DNA from: Pelosinus sp. UFO1
Lineage (GTDB): Bacteria; Bacillota; Negativicutes; DSM-13327
Direction of reading: 5' to 3'
Length of the DNA stretch: 64,000 bases
NCBI RefSeq assembly: GCF_000725345.1
Contig: NZ_CP008852.1
Coordinates: forward strand, 1,393,693-1,457,692
Shown: piece after piece, positions 1 through 64,000 of the stretch
How positions within the stretch are numbered: position 1 is the first letter of the stretch
Layout: each line of letters begins with the position of its first letter
Program-made: the position numbers and the translations under genes
Notes under the pieces: model-generated
Told to the model about the DNA's origin: nothing
Database searches by the model: none
The model's input: only the letters and a program-made list of their open reading frames with translations

Positions 1-156
1 AAAGACTATGCTGCACAAATCTTCTTGCAATGGTTTATAACAGAACAAGTAGAAGAAGAAGCGAATGCTTCTGCAGTATTAGAAAGATTGAAATTTGTTG
101 GCGATAAAGGCGGCTCCCTTCTTTATATTGATAAAGAACTTGGGAAACGCGATTAA
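1..156 (+). CDS. Ferritin, C-terminal end (partial)
   Basis: The first 51 residues in the window are the tail of a gene that starts outside it. They contain the pattern [11 protein letters not shown], which matches the last long helix of bacterial ferritins, followed by a short Gly-rich helix-E region ending in LGKRD. Bacterial ferritins store iron as a mineral in a 24-subunit cytoplasmic shell. The glutamates of the TEQVEEE segment include ferroxidase-centre and iron-site ligands in the family. A hairpin terminator follows directly. Only the C-terminus is visible, so the ferroxidase centre cannot be checked; a related ferritin-like family is possible but less likely. Confidence 0.8.
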
Positions 157-164
157 TAGTATTG

Positions 165-212
165 AAGAAGAATTCATTCCTGGATGGGATGGATTCTTCT
201 TTTTGATTTTTT
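165..212 (+). terminator. Rho-independent terminator after ferritin
   Basis: The arms at 165-180 and 186-201 pair over 16 positions (two G-U wobbles) around a five-base loop, followed by a T-rich run. It lies just after the ferritin stop codon and ends that transcript before the biotin promoter. Confidence 0.8.
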
Positions 213-310
213 TGCTATGGCGACGCTTACTCGTTTTGCTAGGCATGGGAGTAGTTGCCCATTGATTTTAAAGAGCTTAGGATGAAATTAGCAGCCAGTG
301 AAATCATAAC

Positions 311-339
311 TTGATTATTTTACCAGTTATTACTATAAT
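311..339 (+). promoter_or_regulatory. Promoter of bioH-bioC
   Basis: TTGATT (311-316), a 17-base spacer and a perfect TATAAT (334-339) form a strong sigma-A promoter. The -10 box is the first part of the BirA-like inverted repeat, so a bound repressor would cover the start of transcription. Confidence 0.8.
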
Positions 340-385
340 AGTATTGTTAACGTCACCGTGTTATTTGGTTAACAATACTATTATA
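334..385. promoter_or_regulatory. BirA operator (biotin repressor site)
   Basis: Two 18-base arms (334-351 and 368-385) are perfect inverted copies separated by 16 bases. Each inner end carries TTGTTAAC / GTTAACAA, the half-sites known for the biotin protein ligase/repressor BirA in Firmicutes, with the usual spacing of about 15 bases. The site overlaps the -10 box and start region of the bioH promoter and ends at the ribosome binding site. Biotin-bound BirA would be expected to shut this promoter. Confidence 0.85.
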
Positions 386-399
386 AAGGAGTGTCTAAG

Positions 400-1098
400 A
401 TGTCAGTCCTTTTCATTCATGGTTGGGCAACTAATAAAGCCATTTGGCCGCAAAGTCTTACGGGGGAAGGAAAGCATATTTATGATTGTGCAAACTACCC
501 TAATTATCAACATTTGACAAAAACTTTTTTGGAGATATGCAAGCAGGAAGAGGAAAAAATTACACTGGTGGGATGGTCTTTAGGAGGGATGTTATCGTTG
601 CAATTGGCGGCTGAGTATACCGAGAAAATTGCGCGGCTGATTCTTCTATCCACTACACCGCGCTTTACTTTGTGCCAGAGTTATGAGGGGGGATTACCTG
701 GAAGTGTAGTAAAAAAATTAAGCCGCAAGCTTCCTCGTAATCCATGGGAGACCCAAATGGAGTTTTATCATTTAATGTTTTCTCCAATGGAAAAAGAATG
801 GCAACAAAAATTTATTACTCACATAGCGCCTCATTTTTCTAACATTAATGTTAAGAATTTGCAAGCAGGGCTTTCTTATTTAATGGAACAAGATTTACGG
901 CAGGAGCTGGCGAAAGTTAATATTCCCTGTCTCATTATCCATGGTATGGAAGATAAGATTTGCCCCCCTAACGCTGCTCAATACTTGTTGCAGCATTTGC
1001 CACAGGCCGAGCTAAGGTTGCTGCATGGCACAGGGCATGTTCCTTTTATAACGCAAGAAAAGTATGTAAAAGATCTAGTACTGGAGGGGATATCATGA
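400..1098 (+). CDS. bioH: BioH-like pimeloyl-ACP methyl ester esterase
   Basis: An alpha/beta hydrolase of 232 residues. It starts FIHGWATN (oxyanion region) and has the nucleophile elbow GWSLGG with the catalytic serine, an acid in HGMEDK and the catalytic histidine in GTGHVPF near the end. BioH removes the methyl group from pimeloyl-ACP methyl ester once the chain is built, the last step in making the pimelate part of biotin. It overlaps the bioC start by four bases, which supports this role, since BioC adds that methyl group. The start at 400 has AAAGGAG eight bases upstream; a GTG at 391 lies at the edge of that site. Regulation is by the BirA-type operator upstream. Other esterases (BioG/BioK types) cannot be excluded from sequence alone. 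Confidence 0.8.
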   Translation: MSVLFIHGWATNKAIWPQSLTGEGKHIYDCANYPNYQHLTKTFLEICKQEEEKITLVGWSLGGMLSLQLAAEYTEKIARLILLSTTPRFTLCQSYEGGLPGSVVKKLSRKLPRNPWETQMEFYHLMFSPMEKEWQQKFITHIAPHFSNINVKNLQAGLSYLMEQDLRQELAKVNIPCLIIHGMEDKICPPNAAQYLLQHLPQAELRLLHGTGHVPFITQEKYVKDLVLEGIS

Positions 1099-1889
1099 TT
1101 AACAAAACCCAGGTAAGCTGTCATTTTGGCAGAAGGTCTCAAGCGTATGATGAATATGCAGTTGTACAAAAAAACATGGGATATTCCCTATTGGAATTGG
1201 TTAAAGAAGCTGGAGTATTTCAGAATATCTTGGAAATTGGCTGTGGTACAGGATTCTTGACAGGATTGTTAGCACAAATGTATCCGAAGGCAAAAATTAC
1301 CGCTAGCGATATTTCATCAGAAATGTTAACAGTGGCTAGTAAAAATTTATCCCAATATGAGAATGTAAGTTATGTGTTGGAAGATGGAGAAGATCTAAAG
1401 TTGTCTGAGAAGTTTGATTTGATTGTTTCTAATGCTGCGTTTCAGTGGTTTAATGATTATCAACAGGCTTTTACGCAAATGGAGCGTCATTTATTACCTG
1501 GAGGGTGTCTTATCTATGCTACCTTTGGTGAACATACTTTTTATGAATTGAATCAGTCCTTTCAAGCTGCCCATAGGTCTTTAGAAATTACAAAGGTGCA
1601 TCATGGCCCTGAGTTTATTTCTATGCAAAAATTAGCTCATATTACTTCTGGTCTAGGGCTTTCAGTTCACCTTCAGGAAGAAAATATAACAGAAAAATTC
1701 AAATGTGTTCGGGAGTTTTTGACGTCAGTAAAAAAAATAGGAGCTAACAATTCTTCTAACGGGAATAATATATTAATTCATCGACAGCTTATGTTATCGA
1801 TGATGGATTTTTATAAAAATACATTTGAGCAGCTTGGGCAAATACCTGCTACATATCATATTATTTATGGCAGCCACCAAAAAAGCTAG
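1095..1889 (+). CDS. bioC: Malonyl-ACP O-methyltransferase BioC
   Basis: A 264-residue class I SAM-dependent methyltransferase. The SAM motif EIGCGTGFLTG is near residue 47, the acidic strand-2 end TASDIS follows, and SNAAFQWF near residue 112 is typical of BioC. BioC methylates malonyl-ACP so that the fatty-acid machinery can extend it as a disguised primer to pimeloyl-ACP methyl ester, in the cytoplasm. It overlaps bioH by ATGA and is probably translationally coupled to it. No bioA, bioB, bioD or bioF is present in the window, so the rest of the pathway must be elsewhere. Confidence 0.9.
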   Translation: MINKTQVSCHFGRRSQAYDEYAVVQKNMGYSLLELVKEAGVFQNILEIGCGTGFLTGLLAQMYPKAKITASDISSEMLTVASKNLSQYENVSYVLEDGEDLKLSEKFDLIVSNAAFQWFNDYQQAFTQMERHLLPGGCLIYATFGEHTFYELNQSFQAAHRSLEITKVHHGPEFISMQKLAHITSGLGLSVHLQEENITEKFKCVREFLTSVKKIGANNSSNGNNILIHRQLMLSMMDFYKNTFEQLGQIPATYHIIYGSHQKS

Positions 1890-1943
1890 GGTGCTTTTGG
1901 AGTCATACTTGTATTATGGTTTGGTAGAAACTTTTTTTGAAAT

Positions 1944-1973
1944 GAATAGCTTTTAAGATAACAGTAGATAATA
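1944..1973 (+). promoter_or_regulatory. Possible forespore sigma-G/F promoter
   Basis: GAATA (1944-1948), an 18-base spacer and GATAATA (1967-1973) resemble the sigma-G pattern GHATR-N18-CATWHTA with one mismatch in the -10. It sits in front of a spore-protein gene, where such a promoter is expected. Confidence 0.45.
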
Positions 1974-2010
1974 TAGTCAGATCCTCAAAAATCTACTGGA
2001 GGTGAATAGT

Positions 2011-2214
2011 ATGGGTAAAGGCGTAATGTCACAAGAATACAAAGATAAATTAGCCCATGATCTTGGCTTCGGTGAGAAAGTGGAAGATGGAAATTGGAGC
2101 GATGTCACTACCGGTGAAGTCGGATCTATGGTACGTGAGGCTATAAAACGCGGTGAGCAGGCAATGGTAGAAAAAGCAGAAAAAAATGGTAATAGCCATC
2201 AAAATATACAGTAG
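2011..2214 (+). CDS. Alpha/beta-type small acid-soluble spore protein
   Basis: A 67-residue hydrophilic protein. The segments YKDKLAHDLGF and GEVGSMVREAIKRGEQ match the two conserved helices of alpha/beta SASPs, in the short form found in clostridia and Negativicutes. SASPs coat spore DNA and protect it from UV and other damage, and are degraded at germination to supply amino acids. The usual GPR protease site (E-I/F-A in the first helix) appears altered (LAHDLGF). GGAGGTG six bases before ATG 2011 sets the start. The gene stands alone between a possible forespore promoter and a hairpin. It shows the organism makes endospores. Confidence 0.85.
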   Translation: MGKGVMSQEYKDKLAHDLGFGEKVEDGNWSDVTTGEVGSMVREAIKRGEQAMVEKAEKNGNSHQNIQ

Positions 2215-2220
2215 TCCTTT

Positions 2221-2256
2221 TAGTCCAGAAGTTTGAAAAACTTCTGGACTATACTT
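2221..2256 (+). terminator. Terminator hairpin after the spore protein gene
   Basis: A perfect 14-base stem (2221-2234 with 2238-2251) and a GAA loop lie seven bases after the stop codon. The following tract is only moderately T-rich, so efficiency may be partial. Confidence 0.65.
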
Positions 2257-2295
2257 TCTATAGTAAGGGAATGTGTGGTTTCAAGGAGATGTTTT

Positions 2296-2916
2296 ATGAA
2301 GTTACTTTTACATCCACTGCCAATACGGATTTTTCATTGGGTATTGTTTAGTTGTGTTATGGTGCTATTATTTACAGGGCTTTATATAAACACAGCTTGG
2401 GATATGGTACTACTGCCAATGCGAGTCAATCGAAAACTTCATACCCTTTTTAGTGCCATCTTAATCGTGAATCTAATAGGGCATTTGTATTATTATTTAT
2501 ACACGAGAAAAATCACTGATGTTATATTTACACTTCGTGACTGGGTAAATATACCCAGCTTTCTACGTTATGTTTTCTTTATTAAGCCAGATCATCCTAA
2601 CTTTGGTCGCTATAACCCGGGACAGAAGGTTTTGTTCTCCTTTTGGTTTTTAACAATAATAATTGCTGCTATTACAGGCATCATCTTATTATTCCCCGAA
2701 CATTCTCAATGGTTTCAGCGAATGCTAGGTGGGTTAAATATCATTCGAATTTTGCATTTTTACGTAGCAATCTTTTTTGCCATGTCGATTCCTTTACATT
2801 TATATCTTGTATTTACGGAAAGTCCAGCCAATTTACAGGCTATGTTTACTGGATATATTAACAAAGATATAAAACCCGAGATAATCAACAAAGAAAAGGA
2901 AGATCCAAGTATTTAA
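2296..2916 (+). CDS. Cytochrome b, four-helix membrane subunit
   Basis: A 206-residue membrane protein with four hydrophobic helices, each carrying histidines placed to bind two b hemes (RIFHW, KLH/GHLYYY, ILHFY, PLHLYL). It resembles b-type cytochrome subunits that connect hydrogenases or formate dehydrogenases to the quinone pool. The start at 2296 has AAGGAG seven bases before it; the longer frame from 2233 runs through the terminator hairpin and was not used. The gene ends eight bases from the stop codon of the hydrogenase large subunit, facing it, so it is not in the hydrogenase operon. Its partner could still be that enzyme; this is inference. Confidence 0.75.
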   Translation: MKLLLHPLPIRIFHWVLFSCVMVLLFTGLYINTAWDMVLLPMRVNRKLHTLFSAILIVNLIGHLYYYLYTRKITDVIFTLRDWVNIPSFLRYVFFIKPDHPNFGRYNPGQKVLFSFWFLTIIIAAITGIILLFPEHSQWFQRMLGGLNIIRILHFYVAIFFAMSIPLHLYLVFTESPANLQAMFTGYINKDIKPEIINKEKEDPSI

Positions 2917-2923
2917 TGTTAGG

Positions 2924-4327
2924 TTAGAGAGTCATAGGCGGTTTATGTTCTGGGGCATCTATCGTATGGACGGCGCAGGTAAAGCAAGGGTCAAAGGAGC
3001 GGATTACCCGACCAATTTCTATTAGATCTTCTGTATTTGCGACGGGTGTATCTAGCAGGCTTTCTTCGACGGGGCCTCGTTTTCCTTGATTATCGCGAGG
3101 GGAAAAGGTCCAAGCGGTTGGTGTAACAATTTGATAATGTACAATTTTACTATCCTTTATTTTAATCCAGTGGCCTAAAGGTCCACGCATTGCATCTGTT
3201 AGGCCTGCACCTTCCCCTTGCATTGGCACCGCATATTTTGAAAGAGTGGGGCCACCAGGGACAAGCTGGCTAATCCAATCTTGTGCCATGCGGCATATTT
3301 TGAGTGTTTCTTGGGCACGTGTGATGATTCGATCCATAACACCTGTTCCTCGCTGATATTCGCCACTAATCCAAGCCCTGGCTAGTGGTCCTCCTTCAAA
3401 GGCATAACCCTCATAGCGAGGAGATTTTATCCAAGAATAAGCCTCTGCTTTATTCCGGTCGGGTACTGTTGTTCCCTCTATAGGATTACGTGTTTCTTGA
3501 TCATCCTGGTACCAACTGTGCCGTATATCTTCACTAATTTTACTAGTATCCAGAGGCTGTACCTTACCCTTTTCGAAAATAACACCCGACGGAAATTCCC
3601 GTTTACCAGTTATCGGTTGGGGAAACATACCGTAGGATATCATATTGCCTTTGGTACTGCCGATAGTATAGTAATCTTTATAATAATCTGCTAAGACTGC
3701 CACATCATAGAGATAGACGTTTTCAACCCAGTCTGTTAGTTCCTGTAAAATACCTAGGTACGCACTGATGCGGTCAGCGGATGCTTGCTCAGTGACTCCA
3801 GTAACAAGAATTGTTTGCTGCATTGGAATTTTGGCACCAAATATCGCCAGCATTTCATGGGCACGCATCGCCTTGAGCATACCTTCTTTTGTATGAGCCA
3901 TTAATTCGTCAGTCAGCTTTTGGGGTAAGCGATAGTCACCCTCAAGTCGAGGAGTATAGGGAGGCATGTTTGGACCTTTCAAATAATCATAAATGGCCAG
4001 AACGTAAAAGTGACGGATCTGATTTTGTATAATATCTGCTGCAAAAATTAAATTGATGATGTGCTGACCATTTAATGTCGGTGATAATCTAAAGGCCTGC
4101 TGCATGGCAAATGTAGCAGCTACAGCATGTGCGCTGGAACAAATTCCGCAGATACGCTGGGTTAGAAGCGCCGCATCACGTGGATCGCGTCCAATCATCA
4201 TTATTTCAAATCCACGAAACAAAGTAGCCCCAACTGTGGCATCCACTACTTTACCATTTTGAATATCAACGTCCACTCTAAGGGGTTCGTGTACCCTTGT
4301 CATAGGGAAAATTACTTTTTTTGTCAT
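2924..4327 (-). CDS. [NiFe] hydrogenase large subunit
   Basis: A 467-residue protein with both nickel-binding motifs: RICGICSSAH near residue 58 (L1) and DPCFTCAVH near the C-terminus (L2), supplying four cysteines for the Ni-Fe(CN)2CO site. Thirteen residues follow the last histidine, the tail a maturation protease normally removes after nickel insertion, so maturation is of the usual kind. The protein is shorter than classic group 1 large subunits (about 550-600). It lies six bases behind the small subunit and would be co-exported folded with it through the Tat system. No hyp maturation genes or protease gene are in this window. Likely an outward-facing respiratory (uptake) enzyme. Confidence 0.92.
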   Translation of the reverse strand: MTKKVIFPMTRVHEPLRVDVDIQNGKVVDATVGATLFRGFEIMMIGRDPRDAALLTQRICGICSSAHAVAATFAMQQAFRLSPTLNGQHIINLIFAADIIQNQIRHFYVLAIYDYLKGPNMPPYTPRLEGDYRLPQKLTDELMAHTKEGMLKAMRAHEMLAIFGAKIPMQQTILVTGVTEQASADRISAYLGILQELTDWVENVYLYDVAVLADYYKDYYTIGSTKGNMISYGMFPQPITGKREFPSGVIFEKGKVQPLDTSKISEDIRHSWYQDDQETRNPIEGTTVPDRNKAEAYSWIKSPRYEGYAFEGGPLARAWISGEYQRGTGVMDRIITRAQETLKICRMAQDWISQLVPGGPTLSKYAVPMQGEGAGLTDAMRGPLGHWIKIKDSKIVHYQIVTPTAWTFSPRDNQGKRGPVEESLLDTPVANTEDLIEIGRVIRSFDPCFTCAVHTIDAPEHKPPMTL

Positions 4328-4333
4328 ACCTTT

Positions 4334-5566
4334 TCAGTCCTCATTTTTATCTTTGCCTTGAAAGATTTCAGCCAACTTACGTCGCCACCACTTGCGGTGT
4401 CGTACAGGATGATTCGCCTCTAACTTTCTTGTTTTAGCAAGTAAGGCGTTTTTTTGTTTTGTTAGCTCTTCTAATTCTTTTTTCGCTTGCTCTAGTGTCT
4501 CAGGTTCCGAGACTTCGAGGGGTTTGGTACCATCAACATAATGCTTATGTATTCGTTTTTTGTATATTCCAACCGCAAAATGTGTGGCAACACCGCCTGT
4601 ACCTAAAGCTACCATCGCTGCGCCGATCTTCTTTACATTTAATGCAGTGAAAGGAGTTTGAATGTCTGGTAAGTGGTTATAAAAAGGCATCATTCCATCT
4701 GGAAAATTAGGACTGGCACAGCCGATGCAGGGAGCGCCAGCTTTGACAGGCCAATTAACATAATGATTCCACTGGCGCAAAGGGCAATCGGCATGAGTAA
4801 CAGGACCTTTACAGCCTACCCGAAACAAACAACCCTCGCCACCAGGAAAATCAGCAAATATTCCATCCTCAAATTGCTGACGTCTTTGGCATAAATCGTG
4901 AATCGTTTTGCCAAAGAACATAAGGGGACGATTATAACTATCCAATTCGGGTACGCCATAAAACAAAAGGTGACTAAAAGTTCCCGTCATCCAATCAGGA
5001 TGAGCAGGACATCCAGGGATATTGATCACTTGCCTATTTACTACTTCCCATACACCTTTCGCGCCAGCAGGGTTAGGATGAGCTGCGGAAGGGCCACCGA
5101 AGGCAGCACAATCACCAACAGAAATCACATATTTTGCTTTTGCCGCAATATCCATTATTGCATCAAGACCTGTCACCATGTTGCCATTCCTGAGAAAGAC
5201 TTCATTATAGCGGCCGTTATCAGCTGTCATTACAGATCCTTCTACGACAAGCCAAAACTTTCCGGCTTCCTTTTCTAACGTTTCTTCTAATGCTTTGGTG
5301 GCATCCTCACCATTGGCAACATTTAATAGCCAATGATAGCGAACATCTAGTATTTCTGACAGTAATTGTTCTAAGGTGGGGTTCACGGCATTTTCTAGTG
5401 ATACAGAATTTCCCGTGCAAGAGCCAAGTTCCAGCCAAATTACAGGTGCCTTGTTGGTTTTACTTTGCGCAATGGCATTATGCATGATAGGAATTAGGTA
5501 CTCTGTTAGGCTCATTCCCACAGCCGTCGACATACATAAATGAATAAATTCTCGTCTTGAAAGCAT
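4334..5566 (-). CDS. [NiFe] hydrogenase small subunit, Tat-exported, membrane-anchored
   Basis: A 410-residue Fe-S subunit. The N-terminus has a Tat signal (SRREFIHLC and a hydrophobic stretch ending AIAQS). The medial and distal cluster ligands look normal (HDLC, EGC..VGC, ADCP, APCIGC). The proximal cluster is unusual: the first motif reads CTGNS, with Asn where CxxC normally has its second cysteine, while the other two ligands (GDCAAFGG, PGCPAHP) are kept. After a C-terminal membrane helix with a histidine (GVATHFAVG), which may bind a heme of a cytochrome b, there is a further tail of about 70 residues, charged and coiled-coil-like, on the cytoplasmic side. GGAG before the start fits. It shares an intergenic region with fixC. 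Confidence 0.9.
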   Translation of the reverse strand: MLSRREFIHLCMSTAVGMSLTEYLIPIMHNAIAQSKTNKAPVIWLELGSCTGNSVSLENAVNPTLEQLLSEILDVRYHWLLNVANGEDATKALEETLEKEAGKFWLVVEGSVMTADNGRYNEVFLRNGNMVTGLDAIMDIAAKAKYVISVGDCAAFGGPSAAHPNPAGAKGVWEVVNRQVINIPGCPAHPDWMTGTFSHLLFYGVPELDSYNRPLMFFGKTIHDLCQRRQQFEDGIFADFPGGEGCLFRVGCKGPVTHADCPLRQWNHYVNWPVKAGAPCIGCASPNFPDGMMPFYNHLPDIQTPFTALNVKKIGAAMVALGTGGVATHFAVGIYKKRIHKHYVDGTKPLEVSEPETLEQAKKELEELTKQKNALLAKTRKLEANHPVRHRKWWRRKLAEIFQGKDKNED

Positions 5567-5709
5567 AATGAGTCATTCTCCTCAGTGTCACTATACCGTT
5601 TAGTTTTTCCAAGATTGTCTAAAATTATGTGAATGTGGGAAAATAACCCATATGTCCTTCAAGAATAGTAATAATAAGGATACGCAATACTACTGTAAGG
5701 GTGAGTCGT

Positions 5710-7080
5710 ATGTTAAGAGATTGGTATAAGGCAAAAAAATCACGTGAAATCGGCGCGCAAGGCGATCTGCATAATGAGAGCAGTAACGTGAAAAACTATG
5801 ACGTTATTGTGGTTGGAGCGGGTCCCGCAGGAGCTAGTGCTGCTTATTTTATGGCAAAAGAAGGACTGGATGTTTTGCTTTTGGAGCGAGGGCCTTTTCC
5901 AGGGGCTAAGAGCTGTGGTGGTACTTCACTGATTGCCGAACATACTCACAAATTATTCCCTAACTTCTGGGAAGAATGTCACTGCGAACGTATTGTAATC
6001 CAGCAAGCTTATTGGTTTATGACAGAGGATTCGTTACTGTCATCCTCTTTTCAAAGCATGAAACTGGCTGCTGCCCCTTATAATCATTTTACAGTAAAAC
6101 GTAGAAGTCTTTATCAATGGCTTGTTGATAAGGCTAATGCTGTAGGAGTCTCTGTACATCTTAATCATCATGTTACAGAAGTAATATTTGAAGGTACTCA
6201 GGCGATTGGCGTTGAAGTATCATTACCACAAAAATCTAGATTCTTTGCAAATGTTATTATTTTAGCTGACGGGGCCAACTCCTTGGTTGGTGAACGTTCT
6301 GGACTTATACCGAGAGTATCATCCCAAAACTTAGCCCTTTATGTAAAAGAAACCATTGCTCTGTCAGCTCGGGTGATTGAAGAGCGGTTTAATTTGTCTC
6401 CTGGGTATGGTAGTTTAATTGGGTTGATCGGTTATCCTACGGCTGGTTTTAATGGCACTGGCTCGATACATACATTTAAAGACAGTCTCAATATTAATGT
6501 AGGTATGGCAATTTCTGATTTTGCCATATCAGGTATTCGCCCTTATGAGCTGTTGGATCGGATAAAGAACCACCCTTTTATTAAGACCCTATTGATTGGT
6601 GGTAAGACAATCGAATATGGAGGATCGGTAATTCCAGAAGGTGGGTATCATGCCATCCCGAAACTAGTTCATCCGGGATTAATCATCATTGGTGATGCCG
6701 CATCCCTAGTTAATGGTACCCATGGCATAAATTTGGCAATGTGGTCGGGCTTTTTCGCTTCTCAAGCAGTTTATGAGAGTAAAAAAAGTAGGGATTTTTC
6801 AGTAAAAAAGTTATCGTTATATAGTACCTTGTTAGATGAAAGTTTCGTTATGCAGGATCTAAAAGCGAATGCCAAAATTGCCAGCCTACAACGTGACCTT
6901 CCTTATTTATTCGATTTATATACCAAGATAGCGAACGACACAGCCTATCATGTGGCAAAAGTATATTCGATGCCAAAAAAAGCGAAACGTAAATTTATCT
7001 TTAAGAAAATAACCAGTATCCAGCCAATTTTTAAAATGGCTAGTGATATATGGAAAATACTGAAGGTAGTAAAAGGATGA
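5710..7080 (+). CDS. fixC: FixC-like FAD-dependent quinone oxidoreductase
   Basis: A 456-residue flavoprotein of the FixC/geranylgeranyl reductase family. The N-terminal dinucleotide motif VVGAGPAGASAAYF is near residue 31, and a second FAD motif GDAASLVNG lies near residue 330. FixC proteins work with FixX as electron-transfer-flavoprotein:quinone oxidoreductases. An N-terminal extension of about 25 residues precedes the FAD motif. ATG 5710 was preferred to GTG 5701 because the GTG is part of the AAGGGTGA ribosome site. The last four bases overlap fixX. No fixA/fixB (ETF) genes are next to it. Divergent orientation from the hydrogenase may mean shared control, but no operator was recognised. 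Confidence 0.85.
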   Translation: MLRDWYKAKKSREIGAQGDLHNESSNVKNYDVIVVGAGPAGASAAYFMAKEGLDVLLLERGPFPGAKSCGGTSLIAEHTHKLFPNFWEECHCERIVIQQAYWFMTEDSLLSSSFQSMKLAAAPYNHFTVKRRSLYQWLVDKANAVGVSVHLNHHVTEVIFEGTQAIGVEVSLPQKSRFFANVIILADGANSLVGERSGLIPRVSSQNLALYVKETIALSARVIEERFNLSPGYGSLIGLIGYPTAGFNGTGSIHTFKDSLNINVGMAISDFAISGIRPYELLDRIKNHPFIKTLLIGGKTIEYGGSVIPEGGYHAIPKLVHPGLIIIGDAASLVNGTHGINLAMWSGFFASQAVYESKKSRDFSVKKLSLYSTLLDESFVMQDLKANAKIASLQRDLPYLFDLYTKIANDTAYHVAKVYSMPKKAKRKFIFKKITSIQPIFKMASDIWKILKVVKG

Positions 7081-7364
7081 ATAAGATTGATGATCGGCTA
7101 CAATTTCTTCATTATCAAATCGATGAGGACTGGCAGCATGTTATCGTCATAGACGAGGCAATTTGTCAGACCTGTCATAATAAACAATGCTTAACCTTCT
7201 GTCCATCTGGTGTATTTAAAGAAAATAAAGAAAAAGAACAACCGCTACTCATACTGTATAAACAGTGTATCGAGTGTGGCGGTTGCCGTTTGATTTGTGA
7301 TAATATTGATTTTTCTTACCCCAAGGGTGGTTATGGCGTTCTATTTATGGAAGGGGAGTTATAA
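7077..7364 (+). CDS. fixX: FixX-like ferredoxin
   Basis: A 95-residue ferredoxin-like protein with CQTCHNKQCLTFCP near residues 27-40 and CIECGGCRLIC further on, able to hold at least one [4Fe-4S] cluster and perhaps two. FixX passes electrons between the flavoprotein FixC and the quinone pool side. The start ATG overlaps the fixC stop, so the pair is co-translated. The C-terminal KGGYGVLFMEG is typical of FixX. Confidence 0.85.
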   Translation: MNKIDDRLQFLHYQIDEDWQHVIVIDEAICQTCHNKQCLTFCPSGVFKENKEKEQPLLILYKQCIECGGCRLICDNIDFSYPKGGYGVLFMEGEL

Positions 7365-7371
7365 AAGGGAC

Positions 7372-8100
<729 letters not shown>

Positions 8101-8153
8101 CTATTGAAAATAAGAATTATTGTTTCGATAGTGTGGAACCCTAGATGCATTTT

Positions 8154-8220
8154 CACCCGTAGACGGCAATTCATGGTTGCCTGTAGAAACTTTTGGGCCA
8201 TATTCCCAAAAATATACGAG
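8154..8220 (-). ncRNA. Guanine riboswitch (purine aptamer) of xpt
   Basis: The minus strand shows the purine-riboswitch layout. P1 is formed by CTCGTA and TACGGG; P2 TTTGGG/CCCAAA encloses loop AATATGG; the junction AGTTTCTAC follows; P3 AGGCAA/TTGCC encloses loop CCATGAA; the closing junction is GTCTAC. The cytosine in that last junction, at the position called C74 in Bacillus subtilis xpt, indicates guanine/hypoxanthine rather than adenine. Ligand binding should favour the downstream terminator and lower xpt expression. Confidence 0.92.
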
Positions 8221-8241
8221 AATGTAGTAACATGTGAATTT

Positions 8242-8270
8242 ATTCTAGCAGTCTCAAATCTCGTTGTCAA
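8242..8270 (-). promoter_or_regulatory. Promoter of the xpt riboswitch transcript
   Basis: On the minus strand TTGACA (8270-8265), a 17-base spacer and TAGAAT (8247-8242) form a near-consensus sigma-A promoter. It would start transcription about 15 bases before the riboswitch P1 stem. Confidence 0.8.
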
Positions 8271-8606
8271 TGAAGAGTAAGACAAAAAGTTACTTATTTT
8301 GCGTTATAAGAATGTCTTATAAAAAAATACCTCATTATTTCCTGGAAATAGTATAAGTTGGTAGTTATTAAAATCATAGGAGTGAGAGCGTATTTCTATC
8401 AATCTATATCTTTAGGTAGATGCATTTATTTAAATAATATTTTATATTAGAAGTAATTGATTTGACTATATCAGCAAGTGGCAGGAAAAATAGCACACTT
8501 TGTCAAAATCTAGCCCGACTATTTAGATAGAATGAAGGATTACTAGTGCAAATGAAGAAATGATACACTAATAGTCTGTAAGTATTGGTAGTAGGAGGAT
8601 AGGTGT
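8271..8606. other. Intergenic region between xpt promoter and hydE
   Basis: No gene is seen. It holds a perfect palindrome with TTATAAGA at 8304-8311 and TCTTATAA at 8315-8322 (three-base centre), which could be an operator. A possible hydE promoter is TTGTCA (8500-8505), 18 bases, TAGATA (8524-8529). The hydE ribosome site AGGAGG is at 8593-8598. Confidence 0.5.
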
Positions 8607-9644
8607 GTGTCAAAAGTACTGGATATAATCAAGAAAGCACAAAGCACTCATTGTTTAACCAAAGAAGAAATCGTAGAATTACTTAATTGTAATGAGTGTG
8701 ACCAAGAATTATTTATGGCAGCTGATAGGGTGCGCAGTCAATTCGTGGGAGATCAAGTACACTTGCGTGGTTTAATCGAGTTTTCAAATATCTGTCAACA
8801 GAACTGCTGCTATTGTGGACTAAGAAGGGATAATGTTAAGGTTAAGCGATATAAGCTGCTGCCTAACGCTATTATTGAACTTGCTAAAAAAGCAAAAGAT
8901 TATGATTATAAGACGGTTGTGCTGCAATCGGGTGAGAGTCAATCCTACACTGTAACTGAGATGGAGCATATAATTCGCAGTATAAAGGCATTGGGATTGG
9001 CTATTACACTAAGCCTTGGTGAGAAAAGTAAAGAGGAATACCAAAAATACAGAGAAGCCGGTGCTGATCGGTATTTGCTTAGGATCGAAACTACAGATGA
9101 AAAGGTTTATGAAAGCTTACATCCAGGTATGAGTCTTACCAATAGAATGCGGTGTTTGGTTGATTTGAAAAATCTTGGGTATGAAGTAGGAACTGGATGT
9201 TTGGTAGGACTTCCGAATCAAACGATGGAATCATTGGCTGGGGATATTTTATTCTTTAAATCCTTGGATGCTGATATGATTGGACTAGGTCCCTTTATCC
9301 CTAATGAAGATACACCATTAGCGCAAGAGGCAGGTGGCAATTTTACCCTCAGTATTAAAGTGATGGCTATTACTCGATTGTTGTTGCCCGATGCGAATAT
9401 ACCAGCGACTACTGCTATGGAAACTCTAAATAAAAACGGTCGTATGATTGCATTGCAAAGTGGTGCCAATGTAGTTATGCCAAACGTTACAGAAGGTGAG
9501 TATCGAGAAATGTATATGCTATACCCTGGTAAAATTTGCATTAATGATACACCGAAACATTGTAGAGGTTGTATTACAGGCAAAATTCAAGGGATTGGTA
9601 GACAGGTTTCAACCGAATATGGTTATCGACGAAGGAAAAAATAG
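8607..9644 (+). CDS. hydE: [FeFe] hydrogenase maturase HydE (radical SAM)
   Basis: A 345-residue radical SAM enzyme of the BioB-like fold. The cluster motif is CQQNCCYCGL near residue 64 (CxxxCxxC). Three more cysteines near the C-terminus (CINDTPKHCRGC) match the second-cluster site found in many HydE proteins. HydE takes part in building the dithiomethylamine bridge of the H-cluster of [FeFe] hydrogenases, with HydF and HydG. Neither hydF, hydG nor an [FeFe] hydrogenase lies in this window; the neighbouring enzyme is [NiFe]. The GTG start has AGGAGG eight bases before it. Its resemblance to BioB and PylB is overall fold only; the length and HydE-like C-terminus decide the call. Confidence 0.85.
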   Translation: MSKVLDIIKKAQSTHCLTKEEIVELLNCNECDQELFMAADRVRSQFVGDQVHLRGLIEFSNICQQNCCYCGLRRDNVKVKRYKLLPNAIIELAKKAKDYDYKTVVLQSGESQSYTVTEMEHIIRSIKALGLAITLSLGEKSKEEYQKYREAGADRYLLRIETTDEKVYESLHPGMSLTNRMRCLVDLKNLGYEVGTGCLVGLPNQTMESLAGDILFFKSLDADMIGLGPFIPNEDTPLAQEAGGNFTLSIKVMAITRLLLPDANIPATTAMETLNKNGRMIALQSGANVVMPNVTEGEYREMYMLYPGKICINDTPKHCRGCITGKIQGIGRQVSTEYGYRRRKK

Positions 9645-9725
9645 ACTACATCTTTGCAGGAATATGCAGAAAAATGAAGAAATATGTATAATGGTTTTTG
9701 GATTAATTTAGATATTATATATATT

Positions 9726-9748
9726 ATTCATAGGTTATACCTGTGAAT
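9726..9748 (+). repeat. Inverted repeat before motA
   Basis: Ten-base arms (9726-9735 and 9739-9748, one G-U pair) with a three-base loop sit just before the motA ribosome site AGGGGG. It could be an operator or an RNA hairpin near the ribosome site; the function is unknown. Confidence 0.4.
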
Positions 9749-9770
9749 AGAATTTTAGGGGGCTGTAATT

Positions 9771-10556
9771 TTGGAATTATCGACAGTATTAGGTGTTGTA
9801 GTTGGTTTCGTGGCTGTTGGTGTTGGGATGGTACTTAAAGGGGCAAATTTGGCGGTGTTAATCAATCCAGCGGCTTTTTTGATTATTCTCGCTGGTACAG
9901 CTGCTTGTTTGTTAAATGCCTTTCCTATGGAAATTCTTCAAAAATTTCCGACGCTAATTAAAATGCTATTTAAGAAACCGGAGTTTATGTCAAAGGTTGA
10001 TATGCTGAAAATGTTTGTGGAATTATCCCAAACAGCGAGACGTGAAGGTATTTTGGCACTTGAAAGCCGTGTAGACGAGGTGCCAGACGTTTTTCTTAAA
10101 ACTGGTTTGAGTATGGTTATTGACGGTCTTGATCCGGATTTTGTAGGGGACGTATTGGAAGCTGAAATTCAGGGAATGGAAGAGCGCCATCGTGTAGGAG
10201 CGTTAATTTTTTCCCAGGCTGGCTCTTATGCTCCAACATTAGGGGTACTTGGTGCGGTAGTTGGTTTGATTGCTGCATTAGGAAATTTAAATGATATCGA
10301 TGCCCTTGGACATTCTATTGCAGCGGCCTTTGTTGCTACCTTATTAGGGATCTTTACGGGATATGTTATTTGGCATCCATTCTCAAATAAATTAAAAATG
10401 ATGTCCAAAAAAGAGGTTGAAATAAGGAAGATGATGGTTGAAGGGATATTATCCCTGCAAGCTGGTGATTCACCTACAGCAATTGAAGCAAAACTTACTG
10501 TGTTTATTTCCCAAACAGAGAGAAATCAGATGAAGGCCAAAACGGAGGAAGCATAA
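9771..10556 (+). CDS. motA: Flagellar motor stator protein MotA
   Basis: A 261-residue membrane protein with four hydrophobic segments in the MotA/ExbB pattern: two near residues 1-50 and two around 150-205 (PTLGVLGAVVGLIAALG and AAAFVATLLGIFTGYV). Between them lies a cytoplasmic charged domain with the torque-generating region. MotA with MotB forms the ion-driven stator of the flagellar motor. The TTG start is supported by AGGGGG eight bases upstream. Its stop codon shares one base with the motB start, so the two are co-translated. No flagellar structural genes are nearby. Confidence 0.93.
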   Translation: MELSTVLGVVVGFVAVGVGMVLKGANLAVLINPAAFLIILAGTAACLLNAFPMEILQKFPTLIKMLFKKPEFMSKVDMLKMFVELSQTARREGILALESRVDEVPDVFLKTGLSMVIDGLDPDFVGDVLEAEIQGMEERHRVGALIFSQAGSYAPTLGVLGAVVGLIAALGNLNDIDALGHSIAAAFVATLLGIFTGYVIWHPFSNKLKMMSKKEVEIRKMMVEGILSLQAGDSPTAIEAKLTVFISQTERNQMKAKTEEA

Positions 10557-11314
10557 TGTCCAGACGGAAAAAACATCATGATGCTCATCATGAGGAACAC
10601 ATGGATGAATCATGGCTCATTCCTTATGCTGATATATTGACATTGCTGCTTGCACTGTTTATCGTGCTATTTGCATCGGCCCAAGTAGACCAAAAGAAAT
10701 TTGATCAGATGGCTTATTCTTTTAATGCAGCGTTTAGTGGCAGCCCCTCTGTTTTTGATAACAATCGGGCTATCACGCCAGAAGTTGATGCTTCTAAGCC
10801 TAATCAAAGTACGATGGATAGTGCTACAGAACAATCACATCTAAAAGAAACCGTTCAGCTTTTAGAAATTAAAAAACAGATGGACCGTTATATTCAAGAT
10901 AATAATTTATCTGGTGATCTAAATACTCTGCTAACAGATGATGGTCTGATGATTCGTATTAAGGACTCAGCATTGTTTACTTCAGGAAGTGCTGATCTGC
11001 GTCCCGAATCCTTACGTTTGGGTGAAGAGATAGGCAAGTTATTAGCTCCATTATCGCAAAAAATCGTTATCTCAGGTCATACCGATAACGTACCGATTAA
11101 CACGCGGGAATTTCCTTCCAACTGGGAATTGAGCGCAAAACGATCGATTAATTTTATGAAGTTCCTGCTAAGTAAGGAAAGTAAATTGCAGCCTGAAAAG
11201 TTTAGCGCGATTGGCTATGGCGAATATCGTTCACTTGTGCCCAATGATACGATTGATGGACGTGCGAAAAATCGACGCGTAGAAGTGCTCATTATGAGAA
11301 ACGTTAAAATGTAA
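10556..11314 (+). CDS. motB: Flagellar motor stator protein MotB
   Basis: A 252-residue protein with one N-terminal membrane helix containing the essential ion-binding aspartate in PYADILTLLLALFIVLFA. A C-terminal OmpA-like peptidoglycan-binding domain (SGHTDNVPINTREFPSNWEL, KNRRVEVLI) occupies about residues 130-250. It anchors the MotA/B stator to the cell wall and carries the ion path. A His-rich N-terminus (KKHHDAHHEEH) is typical. Ion type (proton or sodium) cannot be told with certainty. A strong terminator follows. Confidence 0.95.
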   Translation: MSRRKKHHDAHHEEHMDESWLIPYADILTLLLALFIVLFASAQVDQKKFDQMAYSFNAAFSGSPSVFDNNRAITPEVDASKPNQSTMDSATEQSHLKETVQLLEIKKQMDRYIQDNNLSGDLNTLLTDDGLMIRIKDSALFTSGSADLRPESLRLGEEIGKLLAPLSQKIVISGHTDNVPINTREFPSNWELSAKRSINFMKFLLSKESKLQPEKFSAIGYGEYRSLVPNDTIDGRAKNRRVEVLIMRNVKM

Positions 11315-11320
11315 GTGATA

Positions 11321-11358
11321 ATGAAAGACTTAGCATATAGCTAAGTCTTTCATTTTTG
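11321..11358 (+). terminator. Terminator after motAB
   Basis: A perfect 14-base stem (11321-11334 with 11340-11353), ATATA loop and T run end the motAB transcript. Confidence 0.9.
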
Positions 11359-11449
11359 TCTGTCTATTAAAAATTAACCGCTTGTATTGGCAAAACCCGG
11401 TCAATACTGATACAATGCATAGTAAAGAGTAAAATTTGGAGTGACGTTA

Positions 11450-11827
11450 GTGATTATTGGTACTGGTATTGATATTATTGAAATTGATCGTATTAAAGCT
11501 GCTATTATACGCCAATCCTTCGTAGAGAGGGTGTTTACTTTAAGTGAACGACAGTATTGTGAAAGCCGAGGTTTGCAAAAGGCATCTTCTTATGCAGCTC
11601 GATTTGCTGGTAAGGAAGCGATAATGAAAGCCTTTGGTACGGGTCTAGCAGGTGGAAGTCTTCAAGATATTGAAATTTTTCTCAATGACAAAGGGTGTCC
11701 ACATGTAAATTTAAGCGGCCAATTTGCCGCTTTGGCTAGAGAGTTGGGGGTCAGCTCAATTCATATATCATTGACACACGCGCGGGAGTATGCCGCTGCA
11801 CAAGCTATTTTATGGGGAGGTAAATAA
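11450..11827 (+). CDS. acpS: Holo-[acyl-carrier-protein] synthase
   Basis: A 125-residue enzyme of the AcpS family, which transfers 4'-phosphopantetheine from CoA to apo-ACP. The magnesium-binding GTGIDIIEI at the N-terminus and FAGKEAIMKAFGTG near residue 52 are diagnostic. GTG 11450 gives the family's usual N-terminus (MIIGTGIDI) and lies eight bases after GGAG; GTG 11441 is too close to that site. The next gene starts two bases after the stop. The acpS-nnr order is common in Firmicutes. Confidence 0.95.
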   Translation: MIIGTGIDIIEIDRIKAAIIRQSFVERVFTLSERQYCESRGLQKASSYAARFAGKEAIMKAFGTGLAGGSLQDIEIFLNDKGCPHVNLSGQFAALARELGVSSIHISLTHAREYAAAQAILWGGK

Positions 11828-11829
11828 AG

Positions 11830-13383
11830 ATGAAAGTAGTGACAGTTGCCCAAATGCGAGACATTGAGCAGGCAGCAATTGAAGAATATGGTATCCCCGG
11901 TATTGTTCTCATGGAGAATGCTGGTGTAGAAGTAGTAAAGCAAATAGAAAATGTACTAGGTAGTATACATAATAAAAGGATTTCCGTTTTTGCGGGTACT
12001 GGTAATAACGGAGGCGATGGCTATGTTGTCGCTCGGCATCTATATAACCAAGGTGCTAAGGTTAAGGTTTTTTTAATTGGAAGTAAAGCGAGTGTTGTGG
12101 GAGATGCATTGACTAATTTGCAGATCATTACTTACATGGGAATTGATGTACTAGAGGTAACTAACTCTCATGATTGGGATAAAGTGAAAATAGCGATGAC
12201 TTTCACTGATTGTCTAGTAGATGCATTATTAGGTACGGGTTTTACAGGACAATTACGAGAAAATATGACACAAGTTGTGGAAAGTATTAATAAAATGAAT
12301 AAGGTGACGATTGCAATTGACGTGCCAACAGGTGTTGACGCGGATACTGGTCAAATTCAAAGTGTAGCAGTAAAAGCGAGTCATACAATAACCTTTGCCT
12401 TGGCGAAACAAGGGCTTTTGCTATATCCAGCTGCTTCTTATGTTGGGGAGTTATGTGTTGCTGATATCGGAATTCCCAGACTGTTATTAAGCGATTCTCA
12501 AATCCAGCAAAATCTTATTACAAGCAATGATGCCCGGGAAATATTTTCCAAGAGGCAACCAGATGTTCATAAGGGGAGTTGTGGAAAAGTCTTAGTGGTA
12601 GCTGGTTCTAAAGGCTTGACTGGCGCTGCTGCTCTTGCGTCAGATGCTGCAATGCGCTGTGGTGCCGGCATGGTGACCTTAGGTATTGCCGAAAGTTTGC
12701 ATGAAATTATGGAGATCAAATTAACGGAAGTTATGACGAGTCCTTTACCGGAAGTCGGGGATGGTTTTGTAGGGGAAGATGCTTTTGATGAAATTGTAAC
12801 GCTTTCTTTGAAAAATGATGTAGTGGCTATCGGCCCTGGTTTAGGAAGACAGACAGAAACATTAGATCTTGTGCGTCAAGTCGTGAAAAGTATAGAGAAA
12901 CCTTTAGTACTCGATGCAGATGCTCTATATGCACTAATCGATCATACTTCTATTTTATTAGAGGCGAAGTCAATGCCTGTGCTTACACCTCATCCAGGGG
13001 AAATGGCGCGGCTTGTCGGCTTAACAACGGAAGAAGTAAATCAAGATCGGATTTACATTGCTAGGCAAGCAGCTACAGAGTGGGGAAGTATCGTTATTCT
13101 AAAAGGTGCACGAACAGTTGTAGCATTTCCAGATGGTGAGGTATATATTAATAGTAGTGGTAATGCTGGTATGGCTACAGCTGGTGCTGGTGATGTTTTA
13201 ACTGGGGTAATTACAGGACTTATTGGTCAAGGTTTATCGAGCCACGAGGCCGCATTAGCTGGCGTGTATCTTCATGGATTAGCTGGAGACATTGTTGCTA
13301 GAGGTGGAATGATCGGTATGGTGGCCAGTGATCTTATTAAAGCATTGCCAGCAGCAATATTTGGAATTCAAGAAAAGGACTAA
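11830..13383 (+). CDS. nnr: Bifunctional NAD(P)H-hydrate epimerase/dehydratase
   Basis: A 517-residue fusion protein. The N-terminal YjeF domain (about 1-215; GTGNNGGDGYVVARHL, AIDVPTGVDADTG) epimerises damaged NAD(P)H hydrate. The C-terminal ribokinase-like domain (about 225-510; HKGSCGKVLVVAGS, TPHPGEMARL, GNAGMATAGAGDVLTG) dehydrates the S form using ADP or ATP. This is a repair enzyme in the cytoplasm. The ribosome site GGGGAGG lies inside the end of acpS, so the pair is coupled. Confidence 0.95.
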   Translation: MKVVTVAQMRDIEQAAIEEYGIPGIVLMENAGVEVVKQIENVLGSIHNKRISVFAGTGNNGGDGYVVARHLYNQGAKVKVFLIGSKASVVGDALTNLQIITYMGIDVLEVTNSHDWDKVKIAMTFTDCLVDALLGTGFTGQLRENMTQVVESINKMNKVTIAIDVPTGVDADTGQIQSVAVKASHTITFALAKQGLLLYPAASYVGELCVADIGIPRLLLSDSQIQQNLITSNDAREIFSKRQPDVHKGSCGKVLVVAGSKGLTGAAALASDAAMRCGAGMVTLGIAESLHEIMEIKLTEVMTSPLPEVGDGFVGEDAFDEIVTLSLKNDVVAIGPGLGRQTETLDLVRQVVKSIEKPLVLDADALYALIDHTSILLEAKSMPVLTPHPGEMARLVGLTTEEVNQDRIYIARQAATEWGSIVILKGARTVVAFPDGEVYINSSGNAGMATAGAGDVLTGVITGLIGQGLSSHEAALAGVYLHGLAGDIVARGGMIGMVASDLIKALPAAIFGIQEKD

Positions 13384-13491
13384 GCATAAAATAACCTTTT
13401 TTCATGCATACTTAATGGTGGTAGGTATATTTTCAAATATAATTTGCAGCCGGTTATCATCCGCCAAATGATAAAATCGTGTATAAAAAAA

Positions 13492-13520
13492 TTGACATTT
13501 GTATATAAAAAAATTATAAT
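13492..13520 (+). promoter_or_regulatory. Consensus promoter of mazEF
   Basis: Perfect TTGACA (13492-13497), 17 bases, perfect TATAAT (13515-13520). The A/T-rich string TATAAAAAAATT occurs just upstream of and within the spacer as a direct repeat, a candidate site for MazE/MazEF autoregulation. Confidence 0.85.
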
Positions 13521-13562
13521 CAATCTATATGAATGTATGTGTTAACTGGCGGGGGTGAAGGC

Positions 13563-13835
13563 GTGGCAGAATTGAGGCGTATTATGATTAGTATCCCGAA
13601 TAGTTTGCTTCAAGAAGTGGATGGTATTATTGCTATAGAAAAATTAAGTCGGAGTCAATTTGTGCGCGACGCTATGCGTCTTTGTATTGAAGAACGTAAA
13701 CGTAAAGAAGTGTATGATAGAATGCGTAAGGGATATCAGGAGATGGCGGGAATTAATCTGACATTAGCTGAGGAAGGATTGCTGGCTGATGCAGATACAT
13801 TTGAAATGCCTACCCTGCTGGCGGAGCGTGAATAA
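13563..13835 (+). CDS. mazE: Antitoxin MazE (NdoAI/EndoAI type)
   Basis: A 90-residue ribbon-helix-helix protein. The N-terminal strand [17 protein letters not shown] and helix [18 protein letters not shown] make the DNA-binding fold; the C-terminal half ([21 protein letters not shown]) matches the toxin-binding tail of Bacillus EndoAI. It neutralises MazF and should repress its own promoter. The GTG at 13563 follows GGGGGTGA by four bases. The toxin gene begins two bases after the stop. Confidence 0.9.
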
Positions 13836-13837
13836 AA

Positions 13838-14188
13838 ATGGTCGTAAAACGTGGGGATATTTATTATGCCAATTTAAGCCCGGTAGTGGGTTCGGAACAA
13901 GGAGGGCATCGTCCCGTTTTAGTCATACAAAATGATGTTGGTAATAAATATAGTCCGACCGTTATCGTGGTAGCCATTACTTCACAAATTTCGAAAGCTA
14001 AACTGCCGACTCATGTAGAAATCAATTCGAAACAATCTAGTTTGGAAAAAGACTCCGTTATTTTATTGGAGCAATTACGTACTATTGATAAACGTCGATT
14101 AAAAGAAAAAGTTTCTCACTTAAATGATGATATTATGAGTATGGTTGATGAATCGATAAAGGTGAGTTTGGGTTTGGTTGTGGTATAA
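13838..14188 (+). CDS. mazF: Endoribonuclease toxin MazF/NdoA
   Basis: A 116-residue MazF/PemK family RNase. The N-terminal [31 protein letters not shown] holds the conserved Arg-Gly-Asp and the catalytic arginine in GGHRPV; SQIS and the Thr after VAIT are also family residues. It cuts mRNA at short specific sequences. In Bacillus the same pair usually follows alr; here it follows nnr. The operon ends at a terminator, so this is a stand-alone toxin-antitoxin pair, as in most Firmicute chromosomes. Confidence 0.95.
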
Positions 14189-14231
14189 TTTGTGATCTAA
14201 AGTGAACTGTTTTATTTTAACAAACAACTAG

Positions 14232-14257
14232 GACTTGGTGAAAACCAAGTCTTTTTA
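14232..14257 (+). terminator. Terminator after mazF
   Basis: An eight-base perfect stem with a GAAA tetraloop (14232-14251) and a run of five T. Confidence 0.9.
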
Positions 14258-14290
14258 GTTAGAAAATGATATGTTGTGAGGAGTTTTATT

Positions 14291-15184
14291 ATGATACGTA
14301 GATGGTTAGCAGTATTCATGTTGCTAATGTTTGTTATTATGGTTGTAGCAGGTTGTAGTAAACAAAGTGTAAAACCAGCAGGGCAAGGGGGGCAAAAGCA
14401 AACCAGTTCAGCAAGTTCACCTCTTACTGTGAAGGTACTAGATATTGGACAAGGTGATGCTATTTTAATCCGCGTAGCTGGGCAAACTGTATTGGTTGAT
14501 TCAGGAGATATTAGTACTAGAGAAAAATTAGTACAATACATAAAAAAAGAGGGCATTACCACAATTGATAAGGTAATCATTACTCACCCACATGCCGATC
14601 ATTTAGGCGGAATGCCAGGGGTGCTGGATAATTTCAAAGTTAATCAGATTTACGATAGTGGACAAACTACGACCACTGCCCTGTATCGTCAGTATTTAAC
14701 TCTAGTAAAAAAGAAAGAGATACCTTTTACAGTGCTTACTGCCGGTACTGAGATTGTTATTTCTGATGATATTAAACTTAAAATTCTTGCGCCAGAAAAG
14801 CCATTTATAACGGAATCTGAGTTGAATAATAATTCTATAGTTACTAAACTGGTTTATAATAACTTTTCCATGTTATTAACTGGGGATGCAGAAAAGGAAT
14901 CTGAAAACCGTATGGTGAAAACCTATGGAAATGAGCTTAAAAGTACTATATTGAAAGTTGGACATCATGGTAGCAACACCTCTTCGTCAATTGAGTTTTT
15001 AAAAATCGTAGCTCCGGAGGCTGCTATTATCTCACTAGGCGCTAACAACGATTATCACCATCCTCATCCCTCTACAATGAAAAAATTAAATGAGGCCAAG
15101 GTGAAAGTATATCGCACAGATACAGATGGGACGGTAACAGTAAATAGCGACGGAAAAACTTATACAATAACAAAGGAGCAGTAA
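14291..15184 (+). CDS. ComEC-like metallo-beta-lactamase-fold lipoprotein
   Basis: A 297-residue lipoprotein: signal peptide ending VVAGC (lipidated cysteine near residue 18), a short Gln/Ser-rich linker, then a metallo-hydrolase domain. The zinc motif is THPHADHLGG; later ligands appear in LLTGDAE and VGHHGS, and HHPHP near the end. The domain resembles the C-terminal hydrolase domain of ComEC, which degrades the non-transported DNA strand, but the membrane channel is absent. It may be an exported nuclease or phosphodiesterase; the substrate is unknown. GAGGAG lies seven bases before ATG 14291. It is followed after one base by a DUF3006 gene, a frequent pairing. Confidence 0.85.
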   Translation: MIRRWLAVFMLLMFVIMVVAGCSKQSVKPAGQGGQKQTSSASSPLTVKVLDIGQGDAILIRVAGQTVLVDSGDISTREKLVQYIKKEGITTIDKVIITHPHADHLGGMPGVLDNFKVNQIYDSGQTTTTALYRQYLTLVKKKEIPFTVLTAGTEIVISDDIKLKILAPEKPFITESELNNNSIVTKLVYNNFSMLLTGDAEKESENRMVKTYGNELKSTILKVGHHGSNTSSSIEFLKIVAPEAAIISLGANNDYHHPHPSTMKKLNEAKVKVYRTDTDGTVTVNSDGKTYTITKEQ

Positions 15185-15185
15185 T

Positions 15186-15413
15186 ATGAAAGTTCGAGCT
15201 GTTATTGATCGTTTTGAAGGTAGTAAGGCAGTATTATTAGTAGGTGAGGATGAAACGCAAGTATCATGGCCTTGTTGTAGTCTACCTGGTGAAGCGGCAG
15301 AAGGAGACATATTACAAATTACCTTGCAGGTTGATCAGCAAGCCACTAGTGCGGCAAGGCTAGAGGCAGAAAATCTCTTGAAAGAAATAGTGAAGAGAAA
15401 TCAGGAAAGCTAA
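15186..15413 (+). CDS. DUF3006 small protein
   Basis: A 75-residue protein that starts KVRAVIDRFEGSKAVLL, the typical opening of DUF3006, a small beta-barrel domain. It is nearly always found beside ComEC-like hydrolases, as here, but has no known function. The stop codon lies in the loop of the terminator hairpin that follows. Confidence 0.8.
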   Translation: MKVRAVIDRFEGSKAVLLVGEDETQVSWPCCSLPGEAAEGDILQITLQVDQQATSAARLEAENLLKEIVKRNQES

Positions 15414-15432
15414 TGCTTTCCTGATTTCTTTT
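15397..15432 (+). terminator. Terminator overlapping the end of the DUF3006 gene
   Basis: A perfect 14-base stem (15397-15410 with 15415-15428) and a TAAT loop that contains the stop codon, then a short T run. Confidence 0.85.
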
Positions 15433-15636
15433 GTATTAAAGAATTGATTTGAATAAAAAGAAGTAGACATTCACTATGCTTTGATCAAAAAAAGGTCTTA
15501 AATCAAGTTTATTCTTATAGGTGTAAAAAATATTCATAGTTCTATGAGTGAATGTAGAAATTTAAAATAAAATTAAAAATTCTGAAAAATATCAAAATGA
15601 CAGCAGGATTTTTTTTGCCTTTGGAAGAATAAGTAA

Positions 15637-15650
15637 TGTAAACGTTTACA
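15637..15650. promoter_or_regulatory. LacI-family operator (RbsR site)
   Basis: The perfect 14-base palindrome TGTAAACGTTTACA is a typical LacI/GalR-family operator with a central CG. It lies 22 bases before the rbsR start, so RbsR probably represses the whole ribose operon from here. A CcpA-type cre role is also possible because the patterns overlap. Confidence 0.85.
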
Positions 15651-15671
15651 AGATGCAAATAGGAGTTTTTT

Positions 15672-16709
15672 ATGCAGAATGATAAGCAGGTTCTAAAAAA
15701 TACAACAATTAAAGATGTAGCGCAATTAGCTAACGTTTCTATTGCAACTGTTTCCCGTACGTTAAGTGGTAAAGATAAGGTATCGCCATTGCTAGCAGAA
15801 CGTGTAGCGGCAGCCATGAAAGAATTACAATATCAACCTAATGATGTAGCCAGAGCATTAAAGATAAAAGAGTCACGCAGTATTGGTCTTATGATTCCGG
15901 ATATTGAAAATCCATTTTTCCCAGCGTTAGTAAGGGGAGTGCAGGATGCTGCTAAAATCCATAATTATGCCGTTATTTTGTGCAATACTGATGGAAGGCT
16001 AGAAGAAGAAAGAAATTATATCCATTTTTTGTATAGTAAACGAGTGGACGGTATTGTCTTTACTGACAGTGTTTATAACAAACAAAGTATTTCTCTCTTA
16101 GATTCTTTAGGCATTCCTGTTGTTCTCCTGGATAGACGGGTAAGTGGAATTCATGCCAGCACAGTTACTTCTGACAATCGTTTAGGTGCTTTTTTGGCTA
16201 CGGAACATTTAATTGAGTTAGGTAAGAAACGGATTGCATTTATTAGCGGGCCTTTAAAGTTATCTTCTGGCGCCGATCGGGCGAGTGGTTATCAAGATGC
16301 CCTTGTTCGTTATAACATTTCATATAATAAGAATCTAGCGTTTATTGGCGCGTTTACTTACGAAAGTAGTTATAAGGCAGTGGAAGATTTACTATTTAGT
16401 CGAGAAAAGTTTGATGCAGTATTTGCTTCTAATGATCTGATGGCAATTGGTGTTATTGAATGCTTAGCTAAATATGGTATCAGGGTGCCAGAAGATGTAG
16501 CGGTGGTTGGCTTTGATGATATACGTATGGCGGCATGGTATAAACCTTTGTTAACGACGATTCGGCAACCTGTATATGATATGGGGCAATATGCAGTAAA
16601 ACTTTTAGTGGAGCATATTACGGGTGTAAGAGAGACTTATTATGAAAAGATATTTAAGCCTGAACTTATTATTCGTCAGTCTTCAGGCAGTGTGGAGGAA
16701 AGAAAATGA
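15672..16709 (+). CDS. rbsR: Ribose operon repressor RbsR (LacI family)
   Basis: A 345-residue LacI-family regulator. The helix-turn-helix TIKDVAQLANVSIATVSRTLSG is at residues 11-32, the hinge KIKESRSIGLMIPDIENPFF around 62-82, and a periplasmic-binding-protein-like effector domain fills the rest. It likely binds ribose or a ribose derivative. It heads the operon rbsRKDACB and has its palindromic operator just upstream. AGGAG seems weakly spaced but is the only site. The ATGA overlap with rbsK couples their translation. Confidence 0.9.
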   Translation: MQNDKQVLKNTTIKDVAQLANVSIATVSRTLSGKDKVSPLLAERVAAAMKELQYQPNDVARALKIKESRSIGLMIPDIENPFFPALVRGVQDAAKIHNYAVILCNTDGRLEEERNYIHFLYSKRVDGIVFTDSVYNKQSISLLDSLGIPVVLLDRRVSGIHASTVTSDNRLGAFLATEHLIELGKKRIAFISGPLKLSSGADRASGYQDALVRYNISYNKNLAFIGAFTYESSYKAVEDLLFSREKFDAVFASNDLMAIGVIECLAKYGIRVPEDVAVVGFDDIRMAAWYKPLLTTIRQPVYDMGQYAVKLLVEHITGVRETYYEKIFKPELIIRQSSGSVEERK

Positions 16710-17632
16710 AGGATTTAGCAAAACCGATATTGGTTGTAGGCAGTTTAAATATGGACTTAGTAATAAGGGTAGCAAACTTACCGCTCAAGGGAGAAACAAT
16801 TTTTGGGAAAACGTTTACAACCTTTCCAGGTGGCAAGGGCGGGAATCAAGCAGTGGCTGCATCTAAATTAGGAGCTAAGGTAACGATGGTAGGGGCAGTC
16901 GGACGGGACGATTTTGGCGACAAACTGCTTTGCAGTTTGTCAGAGGGGAATGTCGATACTTCCTACATAAGCATAACAGAGAATTCTACTGGTACAGCGT
17001 TAATTACAGTGGATGATAATGGTGCTAATTCTATAGTGGTTGTGCCTGGGGCCAATAATGCTTGTTTTCCTAGTGATATAGACACAGTATTAGACTTGGT
17101 AGAGGGACCGGGAATTCTTTTAGTACAAAATGAAATACCAGAAGAAACGGTAGGATATGCGATTAAAAGAGCTAAGGAGCAAGGATGGATTACTATTTTA
17201 AATCCTGCACCCGCTCGTCAAATTGATAATGAATTACTATCTATGATTGATATTATTATTCCAAATGAGACGGAGGCAGCTGTCCTTACTGAAAGTGAAG
17301 CTGGATCAGAGGAACAAGCTGCACAAGAATTATTAGCTAGGGGCGTTGCAGCTGTTATTGTTACATTGGGTAATAAAGGAGCGTTATACTGTACTGCAAA
17401 AGAAACTTGCTATATTCCAACCTATAAGGTAAAGGCTGTAGATACTACTGCGGCTGGAGACGCTTATGTAGGTGCCTTAGCTACTGCCTTAAGCCAGGGA
17501 AAGACAGTATTAGAGAGTGCAAAATTTGCTACTGCTGTTGCTGCATTATCGGTTACGCGGCCAGGGGCGCAGCCTGCATTACCATGGCGAGAAGAAGTGG
17601 ATGAATTTATTAGTAAGCAGGAGGAAAAGTAA
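16706..17632 (+). CDS. rbsK: Ribokinase
   Basis: A 308-residue PfkB-family kinase that makes ribose-5-phosphate from ribose and ATP. The N-terminal GSLNMDLV and substrate motif FPGGKGGNQAVAASKLGA (about residues 39-56), and the C-terminal DTTAAGDAYVGAL with the catalytic Asp (about 248-260), match ribokinase closely. Overlaps rbsR and rbsD by a few bases. Confidence 0.95.
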   Translation: MKDLAKPILVVGSLNMDLVIRVANLPLKGETIFGKTFTTFPGGKGGNQAVAASKLGAKVTMVGAVGRDDFGDKLLCSLSEGNVDTSYISITENSTGTALITVDDNGANSIVVVPGANNACFPSDIDTVLDLVEGPGILLVQNEIPEETVGYAIKRAKEQGWITILNPAPARQIDNELLSMIDIIIPNETEAAVLTESEAGSEEQAAQELLARGVAAVIVTLGNKGALYCTAKETCYIPTYKVKAVDTTAAGDAYVGALATALSQGKTVLESAKFATAVAALSVTRPGAQPALPWREEVDEFISKQEEK

Positions 17633-18027
17633 TGAAAAAAACTGGCATATTAAATCAAGGAATTAGTGAAGTAATTGCTGGTATGGGACATGGGGATATG
17701 TTGGTTATTGGTGACTGTGGTTTGCCAATACCTTCTGGAGTACGCCGTATTGATTTGGCTTTAACTCATGGAGTGCCAGGGTTTTTAGAAACTCTTCGGG
17801 TAATTTTGCAAGAGTTAGAGGTTGAAAAGGCCGTGATTGCCACAGAGATGGAAACCATAAGTCCCAAAATGCTTGAGTCTGTGAAACGAATGATGGGCAG
17901 CGTGCTTTTAGAGAAATGTACCCATGAAGAATTTAAGGAAATGAATAAGAGGGCAGTAGCAGTGATTCGCACTGGTGAGTGTACACCTTATGCGAATATT
18001 ATTCTAAGGTCTGGTGTTAATTTTTAA
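17632..18027 (+). CDS. rbsD: D-ribose pyranase
   Basis: A 131-residue RbsD-family mutarotase that interconverts the pyranose and furanose forms of ribose so that ribokinase can act. MKKTGILNQGISEVIAGMGHGDMLVIGDCGLPIP is the conserved N-terminus (positions 1-34), containing the catalytic His in GHGD; the C-terminal TGECTPYANIIL is also characteristic. Shares one base with the rbsK stop codon. Confidence 0.95.
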   Translation: MKKTGILNQGISEVIAGMGHGDMLVIGDCGLPIPSGVRRIDLALTHGVPGFLETLRVILQELEVEKAVIATEMETISPKMLESVKRMMGSVLLEKCTHEEFKEMNKRAVAVIRTGECTPYANIILRSGVNF

Positions 18028-18047
18028 AGTGCGGGGGTGATAACAGT

Positions 18048-19559
18048 ATGGAGCAGGAAGTTATTTTACGCATGAGCAATGTTAGTAAGGCTTTTCCAGG
18101 AGTGCAGGCACTAGATAGTATTAATTTTGAGCTCCGTAAAGGCGAAGTTCATTGCTTATTAGGAGAAAATGGTGCAGGTAAATCAACATTAATTAAGATT
18201 TTGAGTGGCGCTCACCAAAAAGACAACGGAACAATTTTTTTACATGAAAACGAGGTAGACATTCGAGATGCGCAAATGTCTCGTGATCTTGGGATCAGTA
18301 CTATTTATCAGGAAATGAGTTTAATTCCAGCGATGAGTGTGGCAGAAAACATATTTTTGGGAGAGGAAATTGTCAAAAACTCCTTCTGGATGGTAAATAA
18401 AAAAGAGATGGAGAAACGGACGCAAGCAATTTTCCAAGAAATGAATATAGATATTGATCCTAAGAAACTGATTAAGGAAATCAGCACAGCTCAGCAGCAA
18501 ATGGTAGAAATTGCTCGATCTTTAGTTAAGAAAAGGCAAATTATTATTATGGATGAGCCAACTTCATCAATTAGTGATAAAGATACTCATGAGTTATTTC
18601 GGATTATCCGCAAGTTGAAAAGTCAAGGAGTGGCAATTGTTTATATTTCTCATCGACTACAAGAGCTAAATGAAATTGTAGACAGAATAACCGTTATGAG
18701 AGATGGTCGAGATATAGGGACCGTCAATATGAAAGATGTGACAATTGACAAACTTATTAACATGATGGTGGGACGAACATTAGAGAAGATGGATAAACCA
18801 GTTAGTGACCACATTGGTGAGGTCATGCTGGAAGTAAAGAATATTAGTTGGGGTAATAGTGTACAAGATGCGAGTTTCAGCCTTAGGAAAGGCGAAATTT
18901 TAGGTTTTGCAGGCCTGGTTGGCGCTGGTAGAAGTGAGTTAATGAGGCTTATCTTTGGTGCAGAAAAAATGGAAGCAGGCAAAATAGTACTACATGGACA
19001 GGAAGTGAAAATTAATTCTCCTATGCAGGCCATTAAACATGGCATTGGTTATTTAAGTGAAGATCGCAAAAGAGACGGTCTAGTTCTTATCATGGGGATT
19101 GATCAAAATATTACGATGGCCAATTTGGCAAGTGTTTGCAAAGGTTTTCTCGTTAGCCGCAAAAAAGAAAGTTTGGAAGCTAATAATACCATCAAGTCTT
19201 TAAATGTAGCTACTAGTTCTGCAGATAAGCTAGCTAAGTTTTTAAGTGGCGGAAATCAACAGAAGGTAATCATAGGTAAATGGCTTTTGACGGATTGCGA
19301 AGTATTAATTTTTGATGAGCCTACTCGGGGTATTGATGTAGGAGCGCGAGCGGAAATTTATAAATTAATGAATGGGTTAGCCGAAGCTGGCAAGAGCATT
19401 ATTATGGTATCTTCTGATTTACCTGAAATTCTTAGGGTTAGTAATCGCATTATTGTGATGAATCAAGGACGAGTTGTTGGTGAATGTAATAATGATGGTA
19501 CAGTGGCTCAAGAAGATATTATGCCGTTGATGTTAGGGGGGATTAGTCATGTTTCATAA
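18048..19559 (+). CDS. rbsA: Ribose ABC transporter, duplicated ATPase
   Basis: A 503-residue protein with two ABC domains, typical of sugar importers of the RbsA/MglA/XylG group. First Walker A GENGAGKST near residue 39; the first signature is degenerate (ISTAQQQMVEIARSLV), as usual for RbsA. The second domain has GLVGAGRSELM in place of Walker A and the proper signature LSGGNQQKVIIGKWLL with FDEPTRGID. Overlaps rbsC by eleven bases. Confidence 0.94.
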   Translation: MEQEVILRMSNVSKAFPGVQALDSINFELRKGEVHCLLGENGAGKSTLIKILSGAHQKDNGTIFLHENEVDIRDAQMSRDLGISTIYQEMSLIPAMSVAENIFLGEEIVKNSFWMVNKKEMEKRTQAIFQEMNIDIDPKKLIKEISTAQQQMVEIARSLVKKRQIIIMDEPTSSISDKDTHELFRIIRKLKSQGVAIVYISHRLQELNEIVDRITVMRDGRDIGTVNMKDVTIDKLINMMVGRTLEKMDKPVSDHIGEVMLEVKNISWGNSVQDASFSLRKGEILGFAGLVGAGRSELMRLIFGAEKMEAGKIVLHGQEVKINSPMQAIKHGIGYLSEDRKRDGLVLIMGIDQNITMANLASVCKGFLVSRKKESLEANNTIKSLNVATSSADKLAKFLSGGNQQKVIIGKWLLTDCEVLIFDEPTRGIDVGARAEIYKLMNGLAEAGKSIIMVSSDLPEILRVSNRIIVMNQGRVVGECNNDGTVAQEDIMPLMLGGISHVS

Positions 19560-20553
19560 AATTACAGATCGATTTGGCATCGGAATTGCCATTATTATTT
19601 TATTTATATTTTTGTCGATTAGTAGTCCGCATTTTTTAGAAATTAACAATCTACTTAATATTTTATTACAAGTGTCTATTTCTACGATTATTGCTGTAGG
19701 TATGACCTTTGTAATAATGACTTCGGGAATTGATTTGTCGGTAGGCCCATTAACTGCTTTTTCCAGTGTAATTATCGGATTAACACTGCATTTAGATATA
19801 GGGATAGGTATACCTATTCTTACAGGGATTTTGGTTGGTGGTCTCTTGGGGCTTATTAATGGTGTATTAATTGCTAGACTTAAGATTCCAGCCTTTATTG
19901 CTACCCTTGGTATGATGAGCGTGGCGAGAGGTGCAGCTCTGTTTATTACAAATGGGCAGACCATTCATATGTTTCCCAGTGAGTTTCGCTTTTTCAGTGC
20001 TGGCAGTATTGAAAAAATTCCAATTCCAGTCATTTATGCCCTAATTGTGGTAATTTTAGCGGTTTTTATTTTGAATTATACTAAGTTTGGAAGATATATT
20101 TATGCGATTGGTGGTAATAAGGAAGCGGCTCGCTTATCAGGAATTAATGTAAAGGCAGTGGAAACTTGGGCATATATCATCTCTGGCATAACTTGTGGTA
20201 TTGGTGCTGTCATATTGACTGGTCGTTTGAATGCTGCCCAGCCGATTGCTGGGATTGGATATGAATTAGATGCTATTGCAGCAGTTATTATTGGTGGCAC
20301 TAGCTTAAATGGTGGCGAGGGAACGATTACAGGTACGTTGATGGGGGCAATTCTTATTGGGATGTTGCGTAATGGGTTAAACCTTTTAAATGTCTCGCCC
20401 TTTTTACAACAAATTGTCATTGGCAGTGTTATCGTCGGTGCTGTGTTTTTTGATCAGTACAGAAGATCACGAAAAGATAGTAAAGCCGCTAAAGGGCTTA
20501 GCAGAAGCAACGAGGTTACAGAAGGTAACAACAGTATTAGTCCTAAACTATGA
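19549..20553 (+). CDS. rbsC: Ribose ABC transporter permease
   Basis: A 334-residue membrane protein with about ten hydrophobic segments. The conserved cytoplasmic-loop motif for coupling to the ATPase is GGNKEAARLSGINV near residue 189, and SGIDLSVG near residue 63 is a family motif. The C-terminal 30 residues are charged and cytoplasmic. It forms the import channel with RbsA and RbsB. Confidence 0.93.
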   Translation: MFHKITDRFGIGIAIIILFIFLSISSPHFLEINNLLNILLQVSISTIIAVGMTFVIMTSGIDLSVGPLTAFSSVIIGLTLHLDIGIGIPILTGILVGGLLGLINGVLIARLKIPAFIATLGMMSVARGAALFITNGQTIHMFPSEFRFFSAGSIEKIPIPVIYALIVVILAVFILNYTKFGRYIYAIGGNKEAARLSGINVKAVETWAYIISGITCGIGAVILTGRLNAAQPIAGIGYELDAIAAVIIGGTSLNGGEGTITGTLMGAILIGMLRNGLNLLNVSPFLQQIVIGSVIVGAVFFDQYRRSRKDSKAAKGLSRSNEVTEGNNSISPKL

Positions 20554-20635
20554 TGTGTATTAAAAAATTATCGATGGTAGTCAATGAAACAAATAGCAGT
20601 GCTGTTTGATAATTGTGACATAAAACCATGCCTCT

Positions 20636-20664
20636 AAGTGGCAAATGAGTCCTTTGCCGCTTTT
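20636..20664 (+). terminator. Intra-operon hairpin between rbsC and rbsB
   Basis: Ten-base arms (20636-20645 and 20653-20662, one G-U pair) with a seven-base loop and a short T run, in the 170-base gap before rbsB. It may be a partial terminator or an RNA stabiliser that sets transporter-to-binding-protein ratios. Confidence 0.5.
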
Positions 20665-20723
20665 AAGGAATTACAGGTGGGTACACAATCAATATCTTTT
20701 GAAAATTGAAGGGAGAGTTGAAA

Positions 20724-21686
20724 ATGTCCATGTACAAAAAAACATTAGCGGTTGTGGTCGGCATAGGAGTAATGGCTTCTTTATTAACAGGATGCGGTGG
20801 AACTAGTAGTGATAAACCAGCTGCTAAAGCAGACAAAAAGGAATTGAAAATTGGTTTTGTTATGAAAACCCTAAGTAATCCATTCTTTATGAGTATGGAA
20901 AAAGGTGCTCAAAAGGCTGGAAAAGAGTTAGGTGTTAAATTGGATGTGCAAGTAGGGCAGGAAGAAACTTCAATTGAGCAACAAATTGCTATTGTAGAAA
21001 ATATGATTGCAACCAAGGTTGATGCAATTTGTATTGCCCCAGGTGGATCGAAAGAAATTGTGCCTGTATTGAAGAAGGCACAAGATGCTGGCATTCCAAT
21101 TATAAATATTGATAACCGTATCGATGGGGATGCTGCTAAAGCAGCTGGTTTAAAACCCATTCCTTATGTTGGGGCTAGTAATACGGATGGTGGTTACTTA
21201 GCTGGTAAATATTTGGCCGAGCAACTAAAAGGTAAAGGTAAGGTTGCTATTATTGAAGGTATTCAAGGTGTTGATAATGCAGAGGGTAGAAAAAATGGCG
21301 CTAAAAAAGCGTTTGGTGAATACAAAGATATTCAAATTGTAGCCTCTCAATCTGCAAATTGGAAAACCGAAGAAGGACTCAATGTAATGACAAACATTTT
21401 ACAAGCCAATCCAGACTTAAATGGTGTATTTTGTGCGAATGACATGATGGCCTTTGGTGCTATTCAAGCGATTGATGCCGCTGGTAAAACTGGGAAAATA
21501 GTAGTTACCGCATATGATGCTTTGGACCAAGCTAAAGTTTATATTAAAGAAGGAAAAATGGTTTCTACTGTTGACCAAAAGCCAGATGATCAAGGTTATT
21601 ATGGTGTAAAGTACGCAGTTGATTTGATTAATAAGAAAGAAGTTCCTATGGAATACATGGTGAAGTTAGAGAATCTAACGAAATAA
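20724..21686 (+). CDS. rbsB: Ribose-binding lipoprotein
   Basis: A 320-residue substrate-binding protein. The signal peptide ends LLTGCGG (lipobox, cysteine near residue 24), followed by a Ser/Lys linker. The type I periplasmic binding fold begins KIGFVMKTLSNPFFMSM and includes ANDMMAFGAIQAIDAAG and VVTAYDAL. In a diderm it would sit in the periplasm anchored to the inner membrane. GGGAGAG precedes ATG 20724; a TTG at 20706 is upstream of that site. The last gene of the ribose operon. Confidence 0.93.
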   Translation: MSMYKKTLAVVVGIGVMASLLTGCGGTSSDKPAAKADKKELKIGFVMKTLSNPFFMSMEKGAQKAGKELGVKLDVQVGQEETSIEQQIAIVENMIATKVDAICIAPGGSKEIVPVLKKAQDAGIPIINIDNRIDGDAAKAAGLKPIPYVGASNTDGGYLAGKYLAEQLKGKGKVAIIEGIQGVDNAEGRKNGAKKAFGEYKDIQIVASQSANWKTEEGLNVMTNILQANPDLNGVFCANDMMAFGAIQAIDAAGKTGKIVVTAYDALDQAKVYIKEGKMVSTVDQKPDDQGYYGVKYAVDLINKKEVPMEYMVKLENLTK

Positions 21687-22137
21687 ACCTAGGTATCTAA
21701 TGTTACTCACCTATCTTGTAATGTTTGTAAAGGACTCTATAAATGGCCTATAACAATTATAAGAAGACTTTATCAAGTGAAACATATATTTCAATCCTAG
21801 TTACATTACCTAGGAAGATAGTCCAACAATAAAGGTTTACACTTATAAAAAAGATCAATCTTAGACTAGATCATCGTAAAAAAGGGCCACGGCAGTCTGA
21901 CTGCTGTGGCCTTTTGGTATGTCCAGCATAGGCGTTTATTAGTCGGGTAAATAAGGCATCTACAGGAACTAAATTAAATAATTACATAGCTCCTACTCGA
22001 CTCATTATAAGTAACAAGTATTTTGCAGGAGTTTTATATTTTAAGGTAAATAAGGTGTAAATATAGCTTAAAGTTGAAAAATGAACCAAATGCGGAACAA
22101 ATTCGTATATATAATAAGGATTAGGGGTGGTGGTTTA
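21687..22137. other. Intergenic region between rbsB and the ECF sigma gene
   Basis: No gene is seen. It contains a long-range inverted repeat of CCTAGGTA near 21689 and TACCTAGG near 21808, the rbs terminator at 21881-21915, and an 11-base direct repeat GGTAAATAAGG at 21946-21956 and 22045-22055. The second copy lies about 80 bases before the sigma gene start and may belong to its promoter. Confidence 0.5.
21881..21918 (+). terminator. Terminator of the ribose operon
   Basis: A 16-base stem (21881-21896 with 21900-21915; one G-U and one mismatched-type pair) with loop CTG; the GC-rich core GGCCAC pairs with GTGGCC and a TTTT follows. Confidence 0.9.
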
Positions 22138-22683
22138 TTGGTCTCTGATGAGGAATTAGCATTGCAAATGCAAATGGGTAGTGAAGAAGCTTTTGAGGAA
22201 ATTATTAAGCGCTATCATGGACCAATACATGTCTATATATTAAGGATGTGCGAGGATTATCACGCTACCCATGATATTACTCAAGAAAGTTTTATTAAAG
22301 TGTGTAGAGGAATACAGTATTATAGACCAGGACTTCCTTTTAAGGCATGGTTGTATAGTATTGCTATTAATACATATAAAGATTATCGAAAAAAAGCTTA
22401 CATAAGGAAAGTAATCCCTGGACTGGAGAAAACAAAGAGTTGCTCCACTAACACTGCAACACCAGAAGAATCCCTAGTAAAAGATTATGAAAGAGCTAGG
22501 CTGATCCAAGAGATTAATAGCCTTGGCGATATTTACCGTGAAACGTTAATCTTGCGCTATTATGATGAGTTAAAATTAGACGAAATAGCCAGTGTACTTA
22601 ATATTCCAACAGGTACAGTAAAATCTAGGTTATCGAAAGGCTTGTCACAGTTAAAAAAGATTTTCTCCACAAAGGAGCTTTAA
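22138..22683 (+). CDS. ECF-type RNA polymerase sigma factor
   Basis: A 181-residue sigma-70-family factor with only regions 2 and 4. Region 2 (about 10-85) includes EEAFEEIIKRYHG, DITQESFIKVCRG and FKAWLYSIAINTYKDYRKK; region 4 (about 120-175) has LRYYDELKLDEIASVLNIPTGTVKSRLSKGLSQLK, the helix-turn-helix that reads the -35. It should direct a small regulon, probably including its own operon. The TTG at 22138 lies seven bases after AGGGGTGGT and gives the usual ECF N-terminus. The next gene overlaps its stop codon, which suggests that the membrane protein controls it. No classical anti-sigma is seen. Confidence 0.9.
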   Translation: MVSDEELALQMQMGSEEAFEEIIKRYHGPIHVYILRMCEDYHATHDITQESFIKVCRGIQYYRPGLPFKAWLYSIAINTYKDYRKKAYIRKVIPGLEKTKSCSTNTATPEESLVKDYERARLIQEINSLGDIYRETLILRYYDELKLDEIASVLNIPTGTVKSRLSKGLSQLKKIFSTKEL

Positions 22684-23522
22684 TGATGAAGAAAAGACAG
22701 GAAATAGTGCGCGATATCGGTGAGGATTTGGTAAACATTGATATGAACGATGTTTTTGATCAATTAGACAAATATCATATGGATTCGCCGTCAATGGAAG
22801 CTACGAACCAGCTTATACAAAGTATTAAACCCGTATTTATCCAGGAGAGAGCAAGGATAAATCAAGGACAACGTTTTAGAGACGTAATTGTGAATACGCG
22901 CCAAGATAATGGTATCCCTGTAATATTACAGTTAATCGTATCTCAGATGACTCTAATGAGCAGAGGGTTCGTAACTTTAACTATTACATTTTTTATTGTT
23001 AGTTTACTGTTAGCTAGCATTTTCGAGAGAAATTTACCAAGAGTTTTGGTTATCGCGTCACCTTTGTTGGGTTTGTTAACCCTTTTCTATGAGTATCGTG
23101 CTCAAATATACAAGGTAGAAGAAATGGAAGCGACTTGTCGCTATTCACCTGTTCAGGTAGCTACGGCACGAATGTTGATAGTTCTGAGTTATAATGTGAT
23201 GCTTTGCACTGCAGCTACAGTAATAATTCAATCTTCCTATAACGTTGTTATTTGGAATTTGATGTTGAATTGGTTATCGCCCCTATTGTTGATGTTAGGA
23301 GTCGCGTTGTTTACGTCCTTAAAGCTCGGGATAACAAGTGGTTGTACAATGGCAGGTGCATTGTGGATTTGCCAGGTAACCCTTATAGACGGAGACTCTT
23401 TTCTACACCTATTATTACCTAACCTGACGAGTGTTGTTATTAATCTTATCAGTATGTTGCTTGGGATTGGACTACTAATTTTTTCTTTACGTATTTGGAA
23501 ACCTGAAGAGCGGTTAGTTTAG
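22683..23522 (+). CDS. Membrane protein of the sigma/ABC operon, possible anti-sigma
   Basis: Not a family I recognise. It has 279 residues: a hydrophilic N-terminal part of about 90 residues with no zinc-finger anti-sigma motif (no HxxxCxxC), then about six hydrophobic segments (around 93-113, 118-135, 165-185, 192-212, 220-235 and 250-270), and a short charged end. The cytoplasmic N-terminus followed by membrane helices, overlapping the end of an ECF sigma gene, is the layout of many anti-sigma factors. It could instead be a permease-like half. ATG 22683 or ATG 22686 could serve; AAGGAG is at 22672-22677. Confidence 0.7.
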   Translation: MMKKRQEIVRDIGEDLVNIDMNDVFDQLDKYHMDSPSMEATNQLIQSIKPVFIQERARINQGQRFRDVIVNTRQDNGIPVILQLIVSQMTLMSRGFVTLTITFFIVSLLLASIFERNLPRVLVIASPLLGLLTLFYEYRAQIYKVEEMEATCRYSPVQVATARMLIVLSYNVMLCTAATVIIQSSYNVVIWNLMLNWLSPLLLMLGVALFTSLKLGITSGCTMAGALWICQVTLIDGDSFLHLLLPNLTSVVINLISMLLGIGLLIFSLRIWKPEERLV

Positions 23523-23548
23523 GAGTAGTAAAGAGGGGGGGAGGCAAG

Positions 23549-24421
23549 ATGTTAACTCTGGAGCTCGCAGATATATCAAAAAAATATAAAATGGATTCAT
23601 GGGTGTTACATAATGTTTCGACCACTATTACGTCGGGGATTTACTCGTTGATTGGTCCTAATGGAGCGGGAAAAACCACGTTATTGCGCCTAATGGTAGG
23701 TATGCTGCGACCTAGTTCAGGAAGGATATTGTTTAAAGGGCAAGATATTAACCAAGATTATAGGCAATATAAACAAAACATAGGGTACTTGCCCCAAGAG
23801 TTCGGTTTTTATCCTGATATGACTGGTAGGGATTTTTTGCATTACATGGCAAGGCTAAAAGGTATCCCATCCAGTTTATACCCAGGCAGGGTGGAAGAAG
23901 TTTCCCAATTTATAGGGGTGACCTCTTTTTTAGATAGGAAGATTGGCAGTTGGTCTTTTGGGATGAGACGGCGCCTCGGAATAGTCCAGGCATTACTTGC
24001 TGATCCCGATGTTTTAATTCTTGATGAACCGATGATTGGGCTTGATCTAGAAGAAAAACTTTTTATTTGGAATTATTTCTCTCATCTATCAAAAGACCGT
24101 ATCATCATATTTAGCAGTAACATCTTGACGGATTTCACTACGTTTACTGATGGAATGTTATTAGTAAACGGAAAAGTACGTTTTAATGGACGTATTCAAG
24201 AGTTAATTGATCTTATGAATGGGAAAGTCTGGGTCGTAGATGTACCAGTAGAATCAGGGCAGCAAATAGCAAATATATGGGCTGTAAGCGAATTACATGC
24301 TGATGAGGAAACTTGTCAAGTAAGAATCGTAAGCGATGTTATGCCAGGCATTCTGGGAGTGCGGTCGGCTCAGCCTAGAGTCAAAGATGCTTATATCTAC
24401 ATAGTCAGGCAAAAGGAGTAA
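23549..24421 (+). CDS. ABC transporter ATPase 1 of the sigma operon, switch His missing
   Basis: A 290-residue ABC-2-type ATPase. Walker A GPNGAGKTT near residue 38, Q-loop GYLPQEFGFYPDMTGRDFL near 82, signature region WSFGMRRRLGIVQALL (SFGMR instead of LSGGQ), Walker B VLILDEPMIGLD. The switch region reads IFSSNIL where most ABC ATPases have STH, so the hydrolysis histidine is Asn here. This suggests that one of the two sites in a heterodimer with the next ATPase is weak or regulatory. A GGGGGGAGG ribosome site precedes the start. The C-terminal about 70 residues are an extra domain common in ABC-2 exporters. Confidence 0.85.
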   Translation: MLTLELADISKKYKMDSWVLHNVSTTITSGIYSLIGPNGAGKTTLLRLMVGMLRPSSGRILFKGQDINQDYRQYKQNIGYLPQEFGFYPDMTGRDFLHYMARLKGIPSSLYPGRVEEVSQFIGVTSFLDRKIGSWSFGMRRRLGIVQALLADPDVLILDEPMIGLDLEEKLFIWNYFSHLSKDRIIIFSSNILTDFTTFTDGMLLVNGKVRFNGRIQELIDLMNGKVWVVDVPVESGQQIANIWAVSELHADEETCQVRIVSDVMPGILGVRSAQPRVKDAYIYIVRQKE

Positions 24422-24427
24422 AAGAAA

Positions 24428-25303
24428 TTGCGATTGCAGGTAACGAATCTTATGAAAATTTATAAGGGAAGCATAACCGCTTTGCATGATGTTAGCTGTA
24501 GCGTGGGAACGGGGATCGTTGGTCTGATTGGTCCTAACGCCTCTGGGAAAACGACTTTTTTAAAGATCGTAGCAGGCTTGGAAGAACCGACTGCAGGGGA
24601 AGTGTATTTTGATGGATTAGAGTTAATGCAAAACAAACAGTTATTTCGCTCGATGATAGGGTATCTTCCCCAGGAATTTGGTTTTCATAAAGCAATTACT
24701 GGGGAAGTGATGCTAGATTATATTGCTGTCCTTAAAGGCATCTATGATAAGAAAATACGGCGACATATGGTGGATGAAGCAATTGATGGGGTAAATCTTA
24801 ATGAAGCTCGTAAGTTAATTATAGGGGAATATTCCTTCGGAATGAAACGTAGGCTGGGTATAGCTCAAGCACTGCTTGGGAGGCCTCGTATATTAATCCT
24901 AGATGAAGCGATGGAAGGGCTTGATCCAGAAGAAAGTAGGAGGTTAGAGGGACTAATTGCCGAGGTGGCTGGCCGGAGCTTAGTCGTAATTTCAACACAT
25001 TCCTTAAGCAATGTGTTCGGTTGTAGTACTCTATTGGTTTTACGTGAGGGTTACATGCTGTATAAGGGAACCCCAGTAGAATTAATCGGTCTGGCAGATG
25101 GATTAGTATGGCAGGTGGAAACGGATTATCAGCAAATGGAAAAGCTTAAGATGAGCTGTAAAATACTCGGCGTACAAGAAGCGGATAGACATGTGGTAGT
25201 AAGGGTATTGTCTGCCCAAAAACCTCACGGAAAAGCAATGCCAGCAAAAGCCCGTATAGAAGAAGGATATTTGGCATTGATGAATGCCGGAGTGCAGCCA
25301 TGA
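24428..25303 (+). CDS. ABC transporter ATPase 2 of the sigma operon
   Basis: A 291-residue ATPase paralogous to the gene before it. Walker A is GPNASGKTT (Ala-Ser for Gly-Ala), Q-loop GYLPQEFGFHKAITGEVML, signature YSFGMKRRLGIAQALLG, Walker B ILILDEAMEGLD (Ala for the usual Pro; the catalytic Glu is kept), and a normal switch STHS. It therefore looks catalytically more complete than its partner. The TTG start has AAGGAG nine bases upstream. It overlaps the permease gene by four bases. The two ATPases probably pair on the permease that follows. Confidence 0.85.
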   Translation: MRLQVTNLMKIYKGSITALHDVSCSVGTGIVGLIGPNASGKTTFLKIVAGLEEPTAGEVYFDGLELMQNKQLFRSMIGYLPQEFGFHKAITGEVMLDYIAVLKGIYDKKIRRHMVDEAIDGVNLNEARKLIIGEYSFGMKRRLGIAQALLGRPRILILDEAMEGLDPEESRRLEGLIAEVAGRSLVVISTHSLSNVFGCSTLLVLREGYMLYKGTPVELIGLADGLVWQVETDYQQMEKLKMSCKILGVQEADRHVVVRVLSAQKPHGKAMPAKARIEEGYLALMNAGVQP

Positions 25304-27693
25304 TTACTGTAATTACGCATACAGTTATATTTGAATGTAAGATATATTTTAAAAATAAAAAATTTTGGCTTATTGCTCTCTTGATTAACGCGTACGCTTG
25401 GGCAGCATTTCTTTTAGCAGGGCAGGTGATCTCAGGTGTTGCTCAAATGTTTATACCTGCGTTACTTTTTTTGTCTGCAGAAGTTGTAACGAAAGATCAA
25501 CGGGACGATTTTACGGAGATTATATATACCCTTCCCTATAAGAATCTGTTCCTGTTAGGCGGGCGGGCACTTGCTGTATTGTTGTTGTTCCTGTTTTTAG
25601 GAATAGAACTATTACTAACCATGCTACTAGTTGCAAATACGTCATTGCCTGTCTATATTAGTTGGTCGGCTTGCTGGGCTTTTATGGTGAAGTATCTTGT
25701 TGCCTGTATCAATGTAATTGGCATAACATTTATGGTGTTCAGTCTAACGAAGAATGCGGTTCGCCTTTATTTTTTATTATTGTTTTGGTGGCTGCTAGGA
25801 GTATTCCTGACGGGTAATGCAGGCGTTTTATTTCCCCAATGGGTTGCAATTGTTAATTTTACTTTTATTCATGGTTTTGGAGGGAACCCTTCGGAAGTTA
25901 CTGGGGTATATCCCTATGATGGAGTAATAGAGGCAATTATTTTTTTTCAAATTACTTGGTCTGTCATATTATTTACTATTGCGGTTATCATTGAAAACGT
26001 AAGGCGGGAACAGAGAAAAAATATAATAAGAACTTGTCTTCCCTTATTTTTGACCTGCAGTGCTATAGTAGTATTGACTTTTTATACTACATGGCAGTAT
26101 TTGGAGATTGAAAGTTCGAATGATAAAAATGATAGTACTATTTCCAGGGGTGTATTACTTCCAAGAGCAAACAGTGATGTACAAAGCATATTTCCTGCTG
26201 CTTATGACCTATATATCACATTGGATTCTAATACGCATAATATGGTAGTAAAGGCGCAGATAACCTTGAAAAACCTTGGAAAAACTTCACCACCTACTAT
26301 TGAATTTACGCTTCGTGACTACCTTTGTGTACAACGAGTGGTCAACAGAGCTACTGGTGAGGCACTAGTATGGCAGCAGCAAGGACCAACTGTAACCGTA
26401 AACCTTCCCCACGGAAGTTTCGCAGCTACAGAGTTATTGACGGTGGAGATAAGCTACTCAGGTAAAGTGTGGGAGTGGGCGGAGGATATTTATGGACAGT
26501 CAACAGGACTTGTTAATTTTGTAGCTTCTCCATTTACCTTTTTACGTGGAGGGTATGCCTGGTATCCTGTTTTAGGCAGGCAGCCTCTACACTCCACGTT
26601 CAGTTATTTCTCACCTTGGACGAATCAGCCAAAACAGTTAAAACAGAGTGTGCTCGTTACCCATATCCCAGTGCCCTTCAAGATGACAGTAGAGAGTGAT
26701 CAAGATGTAATGTTTATTTCAAATATAGAATTTAAAAAAAAGGTTAGAGATGGTACTATACAACGGAATGAATTCACTTCCGAAGCAGGTAGGGATGTGT
26801 TTTTACTTGCCGGACCTTATGAACATACAAAAATAGTGGTTGCTGGGACCGACAAATTGGTTGATTTTTATCATTTTTCTAACCATGATTATAATTTGAA
26901 TAACATGGCATATAAGGTCAGTCAGATTGATTATTATGGTAGCTTGGTTCCTCGAGGTGGCGATGCTGCCAGGAGTGATGTGAAAAACGGTTATGTAATA
27001 TTTGAAGCTCCACGCTTTCTTACGTATGATAGTTTAATGAATACGAGTAACTTAGGTGTTATTGATGCAATATCCATGCCGGAAGCCATATTTTTAACGA
27101 AAGCATTGTATTCTCCTTGGTGGTCGCAGTCAGCAGGACGTATTCTGAGCGAAGCACGTAGTTTAAACCTTTGGTGGCCAAATTGTTTTAGTAAACCAAA
27201 GGGTGATATAGCTGACGGTTTGGCACTTTATATGTATATCCTATATACTGAAAATAAGCAGGGAAAGAAGTTTTATGACCATGCTAGGGAATACTGGCTA
27301 TTTTACAATGAAAAATCTCCTGACAACGAAGAGATGCTGGGTCAGCGAGGGCGAATCGTACAGGAAATATTTCTATTGCTAGACAGTATTCGGCAGTCAA
27401 ACTTGGGAGACGATGGGGTCAGGCAATTTTTGCGTTTTGTTAACAGGAGATATCAAGATAAACGTGTGATTGAAATAGCTGACATGGTTGATGCCCTGGA
27501 GTTAATCGGTGCGTTGAAGCAACATGATGACGTAAGAAAAGATGCGGGATCTAGGGATGACAAATATCGTAACAGTATAAACACGTTAAGCCATCATTTG
27601 AAGAATCCGCCAGAGAACAGAATACGTAGCACTTTGACGTTCAAATTAAACTGGGATTTCGGTGCTCAAATTACAAATAAAGAAGCGCAGTGA
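25300..27693 (+). CDS. ABC-2 permease fused to an M1-aminopeptidase-like domain without zinc site
   Basis: A 797-residue protein. The first 265 residues are a membrane domain with about seven helices and the ABC-2-type feature of a long cytoplasmic start. The remaining about 530 residues lie outside the membrane. They resemble the beta-sandwich and catalytic regions of M1 aminopeptidases (YDLYITLDSNTHNMVVKAQI, TVEISYSGKVWEW, LGQRGRIVQEIF). No HExxH is present anywhere; the corresponding region appears to be AIFLTKALYSPWWSQ and the later Glu region GDIADGLALYMY. The domain is therefore probably a binding, not a cutting, module. Permease/M1 fusions with active sites are known in other bacteria; this inactive form with an ECF sigma factor I do not recognise. 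Confidence 0.75.
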   Translation: MITVITHTVIFECKIYFKNKKFWLIALLINAYAWAAFLLAGQVISGVAQMFIPALLFLSAEVVTKDQRDDFTEIIYTLPYKNLFLLGGRALAVLLLFLFLGIELLLTMLLVANTSLPVYISWSACWAFMVKYLVACINVIGITFMVFSLTKNAVRLYFLLLFWWLLGVFLTGNAGVLFPQWVAIVNFTFIHGFGGNPSEVTGVYPYDGVIEAIIFFQITWSVILFTIAVIIENVRREQRKNIIRTCLPLFLTCSAIVVLTFYTTWQYLEIESSNDKNDSTISRGVLLPRANSDVQSIFPAAYDLYITLDSNTHNMVVKAQITLKNLGKTSPPTIEFTLRDYLCVQRVVNRATGEALVWQQQGPTVTVNLPHGSFAATELLTVEISYSGKVWEWAEDIYGQSTGLVNFVASPFTFLRGGYAWYPVLGRQPLHSTFSYFSPWTNQPKQLKQSVLVTHIPVPFKMTVESDQDVMFISNIEFKKKVRDGTIQRNEFTSEAGRDVFLLAGPYEHTKIVVAGTDKLVDFYHFSNHDYNLNNMAYKVSQIDYYGSLVPRGGDAARSDVKNGYVIFEAPRFLTYDSLMNTSNLGVIDAISMPEAIFLTKALYSPWWSQSAGRILSEARSLNLWWPNCFSKPKGDIADGLALYMYILYTENKQGKKFYDHAREYWLFYNEKSPDNEEMLGQRGRIVQEIFLLLDSIRQSNLGDDGVRQFLRFVNRRYQDKRVIEIADMVDALELIGALKQHDDVRKDAGSRDDKYRNSINTLSHHLKNPPENRIRSTLTFKLNWDFGAQITNKEAQ

Positions 27694-27716
27694 TGATTGC
27701 GCTTCTTTTTTTTTTA
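27680..27716 (+). terminator. Terminator of the sigma/ABC operon
   Basis: A ten-base perfect stem (27680-27689 with 27698-27707) and a run of nine T. The stop codon lies in the loop, so the hairpin starts inside the gene. Confidence 0.92.
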
Positions 27717-27820
27717 TTTTTTTGAGATTATTCCAGGAAATGGTGAACCTAATGATAAGTATAATCGTATTACTTTATGAACATCTGGTTTGCAAAAATA
27801 TGGGGAAGGAGCTATGAAAT

Positions 27821-28804
27821 GTGAAACAATTTTTTTCTAAAACTTGTCTAATGGGTTTATTGGTATTGATTCTGGTAGGTTCATTTCAATCTGTGGTGTG
27901 GTGTGCTGATTTTGAGCGGCGTGATGTTACATTCAAGAGCCAAGGTTTGGTGTGCGCAGGTTGGTACTATATACCTAAAGATGTAAATCCTGAAACAAAG
28001 CATCCCGCAATTGTCATGGCACATGGTTTTACTGGGGTAAAGGAGATGAGTCTTAACAAGTTTGCTGAAAAGTTCGCGGAAGCCGGATTTGCTGTTCTAG
28101 TATTCGATTATCGGTATCTTGGTGCTAGTGAGGGGGAACCAAGGGGGCAAATCTTCTATTTTGACCAACAACAGGATTACCGAAACGCTATTACTTGGAT
28201 ATCCCTACAGAAGGAGGTAGACCTTGAGCGTATTGGTATTTGGGGGACCTCGGATAGTGGGGGGCACGTTCTGCATTTAGGAGCCTTTGATAGACGTGTG
28301 AAAGCGGTGGTTGCCCAAATGCCAACAATTAACGCCCGTTATCAAAATATGGGTGAGGAAGCTCGAGAACGGAGGGCGGCATTTTATGCTCGCAATCGAG
28401 TGGAAGAGTATGCAAAGGGAATCGTGAACTACTATCCTGTAGTCGCGCCTACGGGGCAGCCCGCCTGTCTTCCTCAAAAGGAAGCCTACAATTATTTTAT
28501 AGAAGCAGCAAAGGAAGCTCCAAATTGGAAAAATCAAGTTACGATAGAGTCACTTGATATTTATAAGGAATTCAATCCGGCAGCGTTTATTCATCTAATT
28601 TCGCCAACTCCCTTGTTGATGATTGTTGCCAGTGAAGATATTGTGACGTCGGCTGACGGTGAAATAAAGGCGTTTGAGCGTGCTGGAGAACCCAAAAAGA
28701 TGGTTGTTATAAAAGGTGATCATTTTTCTTCCTATGAAGGTTCAAGTTTTTCTGAGGCCTCTACAACAGCTGTTGAGTGGTTCGGACACTACCTTAAGCC
28801 GTAG
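27821..28804 (+). CDS. Exported alpha/beta hydrolase
   Basis: A 327-residue hydrolase with a signal peptide (hydrophobic 10-24, cut near VVWCA; a cysteine just before the mature part might instead be lipidated, but the lipobox is poor). The fold markers are VMAHGFTGVKEMS, the nucleophile elbow GTSDSGG, an acid region VASEDIVT and the final histidine in KGDHFSSYEG. It resembles the dienelactone-hydrolase/X-Pro dipeptidyl-peptidase-like group of esterases and peptidases. Substrate unknown. GTG 27821 lies nine bases after AAGGAG. It follows the terminator of the ABC operon, so it has its own transcript. Confidence 0.8.
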   Translation: MKQFFSKTCLMGLLVLILVGSFQSVVWCADFERRDVTFKSQGLVCAGWYYIPKDVNPETKHPAIVMAHGFTGVKEMSLNKFAEKFAEAGFAVLVFDYRYLGASEGEPRGQIFYFDQQQDYRNAITWISLQKEVDLERIGIWGTSDSGGHVLHLGAFDRRVKAVVAQMPTINARYQNMGEEARERRAAFYARNRVEEYAKGIVNYYPVVAPTGQPACLPQKEAYNYFIEAAKEAPNWKNQVTIESLDIYKEFNPAAFIHLISPTPLLMIVASEDIVTSADGEIKAFERAGEPKKMVVIKGDHFSSYEGSSFSEASTTAVEWFGHYLKP

Positions 28805-28874
28805 TTTGAAATAATAGGTAAGGTATCATAGTTGTGAGTGGCTCAAATGCGAAAGTAGCATTCACGAAAGGAGA

Positions 28875-29006
28875 ATGGTTCCTTACGTTCAAATAGAAGT
28901 GGATGAGGAAAATCGACCCTATGTGAACACGAATTTGTGCGTGGGATGTGAAAACTGTTGCCCCCTTGGAGAAGTCGCTATTACTGTAGGACCGGTAAAA
29001 AAATAA
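28875..29006 (+). CDS. Possible 43-residue [4Fe-4S] miniprotein or ferredoxin remnant
   Basis: A short open frame encoding 43 residues with the cluster-like motif NTNLCVGCENCCPLGEVAI. This looks like half of a bacterial ferredoxin (CxxCxxC then CP, with one residue lost from the usual spacing). AAAGGAG is present but only one or two bases from the ATG, which is too close for good initiation, and no other start lies upstream before an in-frame stop. It may be a real small protein, be translated from a non-standard start, or be the remnant of a longer ferredoxin gene. The next gene begins 22 bases later. Confidence 0.4.
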   Translation: MVPYVQIEVDEENRPYVNTNLCVGCENCCPLGEVAITVGPVKK

Positions 29007-29028
29007 GGATAAATCGGAGGTAAATAAA

Positions 29029-29553
29029 ATGAAGAAAAATAGGTTCGTTGCATTAATGACCATTCTGATTGGAATCATATGGATTTGCGCCCCAGTTGTT
29101 ACGGTATCAGCAGAAACAGAACATTCTCTGCAGGTGGAGGCTACAAGTTATATTGTTTCTTCGCAGTGGCTTCCTGCGGGGGACGAGGCAGGACACGTAA
29201 TTGGTATGACACAACGAGAGGGAGAGGCTATATTCAGTAATGGAGAAACAGCTAAGTACTCAACGGTTTCCACTTTTGATTCCCGCCGTAGTAAGGGTGG
29301 AACGGCTCAAGGTTATTCTAAATTTGCTTTTGATGATGGATCTTTGATCGTATTTTCTTGGATCTCAGAAATAATCAGGACCCAAGATGGACTTCCTTTG
29401 AATCAGGGACAGGGAACCATTATAAAAGGAACCGGACGTTTCGAAGGTATAAAAGGTGTATCAGCTTTTAGTGGTAAGCAGTTAAAATCTGTAGAGGATG
29501 ACACAAAGCTCACTTCATTCCAGAATGCGACTATTACATATACTCTTCCATGA
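29029..29553 (+). CDS. Secreted beta-rich protein of unknown function
   Basis: A 174-residue protein with a clear Sec signal peptide (MKKNRF, hydrophobic core, cut near VSAET). The mature part of about 145 residues is rich in beta-strand patterns. It contains GTIIKGTGRFEGIKGVSAF, reminiscent of the small beta-barrel of allene-oxide-cyclase-like or DUF3224-type proteins, where a G-x-G-x-F-x-G-I-x-G turn is common. No catalytic motif or cysteine pair is visible. Strong ribosome site CGGAGG. I do not recognise a function. Confidence 0.75.
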   Translation: MKKNRFVALMTILIGIIWICAPVVTVSAETEHSLQVEATSYIVSSQWLPAGDEAGHVIGMTQREGEAIFSNGETAKYSTVSTFDSRRSKGGTAQGYSKFAFDDGSLIVFSWISEIIRTQDGLPLNQGQGTIIKGTGRFEGIKGVSAFSGKQLKSVEDDTKLTSFQNATITYTLP

Positions 29554-29616
29554 CAAGTATGATGTGTATTAGTTATAAAAAATGTAGAATAGTTTGCTAG
29601 AAGGAGAGTGAGTAGG

Positions 29617-30792
29617 TTGGTAACTATGGCAAAACAAAGCTCTACCGGACAAGAAAATCTTATCAACAGAATGTATTTTTTAGATAATTTACGGTCGCTT
29701 ATCATTTTATTGGTAGTGGCTTATCATGCTGCTTTAGCGTATATGGTTCGCGGCCCACAGTGGTATTATGTGATTGACCCCCAAAATGATTTCTTTTTCA
29801 ATTTATTTGTTATATTCAACGATGTATTTGTAATGCCGGTTATGTTTTTACTTGCTGGATTCTTTGCTATCCGTTCTTTAACACGAAAGGGACAATTGGT
29901 ATTTTGGCAAGGCAAAATACTGAGGATTGTCATTCCATATTTTGCGGGGATCATATTTCTGGCGCCAGCTATTAACTATATTTATTTTTTAAGTCGATTC
30001 GATACACCTCCAGCTTATTTAGATTACTGGGTTAACATTTTTTTCGACTTAGCACGTCAACATGCTCATCTTTGGTTCTTAGGTGTGTTGATCTTGTTTT
30101 ATCTAGTGTTGTCTCTTGTCTATTATTTTTATAAGCCGTTGGTAAGTGGTGAAGTTAAAACGAGTTTACCGTCAATTAAATTTATTATTGGATTTGGTCT
30201 GGTTACAAGTATTGCTTTCTTTGGTGTAAAACAGTTTTTTGATGATTATACATGGATAATGGTAAAACATGTACTCATGTTTCAACCTACGCGATGTATC
30301 TTGTATAGTTTTTATTTTGCTTTAGGTATTTACGCCTACCATCAGCAGTGGTTTACTGCTTGTGGATATATGCCTGGAATAAAAATTTGGGGACCAATTG
30401 CTATCGTGTTAGGTAGCATCTATACTCAATTTAGAATTATGTTTTGGGCAAAACGGGAGCTTCTAATAGTAATGATTGCTAACGATTTATTGTATTCCTT
30501 TTTTTGTCTTTCGGCAGTATTCGCCTTGGTGGCCTTATTTTATCGTTGGATGAATTACACATCCAACATGTTGAACAAGCTGGCGACCAATTCCTACGGT
30601 ATTTATTTTGTCCACCAGCCGATTCTAATGCTGTTAATCTTAGCTATCCGTGGTTATCAAATAAACGTATTCGTTAAGTTTCTAGTTGTCTCAGTGTTAA
30701 CGATAGCATTGTGTATTTTCGTATGTGAATTTATTTTATCGAAAATACCATCACTTATTTATCGGGCAAGACCGCACATACTAAGTAAATAG
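29617..30792 (+). CDS. Membrane acyltransferase (acyltransferase 3 family)
   Basis: A 391-residue protein with about ten hydrophobic helices. It opens with RMYFLDNLRSLIILLVVAYHAALAY, where the Arg and His match the conserved pattern of acyltransferase-3 proteins (DxLRxxxxxxVVxxH). Such enzymes move acyl groups onto sugars or glycans in the envelope; the variant resembles the OpgC/glucan-modifying subgroup. The start is uncertain: TTG 29617 lies nine bases after AAGGAG and is preferred over GTG 29608 (inside that site) and ATG 29626 (far). Substrate unknown. Confidence 0.75.
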   Translation: MVTMAKQSSTGQENLINRMYFLDNLRSLIILLVVAYHAALAYMVRGPQWYYVIDPQNDFFFNLFVIFNDVFVMPVMFLLAGFFAIRSLTRKGQLVFWQGKILRIVIPYFAGIIFLAPAINYIYFLSRFDTPPAYLDYWVNIFFDLARQHAHLWFLGVLILFYLVLSLVYYFYKPLVSGEVKTSLPSIKFIIGFGLVTSIAFFGVKQFFDDYTWIMVKHVLMFQPTRCILYSFYFALGIYAYHQQWFTACGYMPGIKIWGPIAIVLGSIYTQFRIMFWAKRELLIVMIANDLLYSFFCLSAVFALVALFYRWMNYTSNMLNKLATNSYGIYFVHQPILMLLILAIRGYQINVFVKFLVVSVLTIALCIFVCEFILSKIPSLIYRARPHILSK

Positions 30793-30962
30793 TTTATTCT
30801 TACTCGTCTCCACTATACAAATCTATATTTCTTCTGAAATGATAAGAAATAATATTATAACTTTCTAAAAGAATCGCAATAGTGGTATTAAAATTATTGG
30901 ATATACAAGAACTACGCAGTCTACAAAGTAGCAGTTTATAATTAATTGTTGCTGACTGTAGT

Positions 30963-31003
30963 AAAAGGGTACTTTACACGTAAAGCGTAAGGTACCCTTT
31001 TAT
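30963..31003 (+). terminator. Terminator after the acyltransferase gene
   Basis: Fifteen-base arms (30963-30977 and 30987-31001, one G-U pair) with AAAA on the 5' and TTTT on the 3' side; could work in both directions. Confidence 0.8.
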
Positions 31004-31032
31004 GTATTCAAGATGAAGAGTCGATAAAAGGG

Positions 31033-31057
31033 GATTATTAGTACAGTACTAATAATC
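31033..31057. promoter_or_regulatory. Perfect 25-base palindrome, possible operator
   Basis: Arms GATTATTAGTAC and GTACTAATAATC are exact inverted copies around one A. No T run follows, so an operator is more likely than a terminator. It lies about 195 bases before the amidase gene. Confidence 0.45.
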
Positions 31058-31251
31058 TATTAACCAAAGATTTTGTAAATCTGATTATATAGTATCTAAA
31101 AGTTAATCCTTACGACCTTGCAGGAATTTTGTCAATCAGCGCGAATTTTAATAAAAGAACTCACAATATTGTTTTTATGCGGGATAAAACATAAAAATTG
31201 TCTTGTGTTTTGTAGATTTTTAGATGTCTTTCACATACGGAGGTGTTAAAT

Positions 31252-32409
31252 TTGCGTCGATTTCGTTCTATATTTCTAAGCCTGCTTTTATTTATGATGT
31301 TTTTTGTACCTCAAATAAGCATGGCAGAAACGTTGGATAATAATGTACCTGACGCCAGTCCGGCTGCTAGCGTACCTATATTGAAATCAGCTATTTCATT
31401 GCCAATGGCAGGGGCTAGGGCGACAAATCAGCTAAACAGTGCTCGATGGTTAGTGCATAAAGATGCTGTTGAGGGAACCAGCAAATTACGACTGGTTATT
31501 GATACAAGTGACCCAGTAATAGTTAGTAGTACTTTAGATGGAAATGGCCCACAGTTAGTTCTTGATATAAAAGGTGCAGTAGTGGGAGATGTAGATGATT
31601 CGATAACTTTAGACGGTCAAATTGCTGAAAAAGTTAGGTTTATCAAAAAAGATGGTAATAATAGTCAGGCCGTTGTGGACTTACCTGCGATGATTGATGA
31701 TGGTGATTATAAAGTATTCACTTTGAAGAGTGATACTGCTAATAAGAAATCTTTTCGTGTTGTAGTGGATATTAATAAACCTGTACCTAAGGTAGTATAC
31801 AACTTTACCCCTGGTCTAAGAAACAAGGTGATTGTGATTGATCCTGGCCATGGCGGTAGTGACCCTGGCGCGATTGGTCCTAATAAAGTGCAAGAAAAAA
31901 CAGTAACGCTGGCAGTTGCACAAAAGGTAAAAGCAATGTTAGAAAATGCGGGAGCCAAAGTATTGATGACTAGGCAGACCGACGTAGATGTATATGGACC
32001 GAATGCCAGTGCAGTCGACGAGTTAAAAGCGAGAACTATCGTTGCCAATAATAATAAAGCAGATGTTTTTGTAAGCATACATATTAATGCTTTTTCCAAT
32101 CCAACAGTAGGTGGCACGGCTACCTATTATTATCAGAAAAGTAATTATGACGCTTTGTTAGCAAATTGTATTCAAGATGGTTTGGTTGCAACGGGCGGTC
32201 TTCAAGATCGAGGTACTTATTCTGCTGGCTTTTATGTAATAAAACGTACCACAATGCCATCAATACTAGCGGAGCTTGGTTTTATTTCGAATCCTGCTGA
32301 GGAGAAGCTATTGAGTACATACCAGTTCCAACAACAAATGGCCCAAGGAATTGTTCAAGGATTGGACAAGTTCTTTAGTCAAGCCGCTAAAAGGGGAGGT
32401 GGCTTATGA
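31252..32409 (+). CDS. N-acetylmuramoyl-L-alanine amidase with AMIN domain
   Basis: A 385-residue exported cell-wall hydrolase. Signal peptide (cut near SMAET), an AMIN domain about residues 60-155 that targets peptidoglycan or the septum, then an Amidase_3 domain about 180-378. Zinc and catalytic residues are visible: IDPGHGGSDPGA (His), QEK (Glu), VSIHINAF (His) and AELGFISNP (Glu). It cuts the bond between MurNAc and the stem peptide in growth, division or spore formation. TTG 31252 lies six bases after GGAGGTG; GTG 31243 is inside that site. The next gene overlaps by ATGA. Confidence 0.9.
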   Translation: MRRFRSIFLSLLLFMMFFVPQISMAETLDNNVPDASPAASVPILKSAISLPMAGARATNQLNSARWLVHKDAVEGTSKLRLVIDTSDPVIVSSTLDGNGPQLVLDIKGAVVGDVDDSITLDGQIAEKVRFIKKDGNNSQAVVDLPAMIDDGDYKVFTLKSDTANKKSFRVVVDINKPVPKVVYNFTPGLRNKVIVIDPGHGGSDPGAIGPNKVQEKTVTLAVAQKVKAMLENAGAKVLMTRQTDVDVYGPNASAVDELKARTIVANNNKADVFVSIHINAFSNPTVGGTATYYYQKSNYDALLANCIQDGLVATGGLQDRGTYSAGFYVIKRTTMPSILAELGFISNPAEEKLLSTYQFQQQMAQGIVQGLDKFFSQAAKRGGGL

Positions 32410-32993
32410 TGTTTCGTAAGAGAATATTCCTATTCATTATGTTACTGCTTATGACAGTAATGCTAGGCGGGTGTGATAATACAACTCAACAGCCACCAGT
32501 TCCTTTGCAAAATGAAAACCCACAGCAGCAAGCTGCGCCAATAGAGGGAGGTACTGTTACACCTTCTTCAGTGGGACAAGATACGATGAAGATGACAGTA
32601 TATTATTCAACTAAGGATGCGCTAAATTTAGTCGGGGAGCAGTATGTAGTTCCCAAAAACACTCATCCAGCGCAAACTGCGATGGAGCTATTAGTGGCTG
32701 GAACGAAGAACCCAGAATTGATTTCTGTAGTTCCTGCGGGTACCAAATTACGAAATATTTCGGTGAAAGAACATATTGCTTATGTTGATTTTAGTGACCA
32801 ATTAGTGAAAAATAACAAAGGTGGTTCGGCATCCGAGATCTTACTAGTTGCCTCCATTGTAAATACGTTGACTGAGTTTCATGACATAAAAAAAGTGCAA
32901 ATTTTGGTTGAGGGTAAAAAGATCGATACCATATCGGGGCATATGGATATTGGAGAACCTTTAAGTCGTTCGGAAAAAATTATAAAAAAGTAA
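32406..32993 (+). CDS. GerMN-domain lipoprotein
   Basis: A 195-residue lipoprotein: hydrophobic start, lipobox VMLGGC near residue 23, a Gln/Pro-rich linker, then a GerMN domain (about 58-180; HPAQTAMELLVAG, AYVDFSDQLV, QILVEGKKID). GerM-type proteins in spore formers act in spore wall assembly and germination; others act with amidases in the envelope. Overlap with the upstream amidase gene suggests shared work on peptidoglycan. Confidence 0.85.
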   Translation: MMFRKRIFLFIMLLLMTVMLGGCDNTTQQPPVPLQNENPQQQAAPIEGGTVTPSSVGQDTMKMTVYYSTKDALNLVGEQYVVPKNTHPAQTAMELLVAGTKNPELISVVPAGTKLRNISVKEHIAYVDFSDQLVKNNKGGSASEILLVASIVNTLTEFHDIKKVQILVEGKKIDTISGHMDIGEPLSRSEKIIKK

Positions 32994-33020
32994 CATTTAG
33001 ATAGCGAAAAAAGCGTGAGT

Positions 33021-33054
33021 AACAGCAGTAATCTGATTTCAGATTACTGCTGTT
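33021..33054 (+). terminator. Long hairpin after the GerMN gene
   Basis: A perfect 16-base inverted repeat (33021-33036 and 33039-33054) with a two-base centre. It lacks a T run, so it may be a weak terminator, an RNA stabiliser or a protein site. Confidence 0.5.
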
Positions 33055-33207
33055 GCCTATATACAAGAAGGGTGCATTAAAAACCTAGATAAATGGTGAT
33101 GATAATAGGTAAGCTTTAAAATTCGTGGAGAATAATAAAAAGATGCAGGAATTTTTTACTATTAGGCAGAATCGTTATATATTTATACTGATTGGGTGGT
33201 GACTAAA

Positions 33208-34203
33208 ATGGAGCTGAAGCAATTAGGGGAATTTGCCTTAATTGATCTAATAAAGAAAGATACAATTAAAAATAAGGGGAATGTTGTGTTAGGAATTGGT
33301 GATGATGCAGCTGCTCTTTTGCCAAGTCCTGGTCAATTGCAATTAGTAACAACAGACATGTTAGTAGAGCAAGTTCACTTTGATTTACGTACAACCAGCC
33401 CTCGGCAGCTAGGATATAAGGCCATCGCTGTAAATTTAAGCGATATTGCTGCAATGGGCGGAATTCCTAGACATGTAGTTGTGTCGATTGCTTTACCCAA
33501 GCATTTGTCGGTAGATTTTGTTGTTGCGTTATATGAGGGTGCGAAAGAAATTTGCGAGAAATTTAACGTCAATATTGTGGGTGGCGATACTGTAGCAAGT
33601 CCTCAAGGGCTCATTATTAATGTAACTGCAATGGGAGAAGTAGCGCCAGAAAAACTGCAAAAACGATCAGGAGCCAGTGCGGGAGAGCTGCTTGTAGTGA
33701 CTGGTACCCTTGGTGACTCAGGTTGTGGACTCGATCTTTTGCAAAAAGAAGAATGGAAAAAGTACGACTTTTTTCTACCATTAGTAACAAAGCATTTAGT
33801 ACCGTTACCTCAGGTAGAAGCAGGGGGGAGATTAGCCTCCTTTGGTACAACCAGCATGAATGATATTAGTGACGGTTTAGCAAGTGAAGTAAATGAGATT
33901 GCCAAGGCAAGTCAGGTAGGGATGCGAGTATATCAAGATAAGATTCCATTATCTCCTGAATTGAGGGATGCATCTTCTAAATTAAATAAATCTGGGGTTG
34001 AATATGCTTTATATGGTGGTGAAGATTATCAACTGGTCTTTACCATTTCATCTCAGAATTTTAAATTACTATCGCAAAATAGTGATAGGTTAAACCTAAC
34101 GGTTATTGGTGAAGTGGTTGAAGAACAGCAAGGGGTGAGACTTGTTTTTGAGGATGGCAAAGAAACTCTGCTGGAGCCAAAGGGATACAATCATTTCCGT
34201 TAA
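33208..34203 (+). CDS. thiL: Thiamine-monophosphate kinase
   Basis: A 331-residue kinase of the ThiL/PurM fold. It has the N-terminal GIGDDAAALLP (metal and ATP site), DMLVEQVHFD, AVNLSDIAAMGG, and later DISDGLASEVNEIA and YALYGGEDYQL. It makes thiamine diphosphate from thiamine monophosphate, the last step of the pathway whose earlier genes (thiS/G/H) are at 62.9-64 kb. ATG 33208 follows GGGTGGTGA by five bases. It heads a run with tsaE, tsaB and rimI, an arrangement seen in many Firmicutes. Confidence 0.94.
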   Translation: MELKQLGEFALIDLIKKDTIKNKGNVVLGIGDDAAALLPSPGQLQLVTTDMLVEQVHFDLRTTSPRQLGYKAIAVNLSDIAAMGGIPRHVVVSIALPKHLSVDFVVALYEGAKEICEKFNVNIVGGDTVASPQGLIINVTAMGEVAPEKLQKRSGASAGELLVVTGTLGDSGCGLDLLQKEEWKKYDFFLPLVTKHLVPLPQVEAGGRLASFGTTSMNDISDGLASEVNEIAKASQVGMRVYQDKIPLSPELRDASSKLNKSGVEYALYGGEDYQLVFTISSQNFKLLSQNSDRLNLTVIGEVVEEQQGVRLVFEDGKETLLEPKGYNHFR

Positions 34204-34231
34204 GCGAGGTAATTAGGAGGAACAATTTTTT

Positions 34232-34723
34232 ATGTTAGAATTTAAAACAACCTCGCCTGAGGAAACCTTTGCATTTGGGCAATGTTTAGCAAAGGTATTG
34301 TCGGCGGGACAGGTAGTATGTTTAGTAGGAGATTTAGGAGCAGGAAAAACACTATTGGTACAAGGAATGGCAGCTGGATTAGATATACAAGATGCCATAA
34401 ATAGTCCAACTTTTACTATTTTGAATGTATATGAAGCCAGCTTTCCTGTATATCATTTTGATTTGTATCGATTAGAGGATGCAGCAGAATTATATGATAT
34501 TGGATTCTATGAATATACAGAGGGTGATGGTCTTTCCATTATCGAATGGCCAGACAAATTCCCGGATCAATTGCCTGACGAATATTTATGGATTGAAATA
34601 AATTCGGATTTTGTAAATAATGGCGGTAAGGTAAATGAGCGGGTGATACGTATTTCTGCTCTTGGTACTGCTTATGAACACATTTGTGAGGAGCTGAAAC
34701 AGATATGCCCATTCTTGCCTTAG
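34232..34723 (+). CDS. tsaE: tRNA threonylcarbamoyladenosine ATPase TsaE
   Basis: A 163-residue P-loop protein with Walker A GDLGAGKTLLVQG near residue 34, switch-like SPTFTILNVYE, FDLYRL and IEWPDKF, all conserved in TsaE. It helps TsaB-TsaD make the t6A modification of tRNAs that read ANN codons, in the cytoplasm. The tail overlaps the tsaB start by 19 bases. Confidence 0.94.
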   Translation: MLEFKTTSPEETFAFGQCLAKVLSAGQVVCLVGDLGAGKTLLVQGMAAGLDIQDAINSPTFTILNVYEASFPVYHFDLYRLEDAAELYDIGFYEYTEGDGLSIIEWPDKFPDQLPDEYLWIEINSDFVNNGGKVNERVIRISALGTAYEHICEELKQICPFLP

Positions 34724-35412
34724 ACACAGCTACCTTAGTATCCAGTGTCGCTTTAGCGACGAATGATACATTGTTAGCTGAGATTACATTACAAACAAAA
34801 AAAACGCACTCAGAATTATTAATGCCCCATATAGTCAAACTAATGGACATGGCAGAAGTAGCAAAGAGTGATATTAAAGCAGTTGCTGTTAGTATTGGCC
34901 CAGGGTCCTTTACTGGTCTGAGAATTGGTTTATCAACGGCCAAAACCTTGGCTTATGCTTTGAATATTCCTCTTGTAGGGGTGCCAACTTTGTCAGCGAT
35001 GGCCTATGGTTGCCCAGTACCAGGGGTGATTTTAGCTCCTATGCTTGACGCACAAAAAGGCAATGTATACCAGGCCTTATTTGAATGGCAGCAGGGTGAG
35101 TTAAAGGAAATTGAACCTGCAGCTGTAATACATGTGGATGTTGCATTGGAAAAATTAAGCCAGCTGGATCGTCCCGTTATTTTGCTTGGAGAATCTGCTG
35201 TGATGTATAAAGAAAAAATAAAGCAAATAGGCAAAAATTTAATAGTAGCAGCACCTCATATTATTATTCAACGAGCAAGTAGCGTGGCTGGCCTAGGGCA
35301 TAAATTAATAGCACAAGGCATACAGCATGATGTTATGAACTTGGAGCCTGTATATGTTAGACGTTCTGAAGCCGAGGTGTTGTGGGAACGTCGTCATGGA
35401 ATCACAGTATGA
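34705..35412 (+). CDS. tsaB: tRNA t6A synthesis scaffold TsaB
   Basis: A 235-residue ASKHA-fold protein. LALDTATLVSSVAL at the start, THSELLMPHI and SIGPGSFTGLRIGLSTAK (about residues 68-85) are TsaB hallmarks. It pairs with TsaD to form the catalytic complex for N6-threonylcarbamoyladenosine. The stop codon overlaps the rimI start. Confidence 0.94.
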   Translation: MPILALDTATLVSSVALATNDTLLAEITLQTKKTHSELLMPHIVKLMDMAEVAKSDIKAVAVSIGPGSFTGLRIGLSTAKTLAYALNIPLVGVPTLSAMAYGCPVPGVILAPMLDAQKGNVYQALFEWQQGELKEIEPAAVIHVDVALEKLSQLDRPVILLGESAVMYKEKIKQIGKNLIVAAPHIIIQRASSVAGLGHKLIAQGIQHDVMNLEPVYVRRSEAEVLWERRHGITV

Positions 35413-35855
35413 ATTCAATTTCCATAAGGCGTATGAATGCCCTAGATATTGATGGTGTACTCGCTGTGGAACAGCAGTCGTTTATTACACCTTGGTCACG
35501 TGAGGGCTTTGTTAATGAGATGAATAATGATTTATCCTATTACTTAGTAATGGTTGAAGCAGGTCAGATTATTGGGTATGCGGGTATGTGGCTCATTGTT
35601 GATGAAGCGCATGTTACCAATGTGGCAGTTTTACCAACACATCGAGGGAGAAAACTCGGAGAACAGTTAATGACTGCTCTTATCGAACATGCTAAAAAAC
35701 GGGGAGCCCTTCGAATGACACTAGAAGTGCGCGCATCAAATGAGGTTGCTCAAAATCTGTATGGGAAATTCGGTTTTGTGCCACAAGGGAGAAGGCGTAA
35801 TTACTATGTTGAGACAAAGGAAGATGCAATTATTATGTGGTGCGATTTCCCATAA
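35409..35855 (+). CDS. rimI: Ribosomal-protein alanine N-acetyltransferase RimI
   Basis: A 148-residue GNAT-family acetyltransferase with the acetyl-CoA motif VLPTHRGRKLGEQLM near residue 76, and LEVRASNEVAQNLYGKFGFVPQGRRRNYY, the RimI signature (about 105-133). It acetylates the N-terminus of ribosomal protein S18. ATG 35409 overlaps the tsaB stop; the longer frame from 35382 lies within tsaB and was not used. Confidence 0.92.
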   Translation: MNSISIRRMNALDIDGVLAVEQQSFITPWSREGFVNEMNNDLSYYLVMVEAGQIIGYAGMWLIVDEAHVTNVAVLPTHRGRKLGEQLMTALIEHAKKRGALRMTLEVRASNEVAQNLYGKFGFVPQGRRRNYYVETKEDAIIMWCDFP

Positions 35856-35860
35856 GAAAA

Positions 35861-36074
35861 GACTTGGTTTGTGCCAAGTCCTCGGACGCAGGCAGAAGCC
35901 TTAGTCGTTCTTACTTGGAATCAAGAAAGTGTTATACTTTCTGATTCCGTAAAAAAAGAGCCACTTGCGTGGCTAATAGGGTGATTGATGATACTTACAA
36001 TATGTAGCAGAGAATAAAAGTGTGACAATACTTTTAGATTGCGTCAGATAGAAGAAAAGATGGAGGCCATTGTT
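35861..36074 (+). other. Spacer rich in hairpins between rimI and tsaD
   Basis: Three stem-loops lie in about 110 bases: GACTTGG/CCAAGTC (35861-35880), GGAATC..AGAAAG with CTTTCTGATTCC (35917-35948, one bulged base), and AGCCAC/GTGGCT (35959-35974). The first two could stop transcription; the second is followed by an A run rather than a T run. Confidence 0.5.
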
Positions 36075-37115
36075 TTGGAAAAAATGCAAGAAAAACGCAA
36101 ACCTTGTTTAACACTGGCTTTAGAAACCAGTTGTGATGAAACATCCGCAGCTGTAGTGGCTGATGGACGTGTAATTTTATCAAATGTCATTTCCTCTCAA
36201 GTACCAGTACATCAAAAATATGGAGGAGTAGTTCCGGAGATTGCCTCTCGTAAACATATCGAAAATGTGATTCCTGTAGTTGACCAAGCTCTGCGTGACG
36301 CAGGTGTAACATTTAACGATATTTCAGCTATAGGTGTTACTTATGGTCCAGGTTTAGTCGGAGCTTTGCTGGTTGGCGTGTCCGTTGCCAAAGCCTTATC
36401 TTTTGCGACAGGTATCCCATTAGTTGGGGTGAACCATTTAGAAGGGCATATTTTTGCTAATTTTTTAGCTCATACTAAGTTAGAACCACCTTTTATGGCC
36501 TTGGTTGTATCAGGGGGGCACACTTCCTTAGTGCATGTCAAAGGGTATAACGAGTTCGAATTGTTAGGTCAAACCCGAGATGATGCTGCGGGTGAAGCCT
36601 TTGATAAGGTAGCAAGAGTTATGAAACTGCCTTACCCGGGTGGGCCTTACATTGATCGTTTAGCCCTGACAGGAAATCCAGAAGCCATTTCTTTTCCCAG
36701 GGCTTTACCTGGAAAAGATAGCTTTGAATTTAGTTTTAGCGGATTAAAATCAGCAGTACTTAATTACTTGAATAGTGCTGCTCAAAAAGAGGAAGAAATA
36801 AACACGGCAGATGTAGCTGCTAGTTTTCAAGCTGCTATAGTAGATGTATTAATCAGCAAGAGTTTACAGGCGGCAACGAATTGTGGTGTAAAACAAATCG
36901 TCTTGGCTGGAGGAGTGGCTGCCAATAGCAGCCTTAAAGCGAAAATGGAAAGTGCATGCCAAAAGGCGGGCTTTTCTTTATATTTCCCAGATATTATTTT
37001 ATGCACAGATAATGCGGCAATGATTGCTTGTCGGGCTTATTATCAACATCTCGTTGGAGATTATGCGGACTTACATCTGAATGCAAAGCCTTCTCTAAAA
37101 TTAGGTAACCGGTAG
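36075..37115 (+). CDS. tsaD: tRNA threonylcarbamoyltransferase TsaD
   Basis: A 346-residue enzyme of the Kae1/TsaD family. [15 protein letters not shown] at the start, the iron-binding [11 protein letters not shown] (two His), SGGHTSLV and [14 protein letters not shown] are diagnostic. It attaches the threonylcarbamoyl group to A37 of tRNA with TsaB and TsaE. TTG 36075 lies eight bases after GGAGG; the longer frame starting at 36039 has no ribosome site and adds a non-conserved stretch. Confidence 0.93.
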
Positions 37116-37236
37116 AAAGGGCTTCCATTACATAAAAGAAAGCGCCCGTAGCCAGTAACAAGGAATTTTTAAGGAATAAGTGGAATAAGTATTTATAGTA
37201 TTTTACATACAGTAGTAAGAATAGATGGAGGTATAT

Positions 37237-38658
37237 ATGGGAGTGGCTGGAGATGTTTGTCGGAAAATAACTGCATTAGCTCCTGCGCAAATAGCAGTAT
37301 TAGACAATATTTGTGCAGTGTTAGGACTGGCGAGTGATCTAGCTCATGCTCAGGTTACCTTATATGCTAAGGCACGAAATGAAAATTTCCTGGTGATTGC
37401 TGCCCAGGTAAAGCCAAATACTAGCTTTGTACAACACAAGCCGAATTTACTTGGGAGTACCGTTTATGCTTCTGAAGAGCCGCTTATTTGGCGCAGCATT
37501 TCTAAAGGCGAAGCAATTCATGGACAACGTGAATGGGCACTTGGCATGTGGATGGAAATGCAAGTCTATCCTGTACGGGATGCAAGTGGTAACGTAATTG
37601 CTGCTATCAGTTTTGAAACCAGTTTGGAAGAATCTCATATGGAAGGTCATCAATTGCTTGTAGAGACTGCTCAACTATTACTGTCAACAGTGAAAATACC
37701 AAGTAGTAGTAAGTATTATCGATCTTTATCAGCGAGTGATGGTATTTTGATAATCAACGAACAAGGAAAGATTGTTTTTGCTAATTCAACAGCAGAGAGT
37801 ATTTATAAGGTTTTAGCTGTAGGGTGTATTGTCGGAAGGCGCATTTATGATCGTCAGGCCAATATGGGATTAGCCCAGAAGGCTATAACAGTGCAAGAAC
37901 CTTGTGAGACTGAATTAACTGCTGGAAATATGATTTTAGTACAAAGGGCCATTCCTATTGTCGTTAACCGGGTAAGTGTCTGCACAGTGATGATTTTGAC
38001 AGATGTTACCGAATTAAAAAAGAAAGAAAAAGAGTTACTAATAAAATCTGCAGTGATTCAGGAAATACATCATCGAGTAAAAAACAATTTACAAACCATT
38101 GCTAGTTTGTTAAGGTTACAAGCAAGACGCACTAAATCACAGGAAGTAAAAGCAGCTTTAAGGGAAAGCGTGAACCGTATTTCCAGTATATCCGTTGTTC
38201 ATGAATTTTTATCACAGCAAGATGCAGAGTTTATTGATGTGGCAGAAGTCGCAAAAAATATTCTCGATTTAGTCATACAAAACATGCTAGAACCCGATTT
38301 CAACCTGCAAACTATTTTCAATGGGGAAACAGTAGTATTCCCTTCTGAACAAGCTAGTAGTTTGGCACTCGTCATCAATGAACTCATTCAAAATTCAATA
38401 GAACATGGTTTTATTGGCAGGCATGAAGGTATCATTGGGGTTGACATTACGACGATGGAAGACAAGTATAAAATTGAAATATATGATAATGGAATTGGCA
38501 TGCCGCCAACATTTAATCCACAATTATCGAATAGTTTAGGATTGCAGATTGTACGTACTCTTATTGAAAGCGATGTTGGCGGGAGTTTTGAAATGTATAC
38601 AGATCAAGGTACCCATGCTTGTATTACCATTCCCCGTAAGGTGGAGGGAGGAGTTTGA
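37237..38658 (+). CDS. Soluble sensor histidine kinase, PdtaS-like
   Basis: A 473-residue kinase without membrane segments. The N-terminal about 150 residues resemble the GAF-type sensor of PdtaS/EutW kinases; a PAS domain follows (about 165-265; DGILIINEQGKIVFANSTAE). The HisKA_2 motif EIHHRVKNNLQTIASLLRLQ is near residue 285, and the ATPase domain has VINELIQNSIEHGF and DNGIGMP. It should phosphorylate the ANTAR regulator encoded next, which overlaps it by a few bases. ATG 37237 follows GGAGG by five bases. Confidence 0.88.
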   Translation: MGVAGDVCRKITALAPAQIAVLDNICAVLGLASDLAHAQVTLYAKARNENFLVIAAQVKPNTSFVQHKPNLLGSTVYASEEPLIWRSISKGEAIHGQREWALGMWMEMQVYPVRDASGNVIAAISFETSLEESHMEGHQLLVETAQLLLSTVKIPSSSKYYRSLSASDGILIINEQGKIVFANSTAESIYKVLAVGCIVGRRIYDRQANMGLAQKAITVQEPCETELTAGNMILVQRAIPIVVNRVSVCTVMILTDVTELKKKEKELLIKSAVIQEIHHRVKNNLQTIASLLRLQARRTKSQEVKAALRESVNRISSISVVHEFLSQQDAEFIDVAEVAKNILDLVIQNMLEPDFNLQTIFNGETVVFPSEQASSLALVINELIQNSIEHGFIGRHEGIIGVDITTMEDKYKIEIYDNGIGMPPTFNPQLSNSLGLQIVRTLIESDVGGSFEMYTDQGTHACITIPRKVEGGV

Positions 38659-38660
38659 AA

Positions 38661-39242
38661 ATGGAACCATTGCGTATTGTAATTGCAGATAATGAATCCA
38701 TTATTCGAATGGATTTAAAGGAAATTCTAGAAGAGGCGGGTCATACAGTAGTAGCTGAAGCTTCTGATGGTTCACGGGCCGTTGATTTGGTTCGTCAATA
38801 TAGACCTGATTTGGTTATCATGGATATTAAGATGCCGGAAATGGACGGTATTACAGCTGCCAAAATAATTTCTAACGAAAAACTTGCACCGGTATTATTA
38901 CTTACAGCCTTTAGCCAAAAAGATATTGTGGAAAAAGCCAAAGATTCAGGGGTTTTGGCTTATTTAGTTAAGCCTGTGAAAGAAGTTAATTTATTCCCTG
39001 CAATGGAAATTGCTTTATCACGCTTTCAAGAATTTGCCGAATTAGAACAAGAACTAGAAAATGTAAAACAGTCTCTGGAAACTAGGAAGATTTTAGATCG
39101 TGCAAAAGGAATACTAATGGATGCATATAACTTGAGTGAAACAGAAGCATATAGGCGCATTCAACAATATAGTATGAGTAAACGCAAAGCAATTAAAGAT
39201 GTGGCTGAATCCATAGTGCAAGCAGCAACTAAGAGAAATTAA
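38661..39242 (+). CDS. ANTAR-domain response regulator (RNA antiterminator)
   Basis: A 193-residue regulator: receiver domain 1-120 (IADNESIIRMD, phosphorylated Asp in VIMDIKMPEMDG, LLTAF, LVKPV), a short coiled coil, then an ANTAR domain (RAKGILMDAYNLSETEAYRRIQQYSMSKR, about 143-188). ANTAR proteins bind paired RNA hairpins and prevent transcription termination. The target RNAs are probably elsewhere; none was identified here. ATG 38661 is seven bases after GGAGGGAGGAG. Confidence 0.93.
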   Translation: MEPLRIVIADNESIIRMDLKEILEEAGHTVVAEASDGSRAVDLVRQYRPDLVIMDIKMPEMDGITAAKIISNEKLAPVLLLTAFSQKDIVEKAKDSGVLAYLVKPVKEVNLFPAMEIALSRFQEFAELEQELENVKQSLETRKILDRAKGILMDAYNLSETEAYRRIQQYSMSKRKAIKDVAESIVQAATKRN

Positions 39243-39305
39243 GCGTGAAAAAGTAGGCGAATTTATATTTTTTAAAAAAAATACTGATTTTTACCATGAA
39301 AACAC

Positions 39306-39334
39306 TTGCTTTTTCTTGCTGAATTTTATATCAT
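39306..39334 (+). promoter_or_regulatory. Promoter of groESL
   Basis: TTGCTT (39306-39311), 17 bases, TATCAT (39329-39334). Transcription would start a few bases before the CIRCE element. Confidence 0.6.
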
Positions 39335-39345
39335 AAATTATGTGA

Positions 39346-39700
<355 letters not shown>

Positions 39701-39710
39701 TAAAAATTAA

Positions 39711-41375
<1,665 letters not shown>

Positions 41376-41456
41376 TATAAGCCTCAAACCCCTTTGCAGG
41401 AACGGGTTTGTCCGCTGATGTACATCGAATGCTAACATTTTGCTAACATAAATGTA

Positions 41457-41500
41457 GAAGTTGCGCGCAAGTTAGAAACTTGCGCGCAACTTCTTTTTTA
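41457..41500 (+). terminator. Terminator of groESL
   Basis: A perfect 17-base stem with GCGCGC core (41457-41473 with 41477-41493), AGA loop and a run of six T. Confidence 0.95.
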
Positions 41501-41565
41501 TTTTATCTTCATAAATTCTCCTTTTCCTGCATACATACTATTGTAGCGGCGGAAGGGGGACGGAT

Positions 41566-42306
41566 ATGGTTTTAAATCTAAGACGTTTATTTAATCGTAG
41601 ACATTTATTTTATGGGATGATAGGACTTTTTGCGATTAGTGCGGTTTATATTCAAGTGGCGGAACTTATTGCATCAGGACCTATGGCGATTGCTGGTACT
41701 CGGACTGAACGTAAAGTGGTAGCATTAACCTTTGATCATTCTTGGGGCAATAAGTTTACCCCCTCAATATTGGATACATTAAAACAGCATGATACGAAAG
41801 TAACATTTTTTATTATGGGGCCTTGGGCTAAGAAGTATCCAGATGTGGCAAAACGTATGGTGACAGATGGACATGAAATCGCAAGTCATGGTTATCGCCA
41901 TGAAAATTATGGTGATAGAACAAGAGAATGGGTTAAGGAAGATATTGAAAAATCACATGAACTGATAAAAGAAGTGACTGGTGTAGATGCTACGTTAATT
42001 CGTCCACCAAATGGTCATTATAGTCAACAATCTTTAAAAGTAACAGATGAATTAGGATATAAAACCATTATATGGAATATTGATTCTTTGGACTGGAAGA
42101 ATCCTGGTCGCGATGTTATTATCGAAAGGGTTATGAAGCGTTTGAAACCTGGAGGGATTATTCTTATGCACGCATCTGATACTCCAGTTCAGACAGCGGA
42201 AGCATTACCTATTTTGTTAGATAAAATAAAGGCCGAAGGTTATGAAATTGTCACTGTGGGCCAACTGTTAAGTCAACACGCACAAAATGGGATACTTAGG
42301 CATTAA
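41566..42306 (+). CDS. Polysaccharide deacetylase (PdaB-like)
   Basis: A 246-residue NodB-family protein with one N-terminal membrane helix. The NodB motifs are ALTFDHSWGN (where most members have TFDDG; the first, catalytic Asp is kept), SHGYRHENY (metal His), RPPNGHY and LMHAS. It resembles the sporulation deacetylases of the PdaB group, in which the second Asp is often replaced. Likely acts on peptidoglycan or spore cortex outside the membrane. A terminator follows. Confidence 0.88.
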   Translation: MVLNLRRLFNRRHLFYGMIGLFAISAVYIQVAELIASGPMAIAGTRTERKVVALTFDHSWGNKFTPSILDTLKQHDTKVTFFIMGPWAKKYPDVAKRMVTDGHEIASHGYRHENYGDRTREWVKEDIEKSHELIKEVTGVDATLIRPPNGHYSQQSLKVTDELGYKTIIWNIDSLDWKNPGRDVIIERVMKRLKPGGIILMHASDTPVQTAEALPILLDKIKAEGYEIVTVGQLLSQHAQNGILRH

Positions 42307-42340
42307 AAGATTGCTTTATAGCAGTCTTATTTTTTTTCTG
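42307..42340 (+). terminator. Terminator after the deacetylase gene
   Basis: AAGATTGC (42307-42314) pairs with GCAGTCTT (42321-42328, one G-U pair), then a T-rich run of nine. Confidence 0.8.
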
Positions 42341-42391
42341 ATTGGGCAGGGAAACGGTAATAATACCGCGAAGAATAATAAGTTGCATAAC

Positions 42392-42419
42392 TTGACAAAG
42401 TAGTATGATAAACTACATC
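42392..42419 (+). promoter_or_regulatory. Possible promoter of the mqn operon
   Basis: Perfect TTGACA (42392-42397), 16 bases, TACATC (42414-42419). The -10 is weak, but the placement 24 bases before the mqnE start is reasonable. Confidence 0.45.
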
Positions 42420-42442
42420 ATATGATGATGAGGTGTCAAAAA

Positions 42443-43546
42443 ATGAATTTGATAGATAAAGCCGTAAAAAAGGTAAGCAGCGGTGAACGCTTGCATTTTA
42501 CGGAAGCCTTAGCCTTATATCAGGATAATGATATTCTAAAGCTGGCTAGTCTGGCACGCAGTGTCAAAGAGCGTAAATCAGGTAATTATGTGTATTATAA
42601 TGTGAACCGACATATTAATTTAACTAATATTTGTGTATCAGGCTGCCCTTTATGTGCCTTTGGCTGCAAAGCGGAAGAGGAGAGGGCTTATGTTATGGAA
42701 AAAGCAGAGGTAATCCGGATTGTACGTCAAACAGTAGAAGATACCCCTGACCTTAGTGAAATACATATGGTAAGCGCACTACATCCAGACAAGCCTTTTT
42801 CCTATTATCTTGAAATTGTCGCCGCAGTAAAGGCTACCGCACCTCAGGTTCATTTAAAGGCCTTTACTCCTGTAGAAATTGTACATTTTTCCAATATTTC
42901 TAAGTTAAGTATTAAGATTGTGTTGGAACAATTAAAAGCTGCAGGTTTAGATTCTTTGCCAGGGGGTGGGGCGGAAATTTTAGATGACAGTGTTCGTAAG
43001 GTGATATGTCCTAATAAAGCTACGACGGCTGAATGGATAAAGGTTATTACTACAGCCCATTCTTTAGGACTGCCCACAAATGCCACCATGCTATACGGGC
43101 ATATTGAGACCATAGAACAACGTATACAACATCTCATTACATTACGAGAAATTCAGGATCAAACAGGCGGGTTCCAGGCTTTTGTGGCCTTTCCTTTTCA
43201 TCCTGCCAACACGGGTCTTTCTGAGTTAGAACGAGTAGCCTCTTGGGAAGATTTAAAAATGATTGCCCTTGCAAGAATTATTTTGGATAATTTTGATCAT
43301 GTAAAAGCCTTTTGGATGATGTTAACATTACCTATTGCCCAATTAGCGCTAGCCTTTGGGGCAGATGATCTAGATGGTACAGTGGTAGAGGAAAGGATTA
43401 TTCACGCGGCAGGTGCTACAACTAAAACAGGCATTACAAAAAAAGAAATCATTCATTTCGTCGAGGAGACGGGTTACCTTGCTGTGGAACGAGATACTTT
43501 TTATCATCCACTAAAAATATCGAGTGGAGTGAAAATAAATGCATGA
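42443..43546 (+). CDS. mqnE: Aminofutalosine synthase MqnE
   Basis: A 367-residue radical SAM enzyme. The cluster motif is CVSGCPLCAF (CxxxCxxC, about residues 63-72); LPGGGAEIL and the TKEE-like C-terminus match the MqnE/MqnC/CofH group. It joins 3-(1-carboxyvinyloxy)benzoate, the MqnA product, to the SAM-derived adenosine to give aminofutalosine, in the futalosine route to menaquinone. MqnE rather than MqnC because it stands first and the clear MqnC lies downstream. Start 42443 is seven bases after GAGGTG. Confidence 0.9.
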   Translation: MNLIDKAVKKVSSGERLHFTEALALYQDNDILKLASLARSVKERKSGNYVYYNVNRHINLTNICVSGCPLCAFGCKAEEERAYVMEKAEVIRIVRQTVEDTPDLSEIHMVSALHPDKPFSYYLEIVAAVKATAPQVHLKAFTPVEIVHFSNISKLSIKIVLEQLKAAGLDSLPGGGAEILDDSVRKVICPNKATTAEWIKVITTAHSLGLPTNATMLYGHIETIEQRIQHLITLREIQDQTGGFQAFVAFPFHPANTGLSELERVASWEDLKMIALARIILDNFDHVKAFWMMLTLPIAQLALAFGADDLDGTVVEERIIHAAGATTKTGITKKEIIHFVEETGYLAVERDTFYHPLKISSGVKINA

Positions 43547-44378
43547 ACCGAGTTTAGGAAATATTAATTTTATTAACTGTTTACCCCTTCACTATGGATT
43601 AGACCATGGTGGCTTTGGGCAACATGTTCATATACAGTCAGCTACCCCATCAGAACTCAATAACTCTGTTATTACTGGGAAATTAGCCGTGAGTCCAGTG
43701 TCATCTATTATTTATGCACAAAACAGTGAAAATCTTGTGCTGATGCCTGATGTATCAATCAGTGCCAATGGGGCATTAGAAAGTATTGTATTGGTATCAA
43801 AGGTTCCAATTGAAGAGCTAGGTCAAGCTCGTATTGCCTTGACAGCAAAATCAGCTACTTCCCATGGTCTGCTAAAAATTATTCTGCATCATGGGTATCA
43901 AGCTGCTCCAGAATATTTTATTAGTCCATTATCACTTACTGAAGGAGTACTTGATCAGGCACAGGCGGTCTTATTTATTGGCGATGATGCTCTTACAGCG
44001 TATCATAATCGTGTGCCTAGCTACTATTACTATGATTTAGGAGCGGAGTGGAGGAAGTTAACAGGACTTGCTATGGTCTATGCGGTATGGGTTGTCAATC
44101 GAAATTTTTCCATCTTACAGGCGAAGGCCGTACAAATGTTATATGAAAAGGTGACAGGCGGGTTTGCCTATGGATTAGCTCATATAAAAGATGCTGCGGA
44201 TACGTTGTGCGGTAAATTTCCTTTGACAGCGGCGCAACTCATACATTATATTGGTCTTCTCAATTATCAATTTACTCCTGCTCATGAGGAGGCATTATTA
44301 ACTTATTATAAAATGGCATATGGTCTAGGGTTGATCCCTATCGTGCCAAAGCTTGAATTTGCGAAGGTGATACGATGA
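43539..44378 (+). CDS. mqnA: Chorismate dehydratase MqnA
   Basis: A 279-residue protein of the periplasmic-binding-protein-like MqnA family. It starts GNINFINCLPLHYGL, and has SPVSSIIYAQ and FIGDDAL, typical of MqnA. It removes water from chorismate to give 3-(1-carboxyvinyloxy)benzoate, the first committed step of the futalosine pathway. It overlaps both mqnE and mqnC by a few bases, so the three are co-translated. Confidence 0.92.
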   Translation: MHEPSLGNINFINCLPLHYGLDHGGFGQHVHIQSATPSELNNSVITGKLAVSPVSSIIYAQNSENLVLMPDVSISANGALESIVLVSKVPIEELGQARIALTAKSATSHGLLKIILHHGYQAAPEYFISPLSLTEGVLDQAQAVLFIGDDALTAYHNRVPSYYYYDLGAEWRKLTGLAMVYAVWVVNRNFSILQAKAVQMLYEKVTGGFAYGLAHIKDAADTLCGKFPLTAAQLIHYIGLLNYQFTPAHEEALLTYYKMAYGLGLIPIVPKLEFAKVIR

Positions 44379-45409
44379 ATAAAATGCTTACAACAGAAAA
44401 AGCCCTAGAGATGTTGTCTACTAAAGATGTGTTAGAGCTGGGTCAGGCTGCGAATAAAGTGAGACAAGAAATGCATCCAGATAATCTTGTCACCTTTGTT
44501 ATTGATCGTAATATTAATTACACGAATGTATGCACCAGTGAATGTCGTTTTTGTGCTTTCTTTCGCACAGAAGGGCATCCGGATGGGTATACCCTATCCA
44601 AGGAGATTATCTTTGAGAAACTGAAAGAAACCATCGAGGCAGGGGGAACCCAGGTAATGTTGCAAGGTGGTCTTAATCCTGCTCTAGGATTAAATTATTA
44701 TATCGACTTGCTGACCTTTATTAAAAAGAACTTTGACATTGTCATTCATTCCTTTTCTCCAGCAGAGATTCTACATATTGCCAAGAAAGAAGGTATCTCC
44801 ATCACAGAGACCCTGGTAAAGTTAAAGGCAGCAGGTCTCGATTCTCTGCCTGGCGGTGGCGCTGAAATTTTAGTGGACGAGGTCCGCCAAAGGGTGAGCC
44901 CTAAAAAGATTAGTGCTAGTGATTGGCTTCTGGTGATGGAAGCAGCTCACCAAGTTGGCCTGGAGACCACAGCCACTATGGTAATTGGTATGGGTGAGAC
45001 GTATGCCCAGCGTATGGAACATATGGAGAAAGTACGTACTCTTCAAGAAAAGACGGGAGGATTTCGTGCCTTTATCATTTGGTCTTTTCAACCGGGAAAT
45101 ACACAGATGGGCGGAGAAAAAATTTCTGCATGGGACTATTTAAAAACATTATCGATAGCCAGGTTGTATTTCCATAATATTAAACACATTCAGGGTTCAT
45201 GGGTGACGCAAGGACAGAATATTGGACAATTGACATTGGCTTTTGGTGCTAATGATTTAGGGAGCATAATGCTAGAGGAGAATGTGGTCAAAGCCGCAGG
45301 TACATCTCATCAAATGACAATTGACAAGATGCTCAGTTTAATTCGCGAAACAGGTAAAAAACCAGCGCAGCGTGATACCCAGTATAATATAATTAAAACT
45401 TTTGAGTAG
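44375..45409 (+). CDS. mqnC: Cyclic dehypoxanthine futalosine synthase MqnC
   Basis: A 344-residue radical SAM enzyme with the cluster motif CTSECRFCAFF (about residues 53-63), GGTQVMLQGGLNP, LPGGGAEILVDEVR and FGANDLGSIMLEENVV, matching MqnC. It cyclises dehypoxanthine futalosine. The substrate requires that the base of aminofutalosine first be removed, normally by MqnB or a MTA nucleosidase, which is not seen here except for the phosphorylase-like gene that follows. Confidence 0.92.
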   Translation: MNKMLTTEKALEMLSTKDVLELGQAANKVRQEMHPDNLVTFVIDRNINYTNVCTSECRFCAFFRTEGHPDGYTLSKEIIFEKLKETIEAGGTQVMLQGGLNPALGLNYYIDLLTFIKKNFDIVIHSFSPAEILHIAKKEGISITETLVKLKAAGLDSLPGGGAEILVDEVRQRVSPKKISASDWLLVMEAAHQVGLETTATMVIGMGETYAQRMEHMEKVRTLQEKTGGFRAFIIWSFQPGNTQMGGEKISAWDYLKTLSIARLYFHNIKHIQGSWVTQGQNIGQLTLAFGANDLGSIMLEENVVKAAGTSHQMTIDKMLSLIRETGKKPAQRDTQYNIIKTFE

Positions 45410-45450
45410 AGAGTGAATCTCTAATACATGAGAAGGATGGGTTAGATAAG

Positions 45451-46272
45451 ATGGATTTACACGTTGAATATGCAGTGATTGGTGGTTCAGGAACCTTATC
45501 CAGTAATTTTCCTTTGGGGGCTGAAGATCCTGGGGTTATATTGATTGATGATGATTTACAATTTGCTACACCCTATGGATTAAGCCCTGTGTTTAGGTTG
45601 TTCAGTGTAGATGATAAGCAAGTACTCACTTGTAAGATGCATGGCTGGCGTAGTGGGGTAAGCAGGGCTGATGCATCACGTCAGATTTTTTGGGTTTTTC
45701 GTAAAGCAGGTGTAAAACGTATTATTAGTGAAGGTGGCGTAGGAACCGCGAATCACTTGTTAGATCCTCGTGATTTTGTAATTCCTGATGATTATCTTGA
45801 TTTATCTGTACGCAAAGACGTAGAGCTAGATGGAAAATATTTGCTAATTATGCGTGATGCCCTATGTTCTGAAGTGCGTAGTACGTTAGTAAAAGCCACT
45901 GGGAAAAATTATAATGGACGTATTTTTACAAGAGGAATCTATGCCAATACGGATGGACGCCATTTTGAGAGCCCCGCAGAAGTTGCGATGATGAAAGGTC
46001 ATGCAGATATTATTGGACAAAGTATTTGTCCAGAAGTGTATTTAGCAAGGGAAATTGGGGCATGTTATGCTGGGCTTTACTTTGTAGTAAACTATGGAGA
46101 AGGGCTAGTAAAAGAATGGTCTCATCAGGATTTAAAAGACATCTTCTATGATGATGCGCCCATGGTAAGTCGGATTATTTTGGAGACAATTCGCAATTTA
46201 TCAGCAGAGGGAAAATGTAGTTGTCGTGATTTAAGAAAAGAAACTTTGCTGAAAGGCATTTACAATAAGTAG
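45451..46272 (+). CDS. MTAP/PNP-family nucleoside phosphorylase, possibly in menaquinone synthesis
   Basis: A 273-residue protein of the class II nucleoside phosphorylase family (MTAP/PNP). It has IGGSGTLSSNFPL at the start (phosphate loop), GVKRIISEGGVGTANHLLDPRDFVIPDDYLD, and a Met/Glu-containing active-site region FESPAEVAMMKGHADIIGQS. The usual RHG(R)xH motif is altered to KMHGWRSG, so it is divergent and may have a changed nucleoside preference. It follows mqnC by 41 bases. It could do the base-removing step on aminofutalosine, or be a salvage MTA phosphorylase. This role is inference. Confidence 0.75.
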   Translation: MDLHVEYAVIGGSGTLSSNFPLGAEDPGVILIDDDLQFATPYGLSPVFRLFSVDDKQVLTCKMHGWRSGVSRADASRQIFWVFRKAGVKRIISEGGVGTANHLLDPRDFVIPDDYLDLSVRKDVELDGKYLLIMRDALCSEVRSTLVKATGKNYNGRIFTRGIYANTDGRHFESPAEVAMMKGHADIIGQSICPEVYLAREIGACYAGLYFVVNYGEGLVKEWSHQDLKDIFYDDAPMVSRIILETIRNLSAEGKCSCRDLRKETLLKGIYNK

Positions 46273-46327
46273 CATTATGTGCTATATTTTGATTTAATAT
46301 CTAAACGTAGGAGGAATATTTTTTACT

Positions 46328-47869
46328 ATGCAAAATAAGGAAAATCAATTAATTCTAATTATGGACTTTGGTGGTCAATATAGTCAGTTGATTGCCAGAC
46401 GTATTCGTGAGTGTGGAGTGTACTGTGAAATTGTGTCTTTTAAGACATCAATTGAAAAAATAAAAGCCATGAATCCAATTGGTATTGTATTCTCAGGTGG
46501 CCCGTCTAGTGTATATGCAGATCAAGCACCGAAATGCGATCCACAAGTTTTTGAACTAGGCACCCCTGTATTTGGAATTTGCTATGGGATGCAATTAACA
46601 GCCCATACGTTAGGTGGCGTTGTAGCTCATTCCAATTCTCGTGAATATGGTAATACTCACTTGGTTATTGATAAGAATACGGATGTATTTTCAGAACTAG
46701 GTTCGGAAACTCAAGTTTGGATGAGTCATGGTGATTATATAGAAACTCCTCCTACGAATTTTACTGTTACAGCCCATACTGCAAATACCCCAGTAGCAGG
46801 GATGGCTAATGCAGAACGTAAAATTTATGGCGTACAATTCCATCCAGAAGTCGTACATACGCCAGAAGGTATGAAAATGCTGAGGAACTTCTTATTTGAC
46901 ATTTGCCAATGTCGTGGTGATTGGAATATGGGTTCTTTTGTAGACCATGCTATTGCATCAATACGCAAACAAGTAGGCAACAAACGTGTACTTTGTGCCT
47001 TAAGCGGCGGTATTGATTCTTCCGTAGCGGCAGTGTTAGTTCATAGAGCTGTTGGTGATCAATTAACTTGTGTATACGTTAATCATGGCTTTATGCGTAA
47101 AAACGAGTCAGAACAGGTTGTTAAAACCTTCCGTGAAGGGTTCAACATGAATCTAGTATATGCCAATGTCCCAGAGCGTTTTATGAATCGTATTGCTGGA
47201 GTTGTAGAACCAGAAGAAAAACGTAAAATTATTGGCGATGAATTCATTCGTGTCTTTGAGACGGAAGCGAATAAATTAGGAGAAATAGACTTCTTAGTAC
47301 AAGGAACTTTGTACCCTGATGTTATTGAAAGTGGCACGGATACAGCTGCTGTTATTAAGAGTCATCATAATGTGGGTGGTCTGCCAGAAGATATGAAGTT
47401 TGCTTTAGTCGAGCCATTACGTGATTTGTTTAAAGATGAAGTACGGGCATTGGCTAGAGAATTAAATTTACCAGAAGAGATCGTATGGCGTCAGCCTTTC
47501 CCAGGACCTGGACTTGCCATTCGTATTATTGGTGAAATCACAGAAGAACGTTTAGAAATCCTGCGGGAAGCAGATGCTATTGTTCAGGAAGAAATTAAAA
47601 ATGCGGATCTTTATCGCAAGGTATGGCAATCCTTTGCTGTGTTGCCTGCTATGAAGAGTGTCGGTGTAATGGGTGATGAACGTACCTATGCTTATACAGT
47701 AGGATTGCGGATAGTATCTAGCGAAGATGGTATGACAGCAGATTGGGTCAGAATGCCTTATGAAGTATTGGATTCAATTTCACGCCGTATTGTAAACGAA
47801 GTAAAAGGTGTCAATCGTATTGTGTATGATATCACATCAAAACCACCTTCCACTATTGAGTGGGAGTAA
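46328..47869 (+). CDS. guaA: GMP synthase (glutamine-hydrolysing)
   Basis: A 513-residue fused enzyme. The glutamine amidotransferase domain (about 1-195) has the catalytic cysteine in FGICYGMQL and His/Glu in [10 protein letters not shown]. The ATP-pyrophosphatase domain (about 200-390) has [15 protein letters not shown], and the dimerisation domain ends PPSTIEWE. It converts XMP to GMP. Ribosome site AGGAGG. A purine gene next to the mqn set may be chance. Confidence 0.97.
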
Positions 47870-47899
47870 TGGTGGGATACATTCTAGGTTAAACAGTGA

Positions 47900-47934
47900 A
47901 AGGCCAGCTATCCTTTAGGGATGCTGGCTTTTCT
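47900..47934 (+). terminator. Terminator after guaA
   Basis: AAGGCCAGC (47900-47908) pairs with GCTGGCTTTT (47923-47932), the inner part pairing further with one skipped base; T run follows. Confidence 0.8.
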
Positions 47935-47978
47935 AGCGGAATTTTAAGTTTTGTAATGCGCCGGTACTGGTTTTAGAA

Positions 47979-48281
47979 TTATATGACTTCTACAGGTAGA
48001 ATCATTATAACGGAGTCTTGATTAATTGCTACATCTGAAGTTGTAAGTTGGGCTATCGTAAGTGGGAACCCTGGTGGAAGTACTGCTCCCGTGACCTCGA
48101 CAATAAGATATTCTTCTTCTTCTGTAATTTTCCCTCCGATAGGGATGATATCATCGTGCTTTCGACCACAAAGCTTAAGTGTTGTTATTTTCTCTATTAC
48201 TCCAGTTAGAGACAAGGGCACAGTGCTGCCGACATTCACTAAAATAGTGACAGCTCCAAAACTAATCTGATTTCCACTCAT
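47979..48281 (-). CDS. Small conserved-looking protein of unknown function
   Basis: A 100-residue protein I do not recognise. It is rich in Val, Ile and Thr with short beta-strand patterns (QISFGAVTILVNVGSTVPLSL, EEEYLIVEVTGAVLPPG), one cysteine and no signal peptide or membrane helix in the part kept. It looks like a compact all-beta domain. The start at 48281 is chosen because AGGAG lies about eleven bases upstream; a GTG at 48293 is too close to it. It stands alone on the minus strand between guaA and the AI-2E gene. Confidence 0.6.
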   Translation of the reverse strand: MSGNQISFGAVTILVNVGSTVPLSLTGVIEKITTLKLCGRKHDDIIPIGGKITEEEEYLIVEVTGAVLPPGFPLTIAQLTTSDVAINQDSVIMILPVEVI

Positions 48282-48726
48282 ACATTTACGCACTCCTTTT
48301 TTAAAATGATTCCTATATAGACTATTCGAATGCAATGGTTTACGTGATATGTAAATTAATAAAAACATGTAAATGAGTATCTAGGATACCTTATTACAAA
48401 GCAATATAGGATGTAGTAAGTTTCTCTCTAATATATATTCATATGAAATATGGTAAAATAGATAGCAATAAGAAAGATTATTAAATAGCTATGTATTTAA
48501 CTGAAAAAAGTTGTTATTATCATGCGCCTGATTGTCTTTTAGGAATGATTACTGGATGTACCTCTACAAAAGGACATAAATTGGAATATGGTCGTACTAA
48601 AAAAAGCATAAAGGGATAACAGCAAACTGGGAGTAAGAAAGGGTTAAAAAACACAAAGAATAAGATATAATGTATTTATAGTAGTAAAGGCAAGTAAGAG
48701 TTGAACAACAGATAGGGGGAACAAGG
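48282..48726. other. Intergenic region before the AI-2E-family gene
   Basis: A/T-rich and without a supported gene. A 42-residue open frame at 48491-48619 has no ribosome site. TATAAT (48666-48671) with a poor -35 is a possible promoter for the gene at 48727. Confidence 0.4.
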
Positions 48727-49773
48727 GTGATACGTGATAGTAATAAAGTGGTTCAATCCCAGAGGGAGAGTTTGTGGAAGGATGCTATTTTTATTTTTTT
48801 CTTGGTATTTATTAGCCTAATCTCTGTATTATATATATATGCGAAATCATTGCTTATTCTATTATTTATAACGGCACTGCTATTTATTTTACTTGATCCT
48901 ATTGTCAAGAGAGTTTCACGTTCTATCCCTCACGGGTTGGCAGTTCTATTAGTTCTTATTGGCTTTTTTGGTATATTAGCAGTACTCGTGAGTATGATTT
49001 TTCGTACGATACTGCCTGATTTGGCAGGCTTTATCCGAGAGTTTCCAGCTTTTATTATTCACTTCGATTCATCCATCGTAGTCAATTTGTTGCCTCCTGA
49101 GTTTACTGAATATGGAAACCAGGTGTTGCGGGATGCCGTAGTTTTTGCTGTGGATATAGTAAAGGAATCGGTTATTCCCTTAATACGTACCTTTTCAGGG
49201 GTTGCGGAAATGATTGCTGTACCTTTTTTAACTTTTTACTTATTAAAAGACGGACGGAAAATTTCGTCTTCCATCGCTGATTTTTTTCCTCCTCAGCAAG
49301 TGAAAAAATTTGCAGCTTTTTTTGGTGATGTAAGTATTGTACTGGGGGGGTATATTAGGGGACAAATGCTAATTTCCATCGTTTCTGGTAGTGTTGTTTT
49401 TGTAGCAATGTATATTTTAGGTCTGCCTTATGCCCACGTACTTGCTATGGTTTCTGCCTTATCGGAATTCGTTCCTGTAATTGGCTCGGTAGTAGCAACT
49501 GTCCCAGGAACTTTAGTTGCTTTATCTTATTCGCCAATACTGGCCTTTAAAGTGCTATTGTTTTATATTATTTTGCTAAAGGTAAATCACAATATTATAT
49601 ATCCTAAGGTAGTTGGCAAAGCCATCAAGATTCATCCCATATTTATTATGGTTACCATTTTGCTCTTTGGACATCTTTTTGGGATTACTGGTATGTTATT
49701 TGCTGTACCGACTGTCGCTGTAGGTAGAGTATGGTTACTACACTTGCTTGGTAAATCGAATAGCACTTCATGA
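48727..49773 (+). CDS. AI-2E family membrane transporter
   Basis: A 348-residue membrane protein with about eight hydrophobic segments in the layout of the AI-2E/PerM (YdiK, YtvI) family. Markers are VPFLTFYLLKDGRK in the middle, GYIRGQMLISIVSG, and LSEFVPVIGSVVATVPG near the end. Members export autoinducer-2 or are sodium/proton antiporters; the substrate cannot be told here. GTG start, six bases after AGGGGGA. Confidence 0.88.
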   Translation: MIRDSNKVVQSQRESLWKDAIFIFFLVFISLISVLYIYAKSLLILLFITALLFILLDPIVKRVSRSIPHGLAVLLVLIGFFGILAVLVSMIFRTILPDLAGFIREFPAFIIHFDSSIVVNLLPPEFTEYGNQVLRDAVVFAVDIVKESVIPLIRTFSGVAEMIAVPFLTFYLLKDGRKISSSIADFFPPQQVKKFAAFFGDVSIVLGGYIRGQMLISIVSGSVVFVAMYILGLPYAHVLAMVSALSEFVPVIGSVVATVPGTLVALSYSPILAFKVLLFYIILLKVNHNIIYPKVVGKAIKIHPIFIMVTILLFGHLFGITGMLFAVPTVAVGRVWLLHLLGKSNSTS

Positions 49774-49777
49774 GTGA

Positions 49778-49820
49778 TTGAAAAACACAGACAAATCAAC
49801 GATTTGTCTGTGTTTTTCAA
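49778..49820. terminator. Bidirectional terminator hairpin
   Basis: A perfect 20-base inverted repeat (49778-49797 and 49801-49820) with an AAC loop; A and T runs on both ends. Confidence 0.95.
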
Positions 49821-49937
49821 TTATTCTAAATATTATAATTTTTGGGAGGAATGGATGTACTTGGTGGCGAATTTTCTACAAGGCTGTAATATTGGTGCGG
49901 ATTGTAAAAAGTTTGTAACTTGAGAGGGGGGGCGTGA

Positions 49938-52631
49938 ATGGGAAAGATCGATGCTGTATATAAAGCATTAGTTGAATTAGAAACTCCTGAGAATGGGGTG
50001 ACTACGGCTATGCTGAGTAGTTACTTAAAGTTGGATAGAGCCAATGTTAGTCGTTATTTGAATCAGTTATGTGATGAGAAGCAAATTGAAAAAAATGATG
50101 GTAGACCTGTATTATATCGTTCCATAAGAAAAAATCTAAAGCCGGCAATAATGAATAGTTTAGATGGAATGATTGGGGCAAGCTTAAGTTTACAGTTACC
50201 GATTCAGCAGGCGAAGGCAGCTATTCTTTATCCCCCTAGAGGTCTCCATACTTTGATTTTAGGTGAAACAGGTGTAGGAAAATCCATGTTTGCAGAACTG
50301 ATGTATCAATTCGCAAAAGAATCTCAAGTAATAAATGAAAATGCACCTTTTGTTCGTTTCAATTGTGCTGATTATGCGGACAATCCTCAGTTGGTAATGG
50401 CACAAATCTTTGGTGTAAAGAAAGGGGCCTACAGCGGAGCAGATTGCGATAGAGAGGGATTGCTTAGAAAAGCGGATAAAGGTATTTTTTTCTTTGATGA
50501 AATACATCGTTTATCACCTCAAGGTCAAGAGATGTTATTTACCTATATTGATAAAGGATATTTCCGTCCTTTAGGAGATACTGAGAAGGTAGTATATGTA
50601 GAAGTGCAGATTATTGCTGCTACCACAGAGGATACTCATTCCCATTTACTAAAAACCTTTACGCGTAGGATACCCATGACGATAACCTTGCCTTCTTTAC
50701 AAGAACGTAGCTTGAAAGAACGTTATTATTTAGTAGAAGAATTTATTAAAAGTGAAGCAAAAAGGTTAGGTAAAGATATTTATATCAACAAAAATGCGCT
50801 GCTATCTTTTTTATTATATGATTGTCCTAATAATACCGGACAGTTAAAAAGTGATATTCAATTATCCTGTGCAAAGGCGTTTTTAAATTTTAAAGCCCAA
50901 AGTCGTGACTATATTCTAATTGAGCAGGCTGAGCTGCACCATCGAGTTAAATGTGGCTTCATGAAGATGCAAGAATATAGGGGTGAAATTAATAAATTTT
51001 TTAAAAAGAAGGAAGAAATCCTAGTTTTTTCTCATAATGATCAATGGCGTGCAGCCAATATGGATGAAACAGAAGCAAATAAAAATGGTGAGTACTTTTA
51101 CGATATCATTGAAGAAAAGCTAAAAAAGTTAAAGAAACAAGGGCTAACAGAAAATGAAATTAATGAGATATTAAATATAGATATTGAAAGTTATTTTAAA
51201 AAGTATATAAGTGATTTGCCAGAGAAATTTCGTAAAGAAGAAATTGCTAAAGTAGTTGCTATTGGAATTGTGGATATAGTAGAGAAAATCCTTAATTTTG
51301 CCCAAACAAAACTAAACAAAGAATTTGACGAGAAAGTTTACTATGGGTTGGCTCTTCATTTAAATAAAAGTGTTGAGCGAATTCGGCATGGTAATAAAAT
51401 TTATCATCCTAAATTGGATTTTATTCGAACTCAATATGCGGATGAATTTTTAGTTGCAATTGAAATTGCAAAAATGATTGATACCCATTTAGAAATTGAA
51501 ATACCGCTAGATGAAATTGGCTACATCACCATGTTCTTAGCCTCAGATTTATGTGAAAGTTACATAGAAGATTGTAGCAAAGTAGGGGTATTGGTCATTA
51601 TGCATGGACATGCTACGGCTAGTAGCATGTGTCAAGTAGCCAATAGCTTAATCGGAGCTGAATTTGTCCAAGGACTCGATATGGCGTTAAGTATGAAAGT
51701 AGAAAAAATGTATGAAGAGGCTAAGAAGAAGATCATTGAAATGGATAAAGGCAAGGGTATTTTATTGCTGGTTGATATGGGTTCTCTTACTAATTTTGCC
51801 GATATGCTTACGGAAGAAACGGGGATAAAAGTAAGAGGTATAGATATGATTAGTACCCCTATCGTAATTGAGGCTTGTAGAAAGGCTGTCATTGGGAGTG
51901 ATTTGGACTCAGTCTACCAATCCTGTCAGGAAATGGGCAGATATAGAATACAAACTAATTATGAAAAAAGAAATTATAAGAAATTCTTAATCATTACTGC
52001 TTGCTTTACAGGGGAAGGAGCTGCAGAAGGATTAAAAGAAATAATCCAAAACCACTTAGGGCATAAATCGGTATTACATATCATGGCTCTTAAGATTTTA
52101 GATTATAATGACTTTTTGGGAAAAATACAAATGCTGAATAAAGAATATCAAATATTAGCAGTTGTTGGTACGATCAATATAGTTATTGAAAATATACCTT
52201 CCTTTTCTGCATCTGACATTCTATCAGGAGATGGTATGGAAAAAATAGAATCTTTAATTAGTAGGGAGCAGGATTATATAAAAATTAAAAACTCCCTTAA
52301 GAGTCACATTAAATCTGTTTCTGCTGAGGAACTTGTGTCAGATATACGAAAAATCATTCGAGATATTGAGCAGAGTTTATATGTCGTTATTCCCCAAGAT
52401 GTTACTGTAGGTATTGTGCTGCATATCAGTTTCATGGTTGATAAATTAAAGTCTGGTAATAGAGCAATTGTATTTCAAGATGTAAGTAGTTATCGCAGTC
52501 TGCATCAAAGAGAATTTATATTGATTAGTCAGGCTTTAAAACCATTGGAAAATAATTATCAAATACAGATAGTGCAAGATGAATTGGCATACATTGCTCG
52601 TATGGTTATCGAAAATAGCGTAAGTGTGTAA
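49938..52631 (+). CDS. LevR-type sigma-54 activator with PTS regulation domains
   Basis: An 897-residue transcription activator. An N-terminal winged-helix domain (1-70) precedes a sigma-54 AAA+ domain with Walker A GETGVGKS (109-116), the sigma-54 contact loop GAYSGAD (163-169) and Walker B GIFFFDEIH (182-190). Then come PRD1 (about 440-540), an EIIA-Man-like domain with MHGHATASS (about 555-690), a second EIIA/EIIB-like part (ITACFTGEGAAEG) and PRD2 at the end. The PTS phosphorylates His residues in such proteins, so activity depends on sugar flow. The genes it controls most likely follow: a PTS and a porin, each with a sigma-54 promoter. Ribosome site GAGGGGGG. Confidence 0.9.
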   Translation: MGKIDAVYKALVELETPENGVTTAMLSSYLKLDRANVSRYLNQLCDEKQIEKNDGRPVLYRSIRKNLKPAIMNSLDGMIGASLSLQLPIQQAKAAILYPPRGLHTLILGETGVGKSMFAELMYQFAKESQVINENAPFVRFNCADYADNPQLVMAQIFGVKKGAYSGADCDREGLLRKADKGIFFFDEIHRLSPQGQEMLFTYIDKGYFRPLGDTEKVVYVEVQIIAATTEDTHSHLLKTFTRRIPMTITLPSLQERSLKERYYLVEEFIKSEAKRLGKDIYINKNALLSFLLYDCPNNTGQLKSDIQLSCAKAFLNFKAQSRDYILIEQAELHHRVKCGFMKMQEYRGEINKFFKKKEEILVFSHNDQWRAANMDETEANKNGEYFYDIIEEKLKKLKKQGLTENEINEILNIDIESYFKKYISDLPEKFRKEEIAKVVAIGIVDIVEKILNFAQTKLNKEFDEKVYYGLALHLNKSVERIRHGNKIYHPKLDFIRTQYADEFLVAIEIAKMIDTHLEIEIPLDEIGYITMFLASDLCESYIEDCSKVGVLVIMHGHATASSMCQVANSLIGAEFVQGLDMALSMKVEKMYEEAKKKIIEMDKGKGILLLVDMGSLTNFADMLTEETGIKVRGIDMISTPIVIEACRKAVIGSDLDSVYQSCQEMGRYRIQTNYEKRNYKKFLIITACFTGEGAAEGLKEIIQNHLGHKSVLHIMALKILDYNDFLGKIQMLNKEYQILAVVGTINIVIENIPSFSASDILSGDGMEKIESLISREQDYIKIKNSLKSHIKSVSAEELVSDIRKIIRDIEQSLYVVIPQDVTVGIVLHISFMVDKLKSGNRAIVFQDVSSYRSLHQREFILISQALKPLENNYQIQIVQDELAYIARMVIENSVSV

Positions 52632-52928
52632 GTTTACTATACTGTGTAATAGAATTTTAAAATAGTGTGTAGGAAAACTGCACACTATTTTTTCGTATAT
52701 AGTAATAAAATAACCTTTCAAAGTCCTAATAAAGAAGGGGAAAAGCAAAAATAAGGCTTGAACTCTTGATAAGTCAATATTGGCATGCAACTTGCAATAA
52801 ACAATAGTGTAAGGAGAAAGCTATAGGACTAACTATGGAGCTCGTGAGAACTTCAGTATTAATTAAGGCACATATCTTATGCGAAGATGTAGCCCATAGT
52901 CTATAGCAATAAGAAAGGGGGACTGTTA
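52632..52928 (+). other. Regulatory region of the PTS operon
   Basis: No supported gene. It contains an inverted repeat AAAATAGTGTG/CACACTATTTT (52659-52669, 52681-52691) with a following T run, which is probably the terminator of the LevR gene and may also be an activator site; the sigma-54 promoter at 52780-52796; and a leader whose arms at 52820-52838 and 52894-52907 can fold together. It ends with AAGGGGG before the IIB start. Confidence 0.6.
52780..52796 (+). promoter_or_regulatory. Sigma-54 promoter of the PTS operon
   Basis: TTGGCATGCAACTTGCA has the -24 GG and the -12 GC exactly ten bases apart and matches the consensus TGGCAC-N5-TTGCW except one base. It would be driven by the LevR-type activator upstream. 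Confidence 0.9.
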
Positions 52929-53234
52929 GTGAAGAGGATTTTATTGGTTTGCTCAGCAGGTATGTCAACAAGTTTATTAGTTAGCAAAATGAGGATCGCT
53001 GCTTCTGAGCAAGAAATTGAGGCTGACATTCATGCAGTGGCTGAGGCTGAGTTGAGTGATCATAGTGACAAAGTAGATGTTGTATTATTGGGCCCACAAG
53101 TAAGATTTTTATTAAGTAAGATGAAAGTTTCTTTAGAGCCAAAAGGAATTCATGTAGCTGTAATTAATAGTGTTGATTACGGTACTATGAATGGAGAGAA
53201 TGTATTAAAACAAGCCATTGAACTAATTGGTTAG
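52929..53234 (+). CDS. PTS lactose/cellobiose-family IIB component
   Basis: A 101-residue IIB protein. The phosphorylated cysteine sits in LLVCSAGMSTSLLV at residues 6-19, the mark of the chitobiose/cellobiose class. It passes phosphate from IIA to the sugar bound in IIC. GTG start after AAGGGGG. First gene of the sigma-54 operon. Confidence 0.95.
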   Translation: MKRILLVCSAGMSTSLLVSKMRIAASEQEIEADIHAVAEAELSDHSDKVDVVLLGPQVRFLLSKMKVSLEPKGIHVAVINSVDYGTMNGENVLKQAIELIG

Positions 53235-53299
53235 AATTTGAGCTGTTAAGCGATTGATAGAGTATTTATAATTTTACGTAAGGAAGGCGGTAAAATAAG

Positions 53300-54616
53300 A
53301 TGGGATCTGTTATTGAATTTCTTGAGAAATATTTTGTTCCGTTTGCTGGCCGGATAGGCTCACAGAGACATTTGGTAGCTGTTCGTGATGGCTTTGTAGC
53401 AATTATGCCCTTAGTACTGGTTGGTGCTTTAGCGGTTTTAATTAATAGTTTTCCGATTCCTGCCTACCAGGATGTAATGATTAATATCTTCGGAAAGTCA
53501 TGGAAATCTTTTGGTGCTAACTTATGGACAGGTACTTTTGCTATTATGGCTTTGATTACAGTCTTTAGTACAAGTTTCAGCTTGGCAAGATCCTATAATG
53601 CAGATGGATTAGCTGCGGCATTAGTTTCTTTCGGTTCGTTGATTATGCTTTATAGTGGATCGGAAAAAGATTGGGCCATTCCTTTTGGTTTTCTAGGTGC
53701 CCAAGGCTTATTTGTAGCTCTGTTTGTAGCGCTCATATCGACAGAAATATTTGTTAAACTTATGGGGAATCCAAGGCTGCTAATTAAAATGCCCGAGGGC
53801 GTGCCTCCAGCCGTTGCTAAATCCTTTGCGGCGTTAATACCATCGATTGTAGTGCTAACCCTATTTGGCGTTCTAAAATGCATAACGAATACCTTAGATA
53901 TACCTAATATTCACCAAGCGATATTTAATGCGATACAAGCCCCTATTGCAGGTTTAGCCGATCATTTAGGTTCTGCCATATTAGTTGCTTTCTTGGTACA
54001 TATTTTATGGTTCTTTGGTTTACACGGTACCAATATTTTAGGACCATTGTTGAATGCTGTATATTTACCAGCTATCAATGATAATATTGCGGCTCTACAA
54101 GCAGGTACAGCTATTCCCAATATTGTAACCATGCCTTTCTTTGATGCCTTTGTGTGGATGGGGGGAGCTGGAACAACGATCAGTTTATTAGCGGCCTTGT
54201 TTATCGCTGGCAAAAGAAAGAGTAATCAGAGTATGGCTAAACTAGCAGCAGGTCCAGCTTTGTTTAATATTAATGAACCGATGATGTTTGGGCTGCCAAT
54301 TGTATTAAATCCCTTATATTTAATTCCTTTTGTCTTAACCCCGATTGTATTAACAATCGTAACCTACATGGCGATTGCTTCTGGTTTAGTTCCTAAAACC
54401 ATTGCCATGATGCCTTGGACCACTCCTCCGGTAATTGGTGGATTCTTGGTGACGGGTTCCGTGATGGGTGCTCTACTGTCATTAGTGAATTTAGTAATTG
54501 GTGTAGTACTATATATACCTTTTATTATATTAGGTGAAAGGCATGAAAATAAATCCGATCTTGCAGCCAAAACTGGGAGCATAAAAGGTACTAATGTCAG
54601 AAGCGAAGGAGTATAA
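53300..54616 (+). CDS. PTS lactose/cellobiose-family IIC permease
   Basis: A 438-residue membrane protein with about ten helices. Family markers are FVPFAGRIGSQRHLVAVRDGF at the start, HILWFFGLHGTNILGPLLNAVY (sugar pathway), and FNINEPMMFGLPIVLNPLYLIPF, which holds the conserved Glu. It transports and phosphorylates a beta-linked disaccharide or an amino sugar; the exact sugar is not shown by sequence. Confidence 0.95.
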   Translation: MGSVIEFLEKYFVPFAGRIGSQRHLVAVRDGFVAIMPLVLVGALAVLINSFPIPAYQDVMINIFGKSWKSFGANLWTGTFAIMALITVFSTSFSLARSYNADGLAAALVSFGSLIMLYSGSEKDWAIPFGFLGAQGLFVALFVALISTEIFVKLMGNPRLLIKMPEGVPPAVAKSFAALIPSIVVLTLFGVLKCITNTLDIPNIHQAIFNAIQAPIAGLADHLGSAILVAFLVHILWFFGLHGTNILGPLLNAVYLPAINDNIAALQAGTAIPNIVTMPFFDAFVWMGGAGTTISLLAALFIAGKRKSNQSMAKLAAGPALFNINEPMMFGLPIVLNPLYLIPFVLTPIVLTIVTYMAIASGLVPKTIAMMPWTTPPVIGGFLVTGSVMGALLSLVNLVIGVVLYIPFIILGERHENKSDLAAKTGSIKGTNVRSEGV

Positions 54617-54624
54617 GTTAAGCT

Positions 54625-54921
54625 ATGGAGACCATAATACTAAATATCATAATACAAAGCGGCGACGCTAGAAGCTTTGCAATGGAAGCTATACAATGTG
54701 CTAAAAACGGAGAGTTTGATAAAGCAAGAGAATTGATGGAGCAGTCAAAAGATAAACTAGGCTGTGCCCACAAAGAACAAACCAAGCTAATTCATGCAGA
54801 AGCCGGAGGAGGGAAAACAGAAATTTCATTACTCTTGATACATGCACAAGATCATCTAATGACAGCAATGACGGTAAAAGATCTTGCCAATGAAATCATT
54901 GAGGTTTATTCAAGGTTGTAA
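54625..54921 (+). CDS. PTS lactose/cellobiose-family IIA component
   Basis: A 98-residue helical IIA protein. The phosphorylated histidine is in LLLIHAQDHLMTAMTVKDLA near residue 74. Opening helix: IIQSGDARSFAMEAIQCAKNGEFDKA. GAAGGAG lies about 14 bases before the ATG, a rather long gap, so an initiation signal is weak. It completes the IIB-IIC-IIA set. Confidence 0.94.
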   Translation: METIILNIIIQSGDARSFAMEAIQCAKNGEFDKARELMEQSKDKLGCAHKEQTKLIHAEAGGGKTEISLLLIHAQDHLMTAMTVKDLANEIIEVYSRL

Positions 54922-55001
54922 TGCTAACGTACTATAGCCTAATAGGAAAGTAATATTTTCTATTAGGCTATAGCTTTATAGAATTAAGGGGGGATTATAC
55001 T

Positions 55002-56093
55002 ATGCGGCAATTGGGAATATCCTTGTATCCAAATCATACGAGCGTGGCAGAAAATATAGCATATATTGAGCTTGCTTCCCAATATGGGTTTAAAAGAATC
55101 TTTACTTGTCTACTATCTGTAGATCAAGATATTGAGCAAGCGATAAATGATTTTAAGATAATAACTGCCTGTGCAAAGCAAAATAGTATGGAAGTGATTG
55201 CTGATGTTGCGCCAGTAATCTTTACAAAGTACGGAGTATCGTACCAAGATCTATCATTCTTTAAGGAATTAGGTCTTGATGGGATACGTTTAGATTTAGG
55301 TTTTAGCGGTATAGAAGAAGCATATATGACTTTAAATCCTTATGGATTAAAAATAGAGTTAAATGTTAGTAATGGTACTAAGTATGTAGATAATATTATT
55401 TCTTATCATCCTAATGTAGAAAATATTTTAGGGTGTCACAATTTCTACCCTCATGTTTATACTGGATTGGGATATAACCATTTCATTAAATGCAGCAAAC
55501 AATTCAAAGATTTAGGGATTAGAACAGCAGCTTTTGTAAACTCCAAATCTGCTATGTTCGGTCCCTGGCCGGTAACAGAAGGGCTATGCACCTTAGAGAT
55601 GCATAGGGATTTATCGATTGATGTGCAAACCAAGCACTTGTTTGCTACAAATGTAATTGATGATGTCATTATCGCCAATGCTTTTGCTTCCGAAGGAGAA
55701 TTAAAATGTTTAAGTGAAATTGACAAATATATGCTAGAATTTACGGTTGTATTTGCAAATAATATTCCTGAGTTAGAAAAGAAGATTGTCCTAGAAGAAT
55801 TTCACTTCAATCGAGGAGACGTGTCAGAGTATGTTGCTAGATCAACACAATCTAGAGTGAAGTACAAAGATCATAATTTTCCACCATTTAATACCCCAGA
55901 TATAAGAAAAGGTGATGTTTTAATCGAATCTTCTCTATATTCTAGGTATGCAGGTGAGTTACAAATTGCCTTAAAAGACATGAAAAATAGCGGGAAAACA
56001 AATGTAGTAGGTAGAATCGTTGAAGAAGAAATATTCCTATTAGACTATCTGGAACCTTGGATGAAATTTAAATTTACTGATCTAAATAAATAG
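55002..56093 (+). CDS. mupG: MupG-like 6-phospho-N-acetylmuramidase (DUF871 family)
   Basis: A 363-residue TIM-barrel protein of the MupG (formerly DUF871, 'outer surface protein') family. Markers are LGISLYPNHTSVAEN, ADVAPVIF, GIRLDLGFSG, NPYGLKIELNVSN, GCHNFYPHVYTGL and the C-terminal small domain RIVEEEIFLLDYLEPW. In Staphylococcus MupG splits PTS-imported MurNAc-6P-GlcNAc inside the cell. It follows the PTS genes on the same strand, so it probably processes what they import. GGGG ribosome site. Confidence 0.88.
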   Translation: MRQLGISLYPNHTSVAENIAYIELASQYGFKRIFTCLLSVDQDIEQAINDFKIITACAKQNSMEVIADVAPVIFTKYGVSYQDLSFFKELGLDGIRLDLGFSGIEEAYMTLNPYGLKIELNVSNGTKYVDNIISYHPNVENILGCHNFYPHVYTGLGYNHFIKCSKQFKDLGIRTAAFVNSKSAMFGPWPVTEGLCTLEMHRDLSIDVQTKHLFATNVIDDVIIANAFASEGELKCLSEIDKYMLEFTVVFANNIPELEKKIVLEEFHFNRGDVSEYVARSTQSRVKYKDHNFPPFNTPDIRKGDVLIESSLYSRYAGELQIALKDMKNSGKTNVVGRIVEEEIFLLDYLEPWMKFKFTDLNK

Positions 56094-56095
56094 TA

Positions 56096-56124
56096 AAGGG
56101 CACCTATTATAGGTGTCCTTTTTT
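56096..56124 (+). terminator. Terminator after mupG
   Basis: Eleven-base arms (56096-56106 and 56110-56120, one G-U pair), TTA loop and a T run. Confidence 0.85.
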
Positions 56125-56262
56125 AGTCGTACTTATTCGCTGGATTGGTCATTAGATAAATGGTGTTGCATCCTCACAGTAAAGGAAATTGGATGGCCTG
56201 TGTAACGCGTAGAACTATTTTAACTCAGCAAAACTGGTAGTGTGTAGAGAATACACGATATA

Positions 56263-56316
56263 AAAAGGTTTAAAAGCAGTGTGTAGTTACAAATACACAC
56301 TGCTTTTAAACCTTTT
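56263..56316. repeat. 23-base perfect inverted repeat upstream of the porin promoter
   Basis: Arms 56263-56285 and 56294-56316 are exact inverted copies around GTTACAAA. The inner part reads GTGTGTA..TACACAC, as does the PTS upstream region more loosely. It is about 80 bases before the sigma-54 -24 box, where an activator site would lie; it could also fold into an RNA hairpin. Confidence 0.8.
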
Positions 56317-56395
56317 AATGGCGTTTAAGGTATCGTATGTCCCAATAATTCAATGGTTGGCAGGCCTTATCTTTTTTAATTATTTTTATATAAGC

Positions 56396-56412
56396 TTGGC
56401 ATGCATATTGCA
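56396..56412 (+). promoter_or_regulatory. Sigma-54 promoter of the SLH porin
   Basis: TTGGCATGCATATTGCA has GG and GC exactly ten bases apart and shares TGGCATGC with the PTS promoter. It is on the + strand facing the porin. Confidence 0.88.
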
Positions 56413-56656
56413 TTATAGCTAAGTGTAAATAGTTAGAATTTCTAAAGGGTAAGTAGTAGATTGTTGCTATCGCTGAAGATGGGGAGAGATAGGGGGAAAG
56501 GAGATGTGATAGGTACAAGCCCAAAATCCCCAAGTAAGTGTTAACAATGAGTGCTCGTTTGAAGGAAATATTTAAGGGAACATGGAGACTTAGATAGTAA
56601 TTCATCTTAAGTGCACTCAAATAAACCAAAAATAAGATTCTAAGGAGCGTAAAAAG

Positions 56657-57997
56657 ATGAACAAAAAAATGATCGCCACTGTGGTTACCGCTTTTGTATT
56701 AGGTTCAGGAACTGCTCTTGCAGCTAGTAATCCCTTTGCTGATGTTTCTCCTAATGACTGGGCATATGATGCTGTAAAGAGCTTAAAGCAAGCAGGCATT
56801 ATTGATGGTATGGATGATAGCAACTTTCAAGGCAGCAGGACGATGACTCGTTACGAAATGGCGCAAATCGTAGGTAAAGCTATGTATAGAAGTGATAAGG
56901 CCAATGCTGAGCATAAAGCGATTATTGAAAAATTGGCTGTTGAATATAAAGATGAATTACAAAGTATGGGTGTTCGTGTTAGTAATGTGGAAAAGAAAAC
57001 TGCCGGCATAAGCGATTGGAAAATCAGTGGCTGGGCCCAAACTGAAAATACATATGGTCATGCTGGAGATGCTAAAACATTTTATGACAAAGACGTATGG
57101 GCACCTGGCGTATTTGATCCAGCGACTGGGACAACGGGACCAGCAACACTCATTCACAAGAAAGGTGACGTATCAAATAAGGGACAGACCCCATTGCATG
57201 AATATAACTTAGAAATGCGCTTGGCAGCTGAAAAACAAATAAGTGATAAATTGTATGGTTATTATCAAATTAGAACATATACTGGTCTTGATGGTGCTCG
57301 CCGTACTACTTCCGATAAAGATAATCGTGGTACAGTGGAAACACGTCAGGCTTGGCTTAGCTATAATACTTCACCGTCTACCAAGTTTACTGCTGGTAAA
57401 ATAATTATGTGGGATGGTTTTCTGCATGATGATTATCTAAATGGTATTACGGTAGATACTAAACTTAGTAATATTACTAGTTTTTATGGTGCAACAGGTC
57501 GTTCATCGGTTAACCCCGATACTATTGTTAATGCTGCAACTCTTTCTACAAAAGCTGGCGACGTAGACTTATCCGCCCGTTATTTAACGGGTCATGTTGT
57601 TGGCGGAGCAGATAAGGGTAATATTATTGGTGGTACTTTTGGATATAACTTTAAGAACGGTCCTGCCTTTATGTTTGGTTATGCGAATAATACTCGTGCG
57701 GCAGACGGGAAAGATGGAAAATTGGAAAAGGTAAACCTTTATAAAAACATTGGTGGTACTGATGTTACCCTAAGATATGAGAAACAAGGTCCTGCCTTCG
57801 ATACTCCTATAGAAAATTGTATTCATACAGGATGGTGGGGTGACCAGTACATAAGGGGGCTAAAGGGCTACCGCGCAATTGTAGGTCGTACAATTGCACC
57901 GAATACGTATCTAGAAACATTCTATGGCGATTACAAAACGATTGATGGTGACATGTCTGCTAAAAAATATGGATTTAGCGTACAAGTAAGCTTCTAA
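56657..57997 (+). CDS. SLH-domain outer-membrane porin (OmpM type)
   Basis: A 446-residue protein: signal peptide (cut near ALAAS), an S-layer-homology domain about residues 24-80 (FADVSPNDWAYDAVKSLKQAG, TMTRYEMAQIVGKAM), a coiled-coil linker about 85-115, then a beta-barrel domain of about 330 residues with alternating strands and a C-terminal phenylalanine (VQVSF) as in outer-membrane proteins. In Negativicutes the SLH domain tethers the barrel to peptidoglycan and the barrel lets small solutes through. The sigma-54 promoter and closeness to the PTS suggest this copy is an inducible sugar channel. Confidence 0.93.
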   Translation: MNKKMIATVVTAFVLGSGTALAASNPFADVSPNDWAYDAVKSLKQAGIIDGMDDSNFQGSRTMTRYEMAQIVGKAMYRSDKANAEHKAIIEKLAVEYKDELQSMGVRVSNVEKKTAGISDWKISGWAQTENTYGHAGDAKTFYDKDVWAPGVFDPATGTTGPATLIHKKGDVSNKGQTPLHEYNLEMRLAAEKQISDKLYGYYQIRTYTGLDGARRTTSDKDNRGTVETRQAWLSYNTSPSTKFTAGKIIMWDGFLHDDYLNGITVDTKLSNITSFYGATGRSSVNPDTIVNAATLSTKAGDVDLSARYLTGHVVGGADKGNIIGGTFGYNFKNGPAFMFGYANNTRAADGKDGKLEKVNLYKNIGGTDVTLRYEKQGPAFDTPIENCIHTGWWGDQYIRGLKGYRAIVGRTIAPNTYLETFYGDYKTIDGDMSAKKYGFSVQVSF

Positions 57998-58019
57998 ATA
58001 TATAGATTTCCTGAGTCTG

Positions 58020-58064
58020 AAGACTTATAGCCTAGATACTAGGTTGTAAGTCTTATTTTTTTTA
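58020..58064 (+). terminator. Terminator after the porin
   Basis: Stem from AAGACTTA (58020-58027) to TAAGTCTT (58047-58054) extended inward with G-U pairs to CCTAG/CTAGG, loop ATA, then a T run. Confidence 0.88.
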
Positions 58065-58252
58065 CACATTACTCACGAAAAATTAGCCTGAGCTTAATGA
58101 TAGTACGGTTTTGCAGCAAAATGAATGAGTTTAGACAAGAGGTTAAGGTGACAACTTTTGACTACTTTGCAATAAAATAGGAAGGTTATGGATGAATAAT
58201 GGCGAAAGTTGTATTACAGGTTAAAACGTTTGATACGCAGGAGGGAAATGCT

Positions 58253-60334
58253 GTGAAATATGCAGTGTCTTTGAGTTTACTAACTGTGCTGATTATTACG
58301 TTTTTATTGGGTGGAACTTTTATTTTTCTAATCAAGCACGAATTAGCAGTAGACATTCCTTGGCTGAGGCATAAAGAAGCTAATATTCTACATTCTGCTG
58401 CTAATGAAAATATAGAGTCTTTTCACAATGACCGGAAAAAGATATTGGTTCTTCATTCCTATGACTCTGAAATGCCCTGGGTGAAATTAGAAGAAGAGGG
58501 GATTAAGTCGGTTTTTCAACAGGAAAAACAAGCGATACTTTCTTTTGACTATATGGATACGAAATACAATATTACTCCTGATTATCTAAGTAACTTATAT
58601 AAGTTTTATGAACAAAAATATAAAGGGAAGAAATTTGATGCTGTGATTGTTACGGATGATGCAGCTTATGACTTTGCACGAACATACCAGCAAACCCTTT
58701 TTCCTCTCACTCCTATTATTTTCTGTGGTGTTAATTATTTTAATGAAGCAGATATAAAAGACAAGGAATGGGTAACGGGAGTCATTGAGGACGTTGATAT
58801 AAAGGACACTATTGATGTTGCTTTAGCCCTACAGCCTCAAGTGAAAAAGATTGTTGTTATTAATGATGAAACTGCAGTTGGTAAAGCCAATAAACAATTA
58901 CTAGAAAAGAGTATGCCTGTTTTTAAGGAAAAGGTACAATTTGTATTCTTAGAAAAGATGGCGATGTCAGAAGTTCTAGAGCAAGTAGCTGCCCTTTCAG
59001 ATGACACAATCGTATTACTTATGACTTTTAATGTGGATAAGAACGATACTATCTTTAGTTATGAGGAAAGTGGTAGTTTAATTGGTGCAAAAAGTAGGGT
59101 GCCTGTATATTGTTTTTGGGACTTCTACTTACAAGATGGTATGTTAGGCGGGATGATAACCAGCGGGTATAATCAAGGGAAAACTGCGGGCCAGATGGCC
59201 CGAAAGATTGTCTTTGAAGGTGCAAAATTAGCTGACATGCCTGTGGTAACAGAAAGTACAAAGCAGTACATGTTTGGCTTTAATGCACTACGCAAGGCTG
59301 GTATCAAGGAAGAGCAATTACCAGCAGGTAGCGTTATTGTGAATAAGCCAGTTACCTTCTATGAGACGTATAAATCCTTAGTTTGGTTCTTGATGGTACT
59401 ATTTGTAGTATTACTGTTTTTAGTAACAGTATTAGCTATTAATATAAACCGCCGTAGGAAGGTTGAGGAAGAGATCCGTCAGCTCAATAGGGCCTTAGAG
59501 AATCAAGTATCTGAGCGAACTAGGGCATTGCAGGATACGAATTCTACCTTGCGGCAGACCTTGGAAGATTTGCATCAGGCTCGTCGTCACTTGGTAGAGT
59601 CAGAGAAAATGGCCTTATTAGGTGAGTTAGTAGCAGGTATAGCCCATGAAATAAATACACCGATAGGAAATAGTATTACGGCAATTTCGCATTTGACAAT
59701 GTTGACAGGAGAATTCAATCAAAAATTCTTGGGTGGTCAAATGAAACGATCCGATTTAGAAACCTATTTAGAGTCTTGTAATAAAGTAAGTAAAATTATT
59801 ACTACTAATCTAGATCGTGCTGCAGAGTTGATTCGTAGTTTTAAAAAAGTTGCAGTTGACCAATTAGTTGAAGAACGACGGAATTTTGATTTAAAAGAAT
59901 ACATACAGGATGTATTGATAAGCCTAAATCCTCAATTAAAAAAGACTCAGCACAAGATAAACGTAACTTGTCCTGAGGGCATTAATGTTTATTGGTATCC
60001 CGGAGCCTTTTGGCAAATTATATCAAACATGCTGAATAATTCCATATTGCATGCTTATGATCCAGAAGAATCAGGCACGATTTCCATTACTATTTCTTAT
60101 GAAGCTGGGATTATTACCTTGATTTATGCAGATGATGGAAAAGGTATGGAGGCAGAGGTACAAAAGAAGATATTTGAGCCATTTTTTACAACTCGGCGGG
60201 GTACTGGTGGTACTGGTCTTGGTATGCATATTGTATATAATCTGGTGGTTTTTAAAATGAAAGGAACCGTTGAGTGTGCTAGTCAGCTGGGAAACGGTAC
60301 GGTTTTCACAATAAAACTTCCAGAACGTACTTAA
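58253..60334 (+). CDS. Membrane sensor histidine kinase with binding-protein-like sensor
   Basis: A 693-residue kinase. An N-terminal membrane helix (residues about 5-27) precedes an extracytoplasmic domain (about 60-340) resembling ABC substrate-binding proteins of the YhdE/TrpX-like family (KILVLHSYDSEMPWVKLEEEGI). A second helix (about 375-395), a coiled coil, a His-kinase domain (LLGELVAGIAHEINTPIGNS) and an ATPase domain (FWQIISNMLNNSILHA, GTGLGMHIV) follow. GTG 58253 is seven bases after AGGAGGG and puts the helix first; ATG 58199 would add 18 polar residues. The response regulator is 19 bases downstream. Signal unknown. Confidence 0.88.
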   Translation: MKYAVSLSLLTVLIITFLLGGTFIFLIKHELAVDIPWLRHKEANILHSAANENIESFHNDRKKILVLHSYDSEMPWVKLEEEGIKSVFQQEKQAILSFDYMDTKYNITPDYLSNLYKFYEQKYKGKKFDAVIVTDDAAYDFARTYQQTLFPLTPIIFCGVNYFNEADIKDKEWVTGVIEDVDIKDTIDVALALQPQVKKIVVINDETAVGKANKQLLEKSMPVFKEKVQFVFLEKMAMSEVLEQVAALSDDTIVLLMTFNVDKNDTIFSYEESGSLIGAKSRVPVYCFWDFYLQDGMLGGMITSGYNQGKTAGQMARKIVFEGAKLADMPVVTESTKQYMFGFNALRKAGIKEEQLPAGSVIVNKPVTFYETYKSLVWFLMVLFVVLLFLVTVLAININRRRKVEEEIRQLNRALENQVSERTRALQDTNSTLRQTLEDLHQARRHLVESEKMALLGELVAGIAHEINTPIGNSITAISHLTMLTGEFNQKFLGGQMKRSDLETYLESCNKVSKIITTNLDRAAELIRSFKKVAVDQLVEERRNFDLKEYIQDVLISLNPQLKKTQHKINVTCPEGINVYWYPGAFWQIISNMLNNSILHAYDPEESGTISITISYEAGIITLIYADDGKGMEAEVQKKIFEPFFTTRRGTGGTGLGMHIVYNLVVFKMKGTVECASQLGNGTVFTIKLPERT

Positions 60335-60352
60335 GATAAAGGAGAAAGAATC

Positions 60353-61879
60353 ATGGATGATGAATTGTTATTTGTAGAAGAGACGGATGTACGTGATACT
60401 AAGGCAGCAGGACAGATAAAAGTTTTGATCGTTGATGATGAAGAAGAAGTACATATTGTTACCAAGTTAGTATTAAATAACTTTGTATTTGAAGGTAAAA
60501 AGATTGAGCTTCTTAGTGTTTATTCTGCTAGTGAAGCTAAGACGGTACTAGAGGAACATGGGGATATTGCTCTTATTTTATTAGATGTTGTCATGGAGAG
60601 AGCTGATGCCGGGTTAGAATTGGTAAAATACATTCGAGAAGTTATGGAAAATAAGTTGGTACGGATTGTATTGCGTACGGGCCAGCCGGGGGAAGCGCCA
60701 GAAGCCCAGATTATTGTAGAATACGACATTAATGATTATAAAGAAAAAACGGAATTAACAGCCCAAAAGCTGATAACTACCTTAATCTCTGCGTTACGTT
60801 CTCATCGAGATTTATTGACAATTGCCATGAATAAACAAGGGTTAGAAAAAATTATCAAGTCTTCACCTGAGATTTTTCGTATGCAATCCATGCAAAACTT
60901 TGCCGCTGGCGTACTAATGCAACTCATCGCAATGCTTGGACTTAATAAGAATAGCTTGTATGTCAAGGTATCGAGTTTTGCCGCTACGCGAAAGAAGGAC
61001 GGAGAAATAAAAGTTTTAGCAGCTACAGGTACCTTTGATAGTGAAACCTACGAAGATATTTCGATTGACGTGAAAAATAAACTTGATTACGTTCTTATGG
61101 CAAAACAAAGTATATTTTTTGAGGATTACTTTATCTTATACTGGCAAAGTGCAGACGATTATGTGTACCTAATTTATATGGAAGGTGGACAAAGACTTAG
61201 TGAGTTAGATAGGCGTTTATTAGATGTTTTTTGTTTAAATGTTTCTTCTGCCTTTGAAAATCTTAAATTGCATTTAGAAATGTATAATACACAACGAGAG
61301 GTTTTCTTTCGTTTGGCCGAAGTGGCAGAAACACGATCAAAAGAAACAGGCAATCATGTAAGGCGTGTTGCTGAATACGCTCGTTTGCTGGCTGAAAAAT
61401 ATGGATTACCAGATGATGAAGTGGATCTCATTCATTTGGCGACTCCTATGCATGATATAGGTAAACTAGGGATACCTGACGAGATATTAAATAAACCAGG
61501 GAAATTAACACTAACTGAGTTTGAAGTTGTCAAACTTCACGCTAATATTGGCTATGATATGTTAAAGGGATCTCATTTAACGATGTTAAAAGCAGCAGCT
61601 ATTATTGCGCAGCAACACCATGAACGATATGATGGCAAGGGATATTCCAGTGGGCTAAAAGGGGAAGAAATTCATATTTATGCTAGAATCGCCGCCATTG
61701 CCGATGTATTTGATGCACTAAGCTGCAAAAGAGTATATAAAGAAGCCTGGCCATTAAATGAAATTTTGACCTATTTCAAAGAAGCTAGGGGAGGGCAATT
61801 TGATCCTGTATTAGTTGATTTGTTTTTTGCTAATTTGGATGAAATCATTAAGGTGAGAGAAAAGTATGCAGATGAATAA
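60353..61879 (+). CDS. HD-GYP response regulator
   Basis: A 508-residue regulator: receiver domain 20-140 (LIVDDEEEVHIV, phosphorylated Asp in LILLDVVMERAD, where the usual proline turn is altered), a DUF3369-type middle domain (about 165-310), and an HD-GYP domain (about 315-500; ATPMHDIGKLGIPDEIL, HHERYDGKGYSSGL). HD-GYP domains break down cyclic di-GMP. The catalytic HD and the GYP-like KGYS region are kept (GYP reads GYS), so activity is likely. Paired with the kinase before it. Confidence 0.92.
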   Translation: MDDELLFVEETDVRDTKAAGQIKVLIVDDEEEVHIVTKLVLNNFVFEGKKIELLSVYSASEAKTVLEEHGDIALILLDVVMERADAGLELVKYIREVMENKLVRIVLRTGQPGEAPEAQIIVEYDINDYKEKTELTAQKLITTLISALRSHRDLLTIAMNKQGLEKIIKSSPEIFRMQSMQNFAAGVLMQLIAMLGLNKNSLYVKVSSFAATRKKDGEIKVLAATGTFDSETYEDISIDVKNKLDYVLMAKQSIFFEDYFILYWQSADDYVYLIYMEGGQRLSELDRRLLDVFCLNVSSAFENLKLHLEMYNTQREVFFRLAEVAETRSKETGNHVRRVAEYARLLAEKYGLPDDEVDLIHLATPMHDIGKLGIPDEILNKPGKLTLTEFEVVKLHANIGYDMLKGSHLTMLKAAAIIAQQHHERYDGKGYSSGLKGEEIHIYARIAAIADVFDALSCKRVYKEAWPLNEILTYFKEARGGQFDPVLVDLFFANLDEIIKVREKYADE

Positions 61880-61936
61880 TTGCGGCGTACTTCTGGGGAT
61901 TGTATAATATGGTTAGAATAGGATGGAGGTAGAAAA

Positions 61937-62638
61937 ATGAGTTTACATATTGATGCAAAAGAAGGCGATATCGCTAGTACGGTATTAATGCCTGGTGATC
62001 CACTTAGGGCCAAGTTTATAGCGGAGAACTTTTTGGAAAATGCTGTTTGTTATAATGAAGTGCGCGGTATGTACGGGTACACAGGATATTACCAGGGCAA
62101 AAGAGTTTCTGTACAAGGTTCGGGAATGGGGATTCCTTCTATATCTATTTATGCCCATGAGTTAATGGCGAGCTATAATGTGAAAAATATTATTCGGATT
62201 GGTACTTGTGGATCATTACAGGAAAATGTAAAAATTAAGGACATTGTTCTAGCTATGTCAGCTTCTCATGATTCTAATATTAATCTACAACGGTTTGAGG
62301 GTATGACCTTTGCTCCTACAGCAAATTTTGAATTATTAAAAAAGGCATATGATGTAGCACAGCGGTTAGGGATTGAAGCTAAAGTCGGAAATGTGTTTAC
62401 AACGGATACCTTTTATCATGATGATTATGAGGATTGGAAGCGTTGGACCAAATTTGGTGTATTGGCGGTCGAGATGGAAACTGCAGGATTATATACTTTG
62501 GCTGCAAAACATGGTGTAAAAGCGTTAACCATTGTGACAGTGAGTGATAGCTTAGTTACAGGTGAAGCTACTTCTGCTGCAGAACGCCAGACGACTTTTA
62601 CGCAAATGATGAAAATTGCTTTAGAAATGGTAGAGTAA
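61937..62638 (+). CDS. deoD: Purine nucleoside phosphorylase DeoD
   Basis: A 233-residue hexameric purine nucleoside phosphorylase. [36 protein letters not shown] and VSDSLVTGE are hallmark motifs. It splits purine (deoxy)nucleosides with phosphate for salvage. It has its own ribosome site GGATGGAGG. Confidence 0.96.
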
Positions 62639-62646
62639 AAAAAGCA

Positions 62647-62675
62647 TTGCACTTTATGAAGGTCTATAATATACT
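62647..62675 (+). promoter_or_regulatory. Promoter of the thiSGH transcript
   Basis: TTGCAC (62647-62652), 17 bases, TATACT (62670-62675). It would start transcription about ten bases before the TPP riboswitch. Confidence 0.65.
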
Positions 62676-62689
62676 GTAGGAAATTACAT

Positions 62690-62780
62690 ATGATGCTGGG
62701 GGAGCCTTATGGCTGAGAGGGAATTTCGATTCCTGACCCTTTGAACCTGATGTGGTTAGTACCATCGTAGGGAAGCTATT
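62690..62780 (+). ncRNA. TPP (thiamine pyrophosphate) riboswitch
   Basis: The THI-box order is present: GGGGGAGCC, GGCTGAGAGG, GACCCTTTGAACCTGATGTGG (conserved GACCCTTTGAACCTGAT part at 62735-62751), GTTAGTACCATCGTAGGGAAGC. The core CUGAGA and GACCC bind TPP. It controls thiSGH through the terminator downstream. Confidence 0.97.
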
Positions 62781-62803
62781 TTATATTTGTGTATGTTATT
62801 TAT

Positions 62804-62838
62804 AAAAGCTTATCCTCTTTGGATAGGCTTTTTTTATT
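62804..62838 (+). terminator. TPP-riboswitch terminator
   Basis: AAAAGCTTATCC (62804-62815) pairs with GGATAGGCTTTT (62821-62832), one G-U pair, loop TCTTT, T run. Between the aptamer and thiS, it is the expected off-switch. Confidence 0.9.
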
Positions 62839-62925
62839 TGCCATTACATGTTTCAAATATTTCTCTACGATCGCTAGCTATACTATTTCATTCTTAAAAT
62901 GCATTAAAGAGGTGAGGTGAAAAAG

Positions 62926-63126
62926 TTGGAGGTTATGCTAAACGGAAACCTTGAAAAATTAGCGAAGGAGATGAATTTATTTACGTTTTTACTTAGTAAG
63001 GGTTTGAATCTCGACACCATTATTGTGGAATATCAAGGTAATATAGTAAAGAAAGAGGAATGGGCAATGATTACTTTGCAAGATAAAGATTGTTTAGAAG
63101 TGCTAAATTTTGTTGGCGGAGGCTGA
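62926..63126 (+). CDS. thiS: Sulfur carrier protein ThiS
   Basis: A 66-residue ubiquitin-like protein ending in GGG (the family ends in Gly-Gly), which carries the sulfur as thiocarboxylate for the thiazole ring. EVMLNGN at the start and [10 protein letters not shown] at the end are typical. TTG 62926 is five bases after AGGTGA; GTG 62917 is also possible and would add three residues. Confidence 0.9.
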
Positions 63127-63130
63127 TTTG

Positions 63131-63901
63131 ATGAGTGATTCATTAATGATTGGTGGGAAAAGCTTAGCTAGTCGTCTATTTATTGGTACAGGTAAATATT
63201 CTGCAGACACTATGATTCCTGAAATTATAAAAAAATCAGGATCACAAGTTATTACCGTGGCGCTTCGAAGAATCGATTTTAATTCTCCTACTGGGAATGT
63301 GATGGACCATATTCCCTCCAGTATGCAACTCTTGCCGAATACTTCTGGGGCGCGAAATGCACAGGAGGCAATACGAATTGCTCGGTTAGCCAAGGCCGCA
63401 GGGTGTGGCAATTGGATTAAGATTGAGGTCATTTCGGATAATAAATACTTGTTGCCAGACGGCTATGAGACAATTAAAGCAACGGAAATATTAGCTAAGG
63501 AAGGGTTTGTAGTATTACCTTATATCAGTCCAGATTTAATGGTAGCAAAAAAACTAGTTGAAGTTGGTGCAGCAGCAGTTATGCCATTAGGTGCCCCCAT
63601 TGGCAGTAATCGAGGTTTAAAAACCAAAGAATTATTAAAAATAATGATTGAGGAAATATCTTTACCAGTGATTGTTGATGCAGGGATTGGCAAACCTTCC
63701 GACGCTTGCGAGGCGATGGAAATGGGGGCAGCAGCTTGTTTATTAAATACTGCAATTGCTAGCGCAGACGATCCTGCCTTAATGGCTGAGGCATTTGGTA
63801 TGGCTGTAATTGCCGGGCGTAAAGCGTATTTAGCGGGTCTTGGGCGTTCTCATAAGTGGGCAAGTTCTTCATCTCCTTTGACTGGATTTTTACATAATTG
63901 A
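63131..63901 (+). CDS. thiG: Thiazole synthase ThiG
   Basis: A 256-residue TIM-barrel enzyme. [42 protein letters not shown], and [31 protein letters not shown] are ThiG hallmarks, with the Schiff-base lysine expected in IKIEVISD. It joins the ThiS sulfur, dehydroglycine and 1-deoxyxylulose-5-phosphate. GGAGG lies within the thiS end. Confidence 0.95.
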
Positions 63902-63911
63902 GGAGGAAACT

Positions 63912-64000
63912 ATGAGCTTTTATGATGAGTATTGGCAATATGCTAAAGGCAATATAGAAGAAGTATTCCAAAATACAACCTCTGAAGATGTTGTAAAGAT
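63912..64000 (+). CDS. thiH: 2-iminoacetate synthase ThiH, N-terminal fragment
   Basis: Thirty residues (MSFYDEYWQYAKG...) running off the window. They match the ThiH N-terminus, and thiSGH is the usual order. ThiH makes dehydroglycine from tyrosine. AGGAGG precedes the ATG. Confidence 0.8.
   Translation, partial: MSFYDEYWQYAKGNIEEVFQNTTSEDVVK

Follow-up and report, generated by a model that had tools for sequence, protein, structure and literature searches.

An ECF sigma factor cassette with ABC-2-type transporter genes and an M1-peptidase-like domain lacking zinc ligands, conserved in Pelosinus and related genomes

At positions 22138-27693 of the window, the 64,000-nucleotide stretch of the Pelosinus sp. 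UFO1 genome analysed here, five genes lie on one strand and mostly overlap in the list of open reading frames. The TAA stop codon of the sigma factor gene SIG and the ATG of the following gene P2 overlap by one base, and the ABC2 and M1P genes by four bases. An earlier note on this DNA had described the arrangement as one tight operon; all five open reading frames are present at the coordinates given below, and its observations as a whole were confirmed. The genes and features of the locus are as follows.

22082-22107, + strand: predicted ECF-type promoter of the cassette, TGAAC-N16-TCGTA (conserved motif upstream of SIG)
22138-22683, + strand: SIG, ECF sigma factor with a TTG start (Pfam Sigma70_r2 and Sigma70_r4_2)
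22683-23522, + strand: P2, a cytoplasmic N-terminus of about 75 residues and six helices, ABC-2-permease-like, candidate anti-sigma factor (adjacency to SIG and profile matches)
23549-24421, + strand: ABC1 ATPase, with Asn (24119-24121) in the switch His position (Pfam ABC_tran and motif table)
24428-25303, + strand: ABC2 ATPase, switch His kept, DEA in place of DEP (Pfam ABC_tran and motif table)
25300-26160, + strand: M1P residues 1-287, ABC-2 permease domain (Pfam matches of homologues; helical in the model)
26161-27693, + strand: M1P residues 288-797, predicted extracytoplasmic, catalytically dead M1-peptidase-like domain (Foldseek, profile-profile match, Peptidase_M1_N in homologues)
27154-27168, + strand: HExxH position in M1P, reading ARSLN and followed by LWW (alignment to active M1 enzymes and 20 homologues)
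27205-27219, + strand: M1P site matching the third zinc ligand (WLxEG), reading DIADG (same alignment)
27679-27708, + strand: intrinsic terminator closing the operon (13-pair stem, then a T run)
27744-27769, + strand: second predicted sigma promoter copy, TGAAC-N16-TCGTA, in front of the transcription unit that follows (downstream copies in other cassettes)
27821-28804, + strand: secreted alpha/beta-hydrolase, probable sigma target (Pfam Peptidase_S15/Abhydrolase/AXE1; orthologue in G003, locus L013, with the same promoter)

The whole M1P gene (25300-27693) encodes 797 amino acids and P2 encodes 279. For SIG, the TTG start at 22138 was preferred over a longer open reading frame opening with ATG at 22081 because the conserved promoter lies inside that extension. 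SIG and both ATPases were recognized by Pfam and NCBIfam as an ECF sigma factor and ABC ATPases, and the same two libraries gave no direct family match for the P2 and M1P proteins of the window.

A genome-neighborhood survey, which the earlier note had proposed as a check, found the same five-gene order, SIG-P2-ABC1-ABC2-M1P, in 14 cassettes of the same class and in one further full cassette from another class (G724). Homologues of M1P occurred in 13 of 381 same-class genomes, among them records named Pelosinus, Sporomusa malonica and Anaerospora, and all of them lay within such cassettes, two of which are incomplete (one broken by a frameshift in G336, the other ended by a contig edge); the homologues were retrieved from the genome collection with an alignment as query, a single-protein query giving no match. 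The genes flanking the cassettes mostly differ between genomes, the pattern expected if the cassette is kept as a unit for its own sake. Searches for plasmid relatives and for sequence relatives among solved structures found none, and diverged forms of the cassette are present in other Bacillota, four of which (L061, L062, L063 and L155) carry an extra small ABC-2-like permease directly after M1P. The broken cassette (L049, G336:C2:85000-95864) appears to be decaying: a stop or frameshift interrupts its homologue of the 797-residue M1P, its P2 lacks the N-terminus and both of its ATPases, alone among the cassettes, have Gln at the switch position. In G107, a second M1P homologue fragment with an internal stop (C62:4675-4839) sits near the intact cassette on the opposite strand.

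The fold of the M1P ectodomain was supported by both structure and sequence profiles. The AlphaFold model of M1P has a mean pLDDT of 61, better in the ectodomain, and residues 1-287 are helical; searched with Foldseek, it returned M1 peptidases as all of its top 50 solved structures, among them IRAP (E=1.8e-14) and the two-domain M1 enzyme of D. radiodurans (target TM-score about 0.6). Profile-profile comparison with hhalign against active Bacillota M1 proteins gave a probability of 99% (E=6.2e-19 over 381 columns), and Pfam matched Peptidase_M1_N in 3 of 10 M1P homologues, bearing out the M1-aminopeptidase look that had been attributed to the protein; PF01433 had no match across the genome. 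The membrane part is related to ABC-2 permeases, with ABC2_membrane_5 matched in 6 of 10 homologues (best 3e-6) and ABC2_membrane_3 matched as well. The overall fold is thus common to M1P and the M1 zinc aminopeptidases compared (IRAP, ERAP1, LTA4H and D. radiodurans M1), whereas in M1P the two zinc-binding His residues are missing, as are the catalytic Glu and the Glu of the third ligand, and M1P, unlike these enzymes, is fused to an ABC-2 permease. According to the earlier note, ABC-2 permeases with active M1 domains exist elsewhere; of the M1-bearing loci with a clear zinc signature among 30 fetched from 200 Bacillota genomes, none was a multi-helix fusion.

In the profile-profile alignment, HEIAHQWW of the active enzymes falls on ARSLNLWW of M1P and WLDEG on DIADG. 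HExxH and the third zinc ligand are absent from the window protein and from all 20 aligned homologues, so that the missing HExxH reported from the single sequence holds for every homologue, and the two alignments together rule out an intact motif hidden by an alignment artefact. That the domain might retain an unusual activity, without zinc or with different ligands, would fit its strong conservation, including invariant WW, LRxGxAWYP and DxFLxAxPY blocks. We consider this very improbable, since both His and both Glu of HExxH and WLxEG are replaced differently by lineage and no substitute set is conserved. Judged from these alignments, the ectodomain is a pseudoenzyme.

Both ATPases possess Walker A, Q loop, signature and Walker B motifs, the signature being noncanonical (WTKG or YSFG types). 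Two substitutions had been singled out earlier as features of the system, Asn for the switch His in ABC1 and Ala after the Walker B Glu in ABC2; both are real and neither is defining, since only G003, in its sister cassette, shares the Asn and no cassette other than that of the window has the Ala. The switch His of ABC2 is replaced by Ser in the Sporomusa-type group, the main Pelosinus group keeps His in both ATPases, and the very diverged ABC1 of L062 also lacks it. Because both changes vary by lineage, we rejected them as signs of a defective system. Instead, loss of the switch His in alternate partners by lineage suggests that ABC1 and ABC2 form an asymmetric heterodimer, and that only the frameshifted cassette has lost it from both fits a pair acting as a single unit.

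The second gene, previously described as a six-helix protein overlapping the sigma gene, does overlap it, and its description can be extended to that of an ABC-2-permease relative. In profile-profile comparisons, read as single-comparison E-values, the transmembrane region of P2 matched the permease region of M1P at E=4.8e-7 with a wide sequence set and independent ABC-2 permeases at E=2.4e-6, and seven unrelated membrane proteins or families used as controls stayed above 0.1. With only a few sequences, an initial comparison of P2 with M1P had not been significant (E=0.08), P2 did not match the two larger permeases of the L158 and L159 variants (E=0.42), and its AlphaFold model was of low confidence with insignificant Foldseek matches. 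The N-terminal segment of about 75 residues is conserved in P2 and missing from the ordinary ABC-2 permeases examined. Within a 399-genome sample of the phylum, P2 stood directly behind a related ECF sigma factor in all 10 readable genomes, making the suspected partnership of this protein with the sigma factor an invariant neighbor pair across Bacillota. The pair is kept at loci without ABC2 and M1P (L158, L159) and at loci with no ATPase behind P2 (L157, L160), from which we take SIG-P2 to be the core of the system and the transporter genes a variable addition. As P2 lies directly behind SIG wherever this could be tested, even where an ATPase or M1 gene is lacking, it is likely the anti-sigma factor of SIG; no Pfam anti-sigma family was found in P2 among nine homologues.

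The same genes could instead encode a conventional export or detoxification pump under sigma control, with P2 and M1P as the two ABC-2 permease halves, the M1 domain aiding cargo capture or release, and SIG controlled by other means than P2. The ABC-2 likeness of both proteins, the presence of two ATPases and the additional permease after M1P in some distant cassettes all agree with a pump, as does an ABC2-M1P-permease module with no sigma gene nearby in G538 (L068, contig C19), where a transporter with a dead M1 domain can apparently stand alone and M1P can function with no sigma module around it. Yet P2 accompanies SIG at L157 with no ATPase or permease following, its conserved N-terminal segment has no equivalent in the ordinary permeases examined, and the cassette contains no further conserved regulator; we therefore regard a simple exporter as unlikely.

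A promoter motif probably connects SIG to its own operon and to neighboring genes. Its consensus, [T/C]GAAC-N16-TCGTA, is present ahead of SIG in the window's lineage and most others; seven of the 13 intact cassettes have it within 150 nt upstream, where dinucleotide shuffles predict none, and it also precedes the sigma gene in the distant loci L155 and L160. SIG therefore probably transcribes its own operon, a computational result in line with the self-control proposed for the cluster, and autoregulation is not universal, as the main Pelosinus clade has the motif downstream of M1P and none upstream of SIG. Ten of the 13 cassettes carry the motif within 600 bases past M1P, compared with a mean of 0.005 in shuffled sequence, several of these cassettes being close relatives rather than independent cases; it is absent downstream in L018, L020 and L048. 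The exact TGAAC form has 14 sites in the 5.1-Mb genome, no more than a reversed control, of which 12 fall within genes and the only two noncoding ones flank the cassette, at the SIG promoter and at 27744. A site at pyrF (L078), considered as a third regulon member, was rejected because it is coding.

The site at 27744 lies past the terminator and 77 bases ahead of the secreted alpha/beta-hydrolase gene, and SIG appears from this placement to drive that next transcription unit as well. In G003, the gene behind the downstream motif is an orthologue of the same hydrolase; in G006, and at a greater distance downstream in G724, there are secreted PAF-AH-like hydrolases, and the main Pelosinus clade has a GT2 glycosyltransferase together with a PMT/ArnT-like enzyme. 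The predicted targets are thus envelope-acting: secreted hydrolases of abhydrolase and PAF-AH types and glycosyltransferases of GT2 and PMT/ArnT-like types. Such targets would also suit a machine for envelope assembly or modification, in which the M1-like domain would serve as a docking scaffold for lipoproteins or envelope polymers, with the role of the sigma factor limited to coordinating expression with the hydrolases and glycosyltransferases. However, the targets vary by lineage while the five-gene core is constant, which suits a switch better and makes an assembly machine improbable.

Drawing on the conserved gene set, the M1 fold devoid of zinc ligands, the ABC-2 kinship of P2 and M1P, the linkage of SIG to P2 and the shared promoter motif, all read from sequence, we propose, with evenly balanced confidence, that the cassette is a self-contained, autoregulated ECF sigma module that senses the envelope. 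P2, a descendant of an ABC-2 permease, would hold SIG at the membrane through its cytoplasmic N-terminus, and P2 and M1P, as the membrane part, would join the asymmetric ABC1/ABC2 pair in one transporter-like complex. The outward-facing dead M1 domain may bind a peptide-like or envelope ligand, and this binding, read through the ATPase cycle, would lead to release of SIG, which would then transcribe its own operon and an adjacent envelope-acting gene, here the secreted hydrolase. Counting against this proposal are the sigma-free locus of G538, the lack of a known anti-sigma family in P2, and the cassettes without the upstream motif (main Pelosinus clade) or the downstream one (L018, L020, L048). 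The interpretation offered in the earlier note was borne out in part: the M1 fold without a zinc site, the gene order, sigma self-control and P2 as sigma partner stood, and the ATPase anomalies did not stand as defining features. Of the three results that the note had named as ones that would refute it, not one was seen.

The B. subtilis sigY operon brings together genes for an ECF sigma factor, negative regulators, an ABC ATPase and a permease, and the combination found here, which the earlier note did not recognize as described, is therefore not without precedent in kind. A literature search, made without the main ECF classification paper, found no paper on an ECF sigma factor combined with ABC-2 and aminopeptidase components. 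Both systems join an ECF sigma factor to ABC ATPase and permease genes, and SigY is among the NCBIfam models closest to SIG (116 bits against a cut-off of 194), SIG falling below each curated subfamily cut-off among the close models. The sigY operon, however, has one ATPase, small separate anti-sigma proteins and no M1-like domain, whereas the cassette has two ATPases and one ABC-2-like candidate anti-sigma factor, and no small genes of YxlC, YxlD or YxlE type lie between SIG and the ATPases of the cassettes. The operon runs sigY-yxlC-yxlD-yxlE-yxlF-yxlG; PMC4326333 gives annotations for its genes, and PMC3498285 places sigY in its own regulon and cites a study of the sigY operon. The counterpart of this autoregulated promoter in the cassette is, computationally, the conserved upstream motif of several lineages outside the main Pelosinus clade. 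ECF257, a group with ABC transporters nearby and no identified anti-sigma factor (PMC8999054), likewise links an ECF sigma gene to ABC transporter genes, as compared by description only, and that description names no M1-like domain, unlike the cassette.

In Bce-type antimicrobial peptide sensing and resistance modules, an ABC transporter detects an external ligand and passes the signal to a regulator (PMC10314905), and the likeness to the cassette is one of functional analogy. Bce modules use a two-component histidine kinase and a different type of permease, whereas the cassette has an ECF sigma factor and ABC-2 permeases, and no histidine kinase or response regulator is among its conserved genes. 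On the features tested, the cassette belongs to neither system, and the sigY operon and Bce modules are best read as functional analogues. More tentatively, we suggest that the anti-sigma factor may itself be an ABC-2 permease derivative and that an ATP-driven transporter with a pseudopeptidase receptor directly gates the sigma factor, making the cassette a possible sigma-factor counterpart of a Bce module. If so, the presence of an external ligand would be signaled to an ECF sigma factor by an ABC transporter and not by a histidine kinase or regulated protease, and a dead peptidase would have been reused as a receptor. The P2-like six-helix proteins beside ECF sigma factors across Bacillota, which had no Pfam match here, may represent an unrecognized anti-sigma family, and the predicted promoters, partners and target genes make the system testable.

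Secreted proteins recur around several cassettes. Three similar copies of a PAF-AH-like secreted hydrolase follow the cassette of G006 (L019, 12574-16002), the first two each with their own sigma promoter copy and one apparently truncated (98 aa). At L020 in G107, a divergent sigma promoter copy (about 6549-6623, minus strand) precedes the gene for a small secreted protein (about 125 aa); a similar secreted protein is encoded past the L019 cassette (14218-14586). In the window, the hydrolase gene and an acyltransferase-3 gene (29608-30792) are separated by the gene of a secreted 174-aa protein (29029-29553) that has no sigma motif upstream and whose homologue lies downstream of the hydrolase in G003.
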